From Pseudomonadota bacterium (GTDB lineage: Bacteria > Desulfobacterota > Desulfovibrionia > Desulfovibrionales > Desulfovibrionaceae): a stretch of 64,000 bases of DNA. Position numbers and translations under genes: made by a program. Location of the stretch: contig JAHIUW010000030.1 in the NCBI GenBank assembly GCA_018816865.1, forward strand, positions 1-64,000, in the 5' to 3' direction. Below, one piece after another: positions 1-64,000 of the stretch. The notes beneath the pieces were generated by a model, which saw only the letters and a list, made by a program, of their open reading frames with translations, searched no databases and was not told the DNA's origin. How positions within the stretch are numbered: position 1 is the stretch's first letter; every line of letters begins with the position of its first letter.

Positions 1-427
1 ATTGCAACCTCCTGTCGCACCCAATGGGTGCAAAAACTCATTCAGGAAAAGCAAGTCCAATATACCGGTATCATTGATTTATTTCAACCACAAAATGTTT
101 CAAAACTGTATATTCAATGCAACTTTTTCACGGATTTAGGGGAATCAATCATGCTGAACCAGTCTTTACATTTCTACACTCAGCTAATCTTTCACTTATA
201 ATTCATTACAATACGACAGTTATCTTAAGCGAGATTGGACCAAAAACTGATCTTATCGGTCAATCACGAGGAAAGTTTAATGTTTTTTTGACACTCGTGG
301 ATGTTTTTGGATCACCAGCTCGTATGACTTTTTGAAGCGCGAGCAGGCTTAGGGAACCCAACTCGCAACAGCATCAGTCTGAGATGATCTGGGGAGATCA
401 TTATCCGGCGGCTCAACTGGAGAAAAC
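1..427. other. AT-rich region without a convincing gene
   Basis: The stretch is clearly richer in A and T than the rest of the window. Frame 1 is open from the window edge to a TAA near 200 (about 66 codons) and could be the tail of a gene lying outside, but its translation shows no family I recognise. A forward ORF at 117-335 has no ribosome binding site or recognisable content and I do not call it. The last 45 bases hold the palindrome and binding site listed separately. Confidence 0.5.
384..401. promoter_or_regulatory. Inverted repeat upstream of sigma factor gene
   Basis: A perfect 7-bp inverted repeat, ATGATCT-GGGG-AGATCAT, lies 27 bases before the start of the sigma-factor gene. Its size and place fit an operator or a small leader hairpin. 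Function is inference only; no second copy was noticed in the window. Confidence 0.3.
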
Positions 428-991
428 ATGCGTACGTCAATGGTTGCAACTGTGGACATACACAGTTGTATTGATGGAGACAAAAAGTCATGGAATGGAT
501 TTGTTGATCGTTACATGCCTGTTGTCTATGCAGGTGTAAAGAAAGTCATCCAGTCCAAGATCCACAAGGCCAACCCTGAAGACATTCGTGATGTGACCCA
601 GAATGTTTTCATCAGACTTGTAAAACGGGATTTTCATTTGTTGCGCCGCTATGACGCCAGCCGCTGCTCCATGGTCACCTATCTGACCATCATTGCCCGC
701 AGCACTGCGCTGGATTTCGTGCGCTACGGTTTCTTCAACTCGATCCCCCTGGACGATTTCGATCGTGATCTGCGGGTCGAGGACGAGGATCCTTGCAGAT
801 GGCCTGAATTTCCAGAAGGGGTGCTGACCGAGCGCCAGTTGATGGTCATGCGCCTGTTGTTCTGCAAGGACTACGACGTGTCCATGGCGGCGGATGCTTT
901 GGGTATCAAGGCCCAGACCGTGCGCAGCATCAAGCACCAAGCTCTGAGCAGGCTCCGCGATCATTACGGTGAAGAAGTGAGAGCCTCCTAG
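428..991 (+). CDS. RNA polymerase sigma factor, sigma-70/ECF family
   Basis: A 187-residue protein with the two-domain plan of small sigma-70 family (ECF-like) factors. Residues about 10-100 fit region 2, including a DIRDVTQNVF segment of the type that contacts core polymerase and the -10 element. Residues about 135-182 fit region 4, with an LTERQ...VMRLL helix followed by a helix-turn-helix (AADALGIKAQTVRSIKHQAL). GGAG sits 6 bases before the ATG. The next gene encodes a zinc-finger anti-sigma candidate 26 bases downstream, the usual pairing. The flagellar hook operon begins about 490 bases further on, but nothing in the sequence proves this factor controls it. Confidence 0.8.
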   Translation: MRTSMVATVDIHSCIDGDKKSWNGFVDRYMPVVYAGVKKVIQSKIHKANPEDIRDVTQNVFIRLVKRDFHLLRRYDASRCSMVTYLTIIARSTALDFVRYGFFNSIPLDDFDRDLRVEDEDPCRWPEFPEGVLTERQLMVMRLLFCKDYDVSMAADALGIKAQTVRSIKHQALSRLRDHYGEEVRAS

Positions 992-1017
992 GACCAAGCA
1001 GGGAGAAAACACAAGTG

Positions 1018-1332
1018 ATGGCGAACGTGATCAAGGCCTATTTCGGCGCTGGCATGAAGGAAATGCGTCCTCTGGGGAGAAGGCGCACGACCTCGAAGTG
1101 CTGCCCCGGTCTGGTGACCCTTGGCGGGTATCTGGATGGGACCATGGCCGATCAGGACAAGGAAAGGGTGGAGGCACACCTGGTGGAATGCGCCACCTGC
1201 CGACGGGTCGTTGTGGAGTTGTATCTCTTGCTCCGCCTGCGACCGGCACCGCCTTCTCCGCCTGAACTGAGCACGGCCGCCAAGGCCTTGGTGTTTGACG
1301 GATCTTTGAGGGGAGACTCTGTCACGCAGTAG
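1018..1332 (+). CDS. Putative zinc-finger anti-sigma factor (zf-HC2 type)
   Basis: A 104-residue protein with the pattern Cys...LxxYLDGTM...HLVECATCRR around residues 25-65, the layout of the anti-sigma zinc-finger (zf-HC2) fold in which a His and Cys residues bind zinc and the domain holds a sigma factor. No membrane span is evident after the finger, so it appears soluble, unlike many membrane-bound anti-sigmas. It follows the sigma gene closely, so the two are probably co-transcribed and functionally paired. A GTG one codon upstream (1015) is an alternative start; a GGGAG box at 1000-1004 could serve either. Confidence 0.65.
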   Translation: MANVIKAYFGAGMKEMRPLGRRRTTSKCCPGLVTLGGYLDGTMADQDKERVEAHLVECATCRRVVVELYLLLRLRPAPPSPPELSTAAKALVFDGSLRGDSVTQ

Positions 1333-1479
1333 GTGCTTCCATCTGGAAGTAATGAAATATCGGATAGTTAGCTCTGGCACCTGCCGGGGCACCCGAGGGA
1401 CACGCCTGCTCGCGATCACGTCCCGCCGGGCTCGGCTTGCTGCCGTCTTGGCGTAACAATGAATCCACGAGGTCAGGCC

Positions 1480-2190
1480 ATGTCAATTTCGGTCACCGAG
1501 TATATCAACTCCACCTATGATTCCACCCTTGTGGATACCACCGCCTCCAGCGATTTGGATTCGGATGCCTTTATCCAACTGCTCCTGGCGCAGTTGGAAT
1601 GGCAGGACCCGATGGACCCCATGGACGACACCGAGATGGTCGCCCAGTTGGCCGAGTTCAGTTCGTTGTCCGAACTTGAAGAGGTCAACGAGCAGTTCGG
1701 TTCCACCATCGATATGCTGGCCAACCAACTCTTTATCAGCGCCACCGGATACGTGGGTATGGAGATCGAGGCCTATGGCTCGTCCCTGTCCAAGGACGGC
1801 GATGCCATCAGCACTGTGACCTACACCCTGGCCGGAGACGCCAGCGAGGTTACCGCCCACATCATCGATGAAAACAACGAGATCGTGGCCAGCGTCGATC
1901 TGGGTTCCGCGGACGCGGGCGCCCACTCCTTTGTTTGGGACGGCCTGGATAGCGACGGCAACGAGGCCGCCGACGGCTCCTACGCCATCGCCTTCACGGC
2001 TTACGATTCCAATGACGATTCGGTCACCGTGTCCACCAGTGTCTCTGGCACTGTCAGTTCCGTCTATGTCCAGGATGGGGCGACCTACCTTGAAACCGTC
2101 GACGGCCGGATCGTCTTGGCCAGCAACGTCTCCAAGGTTGTGGATACGGCGCTGATCGCCGCGGGCGATTCCGACGAGAGCGACGAATAG
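1480..2190 (+). CDS. flgD: Flagellar hook capping protein FlgD
   Basis: FlgD caps the growing hook and allows hook subunits to assemble; it is then lost. The 236-residue protein has the typical N-terminal signature with FIQLLLAQLEWQDPMDPMDD and MVAQLAEFSSLSELEEVN around residues 30-75, followed by the C-terminal FlgD Ig-like/tudor-type region with HSFVWDGLDSDGNEAADGSY. I choose the ATG at 1480 because GAGG lies 7 bases before it; an in-frame ATG at 1459 would add seven residues and lacks a binding site. It is the first gene of a forward hook and filament-cap operon. Confidence 0.93.
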   Translation: MSISVTEYINSTYDSTLVDTTASSDLDSDAFIQLLLAQLEWQDPMDPMDDTEMVAQLAEFSSLSELEEVNEQFGSTIDMLANQLFISATGYVGMEIEAYGSSLSKDGDAISTVTYTLAGDASEVTAHIIDENNEIVASVDLGSADAGAHSFVWDGLDSDGNEAADGSYAIAFTAYDSNDDSVTVSTSVSGTVSSVYVQDGATYLETVDGRIVLASNVSKVVDTALIAAGDSDESDE

Positions 2191-2254
2191 CTTCTGGGAA
2201 CGATCACTTTTTGGGGCAGCAACTCCAATATGACATACTGCAACGAGGTCCATC

Positions 2255-3829
2255 ATGAGCACGACGAGTAGTCTTTACACCGGCATTTCCGGCATGCTGA
2301 CCGCCAGCCAGGGCATCTCCGTGGTGAGCAACAACCTCGCCAACGCCAGCACCGTTGGCTACAAGGCGTCGGTCATCACCTTCGAGGACACCTTCTATCA
2401 GGCCATCAGCTCCGCCAACGGCTGGAGCCAAGTGGGTACTGGTTCTCAGGTGTCCGATATCTATGGCAACTTTGACCAGGGAGCCATCGAGACCGGTACC
2501 GAGGCCACCGACGTTGCCATCAGCGGCAACGGCTATTTCCAACTGCTCGATAGCAACAACGGCACGCTGTACTACACCCGCGCCGGTGATTTCCGTTTCG
2601 ATGCCAGCGGCTATCTGGTCGACACCCACGACTACCAGGTCCAGGGATGGGCCGTGGATGACCAGGGCAAGGCCGTGGGCGCCCTAGGCAGCATCCAGGT
2701 CGACAATTCCCAGTCTCCGCCCAGCCCGACCACAAGCGTGACCATGTACACCAACCTGGACTCGTCGGCGGATGACAACTCCACCAGCGCCACCAGCCCG
2801 TTCTTCTCGATGCTTGAGAACTGGGATGGCACGCAGGATACACCCCTGGGCGATGCGCTCTATGAGTACTCGACCACCATCACCACCTACGATGAAAACG
2901 GCTCCTCGCATACGCTGACCGTCTACTACGACCCCGTCAGCGAAGACAGCTATGTGAATGGGGATTCCGGTTCCACGGTCTACGAATACCTCGTGACCTG
3001 TACCCCCTCCGAGGACGGACGAACCATCGACGGCCAGGCCATGAGTGAAACCTCGGGCGGCGGTCTGCTCATGGCTGGGACCATGACCTTCAATTCCGCA
3101 GGCGAGGTCACCAGCATGACCGCCTACACCCTGCAAAGCAACGCCTCGGGTGATCTGACCGATCTCACCAACTGGACCACGGCGGACGTCTCGGACAACG
3201 GACTGGCGACGTTCACCGCCAACTTCACGGGCACGGACAACGCCAACAGCACCGACGATGAGAACTCCTTGGACATCGAGTTGGATTTTGGCGTGAGCAC
3301 CAGCGACACCGCCAATCCCTGGGCCGCGGGCACAGCCTCCAATGCCGGGGCCATCGGGACGGACTTCTCGGCCCTGGGTAATTACTCGGACATGGAGTTG
3401 GGCTCGACTTCGGTCACCAGCTACAACGATTCCTCGACCACCCTGAACCAATCTCAGGACGGCTATGGCTCCGGCTATCTTCTGGAGCTCTCCGTCAGCA
3501 ACGATGGGGTGATCACCGGCACCTATTCCAACGGTCAGATCGAGGATCTGTACGTGCTCGCCTTGGCGGACTTCGCCAACGATGACGGGCTGCAGCGTGC
3601 GGGTGGAAGTCTGTTCACCCAGACCCGTGAATCCGGCGAGGCCATCACCGGCACGGCCAATACCGGCAGTCTGGGCTACGTGCAATCCAATGCCTTGGAA
3701 TCCTCCAACGTGGATATGGCCTCGGAGATGGTGGACATGATCGTCTACCAGCGCGTCTACGACGCCTCGAGCAAGGTCATCTCCACGGCCGACAGCATGC
3801 TCCAGACAGTTATCCAGCTCAAGCGTTAG
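2255..3829 (+). CDS. flgE: Flagellar hook protein FlgE
   Basis: The 524-residue protein forms the flagellar hook. The N-terminus (SSLYTGISGMLTASQGISVVSNNLANASTVGYK, split across residues 4-36) is the conserved rod/hook family signature, and the C-terminus has the matching LESSNVDMASEMVDMIVYQR helix and YDASSKVISTADSM. The middle (about 150-400) is a variable Ser/Thr/Asp-rich region that should form the exposed hook domain. It follows flgD by 64 bases with GAGG before the ATG and precedes flgK by 29 bases. One cysteine (YLVTCTPSEDG) lies in the variable region. Confidence 0.95.
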   Translation: MSTTSSLYTGISGMLTASQGISVVSNNLANASTVGYKASVITFEDTFYQAISSANGWSQVGTGSQVSDIYGNFDQGAIETGTEATDVAISGNGYFQLLDSNNGTLYYTRAGDFRFDASGYLVDTHDYQVQGWAVDDQGKAVGALGSIQVDNSQSPPSPTTSVTMYTNLDSSADDNSTSATSPFFSMLENWDGTQDTPLGDALYEYSTTITTYDENGSSHTLTVYYDPVSEDSYVNGDSGSTVYEYLVTCTPSEDGRTIDGQAMSETSGGGLLMAGTMTFNSAGEVTSMTAYTLQSNASGDLTDLTNWTTADVSDNGLATFTANFTGTDNANSTDDENSLDIELDFGVSTSDTANPWAAGTASNAGAIGTDFSALGNYSDMELGSTSVTSYNDSSTTLNQSQDGYGSGYLLELSVSNDGVITGTYSNGQIEDLYVLALADFANDDGLQRAGGSLFTQTRESGEAITGTANTGSLGYVQSNALESSNVDMASEMVDMIVYQRVYDASSKVISTADSMLQTVIQLKR

Positions 3830-3858
3830 CAGGAATAGGTATGATTGGGAGATAAGCC

Positions 3859-5952
3859 ATGTCCAATGCGATCCTCTATACGGCCGCGAGTGCTCTGAAT
3901 GCCGCCCAGTATGCCATCAGCGTGCATTCCAACAACGCCGCCAACGTCGATACCGAGGGCTATTGCCGCCAGACGGTGAATCTGACCGAAGGCTCTGTCG
4001 TGGATACGGCCAATGGCTATCTGGGGCTGGGGGTTTCCAGCGAAGAGGCCGAGCGGGCGTTCAGCATCTACATCGAATCCATGTATCTGGACGAGAGTAC
4101 CGATGCCAGCCGCTGGTCCACCGAGGCGGAATGGCTGGGCTACATCGAGAACATCTTCAACCAGAGCGACGAGGACGGCCTCAACAACGCCCTGGCGGAG
4201 TTGTTCCAGGCCTGGGAGGATCTCAGTGCCTATCCCGACGAGGAATCGACGCGAGCCGCACTTTTAGGGGCGGCCGAGAGCTTGAACACCATCCTGTCCG
4301 ACATGAGCGAGGATCTGCAGACCCAGCAGGAACTCATTGAAGCCGAGGTGCGAAGCCAGGTCACGGAGGTCAACTCCATCCTGGATCAATTGGCCACCCT
4401 CAATATCCAGATCGCCCGCGAGCCCGGCAACAACACGTTGCTGGACTCGCGGGACATCCTGGTCCGCGAGCTGGCGGGGTACATGGACGTGGACACCCAA
4501 TACGCCGAGAACGGCCAGGTCACCGTGTACCTGGACTCGGGGCAAATCCTGGTGGACGGGGAAAAGACCTATGAAATCAAGTACGAGAGCGCCAAGTCCT
4601 GGGCCTCCCTGACCGGGGACTCGACCTTCGAGGGCACGGCCTATTTTGAGGGCGAGTCCAGCAGCGAGATCGTGTTGGAGGTGGTCAATGCGGGCACCGT
4701 GGACGGAGGGGCGGGGGCCGCACAGTACCGTGTGTCGCTGGATGGCGGCCAGACCTGGCTGAAGGACACTGACGGCAATGATCTCCTGTACGCCGCCGAC
4801 GGTGAGTCCGGGGCCATCGAGGTGGACGGCGTGTCCATCTGGCTTGGGGATTCCAGCGACTCCGGCACCTTGGCCAGCGGCTCTCTGGCGGCGGGCGACA
4901 CCTTCACCGTCATGGCCAAGAGCGGGGTCTATTGGTATAAAAACACCTCCAGCTGCGAGAACATTACCCCCCTTGCCAGCTCCACCGGTGGCGACGAGGA
5001 CGACCGCTTGACTGGCGGCAGCCTGGCCGGTCTGTTCTCGGTGCGTGACTCGGAACTCGGGCAATACGTCGAGGAACTCAACGCCTTTGCCGAAAGCCTG
5101 ATCTGGGAGACCAACTTCGCCTCCAGCCAGGGTGCGGGGCTCAGCAATTTCAGCTCAGTGACCGGCAGCTATGCGGCCGAGGACACGGCGGCGGCCATGG
5201 CGGACAGCGGTCTGGATTTTGCCGACCAGTTGCAGGGCGGCACGTTCAGCATGGCCCTCTACGATGCGACCTCGGGCGACGTGCTGGAGGTCACGGCCGT
5301 GGACTTCACCAGCGTCACGGGCCAGGCCACCTTCGACCCTGAGACCGATTCCCTGGAGGATGTGGCCCAGGCCATCAACGACACCTACGGCGGACAGCTC
5401 ACGGCCACGGTCACCAACGGCCAACTGAGCATCGCCGCCGCCGGTGGCGTGGAATTCCAGTTCGCCGGAGACAGCACCGGCATCCTCGCCGCCTGCGGCA
5501 TCAATACCTTCTATACCGGCTCTTCGGCCGAGGACATCGGGCTCAACGCCTCGGTGCTCTCCGATACCAGTCGCATCAATGCGGGGGTGGTGGAGGGCAC
5601 GGGTCAGGCTGCACAGGGTGACAACACCGTGGCCCTGGCCCTTGCGGAACTGGCGGACAAGGACCTGACCATCAGCACCCTGAGCGGCAGGGAAAAGACC
5701 CTGACCCTGTCCGAATACCTGAACGCCCTGGTGGCCGAGGTGGGAGCCGATTCCTCCACTGCCCAGGCCAACGAGAGCTACTACACGACCCTGGCCGAGC
5801 AGTTGGCCACCCAGCAGGACTCCCTTTCCGGGGTGAATCTGGACGAGGAATTGATCAAGATCGAGCAGTATCAACGCCTGTACGAGGCGGCTTCGAGCCT
5901 GATCAACACGTCCAATGAAATGTTCGACACCCTGATGGCCATGGTGTCCTAG
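3859..5952 (+). CDS. flgK: Flagellar hook-associated protein 1, FlgK
   Basis: FlgK (HAP1) is the first junction layer between hook and filament. At 697 residues it is on the long side for the family. The N-terminus has the conserved ASALNAAQYAISVHSNNAAN and VDTEGYCRQ stretch, and the C-terminus has SGVNLDEELIKIEQYQRLYEAAS and the NTSNEMFDTL helix, both typical. The extra length comes from inserted domains in the middle; one around residues 270-350 contains a YRVSLDGGQTW motif that recurs twice in the adjacent FlgL. Three cysteines are visible in this secreted protein. A GGGAG site precedes the ATG; the stop is followed directly by AGGAGG serving flgL. Confidence 0.94.
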   Translation: MSNAILYTAASALNAAQYAISVHSNNAANVDTEGYCRQTVNLTEGSVVDTANGYLGLGVSSEEAERAFSIYIESMYLDESTDASRWSTEAEWLGYIENIFNQSDEDGLNNALAELFQAWEDLSAYPDEESTRAALLGAAESLNTILSDMSEDLQTQQELIEAEVRSQVTEVNSILDQLATLNIQIAREPGNNTLLDSRDILVRELAGYMDVDTQYAENGQVTVYLDSGQILVDGEKTYEIKYESAKSWASLTGDSTFEGTAYFEGESSSEIVLEVVNAGTVDGGAGAAQYRVSLDGGQTWLKDTDGNDLLYAADGESGAIEVDGVSIWLGDSSDSGTLASGSLAAGDTFTVMAKSGVYWYKNTSSCENITPLASSTGGDEDDRLTGGSLAGLFSVRDSELGQYVEELNAFAESLIWETNFASSQGAGLSNFSSVTGSYAAEDTAAAMADSGLDFADQLQGGTFSMALYDATSGDVLEVTAVDFTSVTGQATFDPETDSLEDVAQAINDTYGGQLTATVTNGQLSIAAAGGVEFQFAGDSTGILAACGINTFYTGSSAEDIGLNASVLSDTSRINAGVVEGTGQAAQGDNTVALALAELADKDLTISTLSGREKTLTLSEYLNALVAEVGADSSTAQANESYYTTLAEQLATQQDSLSGVNLDEELIKIEQYQRLYEAASSLINTSNEMFDTLMAMVS

Positions 5953-5960
5953 GAGGCATG

Positions 5961-7454
5961 ATGCGTATCTCCAACTCGATGATCTGGGATTCGGTGATCA
6001 GCTCCACCAATAAGGCCCTGGCCGATTATTATGCGTTGTCGGAGCAGAACGCGAGCACCAAGAAGGTCAACCAGCCCAGTGACAACGCCTCGGGGACCGG
6101 GGCCATCCTGAACCTGCGCGACAGTCTCTCCGCCCTGGAGCAGTACCAGGAGAACATCGATACGGCGACGGGCTATCTGTCCTCGGCCGATGACGTTCTG
6201 ACCACCATGAGCGATCTGATAATCAACCTCATGGAATTGGCGGAGCAGGGGGCCACGGGCACCCTTTCCGAGGCACAGCGTGAAAGTATTGGGGAGCAGG
6301 TCCTTGAATATTTTAAGGAAATGATCTCGGTGGCCAATACCGAGTTCATGGGCGACAGCATCTTCGCTGGACAGTTGACCGACGTGAACACCTACGAAAT
6401 GGGGCTGGGCGCGGATGTCACCGGCGGGACCCTGACCGACGCCGACGTACTGACCATCAGCGGCGACAGCGATTCGACCCTGAGGGTCGAGTTTCTGGAT
6501 TCCGGGACCATCGGGACCACGGCCATCGGAGATCTTGATTATCAGTATTCCAGCGATGGCGGCGACACCTGGACCACGCCCACCCTGACCATGGGCGATA
6601 CAACCCTTGATCTGGGCGGCGTCCAGCTGGAGTTGGCCGATGGGGCGGTGGTCAGTTCCGAGGGGGATGCCGACGGGGCGAGCACCCTGGTCGTGCGTCC
6701 GGCGGCCATCTACCAGGGGGACGACGAGGACGGTGCCGAGGTCATGCAATACGGGGCCTCGTCCCTGGACATCGAGGCCGAGGGCTTGTTCTCGTCCAAG
6801 GTCATGGTGCGCATCGACACGGGCGGCGACGTGACCACGGACACCATTGAGTATTCCTACAGTACGGACGGTGGTTCGACCTGGGTGCAGGGCAATCAGG
6901 CCGAGGACGGGCTGTTGACCGTGCCGGGGGGGGTGCTGAGTTTGCAGCCCGACGGCGGCACCACCGTGGGCGCCGCAGAGCAGTTCATGATCTCGCCGCA
7001 TACGGCGGACATCAATCTGGCCATTTCAGATTCCTCGACCATCACCATCAACAACGTGGGCAAGGATATCTTCGGCGGTTTGTATCAGGCCCCCGGTGAG
7101 GACTACGCCACGGCCGAGAGTGAACCCAATCTCTTCGAGACCGTTGGCGAGTTGGTGGGCGCCCTGGCGACCAACGACCAGGACGCCATCGCCGCGTGTC
7201 TGGAGAAACTGTCAGCTGCCCAGGAGGTCGTCACCGCTGCCGCCTCGGACGTGGGCGCGCGCGAACAGCGTCTGGTTGCCGCTTCCTATGGGCTCGAAAT
7301 CCGCGCCAGCAACCAGACCTCGCAGCTCTCGACTCTCGAGGATGCGGATCTCATCGCCCTGACCGTTCAACTGCAAGCGGCCGAGACCGTCTACACCTCC
7401 GTGGTGGAGACCTCCACGAACATCATGAAGCTTTCCATACTGAATTACATCTAG
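5961..7454 (+). CDS. flgL: Flagellar hook-associated protein 3, FlgL
   Basis: FlgL (HAP3) is the second hook-filament junction protein. The N-terminus MRISNSMIWDSV and the flagellin-like KVNQPSDNASGTGAILNLRD segment, plus a C-terminal QTSQLSTLEDADLIALTVQL helix, identify it. At 497 residues it is much longer than the roughly 300-residue enterobacterial form: residues about 150-355 hold two related insertions, each with a Y-x-YS-x-DGG-x-TW motif (residues 199 and 303). I prefer the ATG at 5961 over the adjoining one at 5958, which is only one base from the AGGAGG box at 5951-5956. It is tightly packed between flgK and fliD. Confidence 0.92.
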   Translation: MRISNSMIWDSVISSTNKALADYYALSEQNASTKKVNQPSDNASGTGAILNLRDSLSALEQYQENIDTATGYLSSADDVLTTMSDLIINLMELAEQGATGTLSEAQRESIGEQVLEYFKEMISVANTEFMGDSIFAGQLTDVNTYEMGLGADVTGGTLTDADVLTISGDSDSTLRVEFLDSGTIGTTAIGDLDYQYSSDGGDTWTTPTLTMGDTTLDLGGVQLELADGAVVSSEGDADGASTLVVRPAAIYQGDDEDGAEVMQYGASSLDIEAEGLFSSKVMVRIDTGGDVTTDTIEYSYSTDGGSTWVQGNQAEDGLLTVPGGVLSLQPDGGTTVGAAEQFMISPHTADINLAISDSSTITINNVGKDIFGGLYQAPGEDYATAESEPNLFETVGELVGALATNDQDAIAACLEKLSAAQEVVTAAASDVGAREQRLVAASYGLEIRASNQTSQLSTLEDADLIALTVQLQAAETVYTSVVETSTNIMKLSILNYI

Positions 7455-7464
7455 GAGGGCCACC

Positions 7465-9144
7465 ATGGGTGACTACTCGTCTGGAGCCATTTACTTCACC
7501 GGGCTTGGCAACGGCACGGACTTCGACTCGATCATCGAAGCGACCGTCGCTGCGGAAGGCGTTCGCCTGACCCAGTTGGAGGAATGGGAGGTATACTGGC
7601 AGGAAAAGTCGGACTCCCTGGATGAGCTGAACTCGTCATTGCTCACCCTGCGCACGACGCTGGAGTCCATGGATACGGTCTCTGAGTTCTCTGAAAAGGA
7701 GGCTGTCTCCACCGATACCTCGGTGCTCAGCGCAACCGCCGATGGCGACGCCGTGGATGCCTCGCATACCCTTGAGGTCAACCAGTTGGCCCAGAACGAC
7801 ATCTGGACCAACTCAGCCACCGGACAATCTGATTCAGGTGCGGCGGTCACCAGCATGAGCGCCGTGTTTGCCTTTTCCTACGGCGGCGAGGAGTACAGCC
7901 TTGATGTCTCGGCCGGAACGACTTTAAACGAACTGGTCGATCAGATCAACGCCAATCCAGACAGCAAGAGCAATGTGCGGGCGATGTTGATCAACGACGG
8001 CAGTGAGTATCATCTCCAACTCTACGGCATGGACATGGGTGCGGGCAACGCCGTGGCCATCACCGCTGCCACCACGCTCACAGGCTATGAGGCTTCGGAT
8101 TTCGAGAACACCCAGGTCGCCCAGAGCGCCCAGATCAAGGTGGACGGCTATCCCACCGGGGTGGACGAATGGATCACCCGCGATTCAAATACCGTCAGCG
8201 ACCTCATCGAAGGGGTGACCCTGTCGCTGTCCGCCGTGGGCAACACAACCCTCAACGTCACGACCGACACCGATGCCATCAAGGAAAAGATCGTCGCATT
8301 CGTGGAGGGGATCAACGAAATCCGCCTGTTGATTCAGGAATTGACCTATGTGGACGACGATGCCACAGGCTCGGTCATGACCGGTAACTATGGCGTGGAT
8401 GTCGTGAAGCAGAATCTCCAGAACATCACGGCATCCAAGGGCTCCGGATTTTCCTACTACGATGCGGCCACTGGGCTTGGGGACTATTACTCAACGCTTT
8501 CCCAATTGGGGATATCGACGGACGCGGACGAAAGCTCCGAAAGCTATGGCCAGTTGATCATCGACGAGACCGAACTGGACGAAGCCCTGGCAAACGACGC
8601 CGATGCCGTTGTTGCCCTGTTTGCGGCCAGTGAGCAGGGGACCTCCGATACCTCCGACATGACCTATGTGTCCTCGGTGGACGGATTGACCAACGCAGGG
8701 GATCATGAGGTCGTCTACGAGGTTTCCGGAGGGGTTGTGATCAGCGCCACCATCAATGGCGAGAGTTGTAGCATTGCCGATAATCTGATTACTGCGGATT
8801 ACGGGACGAATGCTGCCGGACTGGAGGTTCGAGCCAACACCTTGACGGACGGGACTTACAGCGGAACCGTCTCCGTCAAGCAGGGCAAGGTCGGCCAGTT
8901 GGCCGACGAATTGGCCCGGTTGACCGACTCGGAAACAGGTATCCTGGTGATTATCCAGGACAACTACGACGACATCGTGGCCAACACCCAGGACTCCATC
9001 AAACAGGAGGAAGACCGGCTGACCCTGTTCGAGGACCGTCTGCGCCTGCGTTACGCCGCTTTGGAGGAAACCTTGTCGGAATACGACAGCATCGATAATA
9101 CACTGGATTCGTTGCTTAACTCCCTGACGGACTTCTCCTCTTAA
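7465..9144 (+). CDS. fliD: Flagellar filament cap protein FliD (HAP2)
   Basis: FliD caps the filament tip and guides flagellin polymerisation. The 559-residue protein begins with IYFTGLGNGTDFDSIIEATVAAE, the usual FliD N-terminal region, then two coiled-coil helices, and residues about 70-170 match FliD_N (SATADGDAVDASHTLEVNQL). The C-terminal FliD_C half ends in long heptad-rich helices (QEEDRLTLFEDRLRLRYAALEE, given here only in part as a coiled coil at about 505-550). AGGAGG lies 6 bases before the ATG. It is the last gene of the hook operon, 10 bases after flgL, and is followed by two hairpins. One cysteine occurs in an inserted region near residue 435. Confidence 0.92.
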   Translation: MGDYSSGAIYFTGLGNGTDFDSIIEATVAAEGVRLTQLEEWEVYWQEKSDSLDELNSSLLTLRTTLESMDTVSEFSEKEAVSTDTSVLSATADGDAVDASHTLEVNQLAQNDIWTNSATGQSDSGAAVTSMSAVFAFSYGGEEYSLDVSAGTTLNELVDQINANPDSKSNVRAMLINDGSEYHLQLYGMDMGAGNAVAITAATTLTGYEASDFENTQVAQSAQIKVDGYPTGVDEWITRDSNTVSDLIEGVTLSLSAVGNTTLNVTTDTDAIKEKIVAFVEGINEIRLLIQELTYVDDDATGSVMTGNYGVDVVKQNLQNITASKGSGFSYYDAATGLGDYYSTLSQLGISTDADESSESYGQLIIDETELDEALANDADAVVALFAASEQGTSDTSDMTYVSSVDGLTNAGDHEVVYEVSGGVVISATINGESCSIADNLITADYGTNAAGLEVRANTLTDGTYSGTVSVKQGKVGQLADELARLTDSETGILVIIQDNYDDIVANTQDSIKQEEDRLTLFEDRLRLRYAALEETLSEYDSIDNTLDSLLNSLTDFSS

Positions 9145-9193
9145 GAAAAATTGACTTGAAGACCTGGGCAGGGACATTTTAGAGATCGATACA

Positions 9194-9263
9194 GAAGACG
9201 AATCCCCCGGGATGATGTCTTCGTTCCCTATGCGCCGTGGAGGTCTCCCCCCCTGCGGCGCAT
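9194..9263 (+). terminator. Double hairpin after fliD, probable terminator
   Basis: Two hairpins follow fliD by about 50 bases. The first pairs GAAGAC (9194-9199) with GTCTTC (9217-9222) and also ATCCC with GGGAT inside it. The second pairs ATGCGCCG (9230-9237) with CGGCGCAT (9256-9263) and is followed by a modest T-containing tail (CCTTGTGTTTC). Together they probably end the flgDEKL-fliD transcript or protect its 3' end. The tail is weaker than a classical T run. The remaining bases to 9499 hold no gene that I can support. Confidence 0.5.
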
Positions 9264-9499
9264 CCTTGTGTTTCTGGACGAGGCTCAACCCCCATTCGAT
9301 AATCACTGATTCATGTTGGAGTGAAGCAAGGCCTGGCGGGCAACCACTCCTTGTCCCGATGGCGTCGTGGTGCGCCGGAAAGAGGCTGGGGGTGTTTGCC
9401 AGTAGGGGCGTGGGCCTTCAACTCGTTTTCAAGGAGGGCGCAGCCGTTCAGGCGGAGGAGCGATGGGGGGGGGCGTGCAGGGAAAGGAGAGGGACTGTT

Positions 9500-9961
9500 C
9501 TAGGTCTTGGAATCGGTGAGGATTCCCCGGCCCGATTCCGCGGCAGCGGTGGAGGGCTCGTCTTGGGGCGCGTCGCTCTGGAATGACTGGACCGAGGCCC
9601 ATGATGATTGGGCCGACTGCCCGGATGCCAAGGGGGAGGCGTCGGTCTTGTCGATCAGGGTGCCGCGATCCAAAAGGGCTGCGTTTTCGCCCGGGTCCAG
9701 GGCCGGGGGGAGGTGCACATCGATGTGCTCGATGCGGCTTTCCCAGTGGGAATAGTATTTGATGATCTCTCTGGCCTTGGCCAGAATCTGGCGGGCCCTC
9801 AGCCCGCTGGGCAATCCAGTTTTGATGGCCGAAGTGTTGGCAGCAAAGAGCCCTGTCCTGGAAAATGAACGAGCGGCCTCGATGAAGGCCACTCTTTTGG
9901 CGCGGACTTCCTGTCCTGCGCGCATCAACCTGAGCCATCTTGGGAAACCAGTGGGGAGCAT
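9500..9961 (-). CDS. Hypothetical protein next to flagellin genes
   Basis: A 153-residue protein of unknown function. A good AAGGAAA site lies a few bases before the ATG, and the N-terminal two thirds look like real helical protein (basic start PTGFPRWLRLMRAG, then helices with RQILAKAREIIKYYSHWESR). The last 50 residues are Ser/Ala/Gln-rich and probably disordered. It lies downstream of, and in the same direction as, the flagellin at 10055, separated by 93 bases containing a hairpin. The placement suggests a flagellar accessory or chaperone-like role, but no family is recognised, so that is guesswork. Confidence 0.6.
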   Translation of the reverse strand: MLPTGFPRWLRLMRAGQEVRAKRVAFIEAARSFSRTGLFAANTSAIKTGLPSGLRARQILAKAREIIKYYSHWESRIEHIDVHLPPALDPGENAALLDRGTLIDKTDASPLASGQSAQSSWASVQSFQSDAPQDEPSTAAAESGRGILTDSKT

Positions 9962-9986
9962 GGCATTTCCTTAGTTATGGGCCGAC

Positions 9987-10017
9987 GGCGGGTCTCGGGA
10001 CAACCCCGGGACCCGCC
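9987..10017 (-). terminator. Strong hairpin between flagellin and downstream gene
   Basis: GGCGGGTC (9987-9994) pairs with GACCCGCC (10010-10017), extended inside by CGGG/CCCG. On the minus strand it lies between the flagellin stop and the start of the downstream hypothetical gene. There is no T run, so it may act as a partial terminator or an mRNA 3'-end stabiliser rather than a full stop. Confidence 0.4.
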
Positions 10018-10054
10018 TCACGGCGCATATCCTCACATGTCTCTGGAGAGTGGC

Positions 10055-10954
10055 CTAGCCGCCCAAGAGCGACAGGGCCATTTGGGGCAGGCTGTTGGCC
10101 TGGGCCAGCATGGAGGTTGCTGATTGGGAGATGATCTGCTGCTTGCTGTACTCGGTCATCTCGGTGGCGACATCCACGTCGGAGATGCGGGATTCGGCAG
10201 CTTGCAGATTCTCGGCTTGGATTTCCAGGTTGCTGATGGTGTTGGACAGGCGGTTCTGCATGGCGCCCAGGTGGGCCCGGATATTGTCCTTGGAGACGAT
10301 GGCGCTGTTGATGGCGGCCAGGGCGCTTTGGGCTGCGGACTGGGTGGAGATGGTGTAGCCCGCGGAACCCGCCGCTGCACTGTTGCCGACACCCAGGGCC
10401 GAGGCCGTGCAGTCGCCGATGGTGATGTAGTAATAGTCCTCGGAGGAGTCGTTGCCCGTGCCGAAGTGGACCTTCAGGGGACCGGTGGAGTTCAAGCCGG
10501 AGCCGTCGTGGGCGGCTTCGGTCCCGGACAGGGTGCCGTCCAGGAGCATGATGCCGTTGAAGTCCGTGGCGTTGGCGATACGCGTGATTTCCGAGGCCAT
10601 GGCCTGGTACTCGGAGTCGATGATCATACGCTGGGCGGAACTGTAGGTGCCCGTGGCGGCCTGTTCAGCCAGTTCCTTCATGCGGATCAGCTTTTCATCG
10701 ACGACCTGGAGCGCGCCGTCTGCGGTTTGGATCATCGAGATGGCGTCGTTGGCATTGCGCACCCCCTGGTTCAGGGTGCTGATGTCCGCGCGCATCAATT
10801 CGCGGATCGCCAGGCCTGCTGCATCGTCGGCTGCGGTGTTGATGCGCAGTCCCGAGGACAGCTTGTTGGTCGATGATGCAAGTGCATCATAGGCGTTGCC
10901 CAGGTTCCGGGCCGCGTTCATTGCTATCAAATTGTTGTTGATTACAAGTGACAT
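10055..10954 (-). CDS. Flagellin (first copy)
   Basis: A 299-residue flagellin, the filament subunit exported through the flagellar type III system. Both conserved ends are present: MSLVINNNLIAMNAARNL with the STNKLSSGLRINTAADDAAG segment at the N-terminus, and SRISDVDVATEMTEYSKQQI through LAQANSLPQMALSLLGG at the C-terminus. The central D2-type region is short. I use the ATG at 10954, about 6 bases after a GGGGG stretch; a GTG two codons upstream (10960) is less likely. It is closely similar to the second flagellin 500 bases away. It has a single cysteine at residue 182 (ITIGDCTASAL) where the other copy has serine. No clear sigma-28 or sigma-54 promoter could be found. Confidence 0.95.
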   Translation of the reverse strand: MSLVINNNLIAMNAARNLGNAYDALASSTNKLSSGLRINTAADDAAGLAIRELMRADISTLNQGVRNANDAISMIQTADGALQVVDEKLIRMKELAEQAATGTYSSAQRMIIDSEYQAMASEITRIANATDFNGIMLLDGTLSGTEAAHDGSGLNSTGPLKVHFGTGNDSSEDYYYITIGDCTASALGVGNSAAAGSAGYTISTQSAAQSALAAINSAIVSKDNIRAHLGAMQNRLSNTISNLEIQAENLQAAESRISDVDVATEMTEYSKQQIISQSATSMLAQANSLPQMALSLLGG

Positions 10955-11201
10955 GGTCACCCCCTTTGCTTGTGTTGCCCTATGCGCCGTGTTCGCCGCT
11001 CTGCTTGCTCACCTGGGTAGTTGAAGGAAGGTGAGTGCGGCGTTGCCTATTGTAATGAATGCATTGAAGATTATATTGCCAATATCATGCTGTATTGGAA
11101 CATGATCAATCGCTCTTTGATTGACAGCCTGTTGAATCTTTATACGAGCGACTGTTGGCAATATATCCATGAGGCATTCATTTATTTCTTTTTAAAGAGA
11201 A

Positions 11202-11232
11202 GCCCGTCCGGTGGGTCTAGGGCCGGACGGGC
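11202..11232 (-). terminator. GC-rich hairpin between the two flagellin genes
   Basis: GCCCGTCCGG (11202-11211) pairs perfectly with CCGGACGGGC (11223-11232). Read on the minus strand it is followed by TTCTCTTTAAAAAG. It lies about 130 bases beyond the main terminator of the upstream flagellin, so it may be a back-up terminator. The rest of 10961-11450 shows no gene. Confidence 0.45.
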
Positions 11233-11362
11233 GATGGGAAGGGAATTGAGGTTCGTTGGGACCGGGTAAATCCCTTGGGGAGGGGGTGTTGGCGGGAAGC
11301 CGTCTTCACCCGGTCTCAGCTTGATATACGAGCCTGAAGGCCGCTCTCATCCATGGACGCGC

Positions 11363-11397
11363 AAAAAAAGACCCCGCCCAGGAGGGAGCGGGGTCTT
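11363..11397 (-). terminator. Rho-independent terminator of second flagellin
   Basis: On the minus strand AAGACCCCGC pairs with GCGGGGTCTT (plus-strand arms 11368-11377 and 11388-11397), followed directly by a run of T (plus-strand A at 11363-11369). It begins about 50 bases after the flagellin stop, so the two flagellin genes are probably separate transcripts. Confidence 0.85.
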
Positions 11398-11450
11398 GAG
11401 AAGCAGAGCCGGGCCGTGCTTTTGGTGGCCTGGTTCCGGTTTGCTGAAGG

Positions 11451-12347
11451 TTAGCCCAGCAGCGACAGGGCCAACTGGGGCAGGCTGTTGGCCTGGGCCA
11501 GCATGGATGTCGCCGACTGGGAGATGATCTGCTGCTTGCTGTATTCGGTCATCTCGGTGGCCACATCCACATCGGAGATGCGGGATTCGGCGGCCTGGAG
11601 GTTCTCCGCCTGAATTTGCAGGTTGGAAACCGTGTTGGACAGGCGGTTCTGCAAGGCGCCCAGGTTGGCGCGGACGTTGTCCTTGGAGACGATGGCGCTG
11701 TTGATGGCTTCCAGAGCGCCCTGGGCCGCGGACTGGGTGGAGATTGTATAGCCTGCGGAACCCGCAGCCGCACTGTTGCCGACACCCAGGGCCGAGGCCG
11801 TGGAATTGTTGATCTGCACGTAGTAGTAGTCCTCGGCACTGTCGTTGCCTGAGCCGAAGTGGATCTTCATGGGACCGGTGGAGTTCAGGCCCGAGCCGTC
11901 GAAGCTCGAGGCGCTGCCGGAGAGGTTGCCATTGAGCAGATAGATGCCGTTGAAGTCCGTGGCGTTGGCGATTCGGGTGATTTCCGAGGCCATGGCCTGG
12001 TACTCGGAGTCGATGATCATGCGCTGGGCGGAACTGTAGGTACCCGTGGCGGCCTGCTCGGCCAGTTCCTTCATGCGGATCAGCTTTTCATCGATGACCT
12101 GGAGCGCGCCGTCGGCGGTCTGGATCATCGAGATGGCGTCGTTGGCGTTGCGCACGCCCTGGTTCAGGGCGGAGATGTCTGAACGCATCAGCTCCCTAAC
12201 GGCCAGGCCGGCGGCGTCGTCGGCTGCGGTGGTGATGCGCAGACCCGAAGACAGCTTGTTGGTGGAAGACGAAAGCGCACTGTACGCATTGCCCAGGTTG
12301 CGGGCGGCCGTCATGGCTACGATATTGTTGTTGATAACCAGAGACAT
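11451..12347 (-). CDS. Flagellin (second copy)
   Basis: A 298-residue flagellin closely similar along its whole length to the copy at 10055-10954, with the same conserved termini (MSLVINNNIVAMTAARNL; SLPQLALSLLG) and a small variable middle (LLNGNLSGSASSFDGSGL). The ATG at 12347 has TGGAGGG 6-12 bases before it and aligns exactly with the other copy; an upstream in-frame ATG at 12404 would add 19 non-flagellin residues. It has no cysteine. It has its own terminator. The upstream 590 bases to the next gene contain an AT-rich core at about 12535-12575 that may carry its promoter, but no sigma-28 box was recognised. Which copy dominates in the filament cannot be told from sequence. Confidence 0.95.
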   Translation of the reverse strand: MSLVINNNIVAMTAARNLGNAYSALSSSTNKLSSGLRITTAADDAAGLAVRELMRSDISALNQGVRNANDAISMIQTADGALQVIDEKLIRMKELAEQAATGTYSSAQRMIIDSEYQAMASEITRIANATDFNGIYLLNGNLSGSASSFDGSGLNSTGPMKIHFGSGNDSAEDYYYVQINNSTASALGVGNSAAAGSAGYTISTQSAAQGALEAINSAIVSKDNVRANLGALQNRLSNTVSNLQIQAENLQAAESRISDVDVATEMTEYSKQQIISQSATSMLAQANSLPQLALSLLG

Positions 12348-12938
12348 AGATATCCCTCCATAGATTTGAAGATTGCTTCCTTGCTTGGGTTCCCTCGAAA
12401 ACATCCCCGGGCAGACAAGTCCTCCTGGTTTTTCCGGGATGATTTGCCTGCGTTGTCGTCGGAACGGGAAAACCCAATAGTCGCGCTTGAGGGGAGGGAG
12501 GGAAGATTGGCTGAAATTCGATCGTAACTATATGATTTATCTTGTTTAATAATAAATATTCAAGTCTTGAGATATCATCCACGCCGTTCAAAACATCCAT
12601 GAAAAAACCGCTTTCAAGGGCCTTTTTGGGGGCCTCAGTCGGCTGGTCACGACCGCGCGTTGCCCGGCGTTGCATCGGCCACATTTTTCTTGTTCAACAT
12701 TGACGTTTCTTAACTAGGTGCTGAGCTGCTCAGGGCTCTATTGTCAGGGCAAGGCTCGTGAAGGGGCCGTGCCGAATCGCGCCGTCACGGGCGGGTTCCT
12801 GAAAGGTGATGTTGTGCTTTGTGCGGTGTGCGCGGCTTAAGCCCTCACTTGCAGCCATGTCCCGGATCTTGCCCGGTTCGGGACGAGATTGTTGGCCGTG
12901 CCCGCCATCCAAGTCACAACCAAATGGAGGTTTCGGAT
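12348..12938. other. Divergent intergenic region, flagellin / Spy-like gene
   Basis: About 590 bases separate the divergent flagellin and Spy-like genes. It holds an AT-rich block at about 12535-12575 and otherwise ordinary G+C-rich sequence. GGA triplets occur in the flagellin leader close to its start, compatible with CsrA-type control but not specific. I see no gene here. Confidence 0.4.
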
Positions 12939-13454
12939 ATGAGGAAGATCATTGTGACGCTCGCCCTTGTGCTGGGATGCAGCTCTGTGGCCTGGGGATT
13001 CTTCCCCGGAGGGCCGGGGCCTCACGGGAAGGGCCTGGGAGTGGAGATGCTGCGGACATGGTTTGAACTGGATCTGAGCGACGCCCAGAAAACCCAGGCG
13101 GCGTCGATCCTGAAGCAGTACCGAGAGGAAATAATCAAGAAGCGCGAGGCCGTGCGCATGGCCTTTGAGCAGGCGCACCAGACCCGCCCGGCTCCGGACA
13201 AGTTCGACGAGTCCGCCGTGCGCAAGGGGCATAAGCTCATTTCGGCGGCCAGGGTCGAAATCATGGTGCTCAGGGAAAAGATCCTCAGCGAGCTGTATGC
13301 CATCCTGACGCCGGAGCAGCAGAAGATTCTGGAAACCCGGATGTGGGCTGTCCAGAAGCCTGGGTCTGGCCTCGGCGAGGGCAAGCCTATGGGCAAGCCC
13401 GGACCTGAAGACGAATTGCCTTTGCTGGACGCCTTTATCAAGGCCCACGGTTAG
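12939..13454 (+). CDS. Periplasmic Spy/CpxP-like (LTxxQ) protein
   Basis: A 171-residue protein with a signal peptide (MRKIIVTLALVLGCSSVAWG) and an all-helical body carrying LDLSDAQKTQ and LTPEQQKILE, which resemble the paired LTxxQ motifs of the Spy/CpxP family of periplasmic chaperones and metal- or stress-response proteins. The Gly/Pro-rich stretch after the signal (FFPGGPGPHGKG) also fits that family. I choose the ATG at 12939, which has TGGAGG upstream and starts the signal peptide; longer in-frame starts would bury it. A terminator follows at 13559. Partner proteins of a Cpx system are not nearby. Confidence 0.7.
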   Translation: MRKIIVTLALVLGCSSVAWGFFPGGPGPHGKGLGVEMLRTWFELDLSDAQKTQAASILKQYREEIIKKREAVRMAFEQAHQTRPAPDKFDESAVRKGHKLISAARVEIMVLREKILSELYAILTPEQQKILETRMWAVQKPGSGLGEGKPMGKPGPEDELPLLDAFIKAHG

Positions 13455-13517
13455 GGGCACCGGCTAAGGCCACAACAACGAGGGCTCATCGTGAGGGCCC
13501 ATAGCTGAGACTCCATA

Positions 13518-13584
13518 GCGGACAGCGGTCCTGACCGGTCCGCACTCCTCACCCTGCGCGAACCCCGGCCTCGGCTGGGGTTCG
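13518..13584 (+). terminator. Hairpin and terminator after Spy-like gene
   Basis: CGAACCCC (13559-13566) pairs with GGGGTTCG (13577-13584), followed by TTGTTTGTATTG. A second inverted repeat, GCGGAC/GTCCGC at 13518-13543, lies just before it. The pair probably ends the Spy-like transcript. Confidence 0.65.
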
Positions 13585-13672
13585 TTGTTTGTATTGTGTT
13601 GGCGGGGCAGTGTGTTAGGGTTGCCTGGCCCTGGCGGATTGGCCTGGGCGCATCCTCTTGCAGGGCCATGGC

Positions 13673-14419
13673 ATGGAACTCACGCTGATTCTGGCCGTTC
13701 AGACCGCCTTCGTCATCGCCGCCTTTCTAAAAGGCGTGACGGGGCTGGGCTTTTCAACGCTGTGTCTGGGCATGATCGCCAGCTTCGTGGACATTCGGTT
13801 GTCCATCCCGCTGGTGATTCTGCCGTCCCTGACCAGCAACGTCCTGGTGATGATCGACGCGGGACATTTCCGGAGCACCTTCAGGCGGTTTATGCCGATG
13901 TTTGCCTGCGCGCTGCCGGGATTGCTGATGGGACTGTGGCTGTTGGACAACCTGCCCGGCGAGCGGCCACGTTTCGTGCTCGGGTTCGTCCTGGCCAGCT
14001 ATGGGGTCTGGGGCCTGTTCCAGGGTGTCTATGTGTTGCCCGGGGTCTGGCAACGGCGGCTGATGGGGCCCGTGGGTCTCGTCACCGGGGTGATCAACGG
14101 CCTGACCGGCTCACAGATCATGCCCATCCTGCCGTATCTGCTTTCTCTGGGGCTCTCCAAGGACATCGTGGTCCAGGCCATCAACACCTCGTTCACCATC
14201 TCCAGCCTGGTCATGCTCGTGGGCCTGGGCAAGCTGGGGCTGCTGTCCACGAACCTGCTGCTGGTTTCGGCGGCGGGTATCCTGCCCGTGGCGTTAGGTA
14301 TCCGGCTGGGGGGCCGGGTACGCAGGCGAGTGTCCGAGGCCCGCTTCCGGGTCATGGTGTTGTGGATGCTGGTTCTGTTGGGCGCGAGCCTGATCGTGCG
14401 TAGTTGGGGGGCGTTCTGA
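13673..14419 (+). CDS. TauE/SafE family membrane permease
   Basis: A 248-residue hydrophobic protein with about eight predicted membrane spans and the two-repeat character of the TauE/SafE (DUF81) family, which moves sulfite, sulfoacetate or other small anions across the inner membrane. The AFLKGVTGLGFSTL motif near residue 20 and GVINGLTGSQIMPI near 140 are the matching conserved halves. I start at the ATG at 13673, since a TTG at 13658 adds only five residues. The substrate cannot be told from sequence; sulfite or a related sulfur anion is a guess for a sulfate-reducer-like host. No operon partner is evident. Confidence 0.8.
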   Translation: MELTLILAVQTAFVIAAFLKGVTGLGFSTLCLGMIASFVDIRLSIPLVILPSLTSNVLVMIDAGHFRSTFRRFMPMFACALPGLLMGLWLLDNLPGERPRFVLGFVLASYGVWGLFQGVYVLPGVWQRRLMGPVGLVTGVINGLTGSQIMPILPYLLSLGLSKDIVVQAINTSFTISSLVMLVGLGKLGLLSTNLLLVSAAGILPVALGIRLGGRVRRRVSEARFRVMVLWMLVLLGASLIVRSWGAF

Positions 14420-14501
14420 TTTTGTTAAGACTGGAAGCCAAAGCTAGAAGATTGACGCAGGGCCCTGCGCGAGTGGTGTTGCCTCGGTTTGCTGCCGTTC
14501 C

Positions 14502-14613
14502 TTTTTGCCTCCGGAGGCCAAGGGGCCTATGGGGGCGGGGTAATTTCGGCCTTCGACCTCATTACCGATGCCCCCCCCCTATGTCCCCTTTGGAATCCCC
14601 TCACCCCCAAAGC
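14502..14613. repeat. Intergenic repeat, copy 1
   Basis: About 112 bases closely matching 16241-16352 in the same orientation. Both share GCCTCCGGxGGCCAAGGGGCC, then TATGGGGGCGGGG, an AATTTCGGC core, and end in CCCCTCACCCCCAAAGCAA. The left arm (CCAAGGGGCC) can pair with the right arm region (CCCCTTTGG), so the transcript could fold into a long hairpin. This copy lies between the TauE-like gene and the GNAT gene. It looks like a dispersed non-coding repeat rather than a gene. Confidence 0.8.
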
Positions 14614-14676
14614 AAAGCCGGAGTATGGAGCGTACAATTCTGCTTCCAGACAATCGAAAAGATAAGAACAGCTTTT

Positions 14677-15171
14677 CTATAAGATCAACCCCATCTCCCG
14701 CCACTGGGCCCCGCCGTGAGTGCAGGCCGACGGACCCCGGTCCATGAACCCCAGGCGTGCATAGAATGGGACCAAGGCGTCCTTGCATAGCAGCAGCACC
14801 TGCCGTCGCCCCTGGCTGCGGGCTTCGCTGATGAAATGGCGCATCAGCTGCGCCCCCAGCCCGTTCCCGCGTTGCTCCGAGAGCACGGCAAGGGAAAAGA
14901 CCACGATGTTTTGACCCGCAGGATCGTGTCCCACAAGAGCCTTGAAGGCCTCGTCCGAGATGTCGTCCTTGGCGGTGGCGCCGCTGTTGACCTGTCCCAG
15001 GATTGAACCCCGGCATTCGGCCACGTAGAATCCCTTGGGGAAGTCCCTGATGCGGATGGCGATATTTTCGCGCGAGGCCGCCTCGCTGGCGGGAAAACAG
15101 GCGAGTTCGATCTCCAGGCAGGCATCAAGGTCGGCTGGAACGGCCTGACGGATGGTGATGGTTTCGTTCAT
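14677..15171 (-). CDS. GNAT family N-acetyltransferase
   Basis: A 164-residue single-domain GNAT enzyme that should transfer an acetyl group from acetyl-CoA to an amine. It has the motif B/A layout: VVFSLAVLSEQRGNGLGAQLM, a form of the Q/RxxGxG/A pyrophosphate loop at about residues 95-112, and a C-terminal FYARLGFMDRG. The N-terminal ITIRQAVPADLDACLEIE also fits. GAGG lies 6 bases before the ATG at 15171. The best resemblance is to bacterial relatives of arylalkylamine acetyltransferases, but the substrate is unknown. It is divergent from the DUF374 gene and lies between the two intergenic repeats. Confidence 0.82.
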   Translation of the reverse strand: MNETITIRQAVPADLDACLEIELACFPASEAASRENIAIRIRDFPKGFYVAECRGSILGQVNSGATAKDDISDEAFKALVGHDPAGQNIVVFSLAVLSEQRGNGLGAQLMRHFISEARSQGRRQVLLLCKDALVPFYARLGFMDRGPSACTHGGAQWREMGLIL

Positions 15172-15429
15172 GGAGGGCCTCATAACGCGGATGCCTTGAA
15201 AAATGAAGCGCCGCGGGGGCGGGATCGAAGAAATTCCCTGGGCAGGATCGGAGAAACAGGACCTTCCGGGCTCTTTTGGGTCTTATGGCTCAGGGGCACG
15301 TTACTGAGTACCACCGGGGCAAAACACATCTGCCGCGCGGATAAACCGGGGCAGTGGGGATGCAAAGCAAAGCCTTGCCCTCTTGATGCTCAGATTATAG
15401 ATGTGTGGGAAAGAGGAATCATTCCAACG

Positions 15430-16077
15430 ATGAAAATATCCATCAATCCACTGCGATTTGCGCCTTTCATTGCCGGCCTGTTCAGGGTCTGGCTGTCCAC
15501 CATGCGTTTCAGCACCACCGAAAACATGGAAGCGATCCTGGAACTCAACAAGAGCGGCCAGTCCCTGGTGATTGCCCTGTGGCATGACGAGCTTTTTTCC
15601 ATCGCCGGGTATGGCTGCCTCAACACCACGGGGCTGGTGGGCATTGTCAGCCCCAGCAAGGATGGCGAGTTTGTGGCTATTGTGATGGAGCGGCTTGGCC
15701 AGGCCACGGTGCGCGGCTCGAGTTCCCGGGGTGGCGTGCGGGCGTTGTTGCAGGCCAAGCGCCTGATGGACAGGGAAAATAAGATGGCGGTGTTTGCGGT
15801 GGATGGCCCGCGTGGACCACGGCACGAGCCCAAGGATGGGGCCATTTTTCTTGCCCAGCATGCCGGGGCGTTGATTGTCCCGATCCGGGCCTATCCGGCG
15901 AAAAAGAAGGTTTTTGAGAAAGCCTGGGACAAGTTTCAATTGCCGTATCCGTTTACCAGCTGCCAGCTGGTGTTTGGGGAGCCTTACGCAGTCACGGATG
16001 AGAAACTGGATGCGGATGTGCTCGCAAAAGAGCGGGAACGGATGAAGGCGAAGCTGGATGCGCTGAGGCCGGAATAG
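15430..16077 (+). CDS. DUF374 lysophospholipid acyltransferase-like protein
   Basis: A 215-residue protein of the DUF374 family, related to glycerol-phosphate and lipid A acyltransferases. Characteristic pieces are VIALWHDELFSIAG (the HxxxD/E-like catalytic site, near residue 52), SPSKDGEFVA, RGSSSRGGVRAL and AVDGPRGPRHEPKDGAIFLA. Members are thought to act on lipid A or phospholipid at the inner membrane. I start at the ATG at 15430, where family similarity begins; the reading frame is open 78 codons further upstream without homology. A terminator follows at 16104. Confidence 0.75.
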   Translation: MKISINPLRFAPFIAGLFRVWLSTMRFSTTENMEAILELNKSGQSLVIALWHDELFSIAGYGCLNTTGLVGIVSPSKDGEFVAIVMERLGQATVRGSSSRGGVRALLQAKRLMDRENKMAVFAVDGPRGPRHEPKDGAIFLAQHAGALIVPIRAYPAKKKVFEKAWDKFQLPYPFTSCQLVFGEPYAVTDEKLDADVLAKERERMKAKLDALRPE

Positions 16078-16103
16078 CTGTTCTTAGATTAAGAATCGAA
16101 GGG

Positions 16104-16130
16104 AGGGACGCTGAGGCGTCCCTTTTTATT
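16104..16130 (+). terminator. Terminator of DUF374 gene
   Basis: AGGGACG (16104-16110) pairs with CGTCCCT (16117-16123) around a 6-base loop and is followed by TTTTATT. It lies 27 bases after the DUF374 stop codon. Confidence 0.85.
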
Positions 16131-16240
16131 GGTCATTTTTTGGGGGAGGGGAGTAGGGGCGGATGGTTTGAAGGGGTTGTATTGTCTGGGAAGGAGCCAT
16201 TTGCTTTGGGCGAAGGCTTGCTCGTATGTATTGCAATGTT

Positions 16241-16352
16241 TTCATGCCTCCGGCGGCCAAGGGGCCTATGGGGGCGGGGAAATTTCGGCTTGGGGCCTCA
16301 TTTCCAATGCCCCCCTCTGGCCCCCTTGGAACCCCCTCACCCCCAAAGCAAT
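16241..16352. repeat. Intergenic repeat, copy 2
   Basis: Second copy of the repeat at 14502-14613, same orientation, with near identity in both arms and a divergent core (GGCTTGGGGCCTCATTTCCAA against GGCCTTCGACCTCATTACCG at the same place). Its arms (CCAAGGGGCC and GGCCCCCTTGG) are more perfectly complementary than in copy 1, so a stable long hairpin is possible. It lies between the DUF374 terminator and the lipoprotein gene that ends at 16410. Confidence 0.8.
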
Positions 16353-16409
16353 GAGAAGCAGAGTCTTCCTGTTATTCAGCCGCAAGGAGCTGAATCGGGA
16401 GAGGAAGGC

Positions 16410-16985
16410 CTAATGGATTTCGACTTGGCGCATCATCTCTTGCAGGGCGGGATAAGCTCCAACGTGAGCGAAACCCATCCCAACATAGAGGATAAGTACC
16501 TCCTCTGCGTCGGAACTTTCTACGAAGTGATAAGCATACTCATAATTATTCCCTCGACAGTAAGCACAAAAAACAGAGGGTGAAATGAGATTGGCAGTCT
16601 TAAGAGGAAGGCCAGCCTTACCACATACGGCTTCTCCTTTTTCTTGTTCGCTGTAGTCTCCGGAGTAGACCATGTTGGCGAAGCTCTCTGTAGTCGCCTT
16701 GGGCGGATAGACGAACACCACGGCTCTGGAATGCTCGGATGCCTCACCATAGATGACGGCAATAGCCGTGAATTCTAGACCAGACTTGTCACGCATGGTT
16801 TCAACAATAGCCCCCTTCCATGCCCCGAGCAGTGGGAATTCAACCCCGGTGTCCAGGACATGGACCCACTTTTGACCTTCACGCATAACAATCTCAGCGG
16901 TACCGGGTTTGGAAGACTTCGTCGTTGTCATTGCACAACCGGACAGAATCACAACAAAAAAGATGAGGAGAAGGTGTTTCTTCAT
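16410..16985 (-). CDS. Hypothetical lipoprotein
   Basis: A 191-residue protein with a lipoprotein signal peptide: MKKHLLLIFFVVILSGCAM with the LSGC lipobox, cleaved before Cys17. The mature part has four further cysteines, two of them in FCAYCRG, but no family is recognised. The ATG at 16985 places the signal peptide correctly; an upstream in-frame codon at 17039 would not. Composition is more AT-rich than neighbours, a possible sign of acquisition. It lies just downstream of the lysA terminator and so is probably its own transcript. Confidence 0.65.
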   Translation of the reverse strand: MKKHLLLIFFVVILSGCAMTTTKSSKPGTAEIVMREGQKWVHVLDTGVEFPLLGAWKGAIVETMRDKSGLEFTAIAVIYGEASEHSRAVVFVYPPKATTESFANMVYSGDYSEQEKGEAVCGKAGLPLKTANLISPSVFCAYCRGNNYEYAYHFVESSDAEEVLILYVGMGFAHVGAYPALQEMMRQVEIH

Positions 16986-17070
16986 GCTGCATGACTCCCT
17001 TTGGGAGTAGCGATAGCAGAAGACGAGAATAACGGGCAAGGGTTAATCGATCTTCCGATTGGGTGTTGGT

Positions 17071-17105
17071 GAAAAAGAAACCGGCCCCGCAAGGCGGGGC
17101 CGGTT
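17071..17105 (-). terminator. Terminator of the xerD-to-lysA gene run
   Basis: A perfect 12-bp stem, AACCGGCCCCGC (17079-17090) with GCGGGGCCGGTT (17094-17105), followed on the minus strand by TTTCTTTTTC. It lies about 65 bases after lysA and should end the long minus-strand transcript. Confidence 0.9.
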
Positions 17106-17171
17106 GTATTGAAGAAATGTGAGTTTGGGCAGAATCGCTGCGGCTTTTGACTCGCCGCAGGTCGCCGAGGG

Positions 17172-18413
17172 CTAATCCTCTTCCAGCCGGGTCAGGTCCT
17201 CGTAGGTCTCGCGGCGGCGGGCCACAAGCACGGCATTGCCGTCCACGATGAGTTCACAGGCCCGGGGGCGGGAGTTGTAGTTGCTGCTCATGCTGAAGCC
17301 ATAGGCTCCGGCAGAGAGACAGGCCAGGAACTCGCCGGGCTGCACGTCGGGCAGTTGGCGATCGCGCGCCAAAAAGTCACCGGACTCGCAGATGGGGCCC
17401 ACCACGTCGGTATCGCGGGTGGCGCGGCCGGACTCCTTGACCTCAATGATGCGGTGGAACGAGCCGTACAGCGAGGGCCGCACCAGGTCGTTCATGGCCG
17501 CGTCGGTGATCACGAAATGCTTGGACGGCGTGGTCTTGGTGTAGACCACCTCGGTCACCAGGATACCCGCGTTGCCCGCGATGACGCGCCCGGGTTCCAG
17601 GATGAGCTTCAGGGGCAGTCCCGTGAGCTTGGCGGACAGGGCCGCACCGAAATCTTTGGGGTGGGGTGGCTCTTCCTCGTCGTAGGTGATGCCCAGGCCC
17701 CCGCCCAGGTCCAGGTATTTGATATTGATACCTTTGTTGCAAAGCTTCTCGTAGAAAACCAGAACCTTGTCCAGGGCTTCCAGGAAAGGTTCGATGGTGG
17801 TTAGCTGCGAACCGATGTGGCAGTCGATGCCCACGGGCTCAAGGCCCTTCATGTCGCGCGCGCGTTCATAGGCCTTAAGCGAGCTGTCCATGTCCAGGCC
17901 GAACTTGTTCTTCTTCATGCCCGTGGAGATGTAGGGGTGGGTTTTGGGGTCCACATCCGGGTTGATGCGCAGGCTGATCCTGGCGACCTTGCCCATGGAC
18001 AGAGCCACCTCGTTGATCAGGTCCAGCTCGCCCGTGCTCTCCACGTTGAACATCAGGATGTCGGCCTCCAAGGCCTCCTTGATCTCATGGGCGCGTTTGC
18101 CCACGCCGGAATAGACGATCTTGGACGGGTCCACGCCCGCCTTCATGGCCCGGTGCAGTTCGCCGCCGGAGACGATGTCCATGCCCGCACCCTCGGCGGC
18201 CAGCAGACGCAGCAGCGAGATATTGGAATTGGCCTTTACGGAATAGCAGGTCAGGCGGTCCAGCTCTTCAAAGGCCGAATCAAAGGCCTGAAAATGGCGG
18301 CGCAGGGTGGCGGCGGAATAGACGTAGAGCGGGGTGCCATAGTTGTTGGCAAGATCGACCACGCGCACGTCCTCGGCGAACAGATCGCCGTCCTGGTAGT
18401 TGAAATGATGCAT
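17172..18413 (-). CDS. lysA: Diaminopimelate decarboxylase
   Basis: LysA removes CO2 from meso-diaminopimelate to give L-lysine, using pyridoxal phosphate. At 413 residues it is full length. The PLP lysine lies in CYSVKANSN (around residue 60), GGGLGI and LILEPGRVIAGNAG are the phosphate-binding and glycine-rich elements, and CESGDFLARDR supplies the active-site Cys from the partner subunit. GGAG precedes the ATG. It is the last gene of the minus-strand run, 29 bases after the lipoprotein gene. With dapL at 28037 it indicates lysine synthesis by the aminotransferase route. Confidence 0.96.
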   Translation of the reverse strand: MHHFNYQDGDLFAEDVRVVDLANNYGTPLYVYSAATLRRHFQAFDSAFEELDRLTCYSVKANSNISLLRLLAAEGAGMDIVSGGELHRAMKAGVDPSKIVYSGVGKRAHEIKEALEADILMFNVESTGELDLINEVALSMGKVARISLRINPDVDPKTHPYISTGMKKNKFGLDMDSSLKAYERARDMKGLEPVGIDCHIGSQLTTIEPFLEALDKVLVFYEKLCNKGINIKYLDLGGGLGITYDEEEPPHPKDFGAALSAKLTGLPLKLILEPGRVIAGNAGILVTEVVYTKTTPSKHFVITDAAMNDLVRPSLYGSFHRIIEVKESGRATRDTDVVGPICESGDFLARDRQLPDVQPGEFLACLSAGAYGFSMSSNYNSRPRACELIVDGNAVLVARRRETYEDLTRLEED

Positions 18414-18442
18414 CGAAGGCTCCGTCGGGGGAGTTGATTGTT

Positions 18443-18877
18443 CTACGGGGTGCTCATGACCTCGGAGGCCACGGGACGTATGATGCTGTGTCGGTTTTTG
18501 ATTTCGACCTGCCAGCGGTAGCCCTCGGGGGCGTCCAGGCCGCAGGCCTGGAAGGACAGGTGGCCCTTGGTCAGCAGGGTGTCGCCCTGGCCGGGGATGT
18601 ATTCCATGGAGACCGTGGGTGTGAACGGGCAGTCGGGGCAGTCCGCTGGCGCGTATCTCAGGTACGCGGCCTCCACGTTCTTCCAGGCGCCGTCAAGGGC
18701 CACATCCACGAACAGACAGCCGCTGCCCAATGTGCCGCTGGCCTGCAAGATGCTGAAGACGTGTTCGGAATCGCTGGGTTCGGGCCAGGCTTTCTTGCCG
18801 CAGCCGGAAATTGCGAGGGAGACGGCCAGAGCCAGCAGGATCAGCAGCGCGATGCGCCGGGGACGGGCAGGGGTCAT
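18443..18877 (-). CDS. Hypothetical lipoprotein downstream of mutS
   Basis: A 144-residue predicted lipoprotein. Its N-terminus has an arginine-rich start, a hydrophobic stretch (IALLILLALAVSLAISGC) and a lipobox ending at Cys26. The mature part has a CPDCPF motif and no recognised domain. Its start lies only 7 bases after the mutS stop and lysA follows, so it is part of the same operon. This resembles small lipoproteins found before lysA in other bacteria (LptM type), but it is far longer and I see no direct match. Confidence 0.65.
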   Translation of the reverse strand: MTPARPRRIALLILLALAVSLAISGCGKKAWPEPSDSEHVFSILQASGTLGSGCLFVDVALDGAWKNVEAAYLRYAPADCPDCPFTPTVSMEYIPGQGDTLLTKGHLSFQACGLDAPEGYRWQVEIKNRHSIIRPVASEVMSTP

Positions 18878-18884
18878 GACGGTA

Positions 18885-21542
18885 TCAGTCCTTCTTCAGG
18901 TTCATGGATTTCCATGTGTGCAGGAAATTCAATGCCTCAATGGGGGTCAGGCGGTCAACCTCCAGGGACCCGAGTTCCTCGGCAAAGGCCTTGATCTCGG
19001 GCGGCAGTTCGGCCTGTGGAGCAGGGCAGGCGCTGGGTGCACCCAAGCCCGGCAGCATGGACTGCTGAGCTGGCGCGCGTAGGGCCATGAGCGAACGGGT
19101 TCCGCCCGCGCGGGCCTCCAGATCGGTCAGGATCTCCTTGGCGCGGGAGACCACGGAGCGGGGCACTCCCGCCAGCTTGGCGACCTCGATGCCATAACTG
19201 CGGTCCGAGGGACCGGGCACCATGCGCCGCAAAAACACGATATCACCCCGGTATTCCTTGACCGCGATATTGAAGTTGGCCACGGCAGGAATCTGACCCT
19301 CAAGCACGGTCAGCTCGTGGAAGTGAGTGGCGAACAGGGTGCGCACTCCGCCGTCCCCGCGCGCGGCCAGTTCTTCCACCACGGCCCAGGCCAGGGCCAG
19401 ACCGTCAAATGTGGATGTGCCGCGCCCGATCTCATCCAGGATGACCAGGCTGCGCTTGCCTGCCTGACGCAGGATGCGCGCGGTTTCCATCATCTCCACC
19501 ATAAAGGTGGACTGGCCCTGGGCCAGATTGTCCGAGGCGCCCACCCGTGAGAAGATGCGGTCGGTCAGGCCCAGGGTGGCGCTGGCCGCAGGCACGAAAC
19601 TGCCGATCTGGGCCATGATGGCGATGATCGCCACCTGGCGCAGCACCGTGGATTTGCCGGCCATGTTCGGGCCGGTGATCAGCAGCACCCGCTTGTCGGC
19701 GGTCAGGTTCAGGTCATTGGGGATGTAGCCCCCGGCACCCTGCACGGCCTCCACCACGGGGTGGCGACCGGATTTGATGCTGATGTCCAGGTCGCCGGTC
19801 AGTTCCGGGCGCGTCCAGTCGTGGCGGCGGGCGGCATGGGCCAGCCCCTGCCAGTAATCCAGGGCGGCCAGACGCTGAGCCATGTCCATGAAGCGATGCC
19901 GGGCCGAGGCTACGCTCTCGCGCAGTTCGCCAAAAAGCTTGTATTCCAAATCCTTGCGTTTGTCCGAGGCGTGCAGGATGCGATCCTCCAGCTCTTTCAA
20001 CTGGGGGGTGATGAACCGCTCCGCATTGACCAGGGTCTGCTTGCGCTCGAAATGATAGGGGGCCTTGTCCATCTGGGCCTTGGACAACTCGAAGTAGTAG
20101 CCGAAGACCTTGTTGAAGCCGAGCCTCAGTTTGTCCAGGCCGGTGGCTGCGCGCTCCGCCTCAAGCAGTTCCTTGATGCGCGCCTCGCCGTCGTCGGTCA
20201 GGTCCATCAATTCGTCCAGCTCGGGATGATAGCCACGCTTGAACAGCCCGCCCTCGGTGATCAGGTGCGGGGGGCTGTCGGCCAGGGCGCGGGTCAGCAG
20301 CTCGGCGTAATCCTCCAGCCCGTCCCAGCCGGAAAGCAGTTGCTTGGGGGCCGCAGGCAGCTCCGCATCCCCCGCGGCCCTGGCCAGCAGGGCCTTGACC
20401 TGGGGTACGGCGGTCAGGGATTCGCGCAGGGCGATGAAATCCTTTGGTGTGGCGCGATTCAGGAAGATGCGCGTGGCCAGACGCTCCACATCGTAGACCT
20501 GGCCCAGCAGCGTGCGCAGCTCTTCGCGCAGATCCTCCTGCTCCACAAAAAGCGCCACCGCGTCCAGGGTCTTGGCGATGGGCACGATGTCCTTCCAGGG
20601 ATTGCGCAGGCGTTCGGCCAACAGGCGCGCGCCCATGGGGGTCATGGTCTGGTTGATGACGCTCCACAGGGTGCCGCGTCCACGTCCGCCGTCCAGGCGG
20701 TGGAAGATCTCCAGGTTGCGCTCGCTGACCTCGTCCAGCAGCAGATGCCGGGACAGATTCAGGGGCTTGAAGGGCGCCAAGGGGACATCCTGGGACTTCT
20801 GGGTTTGGCGCAGGTAGGCCAGGATCGCCCCGCAGGCCTGGGCCAGCTGAGGTTTGTCCGCCAGGTCCAGGGCCTCCAGGTTGGCCACACCCTGGGCTTC
20901 GCAGAGGTTGCGTTCGGCGGCCGTCAGGTCGAAATGGGAGCGGATGGGCAGGCGATTGGTGCGAGCCTCGAACCCGGCATATTCCTTGGGGATGTCGTGC
21001 TCGTGCGGGATCAGGACCTCGCTGGGGCCGATTTTCAGCAGCCACTGCCACAACTGGTCTTCGCGGGTGGCGAACAGGCCCGACCATTCGCCGGTGGAGA
21101 TGTCGGCCCAGGCCAAGCCGCCGGCGCCCTTGTCCTTGTCGAAGAAAATGGCGGCCAGATAGTTGGCGGCCTGGGAGCTCAGGTTCTGGTCCTCGACCAC
21201 GGTGCCGGGGGTCAGCACCTGGGTGACCTCGCGTTTGACGAGCCCCTTGGCCTCGCGCGGGTCCTCCACTTGGTTGCACACGGCGATCTTGAAGCCCTTG
21301 GCCAGGAGTTTGGCCACATACCCCTCGTAGGAGTGATACGGCATGCCGCACATGGGCACCGGGTTTTCGGCCTGCTTGTTGCGGGAGGTCAGGGTGATCT
21401 GCAGCTCGCGCGCGGCAATCTCGGCGTCCTCGAAGAACATCTCGTAGAAATCGCCCATGCGGTAGAAGAGCAGGCAGTCGGGGTACTCCTCCTTGATGGA
21501 GAGGTACTGTTCAAACATGGGAGTCAGTTTTTTGGTATTCAC
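18885..21542 (-). CDS. mutS: DNA mismatch repair protein MutS
   Basis: MutS recognises base mismatches and starts repair. The 885-residue protein has the N-terminal mismatch-binding Phe-x-Glu in GDFYEMFFEDAEIA (about residue 33), the connector, core and clamp regions, and the ATPase with Walker A GPNMAGKST at residues 624-632 and Walker B DEIGRGTSTFDG. It ends in a short variable region and the helical FLHTWKSMNLKKD tail. The start appears to be GTG at 21542 with no strong binding site; LTPMFEQYLSIK following it matches the usual family start. It begins 16 bases after the lapB stop. No mutL is in the window. Confidence 0.97.
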   Translation of the reverse strand: MNTKKLTPMFEQYLSIKEEYPDCLLFYRMGDFYEMFFEDAEIAARELQITLTSRNKQAENPVPMCGMPYHSYEGYVAKLLAKGFKIAVCNQVEDPREAKGLVKREVTQVLTPGTVVEDQNLSSQAANYLAAIFFDKDKGAGGLAWADISTGEWSGLFATREDQLWQWLLKIGPSEVLIPHEHDIPKEYAGFEARTNRLPIRSHFDLTAAERNLCEAQGVANLEALDLADKPQLAQACGAILAYLRQTQKSQDVPLAPFKPLNLSRHLLLDEVSERNLEIFHRLDGGRGRGTLWSVINQTMTPMGARLLAERLRNPWKDIVPIAKTLDAVALFVEQEDLREELRTLLGQVYDVERLATRIFLNRATPKDFIALRESLTAVPQVKALLARAAGDAELPAAPKQLLSGWDGLEDYAELLTRALADSPPHLITEGGLFKRGYHPELDELMDLTDDGEARIKELLEAERAATGLDKLRLGFNKVFGYYFELSKAQMDKAPYHFERKQTLVNAERFITPQLKELEDRILHASDKRKDLEYKLFGELRESVASARHRFMDMAQRLAALDYWQGLAHAARRHDWTRPELTGDLDISIKSGRHPVVEAVQGAGGYIPNDLNLTADKRVLLITGPNMAGKSTVLRQVAIIAIMAQIGSFVPAASATLGLTDRIFSRVGASDNLAQGQSTFMVEMMETARILRQAGKRSLVILDEIGRGTSTFDGLALAWAVVEELAARGDGGVRTLFATHFHELTVLEGQIPAVANFNIAVKEYRGDIVFLRRMVPGPSDRSYGIEVAKLAGVPRSVVSRAKEILTDLEARAGGTRSLMALRAPAQQSMLPGLGAPSACPAPQAELPPEIKAFAEELGSLEVDRLTPIEALNFLHTWKSMNLKKD

Positions 21543-21558
21543 GAAATAAGAGTGAGGG

Positions 21559-22707
21559 TTACTCGTTGATGGTGGTGCGATACTGGATGGAATGCCAGCT
21601 GCGGCAACGGGGGCAGACGAAGAACACGGTCTCGCGTTTCAGGCCGCAACGGCGGCAGACGAAGCGCTTCAGTTCCCGGGCGCGCAGAATGAAGAATTCG
21701 AGCTGCTTCCTGAAGGGTGCGGACAGGGTCTGATCCGTCATGTCCAGAGCCAACAGCTCCAGGCGCGCGGGCCAGAACTCGGGTTTGAGCACCAGGGTCT
21801 TTTCCAGCCAACGGCGGGATTCCTCGGGATCGAGACGGCAGAGCATCCAGGCTGCGTAGTATTGCAGCAGCAGGTCGGGCTCTTGCTTTTGCAGCACGGG
21901 CAGCACCGCGTCGCAGAATTCGGCCTGGGGGTGATACTGGAAGGGCTTGTCCGTCTCGAAGACCACGTGATCGCCGTAGCGGCGGCGTTTGCTGGCGTCC
22001 AGCAGACCTTCGAGGAGCACAAAGCGCTGGTCCAGGGCCACGCTGGCCATGGCCTTGTCCAGATGCCGCGCCAATTCCAGCCAGTCATCCTGCCTCAAGT
22101 CCTGGGTCAGCAGTTCCAGCCAGGCCTCCAGCGAGCCAGGGAAGACCTTCAGGGCCTTCTTGAGCCACTTGAAGCCCGAAATGTCGTTGTCGTCCGTGAA
22201 ATGATCTTGGGCCAGACGCACCATGTAATGGGCCTGGGCCAGTTCGTTGCCCAATTGCCCATAGTAACGCGCCGCGCGCTCAAAATCACTGGAATCGGCG
22301 GTGAGCAGGGCCAGTTCGCTGATGATGCCCACTGTGTCGCCGCCCAGCTTCTTGGCCTCCTCGAAGGCCGCCAGGGCCCGATCCAGGAAACCGCCGCGCT
22401 TGAAGTCCTTGCCCAATTCGAACCAGGTCCGGGCCGCCACCTTGGCGTCCAAGCCCGGGCGCACGATCAGGCTTTGGCGGATCTGCACCGCGCGTTCGAT
22501 CTCGCCGTGGCTGCGGTAGAGATTTCCCAGGGCAAGATAGATCTCCACGGCGTCGGGATTGTTGCGCACAACCAGGGACAACTCGGAGATGGCTGCCTGC
22601 GTATCCTGGGTGACGGGCGCATAGCCGTCGCGGGACCCGGCCGAGCCATGGCCGTTTCCGGACCCCCTGTCCAATCGGCGGGGGAAGAGCGACTTCAAAA
22701 AGCTCAT
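21559..22707 (-). CDS. lapB: TPR protein, LapB (YciM)-like
   Basis: LapB controls lipopolysaccharide synthesis by directing LpxC for degradation by FtsH. The 382-residue protein has tandem TPR-type helices over residues about 40-340 (for example EIYLALGNLYRSHGEIERA) and a C-terminal metal knuckle, FVCRRCGLKRETVFFVCPRC, the rubredoxin-like CxxC...CxxC of LapB. Unlike the E. coli protein it lacks a hydrophobic N-terminal anchor; the start is basic and polar (RRLDRGSGNGHG). CGGAGG lies just before the ATG. lapA is directly upstream, which supports the call. Confidence 0.85.
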   Translation of the reverse strand: MSFLKSLFPRRLDRGSGNGHGSAGSRDGYAPVTQDTQAAISELSLVVRNNPDAVEIYLALGNLYRSHGEIERAVQIRQSLIVRPGLDAKVAARTWFELGKDFKRGGFLDRALAAFEEAKKLGGDTVGIISELALLTADSSDFERAARYYGQLGNELAQAHYMVRLAQDHFTDDNDISGFKWLKKALKVFPGSLEAWLELLTQDLRQDDWLELARHLDKAMASVALDQRFVLLEGLLDASKRRRYGDHVVFETDKPFQYHPQAEFCDAVLPVLQKQEPDLLLQYYAAWMLCRLDPEESRRWLEKTLVLKPEFWPARLELLALDMTDQTLSAPFRKQLEFFILRARELKRFVCRRCGLKRETVFFVCPRCRSWHSIQYRTTINE

Positions 22708-22725
22708 GCGTCCTCCGGGAGGGGT

Positions 22726-23079
22726 TTACTCCACGATCTTGGTGGTTTCTGATTCGGCGGAGTAATTTTTATCGTCCAGGGGCAGGTTGCGCAAGGAATT
22801 CACTTCCTGCTCCAGGGAAGCGATCTTCTTGGCCGCCAGGGACAACTCGCGGGACAAGCGGATCTTTTCGCACAGGAAGTACAGGGTGCACAGCAGGCCA
22901 CCCAGCACGAACAGGCTCAACAGGCAGAGGTACACCGGCTGTTCAAGGGCAAAGATGGGGGTTCCGAACAGGTCCATGGACAGGGGCAGGCCCGCATTGA
23001 GGCTTTCCATGTTCTGAGCGAACATGACCATGGACAGGAAGAACAGGGCCAATAACAGCAGCATCTTTACATAACGCAT
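22726..23079 (-). CDS. lapA: LapA-like inner membrane protein
   Basis: A 117-residue protein with two membrane spans (VKMLLLLALFFLSMVMFAQN at the start and CLLSLFVLGGLLCTLYFLC near residues 52-70), then a coiled coil (SRELSLAAKKIASLEQEVN) facing the cytoplasm. This is the plan of LapA (DUF1049), partner of LapB in setting LPS levels. It lies 18 bases upstream of lapB and 13 bases downstream of the HIT gene on the same strand. Because this LapB has no anchor of its own, LapA may be what holds it at the membrane. Confidence 0.8.
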   Translation of the reverse strand: MRYVKMLLLLALFFLSMVMFAQNMESLNAGLPLSMDLFGTPIFALEQPVYLCLLSLFVLGGLLCTLYFLCEKIRLSRELSLAAKKIASLEQEVNSLRNLPLDDKNYSAESETTKIVE

Positions 23080-23092
23080 GAAATATCTCCTT

Positions 23093-23593
23093 TTATTTGC
23101 CAGTCGTTTCGTTGAGACGGTCGAAATATGGTTTCAGTGCGGCGTAGGTGGAATCAATGTGCTCGGGCACGACGCGCGTCTCGGACGCGATGGCCATGAA
23201 CGAGGAATCGCCCACCCAGCGGGGGACGAGGTGAAAATGAAGGTGTTCCTTGATCCCGGCTCCGGCGGCCTCGCCGATGTTCAGCCCAATGTTCAACCCA
23301 CCTGGCGAGAAGCGATCCTGAAGGATTTTAGTTGTTTGGTGCATCAGGTCCATCAGTTCGTGCAGCTCGTCGTTGTCCAGATCCACAAGGTTCATCACAT
23401 GGCGGTAGGGGCAAACCATGAGGTGTCCATTATTATAAGGGAAAATATTCATGATGACAAAGGCCTTGCGTCCCCGGTGCAGCACTCGGCGAGCAGTATC
23501 CTCATCGCTATGCTTGGGCAGGCAGAAGGGGCAGGAATCGGCCTTTGGACCTAGAATGTAGTCAAGCCGCCAAGGGGCCCATAGGACTTCCAT
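23093..23593 (-). CDS. HIT family nucleotide hydrolase/transferase
   Basis: A 166-residue histidine-triad protein. The catalytic HLHFHLVPRW (HxHxHxx) lies near residue 125, with the upstream CPFC zinc-type pair (residues 22-25) and FPYNNGHLMVCPYRH typical of the HIT/Ap4A phosphorylase-like subgroup. Such proteins hydrolyse or transfer on dinucleoside polyphosphates or nucleoside phosphoramidates; the exact substrate is unclear. Gene is packed between the SLOG-like gene (22 bases) and lapA (13 bases). Confidence 0.88.
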   Translation of the reverse strand: MEVLWAPWRLDYILGPKADSCPFCLPKHSDEDTARRVLHRGRKAFVIMNIFPYNNGHLMVCPYRHVMNLVDLDNDELHELMDLMHQTTKILQDRFSPGGLNIGLNIGEAAGAGIKEHLHFHLVPRWVGDSSFMAIASETRVVPEHIDSTYAALKPYFDRLNETTGK

Positions 23594-23615
23594 GATGCGA
23601 TACCTCGTTGATGTG

Positions 23616-24083
23616 CTACGCGGATTGTTTCAGGTCCCGGGTCGCCAGTTGGACGGCTTCTTCCGGGCCCGAAGCCGGGATAACCCCCGGAATGACTTTC
23701 CAGGTGCCCATGGCGATGACCGTTCGTTCGGCCTTCAGCGCCAGGGCCACTTCAGAGAGGGTGCCGTAGCCGCCTTCCAGGGCGATGACCAGATCACCGT
23801 TCATGACCACGAGAAGATTGCGCATCTGCCCAAGCCCGGTGACCACAGCCGTCTCGATGTACGGGTTGGCGTCGCCCTGGTCAAGACCCGGAAGGATGCC
23901 GATGGTTTGCCCTCCGGCGTCTCGGGCACCCTGGCAGACCGCCTGCATCACGCCGCCGCGGCCTCCGCAGACCAGTTTCCAGCCCCTGGCGGCGTTGAGT
24001 TCACCCAGGCGGTGGGCCGAGGCGCGGACCGCGTCGTCGCACTCTCCCGCTCCAATGACGGAGATTCTGGGCTGTGAGGTCAT
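23616..24083 (-). CDS. TIGR00725/LOG-like Rossmann protein
   Basis: A 155-residue single-domain protein with ISVIGAGECDD at its start, CGGRGGVMQAVCQGARDAGG near residue 40 and ALEGGYGTLSEVALAL near residue 103. These are the nucleotide-binding elements of the SLOG/LOG superfamily, best fitting the TIGR00725 group. LOG relatives include phosphoribohydrolases that release cytokinin-like bases; the TIGR00725 group has no agreed substrate. The standard PGGxGTxxE motif is here EGGYGTLSE, so lysine decarboxylase-like labels should be avoided. It follows the tRNA nucleotidyltransferase gene by 97 bases. Confidence 0.75.
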   Translation of the reverse strand: MTSQPRISVIGAGECDDAVRASAHRLGELNAARGWKLVCGGRGGVMQAVCQGARDAGGQTIGILPGLDQGDANPYIETAVVTGLGQMRNLLVVMNGDLVIALEGGYGTLSEVALALKAERTVIAMGTWKVIPGVIPASGPEEAVQLATRDLKQSA

Positions 24084-24180
24084 GCTGTCTCCTTGGGAGA
24101 GTCATTGATCCGGTGCATGGACATCGAAAATGCCACAGGCCCACAAGAAAGGGCAAGGTGCTTGTGCCTACTGAAAAGGC

Positions 24181-26886
24181 CTATCGAGTGCTGCCCTTTT
24201 TCGTCCTGGGGTAGGGTTCCAATCCTATATAAGCAGGATCCTTGACCATTTTTTGGACAAGGGCCAACTGGTCCTCACGGCAGGTGGCCGTGCCGTCCAG
24301 CATGGCAGCGCGGATCTTTTTCAGGATTTCACCGTAGGCAGGGCCCTCGGGCAGCCCGGCCTGTTGCAGATCGCGCCCGCTGATGTCCAGTTCGGCGTTC
24401 TTCAGGCGGGTCAGATACTGTGACAGGTCACGGCGCGTGGATTCCTGTTTGAATTTCGCCATGAAGAACAACACGCCCTCCACGGGCAACGCGTCCAGAA
24501 TCAGACACAGCCTGGACAATGATCCCTTGTGGTGCTTCCACATCTTGTAACCGTAGATGGTCTGGTTGAGCTGCTTGCGCAGGGCAATGAGGTCGCCGAT
24601 CTGTTTGGCCGTCAGGTTGAAGCGCTGGGCCATGGACAGGGTTTCTTCGTCCTTGGCCCCGTTGGCCAGGGCCATGAAATAGATGAGCCAGGACTGGGGG
24701 GCATGGTTCAGGTACATCATGCGGTACCATTCCAGGACCTTTTCGATCTCCTCCAGCAATTCCTCCTGCGCCGGGGAAAGGCCCAGCAGGGGATGGATGG
24801 CGGACAAGAGGTGCAGGTCGCGCATCTGGCGCAGGCAAGCCAGGGCGGTTTTTTCCTCGAAGATCTGGCACATCTCATTGAACAGGCGACTGCCCGAAAG
24901 CTTTTCCATCATGCCCAGGCCCAGGGCATTCTTGATCAGCCGTTCGGTCTGCCCGCCGATCTGGAAGGAATAGCGTTGGGCAAAGCGGATGGCGCGCAGG
25001 ATACGGGTGGGGTCCTCGACGAAGGACAGGGAATGCAGCACGCGGATCACGCGCTTCTTGATATCCCGCTGGGCACCGAAAAAGTCCACCAGCCGTCCGA
25101 ATTGACTGTGGTTGAGCTGCACGGCCAGGGCGTTGATGGTGAAATCCCGGCGGTAAAGGTCCATCTTGATGGAGGACAATTCCACCGTGGGCAGGGCGGC
25201 CGGGTACTCGTAGTATTCAAGCCGGGCCGTGGCCACGTCGATGTGCTGGCCGCCCGGCAAAACCACGACGGCCGTCTGGAACTTGCGATGGGCGCGCACG
25301 CGCCCGCCAAGCCTGTCGCCCAGGGAATGGGCAAAGGCGATGCCGTCGCCCTCGACCACCAGATCCAGATCCAGGTTGGGGGTGTCCAGCAGGATGTCGC
25401 GCACAAATCCGCCCACCGCGTAGATGGACTGCGCGGTTTCGTCGGCCAGCTCCCCGGCCTGGTGCAGGATGTTCACCAGCCCCTTGGGCAGGCGCTCTTT
25501 GAGCATGATGCGGATGTTCCGCTCTCGTGAGCGTTCAGGCATCAAGGATTCGGGGATGCGGGCGGGTTCGTCCACCAGCAGGTTGATCAGATCCGTACGG
25601 GTGATGACGCCGACGATGTGGCCTTTATCGATGACCGGCACCAGGCGTTGGCCCTGGCCCAGAACAATCTCAATGATCTCATAGAGGCCGGCCTCGGGGC
25701 TGACTGAGGCCGAGGCGCGCATCATGTAGTCCGTGGCCGGGGTGTCCGAAAGTCCGTGCCCCACGGCCTTGTCCGCGATCTGGTGCTCCAGGACGCCGAC
25801 GAATTCGCCCGTCTCCATGTCAACAAGAGGCGCGGCTTTCAGGCCATAGCGGTTCATGATCTCCGCGGCTTCGGCCGTGGTCATTTCGCGTTCGATGACG
25901 ATGGCCGGGCGGGACATCAGGTCCTGCACGGTGTGCTGCGGGCGGATGTGGGTGGTCAGCAAGGCGAACAGCTCATCCTTGACCTGGGACATGGTGCGGT
26001 CCTTGATGCTCGCGGACGCGGCCGAGGCATGACCGCCGCCGCCAAAGGACGCGCAGATCTGTCCCACGTCCACTTCCGGGCTCTTGGAGCGCGCCACCAG
26101 ATGCACCCGGTCGTGCATCCTGCCCAGTGCGAACAGCACATGGATGCTCTCCATGTCCATGACCTTGTGGGCCAGCAGGGCGAAATCGCTGACGTATTCA
26201 TCGGTGGAGACTTCGGCGGTCACCACGGGGACCCCGCGGATATTGTGGGTCTTGGCGGATTCCAGCAGGGTGTTGAGCAGCGAGACCTGTTCGGCTGAGA
26301 GATCGCGGGTGATGAGGTCGGAGATGACCGTGGTGTCCATGCCCTGGGTCAGCAGCCAGGCTGCTGCCGTAAAATCCTGAGGTTTCGTGGAGTTGAATGA
26401 AAAAGAGCCGGTATCCTCGAAGATGCCCAGGCCGACGATGGTGGCCTCGTCGGGCTTCAGGGTCAGGCCCAGGGACATCATCTCATGGGTCAGGATGGTC
26501 GCCGTGGCTCCCCATTCCTCGACCTTGCCCGCGCTGTGCTGCACATCGTCGTCGGTATCCGGATGGTGGTCGTAGGCATGGATTTCGAGATTCGGGTTGT
26601 TGAAGACCTGATTGACATGCGGTACGCGGCTTTTCTGGCGCGTATCCACCAGGACCAGGGTTCGTACCGTAGTCAGGTCGATCTCCCGCACGTTGCGGAA
26701 GTTGAACATGTACATGGCGCTCTGGATGTAGAAATTGCGCAGGTTCTTTTCCTGGCTGCCGGGGAAGACGAGCACCGCTCCGGGGTAAAGCCGACTGGCC
26801 GCGATCATGGACGCCAGCGAATCAAAATCCGCATTGGCATGGGAGGTGATGATCAGCGGGGCATCGATTTTGACCGGGTTGTTCAT
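24181..26886 (-). CDS. DHH-CBS-CBS-tRNA nucleotidyltransferase fusion
   Basis: A 901-residue multidomain protein. Residues about 1-320 form a DHH/DHHA1 phosphoesterase (HANADFDSLASM, YDHHPDTDDD, GGGGHASAASA), as in nanoRNases and pAp phosphatases. Residues about 325-445 hold two CBS domains. Residues about 480-900 form a class II poly(A)/CCA nucleotidyltransferase, with YAVGGFVRD and the catalytic LDLDLVVEGDG near 500, and RRDFTINALAV. Such fusions occur in Desulfovibrio, Aquifex and cyanobacteria, where the enzyme adds A or CC to tRNA 3' ends. An adenine-nucleotide signal through CBS is possible. It is upstream of the lap/mut genes and downstream of xerD. Confidence 0.9.
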   Translation of the reverse strand: MNNPVKIDAPLIITSHANADFDSLASMIAASRLYPGAVLVFPGSQEKNLRNFYIQSAMYMFNFRNVREIDLTTVRTLVLVDTRQKSRVPHVNQVFNNPNLEIHAYDHHPDTDDDVQHSAGKVEEWGATATILTHEMMSLGLTLKPDEATIVGLGIFEDTGSFSFNSTKPQDFTAAAWLLTQGMDTTVISDLITRDLSAEQVSLLNTLLESAKTHNIRGVPVVTAEVSTDEYVSDFALLAHKVMDMESIHVLFALGRMHDRVHLVARSKSPEVDVGQICASFGGGGHASAASASIKDRTMSQVKDELFALLTTHIRPQHTVQDLMSRPAIVIEREMTTAEAAEIMNRYGLKAAPLVDMETGEFVGVLEHQIADKAVGHGLSDTPATDYMMRASASVSPEAGLYEIIEIVLGQGQRLVPVIDKGHIVGVITRTDLINLLVDEPARIPESLMPERSRERNIRIMLKERLPKGLVNILHQAGELADETAQSIYAVGGFVRDILLDTPNLDLDLVVEGDGIAFAHSLGDRLGGRVRAHRKFQTAVVVLPGGQHIDVATARLEYYEYPAALPTVELSSIKMDLYRRDFTINALAVQLNHSQFGRLVDFFGAQRDIKKRVIRVLHSLSFVEDPTRILRAIRFAQRYSFQIGGQTERLIKNALGLGMMEKLSGSRLFNEMCQIFEEKTALACLRQMRDLHLLSAIHPLLGLSPAQEELLEEIEKVLEWYRMMYLNHAPQSWLIYFMALANGAKDEETLSMAQRFNLTAKQIGDLIALRKQLNQTIYGYKMWKHHKGSLSRLCLILDALPVEGVLFFMAKFKQESTRRDLSQYLTRLKNAELDISGRDLQQAGLPEGPAYGEILKKIRAAMLDGTATCREDQLALVQKMVKDPAYIGLEPYPRTKKGSTR

Positions 26887-26957
26887 CTATGAATCCAGTG
26901 AGTTGTGACGGTGGAGAACGCCATAGTTAAAGAAGTGCTTGAGATGTTGCTCGTTGC

Positions 26958-27869
26958 TTACATGTTGGACCGTGGGTGGTGCTGGCGATGAATCTGAACC
27001 AGCCGACCGGCCTGGACATGCGTGTATATCTCGGTGGCGGCGATGTCCGCGTGGCCCAGCAGGAGCTGCACGGTCCTCAGGTCCGCTCCGCCTTCCAGCA
27101 GGTGGGTGGCGAAGGAATGCCTGAAGGTGTGTGGCGAGACATTCCTGGTGATACCGGCGGTCAAGGCGTGGCGTTTGATAGCCTTCCATACAGCCTGTCG
27201 GGTCAGACCCTTGCCTGAACGGTTCAGGAACACCGCATCTTGAACGGGTTTAAATTGTCCGCGCCAGCTTTGCAAATAATTCTGTAGGAATTCCTGCGCG
27301 GCATAGTGGATGGGGATCAGACGCTCCTTGGAACCCTTGCCGAAGATCCTGAGTACACCCACCTGGGGATCGAAATCAAAGGGCTTCATCTGCACCAGTT
27401 CCGAGACCCGAAGTCCCGCAGCGTAGAGCAGTTCAAGCATGGTCCGATCCCGGAAGCCCAGCTTGGTGGAAAGATCGGGCTGGGCAAGCACCGTGGCCAT
27501 TTCCTTTATGGTCAACAATTCAGGAAGCTTGCGCGGCAGCTTTGGGTTTTCCAGAAACTCGGCCGGATCGGAGTCCGCCAGACCTTCGTCTGCCAGATAC
27601 GAAAAAAAACCCCGCAGGGCCGAGAGATGACGGGCCAGACTCCTGCTGGCAAGCCCCTTGCGGCGCAGGTGGAAGAGATACAGGGACAGGGTCTGCCTGC
27701 TGACCTCGCTGAGATCGAAGTCCTTTTGCTTCAAAAAGGCAGAAAATTCGCGCAAATCCGTGGCATAAGCAGCCAGGCTGTTCTCGGACAGGCCGCGGAC
27801 CACGAGCAGATGCTCGAGGTAGGTGTCCATCATCGGGTGGACGGGGCAGGGGGAGTGAATCTTTGTCAT
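26958..27869 (-). CDS. xerD: Tyrosine recombinase XerD
   Basis: A 303-residue site-specific recombinase that resolves chromosome dimers at dif with a partner, in concert with FtsK (also in this window at 46222). The N-terminal core-binding domain has YLEHLLVVRGLSENSLAAY; the catalytic domain has LYAAGLRVSELVQM (first Arg), SPHTFRHSFATHLLEGG (HxxR) and the nucleophile Tyr in AATEIYTHV, all in place. The ATG at 27869 is my choice, with MMDTYL 12 residues later as an alternative. It heads the minus-strand run and is divergent from dapL. XerC versus XerD cannot be settled without comparison, though the gene is XerD-like in length and motifs. Confidence 0.88.
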   Translation of the reverse strand: MTKIHSPCPVHPMMDTYLEHLLVVRGLSENSLAAYATDLREFSAFLKQKDFDLSEVSRQTLSLYLFHLRRKGLASRSLARHLSALRGFFSYLADEGLADSDPAEFLENPKLPRKLPELLTIKEMATVLAQPDLSTKLGFRDRTMLELLYAAGLRVSELVQMKPFDFDPQVGVLRIFGKGSKERLIPIHYAAQEFLQNYLQSWRGQFKPVQDAVFLNRSGKGLTRQAVWKAIKRHALTAGITRNVSPHTFRHSFATHLLEGGADLRTVQLLLGHADIAATEIYTHVQAGRLVQIHRQHHPRSNM

Positions 27870-28036
27870 GCGGCAAGGGTCCGTTTTTTCAAGAGAGTAC
27901 ACGGCCCGGGGAGCGGGCACAAGAGGCCGCAAGGGTAGGAGCGCATTGACAGCGGCGCCGGGCCCACGTTATCAGAATTGCTCTTTGAGATTCCACGGAG
28001 GCCTCTCGAAACCACCGCCGAAGGAGAAGGATCATA

Positions 28037-29203
28037 GTGCCCGATTTCAAGCTTGCGCAGCGCATCGCCGAGCTGCCCCCCTATCTTTTTGCCGAGATCG
28101 ATGGCGTCAAGCGCCAGGTTGCCGCGCGGGGCGTGGACATTATCAGCCTGGGGATCGGTGATCCAGATCTGCCCACCCCCGAGTTCATCATCGACAGGCT
28201 CTATGAGGCCGCCAAGAAACCAGCCAACCATCGCTATCCGGATTATGAGGGCCTGTTGGCCTTCCGGACCGCCGTGGCCGTGTGGTACAAGCAGCGGTTC
28301 AACGTCGATCTGGACCCGGCCACCGAGGTGGTCAGCCTGATCGGCTCCAAGGAGGGCATCGCCCATTTTCCTCTGGCCTTCACCAACCCTGGCGACATGA
28401 ACCTGGTCTGCACGCCCAACTATCCCGTGTACCCCATCGCCACTCGGTTCGCCGGCGGTGAGGTGGAGTTCGTGCCCCTGACCGAGGACAATGCCTATCT
28501 GCCGGACCTGGATGCCATCAGCGACGAGTCCTGGGACAAGGCTAAATCCATCTATCTGAATTATCCGAATAACCCCACCGCAGGGGTGGCCAACGACGCC
28601 TTCTTTGAAAAACTGATCAAGAAGTGCATTGAGACGGGCACGATCATCGTGCACGACGCGGCCTATACCGAGATCTACTTCGACCCGAGCAACAAACCCA
28701 AGAGCATCTTGGAGTATGCCGGGGCCAAGGACGTGGCCATCGAGTTCCACTCCCTGTCCAAGACCTACAACATGACCGGCTGGCGCGTGGGCATGGCCGT
28801 GGGCAACCGCACGTTGGTGGGCGGCCTGGGCAAGGTCAAGACCAACGTGGACTCCGGCATCTTCCAGGCCGTGCAGGAAGCGGGCATCGTCGCGCTGGAG
28901 CAGGGCGAACCTTATGCCGAAAAGTTCCGGGCCATCTACAAGGAGCGCCGTGACGCCGTTGTGGCGGCCCTGCGCAAGGCGGGCATCAAATGTCCGCTGC
29001 CCGAGGCATCCTTCTACATCTGGGCCGATGTTCCCGAGGGTTACAACTCTTCGGACTTCGTAACCAAGGTCATTCAGGAGACGGGCGTGGTCCTGACCCC
29101 GGGCAACGGCTTTGGCGCGCCTGGTGAAGGGTACTTCCGCATCTCCCTGACCGTGCCGACGCAACGATTGGAGGAAGCGGTATCCCGCATCGCCTCTCTG
29201 TAA
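28037..29203 (+). CDS. dapL: LL-diaminopimelate aminotransferase
   Basis: DapL converts tetrahydrodipicolinate directly to LL-diaminopimelate, a short cut in lysine and peptidoglycan synthesis. The 388-residue fold-type I aminotransferase has GIGDPDLPTP, YPDYEGLLAFR, YPNNPTAGVA (Asn contacting PLP), and the PLP lysine in SLSKTYNMTGWRVGMA. The start is GTG with AGGAGAAGG upstream. With lysA it completes the final steps from tetrahydrodipicolinate except the DapF epimerase, which is not in the window. folK overlaps its end. Confidence 0.93.
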   Translation: MPDFKLAQRIAELPPYLFAEIDGVKRQVAARGVDIISLGIGDPDLPTPEFIIDRLYEAAKKPANHRYPDYEGLLAFRTAVAVWYKQRFNVDLDPATEVVSLIGSKEGIAHFPLAFTNPGDMNLVCTPNYPVYPIATRFAGGEVEFVPLTEDNAYLPDLDAISDESWDKAKSIYLNYPNNPTAGVANDAFFEKLIKKCIETGTIIVHDAAYTEIYFDPSNKPKSILEYAGAKDVAIEFHSLSKTYNMTGWRVGMAVGNRTLVGGLGKVKTNVDSGIFQAVQEAGIVALEQGEPYAEKFRAIYKERRDAVVAALRKAGIKCPLPEASFYIWADVPEGYNSSDFVTKVIQETGVVLTPGNGFGAPGEGYFRISLTVPTQRLEEAVSRIASL

Positions 29204-29229
29204 CCGCTTATGTCGGGCTTGGCTCAAAT

Positions 29230-29709
29230 ATGGGCCGTCCCACGGAGAATCTCGCCCGGGCCATAGCCCGCCTGGGCGGGATTTCCGGTGTCCTGGGTGT
29301 TGAAGCCTCTCCCGTCTATCTCACCGAGCCGCAACTGGTGCGCGAACAGCCATGGTTTGCCAACCAAGTTGCGCGCGTGCTATGCGGTCCTCAAGTCACA
29401 CCCCTTGGATTTCTCGAAGAACTCCTGAAGGTTGAGATCGAACTGGGACGAGATCGGACTCAGGGGGAAGGCGCAGCCGTGCGTTATGGCCCCCGGGTCA
29501 TCGATCTCGACCTGTTGCTGTTCGGGAATCTGGTCATGCAAGCCGATCATCTGACCCTGCCGCATCCGGGCATCCTGAAACGGGCATTCGTCTTGTTGCC
29601 CCTTGTGGACCTGGATCAGGGCTTGGTGCTGCCGGATGGTACCGTGGCCGCACAGGCCCTTGCCAAGCTTGAGTATCGCCGAGAGGGTGAGCGTCTTTGG
29701 CAAGAGTAA
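29230..29709 (+). CDS. folK: HPPK, 2-amino-4-hydroxy-6-hydroxymethyldihydropteridine kinase
   Basis: FolK transfers pyrophosphate from ATP to the pterin in folate synthesis. Conserved elements are YLTEPQLVREQPWFANQV, the GRDRTQGEGAAVRYGPRVIDLDLLLF active-site block (given here as separate stretches around residues 75-100) and LPHPGILKRAFVLLPL. The coordinates begin at the first standard start (ATG 29230), but the frame is open further upstream and encodes the usual family N-terminus TAYVGLGSN just before this ATG. No ATG, GTG or TTG exists there back to a stop at 29125. GGAGGA at 29170-29175 with ATC at 29182 is one possible non-standard start, overlapping the end of dapL. Confidence 0.8.
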   Translation: MGRPTENLARAIARLGGISGVLGVEASPVYLTEPQLVREQPWFANQVARVLCGPQVTPLGFLEELLKVEIELGRDRTQGEGAAVRYGPRVIDLDLLLFGNLVMQADHLTLPHPGILKRAFVLLPLVDLDQGLVLPDGTVAAQALAKLEYRREGERLWQE

Positions 29710-29775
29710 CTTACTGAAATAGAATGTATTTTAAGGCGATCTAAAGTATAACTTTAAGATAAGGCTGGTAGCAGA

Positions 29776-30042
29776 ATGCTCAAATTCATCGTCATCGGCG
29801 TGGCCCTTTTCTTTCTGTTCAAGCTGTTCAAGGGGGACACACGCAAGAAGGACAAGTTCAGCGACAAGGATCGGGATCGTCTGATCGCCTCGGGTGAGAT
29901 GGTCAAGGACCCCATCTGCGGTACTTACGTGGACAAGTCCGCCGACATCCGCGTCAAGGATGAAACCGGGGTGCATTGTTTTTGCAGCTTCGAGTGCCGC
30001 GACAAATACCTGAAGAGGCTGGCCCCCGGAACTGAAGAGTAG
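29776..30042 (+). CDS. Small membrane-anchored YHS-like protein
   Basis: An 88-residue protein with one N-terminal membrane span (FIVIGVALFFLFKLF) and a C-terminal YHS/TRASH-like metal domain: KDPICGTYVDKSADI and HCFCSFECRDKYLK. The paired cysteines (PICG and CFCSFEC) suggest iron, copper or zinc binding at the cytoplasmic face. Function is unknown. It is between folK and the aldolase gene; spacing of 66 bases on both sides allows, but does not prove, co-transcription. Confidence 0.7.
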   Translation: MLKFIVIGVALFFLFKLFKGDTRKKDKFSDKDRDRLIASGEMVKDPICGTYVDKSADIRVKDETGVHCFCSFECRDKYLKRLAPGTEE

Positions 30043-30108
30043 CTTCCACTTTCTGCGCAGCTAGGCTATCATGGTAGGAATACACAAGTTTTCATCCAAG
30101 GAGTAAGC

Positions 30109-30762
30109 ATGCGTTTTTTTATCGACACCGCCAATCTTGATGAGATTCGCCAAGCCAAAAAATACGGCTTGATTGACGGAGTGACCACCAATCCCTCGTT
30201 GTTCGCCAAAGAGCAGCGGGACTGGAAGGAACTGGCCGCCGCCATCTGTAAGGAAGTGGACGGCCCCGTCAGCCTTGAGGTGGTGGGCGTCACTGCGGAT
30301 GAGATGGTTGCCGAGGCTCGGGAACTGGTCAAGTTCGGTTCCAACGTCGTGGTCAAGATTCCCATGCTCATGGAAGGCTTGGTGGCCGTTCGCCAGTTGA
30401 CTGAAATGGGCATTGATACCAATGTCACTCTGGTTTTTTCGCCTCTTCAGGCTCTGCTGGCCGCCAAGGCGGGCGCCACCTACGTCAGCCCCTTTGTGGG
30501 ACGCGTGGACGATATTGGCTCCGACGGCATGGAACTCGTTCAGCAGATCGTGACCATCTTCAGCAATTATAATTATCAGACCCAGGTCCTGGTCGCCAGC
30601 ATCCGCAGCCCGATGCACATCGTGGATGCAGCCTTGATGGGGGCCGACGTGTCCACTATCCCTTACAAGGTCCTTGAGAAGTTGGCCCAACATCCCCTGA
30701 CGGACAAGGGCCTGGAGGCCTTTCTGGCCGATTGGAAGAAGACCAAGGGGGCAGGGGAGTAG
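30109..30762 (+). CDS. Transaldolase-like fructose-6-phosphate aldolase
   Basis: A 217-residue class I aldolase of the small transaldolase/FSA (TalC/MipB) subfamily. MRFFIDTANLDEIRQAKK, DGVTTNPSLFAK, VVKIPMLMEGL with the Schiff-base Lys (about residue 84), NVTLVFSPLQALLAAKAGA, and SPFVGRVDDIG are all standard. It transfers a dihydroxyacetone unit between sugar phosphates and may serve as the cell's transaldolase. AAGGAG lies 6 bases before the ATG. Whether it acts as transaldolase or as fructose-6-phosphate aldolase cannot be told by sequence alone. Confidence 0.92.
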   Translation: MRFFIDTANLDEIRQAKKYGLIDGVTTNPSLFAKEQRDWKELAAAICKEVDGPVSLEVVGVTADEMVAEARELVKFGSNVVVKIPMLMEGLVAVRQLTEMGIDTNVTLVFSPLQALLAAKAGATYVSPFVGRVDDIGSDGMELVQQIVTIFSNYNYQTQVLVASIRSPMHIVDAALMGADVSTIPYKVLEKLAQHPLTDKGLEAFLADWKKTKGAGE

Positions 30763-30842
30763 CTGAGTCGTAATGACCAGCAGGGGCAGTGCCACTTCCG
30801 CTTTGGGTGCTTTATGCGTCTGACCAAACTGGAGATTTGTAA

Positions 30843-31724
30843 ATGCCTTCTCGTTTGCCTCGGCTGATAACTACATGTCGTCTCCTTATCTTCATTCTGT
30901 GTTTCTGTTTGGCGGGTTGTGTTGCGAATACCCCGCCTTCGGCATCAACAACTCAGCAGTTCGTTCAATCTGCAGACGGCAGTTCCATTCTCTATGGAAC
31001 GAGCGGGGCAGGGGACCTTGCCGTGGTGTTTGTTCATGGCTGGTTATGTGATCATACCACCTGGGATCGGCAAATTGATTATTTTTCTAAAAATTACAGG
31101 GTAGTATGGTTGGATTTGGCCGGACATGGAAACTCCGGGAGTAACAGAACAGCGTACACAATGACTTCTTTCGCCCAAGACGTGCAGTCAGTTATAGGCA
31201 GGGTTGGCGCTGATAGGGTTGTGCTCGTGGGGCATTCCATGGGCGGCCAAGTTGTTCTGGAGGCAGCAGACTTATTGGGAGATTCCGTGGTGGGAATTGT
31301 TGCTGTGGATTCCTTTTACACTCCCATCTATGACATTCCGATTGATAAGAAGCTCAAATTTTTGGAGTTTCTCAGCAACGATTACTCTTCAGCGTTGTCA
31401 GCAACTCACGACTCCATGTTTCCAGAGGAGGTTGATCCTCAGTTGAAACAATCTGTTTATGCCATGATGACTAAGCCTGATAAGGCCATCGGTGTCAGTG
31501 CGCTGTATGAATGCATCATGTGGCATGCACACAAAACCCCTGCAGATTTCCCCAACTATACTAGAATATTCCATAATATTAATGCGGGATCAACGGGCAG
31601 CAAGCCTGTGCCTGATCATGTTCGTTTAATCCCTGGTGCAGGGCATTTTGTTGCATTGGTCAAGCCCCATGAATTTAATAACATCCTGGAAAGTATAATT
31701 ATTCAGTCTAGTCTGCTCAATTAG
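30843..31724 (+). CDS. Alpha/beta hydrolase lipoprotein
   Basis: A 293-residue alpha/beta hydrolase with a lipoprotein-type signal (ITTCRLLIFILCFCLAGC). The nucleophile serine lies in VLVGHSMGGQV, the oxyanion strand in VVFVHGWLCDHTTW, the acidic residue probably near DSFYTP or the later GVSALYE region, and the catalytic His in IPGAGHFVAL. Substrate unknown; an esterase, lipase or peroxidase-like enzyme at the cell surface is likely. Coding sequence is clearly more AT-rich than most neighbours, hinting at acquisition from elsewhere. A terminator follows 70 bases after the stop. Confidence 0.82.
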   Translation: MPSRLPRLITTCRLLIFILCFCLAGCVANTPPSASTTQQFVQSADGSSILYGTSGAGDLAVVFVHGWLCDHTTWDRQIDYFSKNYRVVWLDLAGHGNSGSNRTAYTMTSFAQDVQSVIGRVGADRVVLVGHSMGGQVVLEAADLLGDSVVGIVAVDSFYTPIYDIPIDKKLKFLEFLSNDYSSALSATHDSMFPEEVDPQLKQSVYAMMTKPDKAIGVSALYECIMWHAHKTPADFPNYTRIFHNINAGSTGSKPVPDHVRLIPGAGHFVALVKPHEFNNILESIIIQSSLLN

Positions 31725-32474
31725 ATCTCTCCAGAAAGGCCGTTGATAGAGGGGCAGGGGGGGGTGTGATCCTCTTTTCCTCATTCATGACATACAAGCC
31801 CCTGCAAGAGGGGCTTTTTATTGCCGCAAATGGTCCCGGTCCAGCCTTCATCCTCCTGAAATCCTTTTTCCAAAGGCCTGTTCCTTGGGCAAAGGCTCCA
31901 TCGTGCGCCTCCTGCCAAGCAAATCCCCAACAAAACGTCCAGGTCAGGGCCTTTCCGGATTGTTGTAGCGGCCATTCAGGTCCAAAGGCATATGGGAATT
32001 GTTAGGACGGGCCGCTAAAGCCATTCTGGAGTCGCCTGAGGCGTTTGACCTTGAGCAGCGAGTCCCCAGACGCAGAATCGTTCCCCGACTCGAATGAACC
32101 CCAAGCCATGAATAGTGATTGAGTTTGCCGAAAGCTGGAGCTCTGGATTGAGGCCTTGAATTCTAGGGTGCAAGACGGGTTAAAGTCTTCCCTAAAGGGT
32201 TCCCCTGCGCCATCCATACCTTGCTGCCTTGGTCTCATAATGTAAATTATGTTAACTTTAAGATGTGGGTTTAAAGCTATAAACGTCTGATTACACTAGT
32301 TTTATATTCTGGAAACCCATTCGTGAAACATGGGTTGCGTTCAGGTCTTGAACTTGAGGTTCTGTCCGGGGAGGTTGGCGCGGATTTGCCCGCCTGCCCT
32401 GCTGATTGCAGGCGGACCTGCCGGCCCTCAGGAGCGGTTTTTGTCTGCTTGATGGCTCAATGTGTGGGGACCAC
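31725..32474. other. Long gene-poor region
   Basis: About 750 bases between the hydrolase stop and the terminator at 32475 hold the hydrolase terminator, a minus-strand ORF at 32002-32238 with no support, and an AT-rich stretch at 32236-32320. I see no convincing gene. A small inverted GC-rich motif (GCCCGCCTGCCCTGCTGATTGCAGGCGG, partly palindromic, around 32387-32414) is present. Confidence 0.45.
31796..31820 (+). terminator. Terminator of hydrolase gene
   Basis: AAGCCCCT (31796-31803) pairs with AGGGGCTT (31809-31816) and is followed by TTTATT. Confidence 0.8.
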
Positions 32475-32505
32475 GAAAAAAGGCCTCACAGGCGAACTGG
32501 AGGCC
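32475..32505 (-). terminator. Terminator of the adenylate cyclase gene
   Basis: On the minus strand GGCCTC pairs with GAGGCC (plus arms 32482-32487 and 32500-32505) and is followed by TTTTTTCG. It lies about 70 bases after the CHASE2 cyclase stop. Confidence 0.65.
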
Positions 32506-32576
32506 CTTTATGGCGGCATAGTGATGAGAGTGGGACAGGGGGCTGGCAGCCCTCTACCCTGCTGACGGCTGGGGGA

Positions 32577-34943
32577 CTATTTTTTGGTCATGCGGAAGAC
32601 CCCATCCCACTTCTGGCCGGACTTGACCTGTGGGGGGTCGGTTTTGAACTGGTAACAGCGTTGGATGTAGGCCCGGGACGGGGTTGTCTTGCCTTCGGGG
32701 ACTCGCTCGATGGCTTCGGCCTGCTTGAAGACGTCAATGGCCTGATCCCATTCCATGTCCAGGTACAGCTGCATGCCTTGATCAAAGAGCCTGAAGAGCT
32801 GTTGTTCCTGTTCGCTCAGTTCACCCTTCATGGCCACGAGTTCATAGACCTTCACGGGTTCTGACTTGCCCACCACGGCGATATTGTCGATGAAGCGGCA
32901 TTCGACCTTCTCGCGGACGGTGGTTTCGCTGCCATCTTCGTTCCAGGCCGGTTGGTCCAGGACGTATTCGCTGATCAGATTGTAGACCCCGTATTGCTTG
33001 GCCCCGGACTCGAGCCGTGCCGCCAGGTTCACGGCATCGCCCATCATGGTGTAGTTCATGCGCATGGTGCTGCCCATATTGCCGACCACGATCTCGCCTG
33101 AATTCAGGCCGATACGCACCAGCATCCGGTGCACGATGGCCGGCCATTTGTCCCCGACGCCCCATTCCTCGGGCGGGTAGCCCTTGACGTTGCGTTCGGG
33201 CTCATCAGGAGCCTGCTTCTCGGCTTTCCACTTCTCACGCAGCGCAAGAAGGCTGTTTTGCATGTTCACGGCCACCCGGCAGGCGCGCAGGGCATGGTCC
33301 GGGACATCCATCGGGGCTCCGATGAAGGCCACGATGGCGTCGCCCTCGTATTTGTCCAGGGTGCCCCGCTCCAGCAGCAGGATGTCCGTCATCGCGGTCA
33401 GATATTCGTTGAGCAGTTCGACCAGCTGGGTCGCCGTGAGCTTCTCGGAAAAGGTCGAAAAGCTCTGCACGTCAGAAAAAAAGGCTGTGATGACGCGTGC
33501 TTCTCCGCCCAGTTCAGGGTTGGTCTTGTTCTCGAACATCTCGGTGATCAGTTCGGGCGAGAGGTAGCTGGCAAAGGTGGATTGCAGGAATTTCTTGTGC
33601 CCTTCCTCCCGCCAGTATTTGACCAGCGTGAGCAGGGTGAAATTCAACCCCAAGGTCAGGAAGGAATAGAGCGGCGACAGGAAGAAGCCCTTGGACCCCA
33701 TCAGGTAGACCCCTCCTTCCCAGGCGCCCCAGGCGCATGCGCCCAGGGGGATCAGGCTTAAGCCCGCGCTGGCCCAGGTCAGTAGCACGGTGGTCAACAG
33801 GCCCGCGGCAAGAATCACCAGTAATTGCAGACCCGGCGCCCAGGCCGGACGTTGAAGGAATTCCTGACGCAGGATGTTGTCCACCACGGTGGCGTGGACC
33901 TCGACTCCGGGCATCACCGGGTCGAAAGGCGTGGCCCGCAGGTCCTTCAGGCCGGCGGCCGAGGTCCCCAGAAAGACTATTTTTCCTTTCAATTCTCCGG
34001 GCTTGAGTCTGTCGGAGAGGATCTTTGAGGCGGAGAGGTACGGGAACGAGTTCCGGGGGCCCCGATAATGGACGTAGACCTGTCCCTGGCGGTCCACCGG
34101 GATCACTGTCCCCCCTACCCTGACGCTTTCCAGGCCCTGCTCGGAGACCTTGATCACAGCCTGCTTGGCCCCGATGGCGGTCATCAGGGTGGCCATGGAC
34201 AGGCTGGGATAGAGCCTGCCCTGGTATTGGGCGAAGAGCGGTGTCTTGCGGTAGATGCCGTCCAAATCCGGGTTGGTGTTGAAGAACCCGGACATTTTCG
34301 CGGCGGCCCCAAGGGCGGGGATATTGCAGACGATCGAGGGGGCGTCGATCATGAAATCCTTGCTGGGAGGCGCGTTTTTGGATCGCTTTTCCACCAGGCT
34401 GACAGGATGCAGGACACAATCCTTGTTCGTGGCAAGGTGGCCTTCTTCAAAATTCAGGAAATAGCCGAGGACAAAGGGGCCCTGCTCCAGCACGCCTGCC
34501 AGGACCTTGTCGTTGTCCATCAGGACCTCGGGGATACCCGTAAACCCCATATCCACCTGCAGATCGCGCTTAATGTCCTGCTGAATGGTCATGGGGGAGG
34601 TGCGGTCATTTTCCGCGAAGACAATGTCCAGACCCACTGCCAAGGCCCCTGCCTGCTCGATCTTGGCCAGGAGCAGGGCCACGCGGTATCGGGGCCAGGG
34701 CCATTGGCCGTAGGCGGCCAGGGAACGCTCGTCCAGGTCCACGATCACCGGTATCCCGCTGGTCTCGGTGGTGTGCGTGGCTCGCATCATCTGGTCATAG
34801 AGCTTCAGGTTCAGAGCCTGCAGGAATTCCGGGCGTTGCACAAAAAGCCAGGCAATGAACAGGGTCGAGACCATGCCCAGGACAAAGACAAGGGCCCAAC
34901 TGTCCTTGAATCGCTCATAGGCCTTGCGCAACTGTCGTTTCAT
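32577..34943 (-). CDS. CHASE2-domain class III adenylate/guanylate cyclase
   Basis: A 788-residue membrane cyclase. A hydrophobic anchor (ALVFVLGMVSTLFIAWLF) at 17-34 precedes a periplasmic CHASE2 sensory domain at about 40-335 (VDLDERSLAAYGQWPWPR, GLDIVFAENDRTSP). Three further spans lie at about 355-435, then the cytoplasmic cyclase catalytic domain at about 470-660: AFFSDVQSFSTFSEKL (metal Asp 1), KYEGDAIVAFIGAP (metal Asp 2) and RIGLNSGEIVVGNMGS. A C-terminal helical TPR-like region follows. It should turn ATP into cAMP in response to a periplasmic cue. It is apparently its own transcription unit, upstream of its terminator. Confidence 0.92.
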   Translation of the reverse strand: MKRQLRKAYERFKDSWALVFVLGMVSTLFIAWLFVQRPEFLQALNLKLYDQMMRATHTTETSGIPVIVDLDERSLAAYGQWPWPRYRVALLLAKIEQAGALAVGLDIVFAENDRTSPMTIQQDIKRDLQVDMGFTGIPEVLMDNDKVLAGVLEQGPFVLGYFLNFEEGHLATNKDCVLHPVSLVEKRSKNAPPSKDFMIDAPSIVCNIPALGAAAKMSGFFNTNPDLDGIYRKTPLFAQYQGRLYPSLSMATLMTAIGAKQAVIKVSEQGLESVRVGGTVIPVDRQGQVYVHYRGPRNSFPYLSASKILSDRLKPGELKGKIVFLGTSAAGLKDLRATPFDPVMPGVEVHATVVDNILRQEFLQRPAWAPGLQLLVILAAGLLTTVLLTWASAGLSLIPLGACAWGAWEGGVYLMGSKGFFLSPLYSFLTLGLNFTLLTLVKYWREEGHKKFLQSTFASYLSPELITEMFENKTNPELGGEARVITAFFSDVQSFSTFSEKLTATQLVELLNEYLTAMTDILLLERGTLDKYEGDAIVAFIGAPMDVPDHALRACRVAVNMQNSLLALREKWKAEKQAPDEPERNVKGYPPEEWGVGDKWPAIVHRMLVRIGLNSGEIVVGNMGSTMRMNYTMMGDAVNLAARLESGAKQYGVYNLISEYVLDQPAWNEDGSETTVREKVECRFIDNIAVVGKSEPVKVYELVAMKGELSEQEQQLFRLFDQGMQLYLDMEWDQAIDVFKQAEAIERVPEGKTTPSRAYIQRCYQFKTDPPQVKSGQKWDGVFRMTKK

Positions 34944-35130
34944 AATGGCGTCATTCCCCGGTTAAACGGCCTGCCGGACCTTTCGGAGAAAAAAAAGGGC
35001 CAGGATTTCCTGGCACTGATACCAGAATTCGCGATCAAGGAAAACAAAATGGAATGACTTGCCGGGCGATGTGCCCAATGAATTATTAAGATTCGAAATA
35101 AAATCGGAGAGATACATCTTTGTTGAAGCA

Positions 35131-36039
35131 TCACTTCATGTTTTCAGGCGGGAGATAAGTCCATTCCAGAGGCGGCTGGGTCTTCCAGCGGCGATGCAGC
35201 CAGTACCACTGCTCGGGCCAACGGCAGACGGCCCGCTCCACGGCCTGGGTGTAAAACAGAGCCGCCTTCTGGATTTTTTGTTCCCGGCTGCCCGTGAGTT
35301 CCCGGGTGTCGAGGGCCTGTTCGGTGTGCAGGATATAGCCGCCGTCTTCACCGCGGACCAGAAACAGGGGTTGGATAAGGGCTTCGCTTCTGATGGCCAA
35401 CAGTGCGGGCCCCATGTTCACGGCGGCGATCTTCTTCAGAAACGGCAGGAAGACCGCTTCCGTTGTGCTGCAGTTGTGATCCACCAGGAACCCTGTTGCC
35501 CCGCCTTTTTTCAGGCATCTCAGAACCTTGAGAACGGCCTGGCGGTGCTCGACCACCTGGATTGAGGGCTTGGCGCGCATGCGGGTCATGATCTTGTGCA
35601 AGGCCTCGTCCTTGGGACGTCGGACTACGATCTGCTTGTGTCTTGCCGGGATCAGCACATGGTAGATGCTGATCATCAGTTCCCAGGCCCCCAGATGGGC
35701 CGAGGTCCCCACAAAGGGCCGGTCCGTGTCGAGCATGGCTTGGAAGGATTCGGGGTCGGAGATGGTCAGGCGTTCCTGGATGAATCGTTTGTCCACGTCC
35801 TTGGACAGAAAGAGTTCCATGAAGGAGCGCCCTGTATTCTCGAAGTTTCTGCGGGTCATGGCCCGGGCCTGCTCTTGGCTGACGCCCAGATGGTAGACCA
35901 TGTTTTCTTCGGCCATGGCCCGGCGGTCCTTGAGCATGGTCCAGAGCAGGGTTCCGAGACGGGAGCCCCAGCGCTCCACCCCGTCAAAACCCAACGACTG
36001 CCCTACTCCGGCAAGCACTTCGTACAACACATCCTTCAT
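35131..36039 (-). CDS. LpxL/LpxM-type lipid A acyltransferase
   Basis: A 302-residue lysophospholipid acyltransferase-type enzyme (HtrB/LpxL/LpxM family) that adds a secondary acyl chain to lipid A. The catalytic motif appears as VGTSAHLGAWELMI (HxxxxE) near residue 117, with FENTGRSFMELFL before it and GFLVDHNCSTTEAVFLPFLK after it, all usual. Ending region WYWLHRRWKTQPP is typical. It begins at the base after the deacetylase stop, so it is translationally close to it. The small upstream gap 34944-35130 shows nothing. Confidence 0.88.
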   Translation of the reverse strand: MKDVLYEVLAGVGQSLGFDGVERWGSRLGTLLWTMLKDRRAMAEENMVYHLGVSQEQARAMTRRNFENTGRSFMELFLSKDVDKRFIQERLTISDPESFQAMLDTDRPFVGTSAHLGAWELMISIYHVLIPARHKQIVVRRPKDEALHKIMTRMRAKPSIQVVEHRQAVLKVLRCLKKGGATGFLVDHNCSTTEAVFLPFLKKIAAVNMGPALLAIRSEALIQPLFLVRGEDGGYILHTEQALDTRELTGSREQKIQKAALFYTQAVERAVCRWPEQWYWLHRRWKTQPPLEWTYLPPENMK

Positions 36040-36966
36040 CTAGATCCTCGTGCTCGAATACAAGGCTGCCATCCAGGGCCTGCTGTATAATGCAACCCGG
36101 GAGGCGAACCAGTTCAGTCCCTTGTTGCGCCTCACTTCCAGTCGGGGGATATCCCCTGGGGGAGTTCCTCGCCTGACGGTACCGCGTTTCAGGGTGAAGC
36201 GCAGCTTCAGCCCCGCCTCTTCGGCCGCCTGTTCGGCTGTGGATTGAGATTCACCCCAGGGCCAGGCAAAGGCCTCAACCGGTCGCATCAGTTTCGATTC
36301 CAACTCATTGCGGCTGTCTTGCAAATCTTTCTTCACCCTGGAAAAAAATCCTTGAGTGGTCTCCTGGCGTTGTTCTTGCGCCAGCCACAAGGGGCGGGAG
36401 AGTTCCGGCACCAGCTTGGAATGTGGTCCGTGTTGCCCGCACAGCCGTGCATACGCCCAATGGTCAGGCAATTCAACCAGTTCCGGCTTTGAGCCCGGCC
36501 CCATCCCGTGTGTCGAGGAATGGCTGCCTGTCTCAAAGACGCCTTCTTCAAGCATCTCTTTAAGTTCTTGCCAGGACAGCCAGGGGCTGCGGTTCTGATT
36601 CAGTAGAAAGTCCAGATGCGCCTGATGGGCAACGATTTCTCCATCAAACCCCGGTTCGTTGTCCGGACGCATCCGGTCATTGATCACGAAGACCGTGGCG
36701 CACAGCCCCAGTTGCTTCAGAAGCGGCCTTGCAAAGGTGTACAGGTCGCGAAATCCGTCATCGAAGGTGATCATGACCGAAGGACGCTCCAGGGGGTCCC
36801 CGGCCAGAAACAGGCGAAGTTCGCGCTGACCAAGGGTGCGGACGTCATTGTCCTTGAGCCAGCGCATTTGTTGGGCAAAGGATTCCCTGGGAACGCCGTT
36901 GCCCCCCAGGTTGTGATAGCACAACACGGGCACGGATTTTTTTCCAAGCAATCTAGCCCAATTCAT
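36040..36966 (-). CDS. Polysaccharide deacetylase
   Basis: A 308-residue carbohydrate esterase family 4 (NodB-type) protein. The N-terminal VPVLCYHNLGG, MITFDDGFRDLYTFARPLL (metal Asp) near residue 77 and SHSSTHGMG (His pair, near 152) are the catalytic landmarks; SWQELKEMLEEG and LVELPDHW follow the usual order. I begin at ATG 36966, with GGAG 9 bases upstream; a GTG at 36996 is an alternative. Position between an MsbA-like flippase and an LpxL-like acyltransferase suggests a role in lipid A or O-antigen trimming, which is inference. Its start overlaps the end of the broken ORF upstream by 14 bases. Confidence 0.85.
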   Translation of the reverse strand: MNWARLLGKKSVPVLCYHNLGGNGVPRESFAQQMRWLKDNDVRTLGQRELRLFLAGDPLERPSVMITFDDGFRDLYTFARPLLKQLGLCATVFVINDRMRPDNEPGFDGEIVAHQAHLDFLLNQNRSPWLSWQELKEMLEEGVFETGSHSSTHGMGPGSKPELVELPDHWAYARLCGQHGPHSKLVPELSRPLWLAQEQRQETTQGFFSRVKKDLQDSRNELESKLMRPVEAFAWPWGESQSTAEQAAEEAGLKLRFTLKRGTVRRGTPPGDIPRLEVRRNKGLNWFASRVALYSRPWMAALYSSTRI

Positions 36967-37234
36967 GAAGTTTGTTCTCCAAAATCCTGTGTTCACGATC
37001 CAGGGCCTGCTGCGTCATCTTGCCCTCGGGCAGTGCATAGGGCTCGCCATTGACTAGGCGACGACGGCAAAACGGCTTGGGCAGTTCGAGTACCGACAGG
37101 CAAAGCCCATCTGCCGCCCCTGTTTCCAGCACCTGCTCGGCATTGCGAAGATCAATGCGCGGGGTTCGACAGAGCAGCCGCTACAAGGGCACGATGATGA
37201 AGGTTAGTGTCCCCGGGGAGATCTTGATCTTCAT
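36953..37234 (-). pseudogene. Small ORF interrupted by an in-frame TAG codon
   Basis: A 93-codon reading frame that begins 12 bases after the MsbA-like gene stop, has its own GGAG site (9 bases before ATG 37234), and ends overlapping the start of the deacetylase gene by 14 bases, exactly the spacing of a real operon gene. It is broken at codon 18 by TAG (plus strand CTA, 37181-37183). The frame then stays open for 75 codons with protein-like composition (LRNAEQVLETGAADGL, LPKPFCRRRLVNGEPYALPEG, a helical TQQALDREHRILENKLHELG end, shown in parts). No homolog is recognised. A point mutation or sequencing error from TAC/TAT is the simplest explanation; an in-frame GTG start at EQVLE could yield a shorter product of about 60 residues. 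Confidence 0.6.
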
Positions 37235-37246
37235 CGCGCAGAACTC

Positions 37247-39031
37247 CTAGCAGACTGGTCCGGTGGCCTGGGGATCATCCTGGAACTGCATGGAGTGCAG
37301 ACGGGTATAGAGTTCACACGTTTCCAACAGTTCCGAATGGGTGCCGGTGTCCACCACCTTGCCGTTCTGCATGACCACAATCAGGTCGGCACCGATGACG
37401 GTGGACAGGCGGTGAGCGATGACCACGCTGGTTCGGTTCTGCATCAGGTTTTCCAGTGCAGCCTGGACCTTGCGTTCGGCTTCGGTGTCCAGCGCGCTGG
37501 TGGCCTCATCCAGAATGAGCAGCGGCGGATTCTTGAACAACGCCCGGGCAATGGTCAGGCGCTGCTTCTGGCCACCGGAGATCTTGACCCCCCGCTCACC
37601 CAGCACCGTGTCGTAGCCGCCAGGCATTTCCGTCACGAATTCATGGGCATAGGCCGTACGGGCGCAGGATTCGACGCGTTCCATGTCGGTTCCGCCCTGG
37701 CCGTAGGCGATGTTGTCGGCCACGGAGGCATCGAAGAGGAAGGCATCCTGGGAGACGATGCCCACGTTGCGCCGCAGGGAATTCAGGGTGTAGTCCTCCA
37801 GGGGGATGCCATTCAGGCGAATCTGGCCCTGCTGAGGCAGATAGAAACGGGGGATCAGGTTCACCAGGGTCGTCTTTCCGGAGCCTGAGGGGCCCACCAG
37901 GGCCACGCGCTGGCCGGCTTTGACGGTCAGGCTGACATCGTCCAGGGCCGGTCGTTGGCTTCCCGGGTAGAAGAAGCTTATGTGCTCCAGCGTGAGTTCG
38001 CAAAATGGCGGCTCAAATACCGTGCTTCCGCCCTGCTCCTTCACTATCTCCGGGGAGTCCAGGATCTCAAAGACCCGTTCGGCCCCTGCCAAGGCGCGCT
38101 GGATCTCCATGTTGTTGCTGTTGAATCTCTTGATGGGCTCATAGATCAGTCCCGCTGCCACCACAAAGGCGATGAACTGTCCCTGGGACACTTCACCGGC
38201 CATGACTTGGCCACCGCAGTACCACATCACCAGGGCGATGCCCATGGCGCCGATAAAATCCATGATGGGCGAGGACATTTCCGAAAAGATGACTTCCTTC
38301 TCGGCGATGCTGACCAGCCGCTGGTTTTGCTTGGCGAAGCGGGCGTTTTCTCCCCGCTCGTTGGCAAAGGCCTTGACCACGCGCACGCCGTTGAAGACCT
38401 CGTTCAGGATGACCGAGATATCCGAAATCTTGCTCTGGTTCTTGCGACCGATCTTGCGCAGCTTTTTGCCGAAGAAGATGATCGGATACACGGCCACCGG
38501 GAAGATGAAGATCGCCATGGAGGCCAGCTTGGGATTCATGTACACAGCCACGCCCATGTAGCCCACCACCTCCAGGCAGCTGCGGATGAGCATCACGATG
38601 GACGGCAGGCTGTTGCGGATCATGTTGACATCCATGATGATCCGGGACTGGAGCATGCCCACCTGCGTGTCGTCGAAATAGACCATGGGCAGCCGCAGTA
38701 TCTTTTCGTGCAACTCGTTGCGCAGTTTTTCGAGCACCTTGAGTCCGCACATGCGCATCAGATAGTTCTGCAGATAGCGGAACACCCCCTTGCCCATGAA
38801 AGTGAGCACGAACAGTGCGGGATAGATGACCAGGGCGTTGCTATCGTGCTTGTCGAATATTTCATCCCAGGCCGGTTGGGACAGGTAGGCTGAAAAGGTG
38901 GATGCCCCGGCCACGATGCCCATGGAAAACAGCGCCAGAATGATGCGCCCCTTGTAGGGCGCGAAGTAGCCAAGACACCGCTTGAGCAGGGGAATGCTCT
39001 TGATGGTGAACTGTTTTTTCTCTGAACCCAC
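37247..39031 (-). CDS. MsbA-like ABC transporter, ATPase-permease
   Basis: A 594-residue half transporter: six membrane spans in the first 330 residues, then one ATPase with Walker A GPSGSGKTTL (residue 380), signature ISGGQKQRLTIARAL, Walker B LLILDEATSALD and H-loop VIAHRLS. The plan and the FNGVRVVKAFANE coupling helix fit MsbA-type lipid A flippases; a subset of such proteins export other lipids. The start is GTG. It is first in a minus-strand group with the broken ORF, deacetylase and LpxL-like acyltransferase, which supports a lipid A function. Confidence 0.88.
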   Translation of the reverse strand: MGSEKKQFTIKSIPLLKRCLGYFAPYKGRIILALFSMGIVAGASTFSAYLSQPAWDEIFDKHDSNALVIYPALFVLTFMGKGVFRYLQNYLMRMCGLKVLEKLRNELHEKILRLPMVYFDDTQVGMLQSRIIMDVNMIRNSLPSIVMLIRSCLEVVGYMGVAVYMNPKLASMAIFIFPVAVYPIIFFGKKLRKIGRKNQSKISDISVILNEVFNGVRVVKAFANERGENARFAKQNQRLVSIAEKEVIFSEMSSPIMDFIGAMGIALVMWYCGGQVMAGEVSQGQFIAFVVAAGLIYEPIKRFNSNNMEIQRALAGAERVFEILDSPEIVKEQGGSTVFEPPFCELTLEHISFFYPGSQRPALDDVSLTVKAGQRVALVGPSGSGKTTLVNLIPRFYLPQQGQIRLNGIPLEDYTLNSLRRNVGIVSQDAFLFDASVADNIAYGQGGTDMERVESCARTAYAHEFVTEMPGGYDTVLGERGVKISGGQKQRLTIARALFKNPPLLILDEATSALDTEAERKVQAALENLMQNRTSVVIAHRLSTVIGADLIVVMQNGKVVDTGTHSELLETCELYTRLHSMQFQDDPQATGPVC

Positions 39032-39269
39032 GTATTATTCCTTATGAATCGCCGTGAGGGTTTCCTCATCCAGGCGGTGGTTGTGACTCGGTGTGCCCCG
39101 GTGATAGTGCATCCGGGCTCGGAAAGCCAGTCGGACACGTCGTGAAGATCATCAAAACCGATGATTCCCGATACACTTGACCGATGTCCATGGGAAATAT
39201 CTATTTGACCCGCCGGGGAGTCTCGCGTTCCATGGGAATGAGAATGAACATCCTCAAGGAGAACCGCTG

Positions 39270-39902
39270 ATGTCCGATATCGTCCTGGACTGTAAGGGCC
39301 TGCCCTGCCCGCAACCAGTCTTACAATGCAAGCAGTGTATTGACAATGATCATCCCTCCTCGTTGTCCGTTGTCGTGGACAACGAGGCCGCCCGAGAGAA
39401 CGTGATCCGATTCCTGGAATCCAAAGGTTACCAAGCCATTTTCACCAGCGGCGATCAGCAATGGCGCATCGTTGCTTCCGGCAAGAGCGCTTCCGGCGAC
39501 CAGGCCTTGAGCGCTGACGCATGCGGCTGCGAGGTCATGAGCCAGGCCCAGTTACAGGCCCTGGAGCAGAAGATCACCGTCTTCGTCCCCTCCGACGTCA
39601 TCGGCAAGGGCGACGACGTCCTGGGCGGCAAGTTGCTGGTGAACTTTGTCGCCACCCTGCCCGAACTCGGGGACGAGCTGTGGCGCATCGTGCTGGTCAA
39701 TGCGGCAGTCAGGCTCTCCGTGCCCGGTCATCCCTGCTTCAACGGCTTGAAAATTCTGGAGGATGCGGGCGTGACAATCCTCGTCTGCGGCACCTGTCTG
39801 GACCATTTCGGTCTCTTGAAGGACAAAGGGTTGGGGCAGACCACCAATATGTTGGATGTGGTCACCTCCATGCAGCTTGCCAGCAAGGTCATTCACGTCT
39901 AG
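39270..39902 (+). CDS. yedF: YedF-type sulfurtransferase-like selenium metabolism protein
   Basis: A 210-residue fusion of a TusA/SirA domain (LDCKGLPCPQPVLQCKQCI, with the CPxP cysteine) and a C-terminal DsrE/DsrF-like domain (VNAAVRLSVPGHPCFNGLKIL, VCGTCLDHFGLLKDKGLG). This is the architecture of YedF (TIGR03527), reported with selenium metabolism genes and suspected to carry sulfur or selenium; no experimental role is settled. The ATG at 39270 has AAGGAG 9 bases upstream; 31 codons of open frame before it lack homology. It is followed 9 bases later by an rluB-like gene, so probably co-transcribed. Confidence 0.85.
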   Translation: MSDIVLDCKGLPCPQPVLQCKQCIDNDHPSSLSVVVDNEAARENVIRFLESKGYQAIFTSGDQQWRIVASGKSASGDQALSADACGCEVMSQAQLQALEQKITVFVPSDVIGKGDDVLGGKLLVNFVATLPELGDELWRIVLVNAAVRLSVPGHPCFNGLKILEDAGVTILVCGTCLDHFGLLKDKGLGQTTNMLDVVTSMQLASKVIHV

Positions 39903-39911
39903 TTTCCGGGC

Positions 39912-40760
39912 ATGTCAAACACACACGATTCAATCAATCCATCCGATGCCGAGAGCGGCACGTCCGCTCTCGTTCGCATCAATAAGGCTCTGTCCATGGC
40001 CGGGGTCTGTTCCCGCCGTGCCGCCGACGATCTTGTTGCCCAGGGGCTTGTGGCCGTTAACGACGTGATCGTCACCTCTGCCGGAACCAAGGTCGATCCG
40101 GCCCTGGATTGCGTCACCGTCCAGGGCGAGCCCGTTGTCCTGTCTGCTCCTGGAGAAGGTCAACTCCACTATGTCCTGATCAACAAGCCCACCCAGGTGG
40201 TGACCACGGTCAGCGATCCCCAGGGCCGCCGAACCGTGATGGATGTGCTGCCCGCCCGGCTGCAGAAACACCGGCTTTTTCCTGTGGGAAGGCTGGATTT
40301 CTTCTCTCAGGGGCTGCTGCTGTTGACCAACGACGGAGAGTTGGCGAACCGCCTGACCCATCCGCGCTGGCATCTGCCCAAGGTCTATCACGTCACGATC
40401 CGTGGCGAGGTGTCCGAGGCCAAGCTGGAAACCATGCGCCAGGGCATGGTCCTGGCCGAAGGCGAAACACTGGCTCCCATGGGGGTGGACATTGTGAACC
40501 GCCAAGCCGGGACCGTGAAGTTGGGGATCACGCTCATTCAGGGACTCAATCGCCAGATCCGGCGCATGTGTCGGGACCTCGGGTTGACGGTCCTGCGTCT
40601 GGAGCGTGTGGCCCAGGGCCCCATCGATTTGGGCGACCTTCGCGAGGGGCAGGTCCGTGTGCTTGTGCCCGAAGAGATCAACACCCTGCTCCGGGCCGTT
40701 GGCCTGGAGCCCAAAAAAAGACAGGCCCCCCGCACTGGCGAAAGGCCTGCCAAGGGCTAA
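39912..40760 (+). CDS. RsuA/RluB-family pseudouridine synthase
   Basis: A 282-residue enzyme that isomerises a uridine in ribosomal RNA. An S4 domain (RINKALSMAGVCSRRAADDLV) leads, and the catalytic motif is VGRLDFFSQGLLLLTNDGEL with the Asp at about residue 120. QGLNRQIRRMCRDLGL and LRLERVAQGPIDLG are the typical later parts of the RsuA/RluB/RluE group. A basic tail (KKRQAPRTGERPAKG) ends it. Assignment to RluB rather than RsuA is uncertain. It overlaps the convergent lolA gene by 3 bases. Confidence 0.9.
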   Translation: MSNTHDSINPSDAESGTSALVRINKALSMAGVCSRRAADDLVAQGLVAVNDVIVTSAGTKVDPALDCVTVQGEPVVLSAPGEGQLHYVLINKPTQVVTTVSDPQGRRTVMDVLPARLQKHRLFPVGRLDFFSQGLLLLTNDGELANRLTHPRWHLPKVYHVTIRGEVSEAKLETMRQGMVLAEGETLAPMGVDIVNRQAGTVKLGITLIQGLNRQIRRMCRDLGLTVLRLERVAQGPIDLGDLREGQVRVLVPEEINTLLRAVGLEPKKRQAPRTGERPAKG

Positions 40761-41407
40761 TCCTTGGTGTTGTCGTAAATCTGGGTTTCCGGTGGCGGAG
40801 CAAAGCGAAAGGCGCTGTCCGGCAGGTCCGGGTTCATGACGATCCCCGTCAGGGTCACGGTGTTCTCGTTGCCGAAAAAGTCCCGGATTTGTACCTTTTG
40901 CAATAGGGAATGCTGCGGCGTCAGCCACAGATAAGCCTGGACCATTTCGGGTTCGGGTTCCTTGGGGATCAGTTCCAGTTTTTCCAATCCCTCCTCGCGC
41001 CCCAGAGAAGTCACCCAGAAGTCGTCCTGCAGGTTGGCCTTGCCGGAGATGAATCGCAGCACTGTCTTGGACGACAGGACCTGCGCCACGGTGTACTTGT
41101 AAGCGGCCTTCTCCAACGGGAAATGGCTCCAGACCTCTTGACTGCCCACCACCAACAGTTCCGGCTCCGGTTCCGTGGTTTCCCAACGGATCAGACCGGG
41201 CTGGCGAAAGACAATCGTCCCCTTGCGCAACTGGGTTTCTTTGCTGGCAGCGTTGAGCATCTCCTGGTTGAAAGCGGCGGAAAAGCTCTCCAGGGATTCG
41301 TAACGAGCCTGCATGGAGGCGGTCAGTGCCGCGACGTCGGCTGCCCGGGCAACAGGGACCATGAGCAGGATGCCCAGAATCAGGGCCGGAATGCGAATCA
41401 GGTGCAT
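40757..41407 (-). CDS. lolA: Outer membrane lipoprotein carrier LolA
   Basis: LolA shuttles lipoproteins across the periplasm to the outer membrane. The 216-residue precursor has a cleavable signal (MHLIRIPALILGILLMVPVARA) and a mature domain with MQARYESLESFSAAFNQEM, FRQPGLIRWETTEP and DFWVTSLG, typical of the family, though short in conserved motif strength. GGAGGAAAG precedes the ATG at 41407; an upstream in-frame ATG is at 41530 but would hide the signal. It converges with the rluB-like gene. Upstream 41530-41773 carries an AT-rich stretch of unknown function. Confidence 0.82.
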   Translation of the reverse strand: MHLIRIPALILGILLMVPVARAADVAALTASMQARYESLESFSAAFNQEMLNAASKETQLRKGTIVFRQPGLIRWETTEPEPELLVVGSQEVWSHFPLEKAAYKYTVAQVLSSKTVLRFISGKANLQDDFWVTSLGREEGLEKLELIPKEPEPEMVQAYLWLTPQHSLLQKVQIRDFFGNENTVTLTGIVMNPDLPDSAFRFAPPPETQIYDNTKD

Positions 41408-41773
41408 GGTACTGCTTTCCTCCAGAGAGTGTAATGAGCTTGGCGCAATTGGTCTGGGAAATCTTAACCATTCCCATGTGATTTGCAAGCCGCCGGGGAT
41501 CGCCTTCCCTGGCTCCACCCCGCAGGCCATACGTTCTTGATGCTGTGCATCAACTCCTGCAATCCAGGAGACCGTATCGGGGAGCCTCAGATCTTTTTCA
41601 AGTAATTCAATATGATATTACACGCCATCTATGTTTTACTTTGCAGCAGCATTTTATCCATGGTAAGGAATGTACTTAAGGGGTGGGTACATCGTTTTCG
41701 TGACCACATGCATCATGGGATTCCGGCTCTTGGGGTACGGGACGCTGTTACAGTAGAACCATGAGGGCCTTTC

Positions 41774-43669
41774 ATGCCGCAACGTTTTCGACTGCTGCCT
41801 CAATCCCGTCTGCTTGCCCCCGTCGCCCCCTTTGTCGCTTTTTGGGAGATGGTTTCTCCTGATTACGCCCTGGCGGCTTCTGTTTTTTTTGCCGATATCT
41901 CGCTGAGTTGCTTTGCCGTCGCCTTGTCTTTCGGTGGCTGCGCCGTGGCCGTGGTCATGGCCCGCAGCAAGACCCAGCGCCGGATCCAAGAGATCTATGA
42001 GTATGCCGTCGAAGGCATCTTCCAGACCACGCCCGAGGGGCGTTTCATCAGTGCCAACCGGGCCATGGCCAGGATCCTCGGCTACGACACCCCCGGTCAA
42101 CTGGTCCGCGAAGTCAACGACATCGGACACCAGATTTACGCCCATCCCCAAGATCGCGAAAAACTGCTGCGCCTGCTGCGTCAGGATGGCAGGGTCCAGG
42201 GCCTGGAAGTGGCCCAGCGCCGCAGGGATGGGCTAATGATATGGACACAGGTCAATGCCCGCCTTGTGACGGACAGAAGCGGCCATCCATTGCGCATAGA
42301 GGGCTTTGTCTCGGACATCACCCGGCGCAAGATCTCCGAGGCCGAACTGCGCAAGCAGCGCCTGTACGACCCGCTCACAGACCTCGCCAACCGGGATCTG
42401 TTGACGGACCGCATCAGCCGCGCCATCGAACGAACCCGGCGGCGCGACAACTATTATTTTTCAGTCCTGTTTGTGGACATCGATCGTTTGAAGGTGCTCA
42501 ACGACAGCCATGGTCACGCCTTCGGCGACGCGGTTCTCAAGGCCTCGGCCCTGCGGTTGAAGAGTTGTGTCCGGGAATTGGACACCGTAGCCCGGTTCGG
42601 CAGCGACGAATTCGTGGTGCTGCTCGAAGAAATCGATACCCCTCGCGAGGCCGCGCGCGTCCTAAAGCGCATCCATGCCGAGATGCGCATCCCCATCAAG
42701 GTCGACCTGCAGACCGTTCAGATCACCGTTTCCTCCGGGGTGGTGCTCAATACCGCCCCGTACACCTCCCCCGAGGACCTGCTGCGCAATGCGGACATCG
42801 CCATGCACCGCGCCAAGGACCAGGGGCCTGACCGTTTCAAGGTCTTCACTCCCAGGCTCCACGAGGAAGCCGTGTTGATGATGTCCCTGGAAACCGACAT
42901 GGACAGGGCCTTGGCGGAAGGTGAATTCTATATTGTTTTTCAGCCTATTGTGGGGATGAGCAGTGACACCCTCATGGGTTTCGAGGTCCTGGCGCGCTGG
43001 CGGCATCCCGTCCGGGGAGAGATCCTGCCCTCGGAATTCATCCCCGTCGCTGAAGATACGGGCCGTATCGACACCCTGGGCTTGTGGGTCCTGACCGAGG
43101 CCTGTTCGATCATGGCGGACTGGCGTGCGGACCATCCACAGGCCCTGGACCTGATCCTGTCGGTCAACATCTCCAGCCGTCAATTCGCCAAACGGAATAT
43201 CGTGAAGGATATCAGGAACGTTCTGGATAAGACCGGCTTCCCTGCAGATCGCCTGCGCTTGGAACTGACTGAATCGGCCATCATGCATGACGCCCCCACG
43301 GCCGTGCGCCGGATGAAGGCCCTGCGCGTTCTGGGCGTGACCATTGCCGTGGATGATTTCGGGACGGGGTATTCGTCCATGAGCTATCTGCAGCAGCTCC
43401 CCCTGGACAACCTGAAGATCGACCTCGGATTCGTGCAAAAGCTCGAACAGAGTCCGGAAAATAGAGAGATCGTTCGGGCGATTATCAGTCTTGCCGGTGG
43501 GTTGGGACTGAATGTGGTGGCCGAAGGGGTGGAAAGCGAGGCCCAAAAGAAGGTGCTTTCCGAGCTTGGTTGTCAGATGTATCAGGGCTATCTGTTCGCC
43601 AAGCCCATGAAGATCGCGCAGGCAAAAGCCCTGATGCAGGACGGCACGCGTCAGGCGGACGAAGACTGA
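41774..43669 (+). CDS. PAS-GGDEF-EAL protein
   Basis: A 631-residue cyclic-di-GMP protein. A signal-anchor-like hydrophobic stretch (ADISLSCFAVALSFGGCAVAVVMA) precedes a PAS domain (residues about 80-190), then GGDEF (about 200-360) and EAL (about 380-625). The GGDEF active loop is GSDEF (residues 276-280), and an RxxD inhibitory site (RELD) sits five residues before it. The EAL signature is EVLARW (Glu 404), with NISSRQF, LTESAI, DDFGTGYSS and AEGVES intact, so phosphodiesterase activity looks likely while the cyclase is doubtful. It ends 19 bases inside the convergent oxidoreductase gene. Confidence 0.9.
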   Translation: MPQRFRLLPQSRLLAPVAPFVAFWEMVSPDYALAASVFFADISLSCFAVALSFGGCAVAVVMARSKTQRRIQEIYEYAVEGIFQTTPEGRFISANRAMARILGYDTPGQLVREVNDIGHQIYAHPQDREKLLRLLRQDGRVQGLEVAQRRRDGLMIWTQVNARLVTDRSGHPLRIEGFVSDITRRKISEAELRKQRLYDPLTDLANRDLLTDRISRAIERTRRRDNYYFSVLFVDIDRLKVLNDSHGHAFGDAVLKASALRLKSCVRELDTVARFGSDEFVVLLEEIDTPREAARVLKRIHAEMRIPIKVDLQTVQITVSSGVVLNTAPYTSPEDLLRNADIAMHRAKDQGPDRFKVFTPRLHEEAVLMMSLETDMDRALAEGEFYIVFQPIVGMSSDTLMGFEVLARWRHPVRGEILPSEFIPVAEDTGRIDTLGLWVLTEACSIMADWRADHPQALDLILSVNISSRQFAKRNIVKDIRNVLDKTGFPADRLRLELTESAIMHDAPTAVRRMKALRVLGVTIAVDDFGTGYSSMSYLQQLPLDNLKIDLGFVQKLEQSPENREIVRAIISLAGGLGLNVVAEGVESEAQKKVLSELGCQMYQGYLFAKPMKIAQAKALMQDGTRQADED

Positions 43670-44262
43670 TCCGCCGGAAACAGACGTCTGACGGTGTCCC
43701 TTGTCTCGGCCAGCCAGGCCTCGCGTTCGGGGAGTGATGAAATACAGACGATATTGAACATCCGGCGATGGACATCCCGGACCCCGCAGAGTTCAAAGAT
43801 GCAATCCTTCCAGATCCGTTCCAAGGGGTCTCCGAACACGTTTTGTTCCCGCTCCGTGGCCGTATTGCTGGTATTGAAAACCAGCGCCCTGGTTGCCTTG
43901 AGCAGCCCTTGGGGAACCCCCTCCCCTCCGTCCTCCCCTACAAAGTTGTAAGCCACGTCCACCCGCATCACTCGATCCACCCAGCCCTTGAGCACAGCGG
44001 GAGGCATGCCCCACCAGTTGGGATGGATGATCACGATGCCATCCGCCGCCGTCAGTTCCTCGCAATGTCGTAGCACCTCGGGAGACAGCTGTGCCCCCCT
44101 GGGGATCTCGGACGAGGGCAGGATCGGATCGAAACCTTCCTGATACAGATCGTGGAACACCACCTGATGCCCTTGGCTGCGAAGGGTCTCGACGGTCTGT
44201 TCGGCAATGGCGTGGTTCAGGCTTCCTGGCTGCGGATGGCCGAGAATGACGAGAATGTTCAT
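43651..44262 (-). CDS. Flavodoxin-fold NAD(P)H oxidoreductase
   Basis: A 203-residue protein of the NAD(P)H:quinone oxidoreductase/KefF flavodoxin-like group. MNILVILGHPQPGSLNHAIA gives the FMN loop, IIHPNWWGMPPAVLKGWVDRV the characteristic second motif and NFVGEDGGEG the flavin-contacting loop. Likely reduces quinones or related electrophiles with NAD(P)H. The ATG at 44262 marks the family start; 56 codons of upstream open frame lack homology. It lies 49 bases after the diguanylate cyclase stop on the same strand. Confidence 0.85.
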   Translation of the reverse strand: MNILVILGHPQPGSLNHAIAEQTVETLRSQGHQVVFHDLYQEGFDPILPSSEIPRGAQLSPEVLRHCEELTAADGIVIIHPNWWGMPPAVLKGWVDRVMRVDVAYNFVGEDGGEGVPQGLLKATRALVFNTSNTATEREQNVFGDPLERIWKDCIFELCGVRDVHRRMFNIVCISSLPEREAWLAETRDTVRRLFPADQSSSA

Positions 44263-44311
44263 GCTGCTGTCCTTTCCATGCGGGAGGAATGATTCCGGGC
44301 GCGGTCTATGC

Positions 44312-46105
44312 TCAGGTCGCCACGACCACGCAGTCTTTGCCATCGGCCTTGGCGCGGTACATGGCTTTGCTGGTCCTGAACAACAGACTGTCAGGACCTT
44401 CGGCCGAGGCGTATTTGGCGATGCCGGCACTGACGGTGATTTTGACCTGGTTTTCGTTTTCAGTAGCGAAGTTCAGATCCTTCAAGGAGTCCCTGATGCG
44501 TTCGCAGATCGCCGCGCCCTCGCTGGAGGTACTTCCCGGCAGCAACAGGCAGAATTCCTCGCCGCCATAGCGATAGGCACGGTCTGACTCCCTGATGGCC
44601 ACCCGGATGGCCCTGCCCAAGGCCTTGAGCACCTCGTCGCCCAGGATCGGGCCGTGCACATGGTTGATCCGCTTGAAATCGTCCACATCGAGCAAGACGA
44701 AGCTCAGCAAGGAATCCTGCTGGTCCGCTCGCTGGACGTATTGCACGAGGTCGTTCTGAAACAAGCGGATATTCGGCAGGCCCGTCAGGCTGTCGGTCAT
44801 GGCCCGTTGGTCGGTTTCACGCTTTTTGCGCTGCATCTGTCCCTGATCGATACGCAGATGGGCCAGGCGTCGGGTCAGCGCATACGGAAAGAGCAGGACA
44901 GAAAGCAGAGCCATGCCCGGGAGCAAATAGAACATCAACGGCGAATACTCGAAGATCCCCATATAGGTCAGGAGAGCGACAGGCCCGCCCAGGATGTAAG
45001 GCGAAAACGCAAGGGTAAAATGGTTGGCGGGATAAAAGCCCCTGCGCTTGGAGATCACTGCCACCAGCATCGAATAGATGCAGGACAAGGGAAACACGAG
45101 CGTGAGCGCGTTGACCAGGTCAACGCTGAGAAACGGCAGCAGGCCCAGCCAGATCACACCGCTCAGGATGATGCCCTGCAGCAGCCGGTCATGGTTTGGG
45201 GTATAGGTTCGCGTAGCCAGAAAAATTCGAGTGAACTGAAGAAAAAAAAGACTGAACACCGTCAACAGGGCCGGGTCCAGATACATCCCGAGGCCGGGGG
45301 ACCACAGTGAAGGAGCGAATTCGCGCATCAGGCCGGTCTGGACCCCAAGGTACAGCACGGAGGAGATGATGAAACCCGAGTACCAGGCGTAGGCCTTGTC
45401 CCGAATGCACAGATAGAGCACGAAATGAAAGAAGCCCATGGCCAGCAGGATGCCGCAGGCAAGGGCCTTGGCCATGCTGACCAGTCGGAACGAGTGCAGA
45501 TAGTTGTCGATGGAAAACAATGTCACGGGCAGAAACACCGGCAGCTCGCTTTGGACATGGATCAGCAAGGTGGCGTTGCCCGTTTTGAGGAAATTGAGCT
45601 GGTGAATGAAGGGCGAGAGACTGCCCTTGCCAAAGGCCCGCTGGAGGTGAATTTCACCTGAATCGTCAATGAGATAGACGTCGAAAGCCTTGAGAGCGTA
45701 CCAATCCCAGAATTCCGGCCAGCCCGCATCGACAACCCATTGCTGGGGCAAATGCTGTGGGATTTTGGAGACATTCAAGGAGACCTTGAGCCACCAGTCC
45801 GCCTGGGGGTCATCCAGAAAAAGGGTCTTTGTTTTGAGGTCGAGGAACCGCTGTGACATCTGTTTTGAGGCGATCTCTGCGACGCTCAGTGTCCGCTCCG
45901 TATCCTTGAGGAATTCGAGATGGGTGCCGAGGGAGACGGTCCCCGTGGCGTCCGAGAGGTAGAGCGTCGGGGCTTGGCTCTGCGCCGCAACAGACACCGC
46001 GCCAGGCCCTGCCAAAAGCAGCACCAGGAGCAGCAGAGCCAGCTGGATCGTTACGGACCTGTGCCCAGCGAAGCGCAAGGGCGAAGAAGGAAAGAAAGAA
46101 CTCAT
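44312..46105 (-). CDS. 7TM-DISM diguanylate cyclase
   Basis: A 597-residue membrane diguanylate cyclase. After a hydrophobic leader and a periplasmic 7TMR-DISMED2-like domain (residues about 40-185), seven membrane spans cover about 190-400 and a coiled-coil linker leads to a GGDEF domain (about 430-595). The active site is GGEEF (514-518) with an RxxD inhibitory site (RESD) five residues before it; DVDDFKRINHVHGP and ADGKDCVVV are standard. This one should make c-di-GMP. Sensing of carbohydrate-type ligands by the DISM domain is a family expectation, not shown here. It is near, but not joined to, the PAS-GGDEF-EAL gene. Confidence 0.92.
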   Translation of the reverse strand: MSSFFPSSPLRFAGHRSVTIQLALLLLVLLLAGPGAVSVAAQSQAPTLYLSDATGTVSLGTHLEFLKDTERTLSVAEIASKQMSQRFLDLKTKTLFLDDPQADWWLKVSLNVSKIPQHLPQQWVVDAGWPEFWDWYALKAFDVYLIDDSGEIHLQRAFGKGSLSPFIHQLNFLKTGNATLLIHVQSELPVFLPVTLFSIDNYLHSFRLVSMAKALACGILLAMGFFHFVLYLCIRDKAYAWYSGFIISSVLYLGVQTGLMREFAPSLWSPGLGMYLDPALLTVFSLFFLQFTRIFLATRTYTPNHDRLLQGIILSGVIWLGLLPFLSVDLVNALTLVFPLSCIYSMLVAVISKRRGFYPANHFTLAFSPYILGGPVALLTYMGIFEYSPLMFYLLPGMALLSVLLFPYALTRRLAHLRIDQGQMQRKKRETDQRAMTDSLTGLPNIRLFQNDLVQYVQRADQQDSLLSFVLLDVDDFKRINHVHGPILGDEVLKALGRAIRVAIRESDRAYRYGGEEFCLLLPGSTSSEGAAICERIRDSLKDLNFATENENQVKITVSAGIAKYASAEGPDSLLFRTSKAMYRAKADGKDCVVVAT

Positions 46106-46221
46106 CCCACGTTGATGAAGTCTTTTTCTGGCTCTGTCAACCGCTCGTAAATACAGGAAATCCCTACCCTGGCGAAGGTTAGGCGCAACAAGGGAGAAAT
46201 AGCCGGAACCCAGGTGGAAGA

Positions 46222-48501
46222 CTAACCCCGGCCGCCGATCACCTGCCGAGGCTTGGAGCCGTCAGCCGGGCTGACGATGCCGTCCTGCTCCATTTGTTCC
46301 ACGAAACGGGCGGCACGGTTGAAGCCGATGCGGAAGCGGCGCTGGATGAGCGAGATCGAGGCCTTGCCCTGCTCCATGACGAATTGCACGGCCTCGGCAT
46401 AGATCGGGTCGTCGGGGATGCCCTCGCCTTCGCCGGAAGTTCCGTTGGCACCGCCTCCCAGTTGCTCCTCCCGGGACCAGTCTCCGAAATCCAGGCTGAA
46501 GTTCTGGGAGGTGTGGGCCTTCCAGTACTTGATCACCTGTCCGATTTCATCCTCGTCCACCAGCGCTCCATGCAGGCGCAGCGTCTTGCCGCCGGCAGGC
46601 TTGAACAGCATGTCTCCCTTGCCCAGCAGGTGGTTGGCGCCCACGCTGTCGATGATGGTCCTGGAATCCTGGGGGGAAGTGACCGTAAAGGCCACGCGGC
46701 TGGGGAAGTTGGCCTTGATCAGGCCCGTCACCACATCCACCGAAGGACGCTGGGTCGCCAGGATCATGTGGATGCCCGAGGCGCGCGCCAGCTGCGCCAG
46801 ACGCACGATGGAGGTCTCCACTTCCTTGCGGGCGGTGAGCATCAGGTCCGCCAACTCGTCGATGACGATGACCAGGAACGGCAGTGGCGCCAGGTCGATG
46901 AATTCATCCGGGCGTTTGTCCCCAAAGGACTTGAGTTTCTTGTTGTAGCCTTCGATGTTGCGCACACCCAGGCGCGCCATGGCATCGTAGCGTTGCTCCA
47001 TCTCGTAGACGGCCCAATCCAGGGCGTTCTTGGCCAGGGCCATGTCCGTGACCACCGGATGCACCAGATGTGGCAGATCGGAATACAGGGCCAACTCGAT
47101 GCGCTTGGGGTCCACCAGCAACAGCTTCACCTCGTCGGGCGAGGCCTTGTACAGGAAGCTCAGGAGCAGGGAGTTGATGCAGACGCTCTTGCCCTGCCCG
47201 GTGGCGCCCGCCACCAGCAGATGCGGCATCTTGGCCAGGTCCGCCACATACGGCGTGCCGTGGATGTCCTTGCCCAGGGCCAGGGTCAGCAGGGACTTGG
47301 AATCCTGAAATTGATCGGATTCAATGATTTCACGAAGATACACTGTTTCGCGGACGTCATTGGGGATCTCGAGCCCCACGGTGTCGCGCCCTGCCAGGGG
47401 GGCCTCGATGCGGACGGCCGAGGCTCTGAGAGCCAGGGCCAGGTCGTCGGACAGGCCGGCAATGCGGCTGATCTTTACGCCCGGAGCGGGCTTGTACTCG
47501 TACATGGTGACCACGGGGCCCGGCGTTGCCCCCTGGACCTCGCCCTGGATACCGAAATCGGTCAGACAGACCTCCAGCCGGCGGGCCTGTTCGTCCAGGA
47601 CCTTTTGGGGGATGGAGGGTCCGTCATTTGTCGGCGGCTTCAAAAAATCAAAGGGCGGTGGGCCGGAACCAGCGGCAGCAGCCTCTCCGGGGGTGGGAAT
47701 CTTCGTTGTGAGAGCGCCCCTGGGGCTGCGGGCCTTGGGCATGGCAGACGGGGTTTTGGCCTTCCTGGAACCCAGGCGCAGAAAACCGCTGTCCTCTTCG
47801 GGCGTTGATTCAGTCTTGCGGTCCTTGGTCGATGCTTCCCGGGGAAGGACATCGCGGCGTTGCTTTTGGGCCTGACGTTCCCTGAGCATGAAGCCCAGGT
47901 CGAGGAATCGGCCACGGATACGTTTGAACAGCATCCCCCAGGTCAGGCCCATGAGCAGCTGGAAGGAGACAATCAGTGTGAACAGCCAGAGCAGGCCGGC
48001 ACCGGTTGGCCTGAGGAAAAAACGGGCCTGGATGAAGAGGATTTGTCCGAACAGGCCGCCTCCGGCGACCTCCAGGATGGACGCATGCGCACGGCCCCAC
48101 TCCGAAGCGCCAAGGGTCATGACACAGAGCAGCAGCAGAAAACCGCCCAGCCAGCGCCACCAGGCCGGAAAGAACCGGGGAAGGAAGTTGCCTGCGGCCA
48201 GGGCAGCGAAGGCCATGGGCACGAGCCAGCTGCCAATGCCCACAAGGACCACGAGCAAGTCCGCCGCATAGGCCCCCACGAGGCCCATGGTGTTCTTGAC
48301 CTGATAGCCGTGGCTCACGACATGGTTGAAGCTCGGGTCCTGCGACGAGTAACTCGCAAGCGCCACCGCCAGCGCAACGGCGCAGAACAAGAACGCCATC
48401 GCGACGATTTCCTTCAGCAGCTTCTTTCCGTTCGTGGCCCTATCCCCCGTTTGCTGGTCCGCGCCGTTCGCGCGGACCGAGTTTTTGGCGTTCCGTGACA
48501 C
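46222..48501 (-). CDS. ftsK: DNA translocase FtsK
   Basis: FtsK pumps the terminus of the chromosome through the division septum and activates XerCD (xerD is at 26958). The 759-residue protein has four N-terminal membrane spans, a short basic/proline linker, and a motor with Walker A GATGQGKS (residues 432-439), VKLLLVDPKRIEL and a C-terminal gamma winged-helix domain (QRRFRIGFNRAARFVEQME). The start is GTG. It follows efp by 9 bases and aroQ-efp-ftsK form one operon on the minus strand. The linker is short compared with E. coli. Confidence 0.95.
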   Translation of the reverse strand: MSRNAKNSVRANGADQQTGDRATNGKKLLKEIVAMAFLFCAVALAVALASYSSQDPSFNHVVSHGYQVKNTMGLVGAYAADLLVVLVGIGSWLVPMAFAALAAGNFLPRFFPAWWRWLGGFLLLLCVMTLGASEWGRAHASILEVAGGGLFGQILFIQARFFLRPTGAGLLWLFTLIVSFQLLMGLTWGMLFKRIRGRFLDLGFMLRERQAQKQRRDVLPREASTKDRKTESTPEEDSGFLRLGSRKAKTPSAMPKARSPRGALTTKIPTPGEAAAAGSGPPPFDFLKPPTNDGPSIPQKVLDEQARRLEVCLTDFGIQGEVQGATPGPVVTMYEYKPAPGVKISRIAGLSDDLALALRASAVRIEAPLAGRDTVGLEIPNDVRETVYLREIIESDQFQDSKSLLTLALGKDIHGTPYVADLAKMPHLLVAGATGQGKSVCINSLLLSFLYKASPDEVKLLLVDPKRIELALYSDLPHLVHPVVTDMALAKNALDWAVYEMEQRYDAMARLGVRNIEGYNKKLKSFGDKRPDEFIDLAPLPFLVIVIDELADLMLTARKEVETSIVRLAQLARASGIHMILATQRPSVDVVTGLIKANFPSRVAFTVTSPQDSRTIIDSVGANHLLGKGDMLFKPAGGKTLRLHGALVDEDEIGQVIKYWKAHTSQNFSLDFGDWSREEQLGGGANGTSGEGEGIPDDPIYAEAVQFVMEQGKASISLIQRRFRIGFNRAARFVEQMEQDGIVSPADGSKPRQVIGGRG

Positions 48502-48510
48502 TCCGCAGAA

Positions 48511-49071
48511 TTACTTTTCGCGGGCGATGTAGTTTCCGGTGCGCGTGTCCACCTTGATCCGTTCGCCCTGTTCGACGAACAACGGGACCTGGACCACGAT
48601 TCCGGAGGTCAGGGTTGCGGGCTTGGTTGCCCCGGAAACCGTATCGCCCCTGATTCCGGGCTCGGTCTCGGCGATCTCCATGACCACGGAGGCAGGGATG
48701 TCGATGGTCAGGGGCTGATCGTTGTACATCAGGACCTTGACGACCTCGCTTTCCACCAGGAAGCCACCGCTGGCACCGGCCTGTTCCTCGGTGATGGTCG
48801 TCTGTTCGTAGGAACCCATGTCCATGAAGGCGAAGTCCTTGCCCTCGCGGTACAGGAACTGCATTTCGCGGGTCTCAAGATTGGGCTTGTCGACTTTTTC
48901 GCCGGAACGGAAGGTATGGTCGATGACCCGGCCGTTGAGCAGGTTGCGCAGCTTGGTGCGCATCACCGCCCCACCCTTGCCGGGCTTGTGGTGCTGGTGC
49001 TCGAGAATCTCGTACGGGATGCCGTCCATCTCGATCTTTCTGCCGTTCTTGAAATCGGAAGTTGGAATCAT
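48511..49071 (-). CDS. efp: Elongation factor P
   Basis: EF-P rescues ribosomes stalled on polyproline. The 186-residue protein has all three domains, including the KOW-like N-terminus, [17 protein letters not shown], and the modification-site loop HKPGKGGAV with Lys32. The C-terminus [17 protein letters not shown] is canonical. GGAGG lies 5 bases before the ATG. It follows aroQ by 30 bases. Neither EpmA nor EpmB is in the window, so how Lys32 is modified is not shown. Confidence 0.95.
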
Positions 49072-49101
49072 TTATCCTCCAGTCGGTGCTTGTCTTTGTG
49101 G

Positions 49102-49560
49102 TTAGCTGTGTTCGAGGCGGTTCATCAGGGCGGCGACTGCCAGGGCATAGGAATCAATGCCGAAACCGGCAATCACTCCCACCACGCGGGCGGCCATGAA
49201 GCTCTGATGTCTGATGGTCTCGGGTCGTGCCCAGACGTTGGAGATATGGACCTCCACGCAGGGGATGCCGATCCAGGCCAGGCTGTCGGCCAGGGCAAGG
49301 CTGGTGTGCGTGTAGGCCCCGGCATTGAAGACAATGCCGGAAACACCCTGCTCACGCGCCAGTTCGAGCCTGTCGATCAACTCGCCTTCGCCATTGGCCT
49401 GAAAAAAGGTCAGTGCGACATCCCCGGCTCGGTCAGCCAACAGGGCATCCACCAACCTCGGTACATCGTCCATCCCCTGGCTGCCGTATATTTCCGGCTC
49501 TCGTTGACCCAGATGTCCCAGGTTGGGGCCGTTCAGGATCAATATCTCGTATTTTGCCAT
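49102..49560 (-). CDS. aroQ: 3-dehydroquinate dehydratase, type II
   Basis: AroQ removes water from 3-dehydroquinate in the shikimate pathway. The 152-residue form has LILNGPNLGHLGQREPEIYG with the catalytic Tyr, QANGEGELIDRL, FNAGAYTHTSLAL and EVHISNVWARPETIRHQS, all conserved type II elements. The ATG at 49560 begins the family N-terminus; a longer frame upstream lacks homology. It heads the aroQ-efp-ftsK operon, divergent from engB, with a shared control region at 49561-49715. Confidence 0.94.
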   Translation of the reverse strand: MAKYEILILNGPNLGHLGQREPEIYGSQGMDDVPRLVDALLADRAGDVALTFFQANGEGELIDRLELAREQGVSGIVFNAGAYTHTSLALADSLAWIGIPCVEVHISNVWARPETIRHQSFMAARVVGVIAGFGIDSYALAVAALMNRLEHS

Positions 49561-49715
49561 TGCATCCCCGTCCATTGCTTTTCGGGCCTTGTGAGAGGTC
49601 CGAATTGAAGTTGCTCCTATGTATCCATTTCCAATGGTGTTGGCAAACGGCACCTTCCCGGGCATAGTGGCTTGGCGCGCGGGACCAGGGTTCCGGTCGG
49701 CGCAATGGAGGATCA

Positions 49716-50297
49716 ATGAGCAAGTTTCAGTTTGAACTCGAAAAGACCATCTACCTGATGGACCAGTTGACGGAGATGCCCGCACCCCAGGTCGCCATGG
49801 CCGGGCGTTCCAACGTGGGCAAATCCTCGCTGATCAACAGCCTTGCCGGACGCAAGAAGCTGGCCAAGATCAGTTCATCACCGGGCAAGACCCGCAGCCT
49901 CAACTTCTACCGGGTCACCCCGGGCGACTTCTATCTGGTGGACCTGCCCGGTTACGGTTACGCCCGGACATCGAAAAGTGAACGCGCCCTGTGGGGCCAA
50001 GTCATTGATTCCTATGTCCAGGACAACCCCTGGCTCAAGGCCGTGGCCGTGCTCCTGGATTCCCGCCACAGCCCGCAGAAGATCGACCTGGAACTGGTCA
50101 CCTATCTGCAGAGCATCGGCATGACGATCATTCCCGTCATGACCAAGGCCGACAAACCCAAGCAACGCGAACGTGAACAGGTGCGCAAGCAGTGGGCGAC
50201 CTTTTTGGACGGGCAAAAGCCCCTGGTCACGTCTGCGGAGACGGGTCTGGGCATGGACCTCCTTTGGGCGGCCCTGCAAGCAGCCGTCACCGAGTAG
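49716..50297 (+). CDS. engB: Ribosome biogenesis GTPase EngB/YsxC
   Basis: EngB helps assemble the large ribosomal subunit. The 193-residue GTPase has G1 GRSNVGKSSLI, G3 DLPGYGYA, G4 TKADK and G5 SAETGLG in order. GGAGG lies 6 bases before the ATG. It is divergent from aroQ and followed by a short terminator. Confidence 0.94.
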   Translation: MSKFQFELEKTIYLMDQLTEMPAPQVAMAGRSNVGKSSLINSLAGRKKLAKISSSPGKTRSLNFYRVTPGDFYLVDLPGYGYARTSKSERALWGQVIDSYVQDNPWLKAVAVLLDSRHSPQKIDLELVTYLQSIGMTIIPVMTKADKPKQREREQVRKQWATFLDGQKPLVTSAETGLGMDLLWAALQAAVTE

Positions 50298-50321
50298 TCG
50301 TGGCGACTTCAAGGACGTGAG

Positions 50322-50340
50322 GGCCGCAAACGGCCTTTTT
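50322..50340 (+). terminator. Terminator of engB
   Basis: GGCCG (50322-50326) pairs with CGGCC (50331-50335) and is followed by TTTTT. A short stem, but correctly placed after engB. Confidence 0.6.
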
Positions 50341-50352
50341 CACTGCAAAACG

Positions 50353-50388
50353 AAAAACCCTCGCACAGGTTCCTGTGCGAGGGTTTTT
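50353..50388. terminator. Bidirectional terminator between engB and lptG
   Basis: A perfect 17-bp inverted repeat (50353-50369 with 50372-50388) of AAAAACCCTCGCACAGG type with a 2-base gap. A-rich and T-rich flanks on the two sides let it stop both the plus-strand engB and minus-strand lptF-lptG transcripts. Confidence 0.9.
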
Positions 50389-50408
50389 CGTGTCTGTCGG
50401 ATAATGCG

Positions 50409-51503
50409 TCAGCTTCTGCCGAGGGTCGAGGGGCGCGCCAACCAGGCCAGCCGCCCACCAGCCACCAGACAGAAGAGGATATTGCCCAGCCAAGCCCCGG
50501 TCCAGGGCGTGAGCATGCCTTTTTGCCCCAAGGTCACGCCGACCATGTAAATGACGTAATAGATGAAGATAAGCAGCAGCGAGAGGCCGATATTGAGGTA
50601 GATGTTCTCGGACATGGTCACCAGGGCCAGGGCCAGCACCGCCATGGCCAGGATGGAGAAGGCGTAGGCCCAGTTCATGTGCCACGCAGTGCGCAACCGC
50701 TCCACGTTGGAGCCCGAGGCGTCCAGCCGCTGGATGACGCGCGACAGTTGCCACATGGGAAGCGATGCCGGGTCCACGTCGGGGTCGATTTGCAGGAAAG
50801 TTCTGGGGTCCTGCTTGAGATGCAGAGTCATCTCCGGAAGTGTTTCGACCGTGAAATTGATTGGGTCGAGCACGCGCACCTTGCTGAGGGTCCATTGCCC
50901 CGCGAGGGCCACGGCGCTTTCCGCCGTAATGAGCCGTATCAGGGACTGGCGGTCCTCGGACATCTCGTAGATCGACAGGTCCTGGGCCTCGCGCTTGGCA
51001 GGGAACAACTGGGCGGCTTCGACGACCAGGTTGCCCTCGCGGAACCAGATATTGCGCAGGACCTTCTTTTCGACAATGTTGCCGCGCACCTGTTCGGACC
51101 AGATGCTGCGCACGATCTGCTGGCCGTACACGCCCACAAGCTGGGAAAAGGCCATCTGGATGAGGCACCAGAGCAGCGCGTAAGCCAAAAAGAACCGGGA
51201 CAGGGCTCCCAGGGAGACCCCTCCGGCCCGCAGGGCCAGGAGTTCGCGACTGCGGGCCATCAAGCAGAGCTGAATGACCATGGACACCAGAAATACGGCA
51301 GGCATGATCTGTGAGATGATCAGCGGCAGCTTTGCCGCGAAATAGGTGGCGACAACGCCAAGACCCAGCCCGGCCTCCATAAAATCGTCCAGACGATCGA
51401 ACAGATCGGCCATGATGTACAGGGCTGCACCCGCGGCAAGGGTCGTCAGCAACAGAAACAGGTTTTGCCTGAACAGATACGTCGAAAGGGTCCTAATCCG
51501 CAT
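50409..51503 (-). CDS. lptG: LPS export ABC permease LptG
   Basis: One of the two permeases of the LptB2FG pump that extracts lipopolysaccharide from the inner membrane. The 364-residue protein has six membrane spans around a periplasmic beta-jellyroll (about 95-270) and the DUF3683/YjgPQ-type start TLSTYLFRQNLFLLLTTLAA. It overlaps the end of lptF by 11 bases, so the two are translationally coupled. LptA, LptB and LptC are not in this window. Confidence 0.9.
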   Translation of the reverse strand: MRIRTLSTYLFRQNLFLLLTTLAAGAALYIMADLFDRLDDFMEAGLGLGVVATYFAAKLPLIISQIMPAVFLVSMVIQLCLMARSRELLALRAGGVSLGALSRFFLAYALLWCLIQMAFSQLVGVYGQQIVRSIWSEQVRGNIVEKKVLRNIWFREGNLVVEAAQLFPAKREAQDLSIYEMSEDRQSLIRLITAESAVALAGQWTLSKVRVLDPINFTVETLPEMTLHLKQDPRTFLQIDPDVDPASLPMWQLSRVIQRLDASGSNVERLRTAWHMNWAYAFSILAMAVLALALVTMSENIYLNIGLSLLLIFIYYVIYMVGVTLGQKGMLTPWTGAWLGNILFCLVAGGRLAWLARPSTLGRS

Positions 51504-52683
51504 GGTTCGGCCTCCGCATCCAATAATGCCTGAGGTGCGAGAGCCAGGCGGCGACGGATATTGCCCGCTCCATTGCCGCCATGCGGATGCCCACCAGCCC
51601 GACGATCAGGAACAGCACGTTGGGCAGCCACAGGCCGATCACCGGAGGAACGGAGCCGGTCTCCCCCAGCGAGAGCCCCAGCGAGAGCAGCGTGTAATAG
51701 AACAGAAAGAACCCAAGGGCCAGGATCAGTCCCCAATGTCTATTCAGACCGCCGAAGCTCGCAGCCATGGGCAAGGCAAACAAACCCAGCACCAGACAGG
51801 CCAAGGGCAGGACCAGGCGTTTTTGAATCTCTACTTTAACCTTTCTGGAGAACATTCCGTTATCTATGGATAAAGTATCAGCGTTATCCTGGGCTTCAAG
51901 CAGTTGTTCCCAACTCATTTCCTTGGGTTTGATCTCGGCCAGCCCAAAGTTGGAAAAAAGTTTCGAGAGATCCATGCGCACCTGATAGGTGCCGAACCCC
52001 ACGACACTGACCCCTCCCTTCTCCTGGCGGTAGATGCGTCCGTCGCGCAGGTTGAAGACGATTTCACCCTTGTCGGAATCGGTGTGGACGTTGCCCGTGG
52101 GAGCCAGAATGGTGGCCTTGACGTCTTCGTGAGTCTTGTCCTGCACGAACACGGTGGAAAGCTCACCCGTGGAACTGTCGGCCTGCTGGGCGAAGATCGT
52201 CAGGTCCGGGAATTCCTTGTTGAACACCCCGCCCTGCATCACCAGCTGCGTTTTGGTGCGGGCGATTTCCATGACCTGGTCTCGGAAATTTTCCATGCCC
52301 CAGGAAACACCCCAGAAACTGATGACCACGTTTGCCGCGAGGCACAGCAGGCCGAACAGCAGGGGCGCCGGCAAAAGCTGGTAGAGGCTGATGCCCGAGG
52401 ATTTGAGCGCCACAGACTCCAGGTCCGTGCCCATGCGTAAAAAAGTCAGGAAGACCGAAAGCATGCAGGCGATAGGTATGATCAAGAGCAGAAAGAACGG
52501 GCTCAGATACAGGAACATGAGCGTGATCTCGCCGACACTCATGCTTTGCGACAGGAACAGCTCGCGCAGTTGCAGCATCCGTCCGATGAGTAGGATCGTC
52601 AGCAGGGCGATGGAGGTGAGCGAGAAAAGGCTCAGCAGTTCCTTGAATATCTGCCGTTGCAGAAGTGAGGTGAGATTACGCAG
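51493..52683 (-). CDS. lptF: LPS export ABC permease LptF (probable CTG start)
   Basis: Second permease of the LptB2FG pump. Its frame contains the expected six spans and central jellyroll, with SFWGVSWGMENFRDQVMEIA and VEIQKRLVLPLACLVLGLFALP typical. The first ATG, 52578, would begin at MLQLRELFLSQS and lose most of the first membrane span. The frame is open upstream and encodes the usual N-terminus LLQRQIFKELLSLFSLTSI; it has no ATG, GTG or TTG. A CTG at 52683 has GGGGAG 7 bases before it and overlaps the end of the small upstream gene by 8 bases, so I use it (396 residues). Confidence 0.82.
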   Translation of the reverse strand: MRNLTSLLQRQIFKELLSLFSLTSIALLTILLIGRMLQLRELFLSQSMSVGEITLMFLYLSPFFLLLIIPIACMLSVFLTFLRMGTDLESVALKSSGISLYQLLPAPLLFGLLCLAANVVISFWGVSWGMENFRDQVMEIARTKTQLVMQGGVFNKEFPDLTIFAQQADSSTGELSTVFVQDKTHEDVKATILAPTGNVHTDSDKGEIVFNLRDGRIYRQEKGGVSVVGFGTYQVRMDLSKLFSNFGLAEIKPKEMSWEQLLEAQDNADTLSIDNGMFSRKVKVEIQKRLVLPLACLVLGLFALPMAASFGGLNRHWGLILALGFFLFYYTLLSLGLSLGETGSVPPVIGLWLPNVLFLIVGLVGIRMAAMERAISVAAWLSHLRHYWMRRPNHAD

Positions 52684-52873
52684 AGTCCTGCTCCCCTGTC
52701 TTTTCCTCTCTCAGCAGCCGCAGGAGGTTTTCCTGGTCCAGGGGGCTCAGGTTGTACTGCACGGAGGCCTTTTCCACCAGCTGTGAGATATTGGTCGCGC
52801 CTTGCGTGCGCTGTTCGGCAATCCAGCGCACGGCTTGGCGCAGCAGTTCCCCTGTGGGCATGATTGTGGGCAT
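52676..52873 (-). CDS. Small conserved-looking protein upstream of lptF
   Basis: A 65-residue helical protein starting with MPTIMPTGELLRQAVRWIAE, then QLVEKASVQYNLSPLDQENL. AGGAGA lies just before the ATG at 52873, and its stop lies inside the start region of lptF, so translation of lptF is likely coupled to it. It resembles small helical proteins next to lptFG in deltaproteobacteria, but I cannot name a family. An upstream in-frame ATG (52924) lacks a binding site. Confidence 0.6.
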   Translation of the reverse strand: MPTIMPTGELLRQAVRWIAEQRTQGATNISQLVEKASVQYNLSPLDQENLLRLLREEKTGEQDSA

Positions 52874-53031
52874 CGTTTCTCCTGGCGGCGGTTGGTTGCA
52901 AAAGCACGTCGACGTGCGGCACATCTACACCAAGCGTTTGCGGCTTGCAACTTCAACGGGCATCGGATAGGGCCTATCAATCCCGTGTTTCAACGGGTCT
53001 GACGTGTGAACTCCAGCAGACAAGGAAGCCC

Positions 53032-53886
53032 ATGGATTCCATATTCAGCGCCATTATTCTGGGCATCGTCGAGGGCCTGACCGAATTCTTGCCGGTCTCG
53101 TCCACCGGGCATCTGATTCTGACGGGCCATCTCCTCGGATTCACAGGGGAAAAGGCCGCCACCTTCGAAATTATCATCCAGCTCGGGGCCATTCTGGCGG
53201 TGGTCGTGCTCTATTGGGAGCGTTTCCTGGGATTGTTGAAGACCGATCCCGCCCGTTCTTTTTCCGGTCTGCGCGGCATCTGGCTGCTGATCCTGACCTC
53301 CATCCCGGCCAGCGTGCTGGGATTGTTGGCCCATGACTTCATCAAAGAGCATCTGTTCGGCCCACAGACCGTGGCCTGGGCCCTTGGCGTGGGGGCGTTG
53401 GCCATCTTCGCGGTGGAGGCATGGCGCAACGGCGCCATCGTGGGAAATTTTCGCACCGCCAACAAGTCCCAGGCGCGTCCGCGGCACGATCGCACTCGCT
53501 ACAAGGGACTGGATGCCATCACCCCTGCCCTGGCCCTGGGCATCGGCTGCTTTCAGTGCCTGGCCCTGTGGCCCGGCTTTTCCCGGTCCGCGGCCACCAT
53601 CATGGGCGGTATGCTACTGGGCGCCGAGCGCAAAACCGCTGCCGAGTATTCTTTTGTGGCGGCTGTGCCCATCATGTTCGCGGCCACGGGCTATGACATG
53701 CTGAAGAACTATCAGTTGTTCAGCGTAGCGGATCTGCCCTTTCTGGCCGTGGGGTTTGTAGTTTCGTTTCTTGCGGCCTGGATCGCGGTCAAGGGTTTCA
53801 TCACCTTGCTGGGGCGGTTGACCTTGCGTCCGTTCGCTGTCTATCGGCTTGTCCTGGCGGCTGCGGTGCTCATCTTTCTGGTTTAG
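53032..53886 (+). CDS. uppP: Undecaprenyl-diphosphatase UppP (BacA)
   Basis: UppP dephosphorylates undecaprenyl pyrophosphate, recycling the lipid carrier for peptidoglycan and surface polysaccharides. The 284-residue membrane protein has the two BacA signatures, ILGIVEGLTEFLPVSSTGHL near residue 10 and ALWPGFSRSAATIMGGMLLG near residue 180, with about eight spans. AAGGAAG lies before the ATG at 53032. It is divergent from the small gene/lptF/lptG group. Confidence 0.95.
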   Translation: MDSIFSAIILGIVEGLTEFLPVSSTGHLILTGHLLGFTGEKAATFEIIIQLGAILAVVVLYWERFLGLLKTDPARSFSGLRGIWLLILTSIPASVLGLLAHDFIKEHLFGPQTVAWALGVGALAIFAVEAWRNGAIVGNFRTANKSQARPRHDRTRYKGLDAITPALALGIGCFQCLALWPGFSRSAATIMGGMLLGAERKTAAEYSFVAAVPIMFAATGYDMLKNYQLFSVADLPFLAVGFVVSFLAAWIAVKGFITLLGRLTLRPFAVYRLVLAAAVLIFLV

Positions 53887-54041
53887 GAAAACGCCTGTTT
53901 TCAGCAGCGGAATGATGGCTCTGGGCGGAATAATGATTATATTTTTCAAGTACCCGTTTAATTGAATGAATGCGGTGCAATGAAGTGGGAATTTCCACTT
54001 GCATTTTGCTCGGGATGCTCATATAAGCCTTTCTCCCGTGT

Positions 54042-54118
54042 GGCGAGGTAGCTCAGGTGGTCAGAGCATGCGGCTCATATCCGCAGTGTCGGAGGTTCAA
54101 GTCCTCTCCTCGCTACCA
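54042..54118 (+). tRNA. tRNA-Met (CAT)
   Basis: A complete cloverleaf: acceptor GGCGAGG with CCTCGCT, D arm AGCTCAG, anticodon stem GCGG/CCGC with loop CTCATAT giving anticodon CAT, T arm GGAGG-TTCAAGT-CCTCT, and an encoded CCA (54116-54118). G1-U72 and elongator-like features favour elongator Met; the lysidine-type Ile-CAT is the alternative but the D arm and acceptor stem fit Met better. Confidence 0.9.
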
Positions 54119-54129
54119 CACGAATACAT

Positions 54130-54160
54130 AACCCCCTGTTAACGCAGGGGGTTTTTCTTT
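54130..54160 (+). terminator. Terminator of tRNA-Met
   Basis: AACCCCCTG (54130-54138) pairs with CAGGGGGTT (54144-54152) and is followed by TTTCTTTTTTT. Confidence 0.9.
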
Positions 54161-54449
54161 TTTTAATTCCTTGGGTGCTCCTCTCGCGGTGACGTGGGGC
54201 CAGATGTGACCATTTCGCCTGAAACGCTCTACCAAAAGAAGCATTGTCGAGAGCATTGCAATTCGTTTCAGATGCTTGTTTCTGCTGATCTTCAGGGGCT
54301 GGTGCGCAGGCCGGTGCGCCAAGACAGTAAAACGTCTCAGGCATCACTCCCCTCGGTCTACCTGGGTGCATTCTCTTCCAGGTATTGGGAACCGCCTGAA
54401 TTCCACGCGATACATCAAAATGATGTTTTTTTAAGACTTTACAATATAC

Positions 54450-54455
54450 TATAAT
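54450..54455 (+). promoter_or_regulatory. Candidate -10 element for SBP/kinase operon
   Basis: A perfect TATAAT at 54450-54455 in an AT-rich block, 121 bases before the binding-protein start. The sequence 16 bases upstream (TTTTTA) is only a weak -35. Candidate only. Confidence 0.35.
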
Positions 54456-54575
54456 ACTATAAATTTTTAGCTGATATCTGAGGTTTGCTTGCCAAGCGAC
54501 CAATCGTCGCAGGAGAGCCCACGCTGAGCGGCGATGGAAGGTCAAGGGTCGCGACTTGTCACCAGAGGTGTTGAG

Positions 54576-55568
54576 ATGCAAAAGCTCCTGTCATGCCTCC
54601 TTGTATTGATCATGGCAGCCACTGCCGCCCTGATCCCGGCCTGTTCCCAAGAGCCGCAGCCAGTCCAGTCCAAGCCCCTGCGGGTGGGCTGGTTCCTCTG
54701 GCCGGGTTGGTACCCCATTGTCATCGCCAAAGAAAAAGGCTTCTTTGACAAGCATGGGGTGCAGGTGGAACCGGTGCTGTACACGGCCTACACCGACATC
54801 TTCTCCGACTTCGCGGCCGCCAAGCTCGATGCCGCCCACGGCGGACTCTACGAACTTTTGAAGAGCAGTACCTTGGACATGAAGGTGGTCCTCGCCACCG
54901 ACAATTCCGACGGCGCGGAAGGCGTCGTGGTGATCCCGGAGATCAAGACTCCGGCCGACCTGGCCGGCAAACGCATCGGCATTCAGGGCGCGTTGTCCGG
55001 CAGCGAGTTCATCATTACCACCCTGCTGCGCCGCTACGGGCTTTCGCGCAATGACCTTATCCTCGTGGACGTGGGACCGGAAATCGTTCTGGAAACCATG
55101 CCTGAACAGATTCAGGGCGGCTACACCTGGGAGCCCTTCCTCTCCAAGGCCAAGGAAAAGGGCTACAGGGTGCTCTTCACCACGGCCGATACGCCGGGCA
55201 TGGTCCCCGATGTCATCGTTTTTCAGGGTGCTGTCGTGAAAGAGCGGCGTGCCGACGTGCAGGCCTTTGTGGACGCCTGGTTCGAGGCCCAGGAATACTG
55301 GCTGGCCCACAGGCAGGAGGGCGACGCCATCATCGCCAAGGCCACGGGTCAGCGGCCCGAGGACATCTCCCTTGAGGGATGCCGCATCCTCTCGCGCCGG
55401 GACAACCAGAAGGCGTTCATCAGTGAGGCCGCGCCCTCCTCCCTGTTCGACACCGGAGCCAAGCAAATCGCCTTCTTCATCAGCATTGGCGACGCCTCCA
55501 TGGCTCCCGATCTGAACGCAGTGCTTGATCCATCCTTTGTGCAGGGCTCAGGAGATGCCGTTCAATGA
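54576..55568 (+). CDS. NMT1/THI5-like substrate-binding lipoprotein
   Basis: A 330-residue periplasmic binding protein of the ABC transporter NitT/TauT/NMT1 type. The signal peptide MQKLLSCLLVLIMAATAALIPAC has a lipobox-like end at Cys23. LRVGWFLWPGWYPIVIAKEKGFFDKHGV and the ADLAGKRIGIQGALSGSEFII segment are typical (the first is shown in parts). AGAGGTG precedes ATG 54576. No permease or ATPase gene follows: the next gene, overlapping by 4 bases (ATGA), is a histidine kinase. The protein therefore probably feeds a signal to that kinase. Ligand unknown. Confidence 0.85.
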   Translation: MQKLLSCLLVLIMAATAALIPACSQEPQPVQSKPLRVGWFLWPGWYPIVIAKEKGFFDKHGVQVEPVLYTAYTDIFSDFAAAKLDAAHGGLYELLKSSTLDMKVVLATDNSDGAEGVVVIPEIKTPADLAGKRIGIQGALSGSEFIITTLLRRYGLSRNDLILVDVGPEIVLETMPEQIQGGYTWEPFLSKAKEKGYRVLFTTADTPGMVPDVIVFQGAVVKERRADVQAFVDAWFEAQEYWLAHRQEGDAIIAKATGQRPEDISLEGCRILSRRDNQKAFISEAAPSSLFDTGAKQIAFFISIGDASMAPDLNAVLDPSFVQGSGDAVQ

Positions 55569-58336
55569 GCACGTTTCGTCTGCGCGACCTGCTGGGCCCT
55601 TTCGGGCTGCGTACCAAGCTCATCAGCGCCTTCCTGCTCATCTCTCTGGTGCCTATCTGCACCCTCGCCATTCTGGACCAGCGTGTCACCTCCGACGCCC
55701 TTTCGCAAAACAGCCGCCAGGGCATGCTTGCCTCCGCATCGCATAGCGCAGAGATCATTGACGGCTTCATCCTCGCCAACCTCTCCACCGTGCGCACCGA
55801 GTCCACGATTCCGCAGTTCGCGCAATACCTGCAGCTCTCGCCGGACAAGCGCACCGGGTCCCAGGAAGAGCAGGCGGCCATGGGCATTCTCACCTCACTC
55901 AAACGGCGAGACCAGACCTACATCACCTCCATCGCCCTGCTGGACCTGAGCGGTTGCGCCGTGGCCGACACCTACGGGCCAGACATCGGCCTGGACAAGT
56001 CCAATCGGGATTATTTCCAGTTTCCAAGAGACACGGGCCTCCCCTACGTCTCCCCGGTGGGTCTCTCGGAAAGGGCACGGCAGCCGTCGCTGTATTTCAG
56101 CTGTCCAGTGCGCAATACCGCAGGCCGCATTCTCGGCGTCCTGCGCTTCCGTTATAACGCCTCCGTCCTACAACAGCTGCTTTTGCCAAGCAGTGGTACA
56201 GAGGATACCATTTATAGTTCCATCCTCTTCGACGACGAGGGCCTCAGGCTGGCTGACAGCCAGCGACCCGAACTGGTGTTGACTCCGGCTTTTTTACTGT
56301 CCCAAGACGCCACGGGTCGGATCGGCTCCGGCAGGCGTATCTTCACCTCGGCCGATCAGGGCCTCCCCATCGGCATGGACAAGGATGAGTTGGCCGATGC
56401 CGACGTCACTTTTTTTCATACCTTTCTGTACGGCCCCGAGAGTGAACCGACGCTGAACGTCAAGGTCCGCCTGCGCTATGCGCCGTGGACACTCGTGCTG
56501 GGCTATTCCGAAGCCGCCAACCTGGCCAAGATCGCCACGCAGTTGCGCTATGCCTTTGTGGTGGTACTGTGCATCGCCCTGGCCGTGGTCTTCGCCGCCG
56601 TGGCCGTGACCCGAGGCATTACCAGGCCGTTACTCACGCTCATCGACGCCGCGCGTGACCTGTCCGAGGGTCAGGAGGTCGTATCCGTACCCCTGGAGTC
56701 CGGCGATGAGATCGGCGAACTGGCCACGACCTTCAATACTATGAGTGAGGCCCTCCAACTCTCTCGCCAAGGGCTGCTGGCCTCCACCGAGCGGCTGCAA
56801 TCGTTGCTGGACACCCTGCCCGACACCGTGATCGTGCACGATGCAGACGGCAGGATCATTGACGTCAACCAGAACTTCGAGGAGATGTTCGGCTATTCCC
56901 CCGTTGAGGTGGCGCACCTCAACGTCGGCTTGATCAGCGGCGGCGAATTGACCCGGCAAGACGCCCTGCAACTGATTGCGTCGTGCCTCGATCTGGGTCT
57001 GCTGACCTTTGACTGGACGGCACGCCGTAAGGACGGGAGCGAATTCCCTGTCTATGTGAGGCTACGCCGACTTGACTTGCCCGAAGGCATACGGGTCATG
57101 GCCGTACTCACCGACATCACCGAACGCAAGCAAGCGGAACTGGCCCTGCTCGATGCGCGCAATTACATCGACAACATCATCGACTCCATGCCCTCGGTGC
57201 TGGTCAGCGTGGATGCGGGGGGCAGGATCACCCAGTGGAACTCCCAGGCGGAAAAGACCACGGGCCTGAAGAAGGATGCGGTCACCGGACACCCTCTGGA
57301 AAAGGTGCTTCCCTATCTGACAGACGAGATGGAACGGGTGCGCGAGGCCATGCGCCGCAAGACCCCCCTGGGCGACTCCAAGTGCCTGCGCACGGTCGAC
57401 GGCATGATCCGCTATGAGGACATCATCATCTTCCCCTTGGTCGCCAATGGTGTGGAAGGCGCGGTCATCCGCGTGGACGACGTGACCGAGCGCGTGCGGC
57501 TTGAACAGATGATGGTGCAGTCCGAGAAGATGCTCTCCGTGGGCGGCCTGGCCGCAGGCATGGCCCACGAGATCAACAACCCCCTGGCCGCCATCCTGGG
57601 GTCTGTCCAGAACATCAAAAAGCGCATCTTCGAGGACCTGAAGATGAACCTCGTCGCGGCACAGGAGTGCGACGTCGCCCTAGACAAGGTGCGAGCGTAT
57701 CTGGAAATGCGCAATATCACCAAAATGCTCGACGGTATCCAGGACTCGGGCATCCGGGCGGCAAAGATCGTGAGCAATATGCTCAACTTCAGCAGGAAGA
57801 GCGACGCGAGCTTTACCAAGAGTGACATGGCGACCCTTCTGGATCAGACCGTCGAACTGATCGGCAGCGATTATGACCTGAAGAAAGGCTATGATTTCAA
57901 AAAGATCGAAATTCGCAGAGACTTCGATCAGAATCTGCCTCCCGTGTATTGCGATGCCAATCAGATCCAGCAGGTTTTTCTGAATCTTTTCAAGAATGCC
58001 GCCGAGGCTATGGCTGAAAAGGATTACAGGAACGAAAAACCATTTTTCGTGCTGCGCACCGCCATGAAGGAGGGCATGGCAGTCATCCGGATTGAAGACA
58101 ATGGCCCGGGCATGAACCCGGAGACCTGCAAGAAGATCTTTGAGCCGTTCTTCACCACCAAGCCTCCGGGGAAGGGCACCGGGCTTGGCCTCTCGGTCTC
58201 CTACTTCATCATCGTCGACCAGCACGGCGGCACGATGGAGGTCTTCTCCGCCCCAGGCCAGTGGACTCGGTTCGTCATCAAACTCCCGCTCGTTCCCGGG
58301 GAGAAGCTCCATGACTACGAACGCATTTGCACGTGA
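55565..58336 (+). CDS. Cache-HAMP-PAS-PAS sensor histidine kinase
   Basis: A 923-residue membrane kinase. TM1 (about 20-37) leads into a periplasmic dCache-like domain (about 40-320), TM2 is [22 protein letters not shown] follows at [18 protein letters not shown]. Two PAS domains cover about 410-530 and 533-650 ([20 protein letters not shown] and [20 protein letters not shown]). HisKA has the phospho-His 668 in [15 protein letters not shown], and HATPase_c has [40 protein letters not shown]. It overlaps the binding-protein gene by 4 bases. No response regulator is adjacent in the window. Confidence 0.92.
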
Positions 58337-58855
58337 TGCTTGTGGGAGCGGACGAGATCGTGACAATCTCTGTGCTGCCTGTTCAGGCAGTGCCAAATCA
58401 AGAGAGGCCGGCAGAGGAGGATCGATGCCCAGGGGAGATTCCAGCGCTGAAAGTTTGAAAGCAACATCCTGAAATAGTTAATGTCTAAATGCGCGAGGGA
58501 ACTTGAGAGACAGATAACCCGAATGCTGCCTCCAATTAAGACCTTCGATCCCTGTCCATGGGCAGTTGTCATATCCTATTCTTCTACTTGCCCATTAACT
58601 ATATATTTTAAAAAGTTTTCCACAGGCCTAAGCTTTCTCCAACTACAAGAGGTGCTTGTCCCAGAACGACACCTTACCAGTCAAAATCATAACCTACCGT
58701 TTTGATGAGTTAATCTTTGGCTTTCGGTTTTCATGGCACGTACTTGAGCCATTATCCACAACCAATCAAGATGTTTTTCGTGCACCCTTCCCAAAAATCA
58801 AGAATCATATATGATGATAAGGATGAATTGTCCTACTCATAGTTCAGGCACTGCA
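58337..58855. other. AT-rich gap before the exopolysaccharide genes
   Basis: About 520 bases with no gene. It holds two DnaA-box-like sequences: TTATCCACA (58752-58760) and TTTTCCACA (58616-58624), plus an AT-rich block at 58595-58615. Promoters for the downstream cluster should lie here but none is clear. Confidence 0.45.
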
Positions 58856-60394
58856 ATGAAACAGACACCATGGCCATCCTCATTCCGACACATTGTTGTC
58901 GGGATACTGCTGAGTATCTTCGTCCTGTTTGCCACGACGGCCCACGCTGCCGAGCGGGAGTATTATACGTTGCAGCTGGCTACGTTTGCACAGGAATCCA
59001 ATTCGCGTCGTTATTACGAATCATTGCGCGGACGAATGGCTCCCCATCTCCATGCGCAGGTCAGGGTCGAACGCATCGGCAATCTGTATGCCTTCAGACT
59101 CGGGGCCTGCACCAATGAAATCTGTCTTGAAACCCTGCGCGAAATGGTGAGCGATGAGTTCCCGAACGCCCAGCGCTTACAAGCACAAATCCTTCCCGAC
59201 CGCATGTTTCTCGGAGCTGGAGTTCCCGCGGCCCCAACCACGCCAGAGACGATGATCTCTCCGGCACCGGGCCCTGCCGGTTTCGAGGGCTCAAAACCCG
59301 TGCCCCTTCCCGAGTCGTCCTCGCAGCCCCTTGTCGAGTCGAACACGCAGCCCCTTCCCGAGTCGAACACGCAGCCCCTTGTCGAGTCGAACACGCAGCC
59401 CCTTGTCGAGTCGAACACGCAGGTCCTTGCCGAACCAACGATCCTGCCCCCTTCGGATACCGGGCAGCGCCAAGAAGCTACAGCACCTGAACCCTTGGGA
59501 ATGAACCCGGCGCAAGGTCTGCCCTCGCCTTGGCTACGCTACGCAAGTTATCTGGCCCTTGGTTTGCTGGTCCTGGGAGGGCTTTTCGTCCTGCGCAAGA
59601 GGCCCGGCAAAACAAAACGCCCAACGGAAACTGCTCCATCCCGGGGCGCGGCAACAACACAAAGAGAGCAGATGACGGACATGACCACAGTCACACCCAG
59701 GGCCGAGACCCGAGCCGCATACGACGAGCCTCTCCGAGAGACGCCGAGCCTTTCGGAGGCGGACGAGAAACTGCTTCAGGGCAATTTCTCCGAACTGGCC
59801 ATGATCCAGGGCAACATCCAAGGCAAGGACAAGCACGTCCGCACCATTTACGTCACGAGCTGCTTCAACGGCGAGGGAAAGACCCGCGCCGTGCTGAACA
59901 TGGCGCATGGGATGTGCATCAACCACTCCAGGATTCTCTTGATCGACGGCAACCCACGCACACCGCAGTTGCACGAGAAGTATGGCATTTCCAAGGCTCC
60001 GGGGCTGATGGATGTACTCTTTCTGGGCACCCCGCCCGAAGAGGCCATCCACGAGACAAAATACAGGGGCCTTCATGTGATGCCCTTTGGGCAGGGACCT
60101 CCCGGCAGGCCGAACATGCTCAAGGACAGAATCCTGAGTGACTTGATGGACAGGCTGAAGGACTCCTACGATTTTTTGATTATGGACGGGCACTCCCAGA
60201 TTGGCTCTTCCGATGGACCTCTGGTGGCCTCGATCTTTGACGGCGCCATCCTGGTGGTGGAGTGCGAGAAGACCAAATGGGAGGTCGTGCAGGAGGCGAG
60301 TAAGAAAATCGCCCTCTTGGGGGGCAAGCCCCTTGGTGTTGTGCTCAACAAGCGCAGATTTTACATTCCCAGGCTTTTCTATGGTAGGAAATAA
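58856..60394 (+). CDS. SPOR domain / CpsD-type kinase-like fusion
   Basis: A 512-residue protein with an unusual build. A signal sequence (FRHIVVGILLSIFVLFATTAHA) leads to a SPOR-like peptidoglycan-binding domain (residues about 30-110; EYYTLQLATFAQ, YAFRLGACTNEIC). A Pro/Ser-rich linker carries five 8-residue repeats (ESNTQPLV type, DNA 59309-59428). A membrane span (YLALGLLVLGGLFVL) follows near residue 235, then a cytoplasmic CpsD/CapB-type ATPase with Walker A SCFNGEGKTRAV, an A' motif changed to IDGNPRTP, and DFLIMDGHSQ. No tyrosine-rich tail is present. Likely controls polysaccharide export. The start is chosen at ATG 58856 since it gives the signal peptide; an upstream start at 58811 is possible. 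Confidence 0.78.
   Translation: MKQTPWPSSFRHIVVGILLSIFVLFATTAHAAEREYYTLQLATFAQESNSRRYYESLRGRMAPHLHAQVRVERIGNLYAFRLGACTNEICLETLREMVSDEFPNAQRLQAQILPDRMFLGAGVPAAPTTPETMISPAPGPAGFEGSKPVPLPESSSQPLVESNTQPLPESNTQPLVESNTQPLVESNTQVLAEPTILPPSDTGQRQEATAPEPLGMNPAQGLPSPWLRYASYLALGLLVLGGLFVLRKRPGKTKRPTETAPSRGAATTQREQMTDMTTVTPRAETRAAYDEPLRETPSLSEADEKLLQGNFSELAMIQGNIQGKDKHVRTIYVTSCFNGEGKTRAVLNMAHGMCINHSRILLIDGNPRTPQLHEKYGISKAPGLMDVLFLGTPPEEAIHETKYRGLHVMPFGQGPPGRPNMLKDRILSDLMDRLKDSYDFLIMDGHSQIGSSDGPLVASIFDGAILVVECEKTKWEVVQEASKKIALLGGKPLGVVLNKRRFYIPRLFYGRK
59309..59428 (+). repeat. Five 24-bp tandem repeats in coding sequence
   Basis: Five copies of a 24-base unit at 59309, 59333, 59357, 59381 and 59405. The common unit is GTCGAGTCGAACACGCAGCC plus CCTT; the first and third begin CCC, the last varies at its end. 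Length divisible by three keeps the frame, encoding an octapeptide repeat in the periplasmic linker. Copy number could differ between strains. Confidence 0.9.
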
Positions 60395-60395
60395 T

Positions 60396-61466
60396 ATGAT
60401 CAGACGACCCCATATTCCGATTTTCATGGCGCTGGTGGCCTGCATGCTGGGCATGCTCCTCGGTTGCAGCCCGCACCCCAACCTGAATCGCGGCGAGGAA
60501 GTCGGCTTCAAGTCGACGACCTTTTCCTTCGACAAGGACACCTACCCCACTCAGGACGGGCTGTTCCCCGAATACCATGTTGTTCCCGGAGACCTCCTGG
60601 ACGTGTTGTTTCAGGTGCAGACCGGAGGCAGCAACGAGTCCTTTCGCCTCGCTGTGGACCACACTGTCAGCGTAAAATTCATCAATCTGCCCGAGCTGAA
60701 CGAGACCCAAAACGTCAAGCCCGACGGGATGCTTTCGCTGCCCTATATCGGGGAAATCTACGCTGAGGGCAAAACCCCCACGGAGCTGACCCTGGAGCTC
60801 AAGGAACGCTACTCCAAGGTCCTGCGCGACCCCGAACTCTATGTCACGGTCCCTGAGTTCAGTACCAAGATCAAGGAACTCAAGAAGGACCTGCATACCG
60901 CCACGCGTGGCCTTTCCCGTCTGGTCACGGTGCGGCCCGATGGATACGCCACATTCCCTCTGCTGGGCGATGTGTTCGTGGCGGGCCGAAGCATCCCCGA
61001 AGCCAATGACGTGCTGGACGACAAGTACGAGGAAGTCCTGCCAGGTCTGCAAGTGGATCTGTTCCTTGAAAAGACCGTGGGCTCCGTTGTTTACGTCACC
61101 GGACAGGTCGACAAGCCTGGCAGCTACATGATCGAAAAGCCCATCTCGGTACTCCAGGCGATAATCATGGCCGGCGGCAGCAGCAGCGACGCGGAACTCG
61201 ACAGTATCATCGTGTTCAGACGCAACAAGAAGGAATTCATCGCCACCCGGGTCGATGTGCACGACATTATGTCCGCTGGGGGCAAGGCGTCGTTCTTCTA
61301 CCTGCGGCCTGACGACATCGTCTTTGTGCCGCGTACGCGCATAGCGTCGATGGGACAGCTGATGAGTGAAATCGCCGGCGTGTTCCTGTTTAACGGTTGG
61401 AACGTCGATGGCAGACTGTTCGATGATTATATCTTCAGGTGGAATAGCAGCACTTCACGCAACTAG
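60396..61466 (+). CDS. Wza-like polysaccharide export lipoprotein
   Basis: A 356-residue outer membrane export protein. A lipoprotein signal ends in LGMLLGCSP. The poly_export/SLBB region has LFPEYHVVPGDLLDVLFQV, VKPDGMLSLPYIGEIYAEG, and VTVRPDGYATFPLLGDVFVAG, then SLBB VYVTGQVDKPGSYMIEKP and LQAIIMAGGSSSDA. It forms the outer channel of Wza-type export systems. It begins 1 base after the previous stop with TAGGAA upstream and is followed by a Wzz-like gene. Confidence 0.9.
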   Translation: MIRRPHIPIFMALVACMLGMLLGCSPHPNLNRGEEVGFKSTTFSFDKDTYPTQDGLFPEYHVVPGDLLDVLFQVQTGGSNESFRLAVDHTVSVKFINLPELNETQNVKPDGMLSLPYIGEIYAEGKTPTELTLELKERYSKVLRDPELYVTVPEFSTKIKELKKDLHTATRGLSRLVTVRPDGYATFPLLGDVFVAGRSIPEANDVLDDKYEEVLPGLQVDLFLEKTVGSVVYVTGQVDKPGSYMIEKPISVLQAIIMAGGSSSDAELDSIIVFRRNKKEFIATRVDVHDIMSAGGKASFFYLRPDDIVFVPRTRIASMGQLMSEIAGVFLFNGWNVDGRLFDDYIFRWNSSTSRN

Positions 61467-61489
61467 CCGGGAACGTAGGCAAAAGAATC

Positions 61490-62863
61490 ATGATCAAGAC
61501 GGAAGACTACTTACGAGAATTCATTATCATCTTCTTTTCGCAGCAGCGGGTCATTATCTGGACCACTGTGGCGATCTTCGCTCTGTCTGCGGCCGTGGCC
61601 ATGTTCTGGCCACCGACCTATGTCGTGGAAGGCTCGGTGCTGGTGAAGGGCAAACGCTCCATGCGCAGCCCCGAAAGCCTGGAATCAGTGCAGCTGCGCA
61701 CCGTGCTTGTGGATAAGGAGGACCTGAACTCCGAAGCCGAGATCCTGACGTCGATGGAAGTGATCGGCCTGGCCCTGGAGGGCCTGCGTAAAGAGGGCAA
61801 AGTCTACGCAGACAAGAATCTCTCGGGGGAACAGCTCCAGGCTCTGGCCGCTACCATTCGCGATGGCATCAAGACTGTGATCCTGCCAAACTCCAACATC
61901 ATTGAGATCAAGCTCTTCGGCAAGGATGCGCAACTGGCCCAGGCAGTGCTGCATGAGGTCATGGCCAACTACGTTCTCCGTCGCCGGGACGTCTATAACC
62001 CCAAGGGAATGGAGGACTTTTTTGCGGGGCAGGTCGGTCAGTTCGACAAAGGGCTACAGCAGGAAGAGCGCCGTCTGCTCGACCTTGCCGCCAAATCCGG
62101 ATCCGCGGACGCCGAGCAGGAAATTGCCAATAATCTGACCCTAAAGATGGAGTTGGAACGCCAACTCTACGCCGACCGGAGCAAATTGACCGAGAATCAA
62201 AAGTTCGCGGATCATATTTCCAACGTCTTGGCCTCGGAGGGGATCCAGTTCTTCTCGTTCATCGACAACCTGTCCATCACCCATCTTGGCGACCAGTTGC
62301 AGCAACTGGTGGTGGAACGTGGTCAGGCCATCCGAATCTACCATCCGGAGAGCAAGCAGATCGCGCGTATCGACGAGCAGGTTGCGAACCTGAACAAGAC
62401 CCTGAAAAACGAGGTGCGCACCTACAAGGAAGGCATCGAATCACGAATCAGGGTGCTCCAGGAGACCACAGCCACGCTGGAGCGGGATATCCAGGCCCTG
62501 GAGGACAAGAACCTGCGGCTCTACGAGGGGCATGTCGCCTGGCAACGCGTCCAACGCGAGATGGCCTTGCGTTCGCAGTCGTTCGGGACCTTCTCGCAAA
62601 GGCTTGAGGAGGCCCGGATTGGAAGCGGCACAGAGGCCACCAACCTGTTTTCCATCAGTATCCTGAGTTGGCCCAAGACGCCTCTTTCGCCGATCTTCCC
62701 CAAACCGAATCGCGTCATTCCCATGGGTCTGCTCGCTGGCTTCATCACGGGTTGTTGTCTGGGATTCCTGCGTGAGTATTTCGACCACACCTTCAAGCGT
62801 CCCGAGGATGCGGAACGTTATGCCGCGCTGCCTGCAATCTTCTCCATTCCCCTTGATCAATAA
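61490..62863 (+). CDS. Wzz/GumC-like chain length determinant
   Basis: A 457-residue inner membrane protein with two spans (IIWTTVAIFALSAAVAMF near residue 25 and IPMGLLAGFITGCCLGFL near residue 415) bracketing a long periplasmic domain full of coiled coil (EERRLLDLAAKSG, KTLKNEVRTYKEG). This is the layout of Wzz/BexC/GumC polysaccharide co-polymerases. It lacks a fused cytoplasmic kinase; the CpsD-like domain is on the separate gene at 58856. Ends 11 bases before the sugar transferase gene. Confidence 0.9.
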   Translation: MIKTEDYLREFIIIFFSQQRVIIWTTVAIFALSAAVAMFWPPTYVVEGSVLVKGKRSMRSPESLESVQLRTVLVDKEDLNSEAEILTSMEVIGLALEGLRKEGKVYADKNLSGEQLQALAATIRDGIKTVILPNSNIIEIKLFGKDAQLAQAVLHEVMANYVLRRRDVYNPKGMEDFFAGQVGQFDKGLQQEERRLLDLAAKSGSADAEQEIANNLTLKMELERQLYADRSKLTENQKFADHISNVLASEGIQFFSFIDNLSITHLGDQLQQLVVERGQAIRIYHPESKQIARIDEQVANLNKTLKNEVRTYKEGIESRIRVLQETTATLERDIQALEDKNLRLYEGHVAWQRVQREMALRSQSFGTFSQRLEEARIGSGTEATNLFSISILSWPKTPLSPIFPKPNRVIPMGLLAGFITGCCLGFLREYFDHTFKRPEDAERYAALPAIFSIPLDQ

Positions 62864-62873
62864 AGGTACAATC

Positions 62874-64000
62874 ATGGCATTTGTCGAAGATACAACAAAG
62901 CTTCACCCCCATCATTCCCGGTTCAGCAAGGGGGGGTATTTTGCATACACCCCGTGGTCGTTCGTGACCATCACCATTTTCAACGCCCTACTTTCCTTGT
63001 TGTTTCTACTGCCAGCCCTGCCGCTCATGCTCTGCATCGGGCTCGTCATCAAGCTGAAAGACCAGGGACCCATCCTGTACAAGGGCACACGCCTAGGGCT
63101 CAGCAAGCGGCCCTTCTCCATGTACAAGTTTCGCACCCTGCCCGTGGGGGCGCAAAAGACCATCGGCGCAGAGGTGCTGCAGCCCATGAGATCCTGTCCC
63201 CCCAGATCTTCAGCCGGCGGTGCATCGTCCGGGGAGACGCAACAGGCCAATGCCCCCGATAGCCTCCAGCCAGGGCAATTCTGTCTCCCCCGCTTTTCCA
63301 AGTTCCTGCGGGACAGCAGGCTGGACGAACTGCCCCAGTTGATCAACATCATCAGGGGCGACATGGATTTCATCGGCCCGCGTCCGGTGCGTCCCGAAGT
63401 CTATGATTCGGTTGCGGACAGCATCCGCAATTACGACCTGAGGTTCTCGGTACGTCCGGGACTCATCGGCTACGCACAGCTGTTCACTCCCCACAGCGCC
63501 CCAAAACGTCTGCGGGCCCTCATTGACAACAAGTTTATCGCGCGCAAGCGAAAGCTTTCCTGGGACCTGCTGATGATTGCTTACACCGTGTGGATCGTGG
63601 GGCTGACGGTCCTGCGCAAGGGGTCCGGGCATCTCACGGACCTGACACGGTCCAAGGTCTTTCGCTTCTACACGCAAACCCGCGTCTTTGATCGGATTCG
63701 GACCCACGAAGCTGCGGTGACGGTCCTTGCCGCGGATGGCAGTGTGGCTGAGGAAGACGCCTATCTCGTGGATCTGAACGAGAGTCATTTCAAGATCCTG
63801 TCCAATGTCGACTTGAGTGGCAACGGGTATCGATTCGTGCTCCGCCGCAACGTACGCCGGGGAGGGAGCGTCCACCCCAAGCGCTCCTTATGCCGGGGGT
63901 CAGTCTACAAGACCCTCCCCTGGAAGGGGAATTTCACGCAGGCCTACGTTATTGAATACGAGCCCGTTTCGGAGCTCAACCGCTATATGGTGGATCAGTA
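62874..64000 (+). CDS. Bacterial sugar transferase, partial, with C-terminal extension
   Basis: A frame open from ATG 62874 to the window edge (at least 375 residues). The core is an initiating undecaprenyl-phosphate sugar transferase: a membrane span (ITIFNALLSLLFLLPALPLML), KDQGPILYKGTRLG, FSMYKFRTLPV, FLRDSRLDELPQLINIIRGD, FIGPRPVRPE and RPGLIGYAQLFTP. It starts polysaccharide assembly by loading the first sugar phosphate on the lipid carrier. Beyond the usual end (about residue 255) more than 100 residues follow, including HEAAVTVLAADG and VDLNESHFKILSNVDLS, which loosely resembles a PilZ-type domain without its DxSxxG signature. The end of the gene lies outside. Confidence 0.85.
   Translation, partial: MAFVEDTTKLHPHHSRFSKGGYFAYTPWSFVTITIFNALLSLLFLLPALPLMLCIGLVIKLKDQGPILYKGTRLGLSKRPFSMYKFRTLPVGAQKTIGAEVLQPMRSCPPRSSAGGASSGETQQANAPDSLQPGQFCLPRFSKFLRDSRLDELPQLINIIRGDMDFIGPRPVRPEVYDSVADSIRNYDLRFSVRPGLIGYAQLFTPHSAPKRLRALIDNKFIARKRKLSWDLLMIAYTVWIVGLTVLRKGSGHLTDLTRSKVFRFYTQTRVFDRIRTHEAAVTVLAADGSVAEEDAYLVDLNESHFKILSNVDLSGNGYRFVLRRNVRRGGSVHPKRSLCRGSVYKTLPWKGNFTQAYVIEYEPVSELNRYMVDQ

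Follow-up and report, generated by a model that had tools for sequence, protein, structure and literature searches.

In pneumococcus, other proteins recruit CpsCD to the septum. The septal localization of this system, and the shift in capsule synthesis seen with relocated CpsC, have been described (PMC4574921, PMC10233549), and in S. aureus the 29-residue tail of CapA binds and activates CapB (PMC12004946). In the octamer interface of BY-kinases the EX2RX2R motif forms one half and the tyrosine cluster the other, and EX2RX2R was reported to be essential for trans-autophosphorylation (PMC3795738). Pairs of a BY pseudokinase and a PCP-2 protein are represented by EcpK/EpsV of Myxococcus xanthus and HfsB/HfsA of Caulobacter, of which EcpK/EpsV has been proposed to act as a phosphorylation-independent scaffold (PMC12004946). 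The ligand of SPOR domains is denuded glycan, not peptidoglycan in general; in RlpA, Q270, F274, and Arg 302, 309, and 311 contact the glycan (PMC6895207). Both modules, as well as the pseudokinase-PCP pair, are already known, and what is new in the locus described here is their combination and the intermediate state of the catalytic motifs. In the open-access literature that was searched, no description of such a fusion was found, which is no proof of novelty. The subject bears on how Gram-negative bacteria extend a continuous polysaccharide channel across their peptidoglycan and choose its site.

In the 64,000-nucleotide stretch of DNA analyzed here (the window), an intact open reading frame at 58856..60394 encodes a protein of 512 aa that consists of a signal peptide, a SPOR domain, a repeat-containing linker, a single membrane span, and a P-loop ATPase of the CpsD/CapB type. 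This gene and all features given below by their window coordinates lie on the forward strand. An alternative in-frame ATG is present upstream at 58811, but the start at 58856 was preferred, since it yields a signal peptide and aligns with the MKAII start of a relative. The signal peptide (residues 1-31, cleaved between AHA and AE; 58856..58948) was recognized from the sequence and a predicted helix at residues 8-29, and a hydrophobic N-terminus is kept in relatives. The SPOR domain (residues 35-111; 58958..59188) is separated from the membrane by a linker of about 105 residues, which is of low complexity, is predicted to be periplasmic, and is in part made up of a 24-bp tandem repeat coding for PLVESNTQ (5.5 copies; 59302..59433). 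The transmembrane helix (residues 225-247; 59528..59596), supported by sequence and predicted structure, is directly followed by the basic stretch RKRPGKTKR. The order of the domains and these charges predict a periplasmic SPOR domain and a cytoplasmic ATPase. The fusion of the two through a membrane span, first proposed in a sequence-only reading of this DNA, was upheld by the intact frame, the profile matches, the fold, and the single span. We ruled out that the protein is an ordinary relative of Wzc whose N-terminus had been misread, because it has no Wzz domain and Wzz is encoded by a separate gene.

The SPOR assignment is borderline on the protein's own sequence and solid through its relatives, the predicted fold, and the nearest solved structures. 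A Pfam search of the protein matched PF05036 at residues 35-87 with E = 4.9e-4 and 20.8 bits against a cut-off of 21, and the same site scored 23.9 bits, above that cut-off, in a whole-genome search. Six of the eight aligned fusion proteins matched PF05036, the best with E = 8e-12. The AlphaFold2 model (pLDDT about 95) has the SPOR order beta-alpha-beta-beta-alpha-beta, with a strand at 35-44, a helix at 47-60, strands at 69-74 and 77-85, a helix at 88-98, and a strand at 106-111. When this isolated 93-residue fold was submitted to Foldseek, CwlC (1x60), RlpA with denuded glycan (6i09), and DedD (6ztg) were among the top structures, each with a probability of 0.98-1.00 and E-values of only 0.01-0.1; a profile built from the SPOR alignment gave only weak matches to solved chains, CwlC included. 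The stretch that corresponds to the RlpA glycan contacts reads Q40-LAT-F44, with R70 and R73 nearby, and R81 is located two residues ahead of G83. These last two residues are invariant in all eight fusion proteins and the fold pattern is the same, at an identity of 12-21% outside the genus.

The sequence-only reading had called this part a peptidoglycan-binding domain; its SPOR identity stands, and the ligand to be expected of it is denuded glycan, not general peptidoglycan (PMC6895207). Two amidase genes in the genome encode potential makers of such glycan. Three of the eight fusion proteins (L047, L048, and L052) lack the groove Gln, so possibly not all of them bind glycan. This loss and the borderline Pfam score of the present copy would also suit a periplasmic protein adaptor, for example one that docks to Wza or to the periplasmic domain of Wzz, with no link to wall or septum. 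We regard such an adaptor as unlikely, because Q40, F44, and the basic residues are kept in this copy, several relatives are strong SPOR matches, and one relative (G007) carries two SPOR-like repeats, an arrangement to be expected where avidity for a polymer matters.

The ATPase domain (residues 296-500; 59741..60355) was delimited by sequence and fold comparison. Its closest solved chains by sequence are VpsO (6u1q; E = 5e-18) and CapAB (1e-15), which are also nearest by fold, and the CapB kinase structures 4jmp and 4jlv share the same fold. The domain is CpsD-like, as had been claimed, with a TIGR01007 match of E = 3e-27, though its 95.6 bits are under the curated cut-off of 108.05. A ParA/MinD identity was ruled out by the far better match to VpsO/CapB (E of 5e-18 versus 1e-4). 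Walker A (SCFNGEGKT, S335-T343; 59858..59884) retains Lys342, and the Walker B region (FLIMDG; 60173..60190) retains Asp444. The A' motif reads LLIDGNPR (59936..59959), with D364 kept and N366 in place of the second Asp; since the A' motif of CapB is DGDMRKP, it is the second position that has changed, from Asp to Asn. At the position of EX2RX2R the protein reads SELAMIQGN, and the motif is absent. The tyrosine cluster is replaced by the conserved C-terminal motif YIPRLFYGRK (60362..60391), in which Y503 and Y509, set within a conserved YIPxxxYG, are the only two tyrosines of the last 15 residues. Alignment bore out two further observations made from the letters alone, the missing DxD and the missing terminal tyrosine cluster.

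We compared a set of 20 sequences sharing the signature ECEKTKWE (residues 469-476; 60260..60283) with 26 BY-kinases from the same searches, chosen by their Tyr-rich tails. The signature-bearing clade is well supported (99 in one tree, 98/95 in another). None of its members has the second A' Asp (Asn in 15), which is present in 26/26 controls. Both Arg residues of EX2RX2R are absent in 20/20, compared with a Glu in 26/26, a first Arg in 25/26, and a second Arg or Lys in 26/26 of the controls. We rely on these raw counts, as the Fisher p of 2e-13 obtained in this comparison takes no account of shared ancestry and the controls had been selected by their tails. The Walker A Lys and the Walker B Asp are each found in 20/20 clade members and the first A' Asp in 19/20. 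The conserved features of the clade's own are ECEKTKWE and YIPxxLYGKI, and in most members two to four of the last 15 residues are Tyr. The alignment shows that the whole clade has jointly lost the second A' Asp, EX2RX2R, and the Tyr cluster, which makes the case against kinase activity stronger than it was in the sequence-only reading. Nucleotide binding has apparently been kept and the phosphorylation machinery lost; the nucleotide switch proposed there in place of a kinase fits the invariant Lys and Asp of the two Walker motifs.

A tyrosine kinase that is still active, tolerates the A' Asn, and phosphorylates Y503, Y509, or other proteins would be consistent with the retained P-loop Lys, Walker B Asp, and first A' Asp and with the tyrosines kept near the C-terminus of most clade members. 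It is rather improbable, given the joint clade-wide loss of three hallmarks, the reported requirement for EX2RX2R in trans-autophosphorylation, and the lack of any phosphatase gene in the locus, the genome's single LMW-phosphatase-like gene being unlinked on contig C6. A second CpsD-like kinase that would do the phosphorylation from elsewhere in the genome was not found, the fusion being the only CpsD-like (TIGR01007-type) match.

The same phylum contains a broad group of BY-kinase-like domains that end in IPxxxY where a Tyr cluster would be expected (L018, L020, L034, L067-L069, L071, L072, L074-L076, L082, L085, and L092). The P-loop Lys is lost in 14/14 of them (GEGVS, GEGTS, GEGAT) and the second A' Asp in 13/14, and some are fused to Wzz; by these motifs they look like a large group of BY pseudokinases. 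One stand-alone ATPase with such a tail (L040) adjoins, at the upstream end of its locus and on the minus strand, an ExeA-like AAA ATPase whose C-terminus appears LysM-like by eye, a possible second wall-binding part beside EPS genes.

The fusion gene heads a sugar-polymer export operon. Directly downstream are genes for a Wza-like outer-membrane export protein (Poly_export, SLBB; 60396..61466; PF02563, E = 2.5e-27), which is a conserved neighbor, and for a Wzz/PCP-like protein (61490..62863; PF02706, E = 1.1e-5; TIGR03017, E = 8e-18). These two genes support the proposed link to polysaccharide export. The Wzz-like gene is separate, as had been stated, but ORF order and profiles make it the second gene after the fusion, not the third. 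The assembly genes begin at a bacterial sugar transferase (62961..64000; PF02397, E = 1.3e-39), identified among the genes of locus L043 and cut by the window end, and the cluster continues to a flippase and glycosyltransferases. The Wzz-like protein, the probable partner of the fusion ATPase, has no kinase domain of its own and ends in REYFDHTFKRPEDAERYAALPAIFSIPLDQ, about 30 residues past its second span. This CapA-like cytoplasmic tail is conserved across the fusion loci.

Several other features of these loci were recorded. In L006 (7443-9458) and L010 (9746-11644), the PCP genes encode 150-220 extra residues and additional hydrophobic segments past the CapA-like tail. L043 also encodes, at 5602-6627 (contig C3, about 67602-68627), a conserved secreted protein without a Pfam match that is shared by several of these EPS clusters, for example with 47% identity in L011. 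Just upstream of the fusion gene, window positions 54534-58336 encode an NMT1-like binding protein and then a Cache-HAMP-PAS-PAS histidine kinase. This pair is probably unrelated, since in G001 another ORF, on the opposite strand, adjoins the fusion.

Our survey for the fusion beside wza/wzz genes found it in nine species from seven genera of the Desulfovibrionaceae (g1, g4, g7, g25, g31, g49, and g52). Besides the genome studied here, full-length or near full-length fusions are present in G001 (same genus, 65% identity), G007, G031, G078, G083, G275, G293, and G294. In seven of the nine species the Wza-like and Wzz-like genes follow directly, and then the sugar transferase and assembly genes. 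This distribution and synteny indicate that the fusion is no accident and rule out a chance or artefactual joining. The remaining two fusions (G293 and G294; loci L095/L096) are without adjacent wza/wzz; a very large ORF comes next after the fusion, and the YIPxxLY motif is eroded. A single origin is possible, as a tree test did not reject it (p-AU 0.11). Among 395 genomes of the phylum, no SPOR fusion was seen outside the Desulfovibrionaceae, although divergent N-termini could escape such a search. The ATPase occurs without SPOR in the same family (G015 and L007), in Nitrospirota (L006, L008-L010), and in others, and these stand-alone forms also precede Wza and Wzz wherever the contig extends far enough. 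Because they run the same Wza-Wzz set, the SPOR domain is best described as an add-on. That the fusion merely provides a membrane anchor or periplasmic spacer, with SPOR an incidental passenger of no regulatory role, could be read from these stand-alone ATPases and from the repeat-rich, low-complexity linker, but is very improbable, since SPOR is retained across seven genera at such low identity outside the genus and its common fold pattern and two invariant residues exceed a passenger's needs.

With a SPOR domain joined to an ATPase, and its gene at the head of an export operon, the protein may direct the exporter to a working site in the wall. The explanation that we favor, with somewhat better than even confidence, is that the fusion is a nucleotide-binding PCP partner of the BY-pseudokinase type, tethered by SPOR to denuded peptidoglycan, which places or licenses Wzx/Wzy-type EPS export. 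The protein would then serve the exporter as its cytoplasmic partner ATPase and carry its own periplasmic address tag. The ATPase domain would probably dock on the CapA-like tail encoded by the adjacent Wzz-like gene and, as the intact P-loop and the lost motifs suggest, would bind nucleotide and guide Wzz ring assembly with no phosphorylation of tyrosine. The SPOR domain, whose fold and key residues are seen, would bind peptide-stripped peptidoglycan at the end of its long linker, and the Wza-Wzz channel would thereby be placed or licensed at septal or actively remodelled wall. Two precedents, EcpK/EpsV and pneumococcal CpsCD, which are the nearest experimentally tested models, would be joined in this way, with SPOR as the address and the pseudokinase as the handle on the PCP. 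We count against this explanation the lack of the groove Gln from three of the eight fusion proteins, the two conserved C-terminal tyrosines, which could be phosphorylated, the two fusions without adjacent wza/wzz, though their C-terminal motif is eroded as well, and the stand-alone ATPases that serve Wza-Wzz without SPOR. SPOR biology and the work on pneumococcal CpsD lend plausibility to the earlier suggestion that export is tied to the wall or to the site of division.

We also consider, more tentatively and as a possibility only, that the protein is a wall-sensing transmembrane switch, in which engagement of SPOR with denuded peptidoglycan alters the nucleotide state of the pseudokinase and opens or assembles the Wzz-Wza channel solely at sites of ongoing wall cleavage. 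If true, this would be a phosphorylation-free switch in a Gram-negative organism, encoded in one polypeptide. A wall-binding module built into a CpsD-like protein makes the link between wall and export directly testable.

In comparison with known SPOR proteins (FtsN, DedD, DamX, RlpA, and CwlC), the fusion is similar in fold, in its linker and membrane anchor, and, for this copy, in the groove residues, whereas its SPOR domain follows a signal peptide and precedes the span, and its cytoplasmic partner is a BY-kinase-like ATPase. VpsO/Wzc (PCP-2a) provides the closest solved ATPase (6u1q) and has the same role beside a Wza-like exporter; however, the ATPase there is fused to the Wzz domain, while here Wzz is separate and SPOR occupies the N-terminus. 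The CapB/CpsD proteins with CapA/CpsC (Firmicutes PCP-2b) share the fold and a partner PCP with a CapA-like tail of about 30 residues, but the fusion is without EX2RX2R, DxD, and the Tyr cluster and has its own membrane span and SPOR domain. The likeness to EcpK/EpsV and HfsB/HfsA lies in a separate PCP without a kinase domain, a Wzx/Wzy-type EPS locus, and a partner of BY-kinase fold in which the Tyr tail is gone and catalytic residues are lost (here the A' Asp). EcpK, in contrast, is a stand-alone protein that lacks all three Walker motifs (PMC12004946), whereas the fusion retains Walker A and Walker B, has lost a single A' Asp, and possesses a membrane span as well as an exported SPOR domain. 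In its motifs, the clade would be intermediate, with active BY-kinases on one side and complete pseudokinases such as EcpK on the other.
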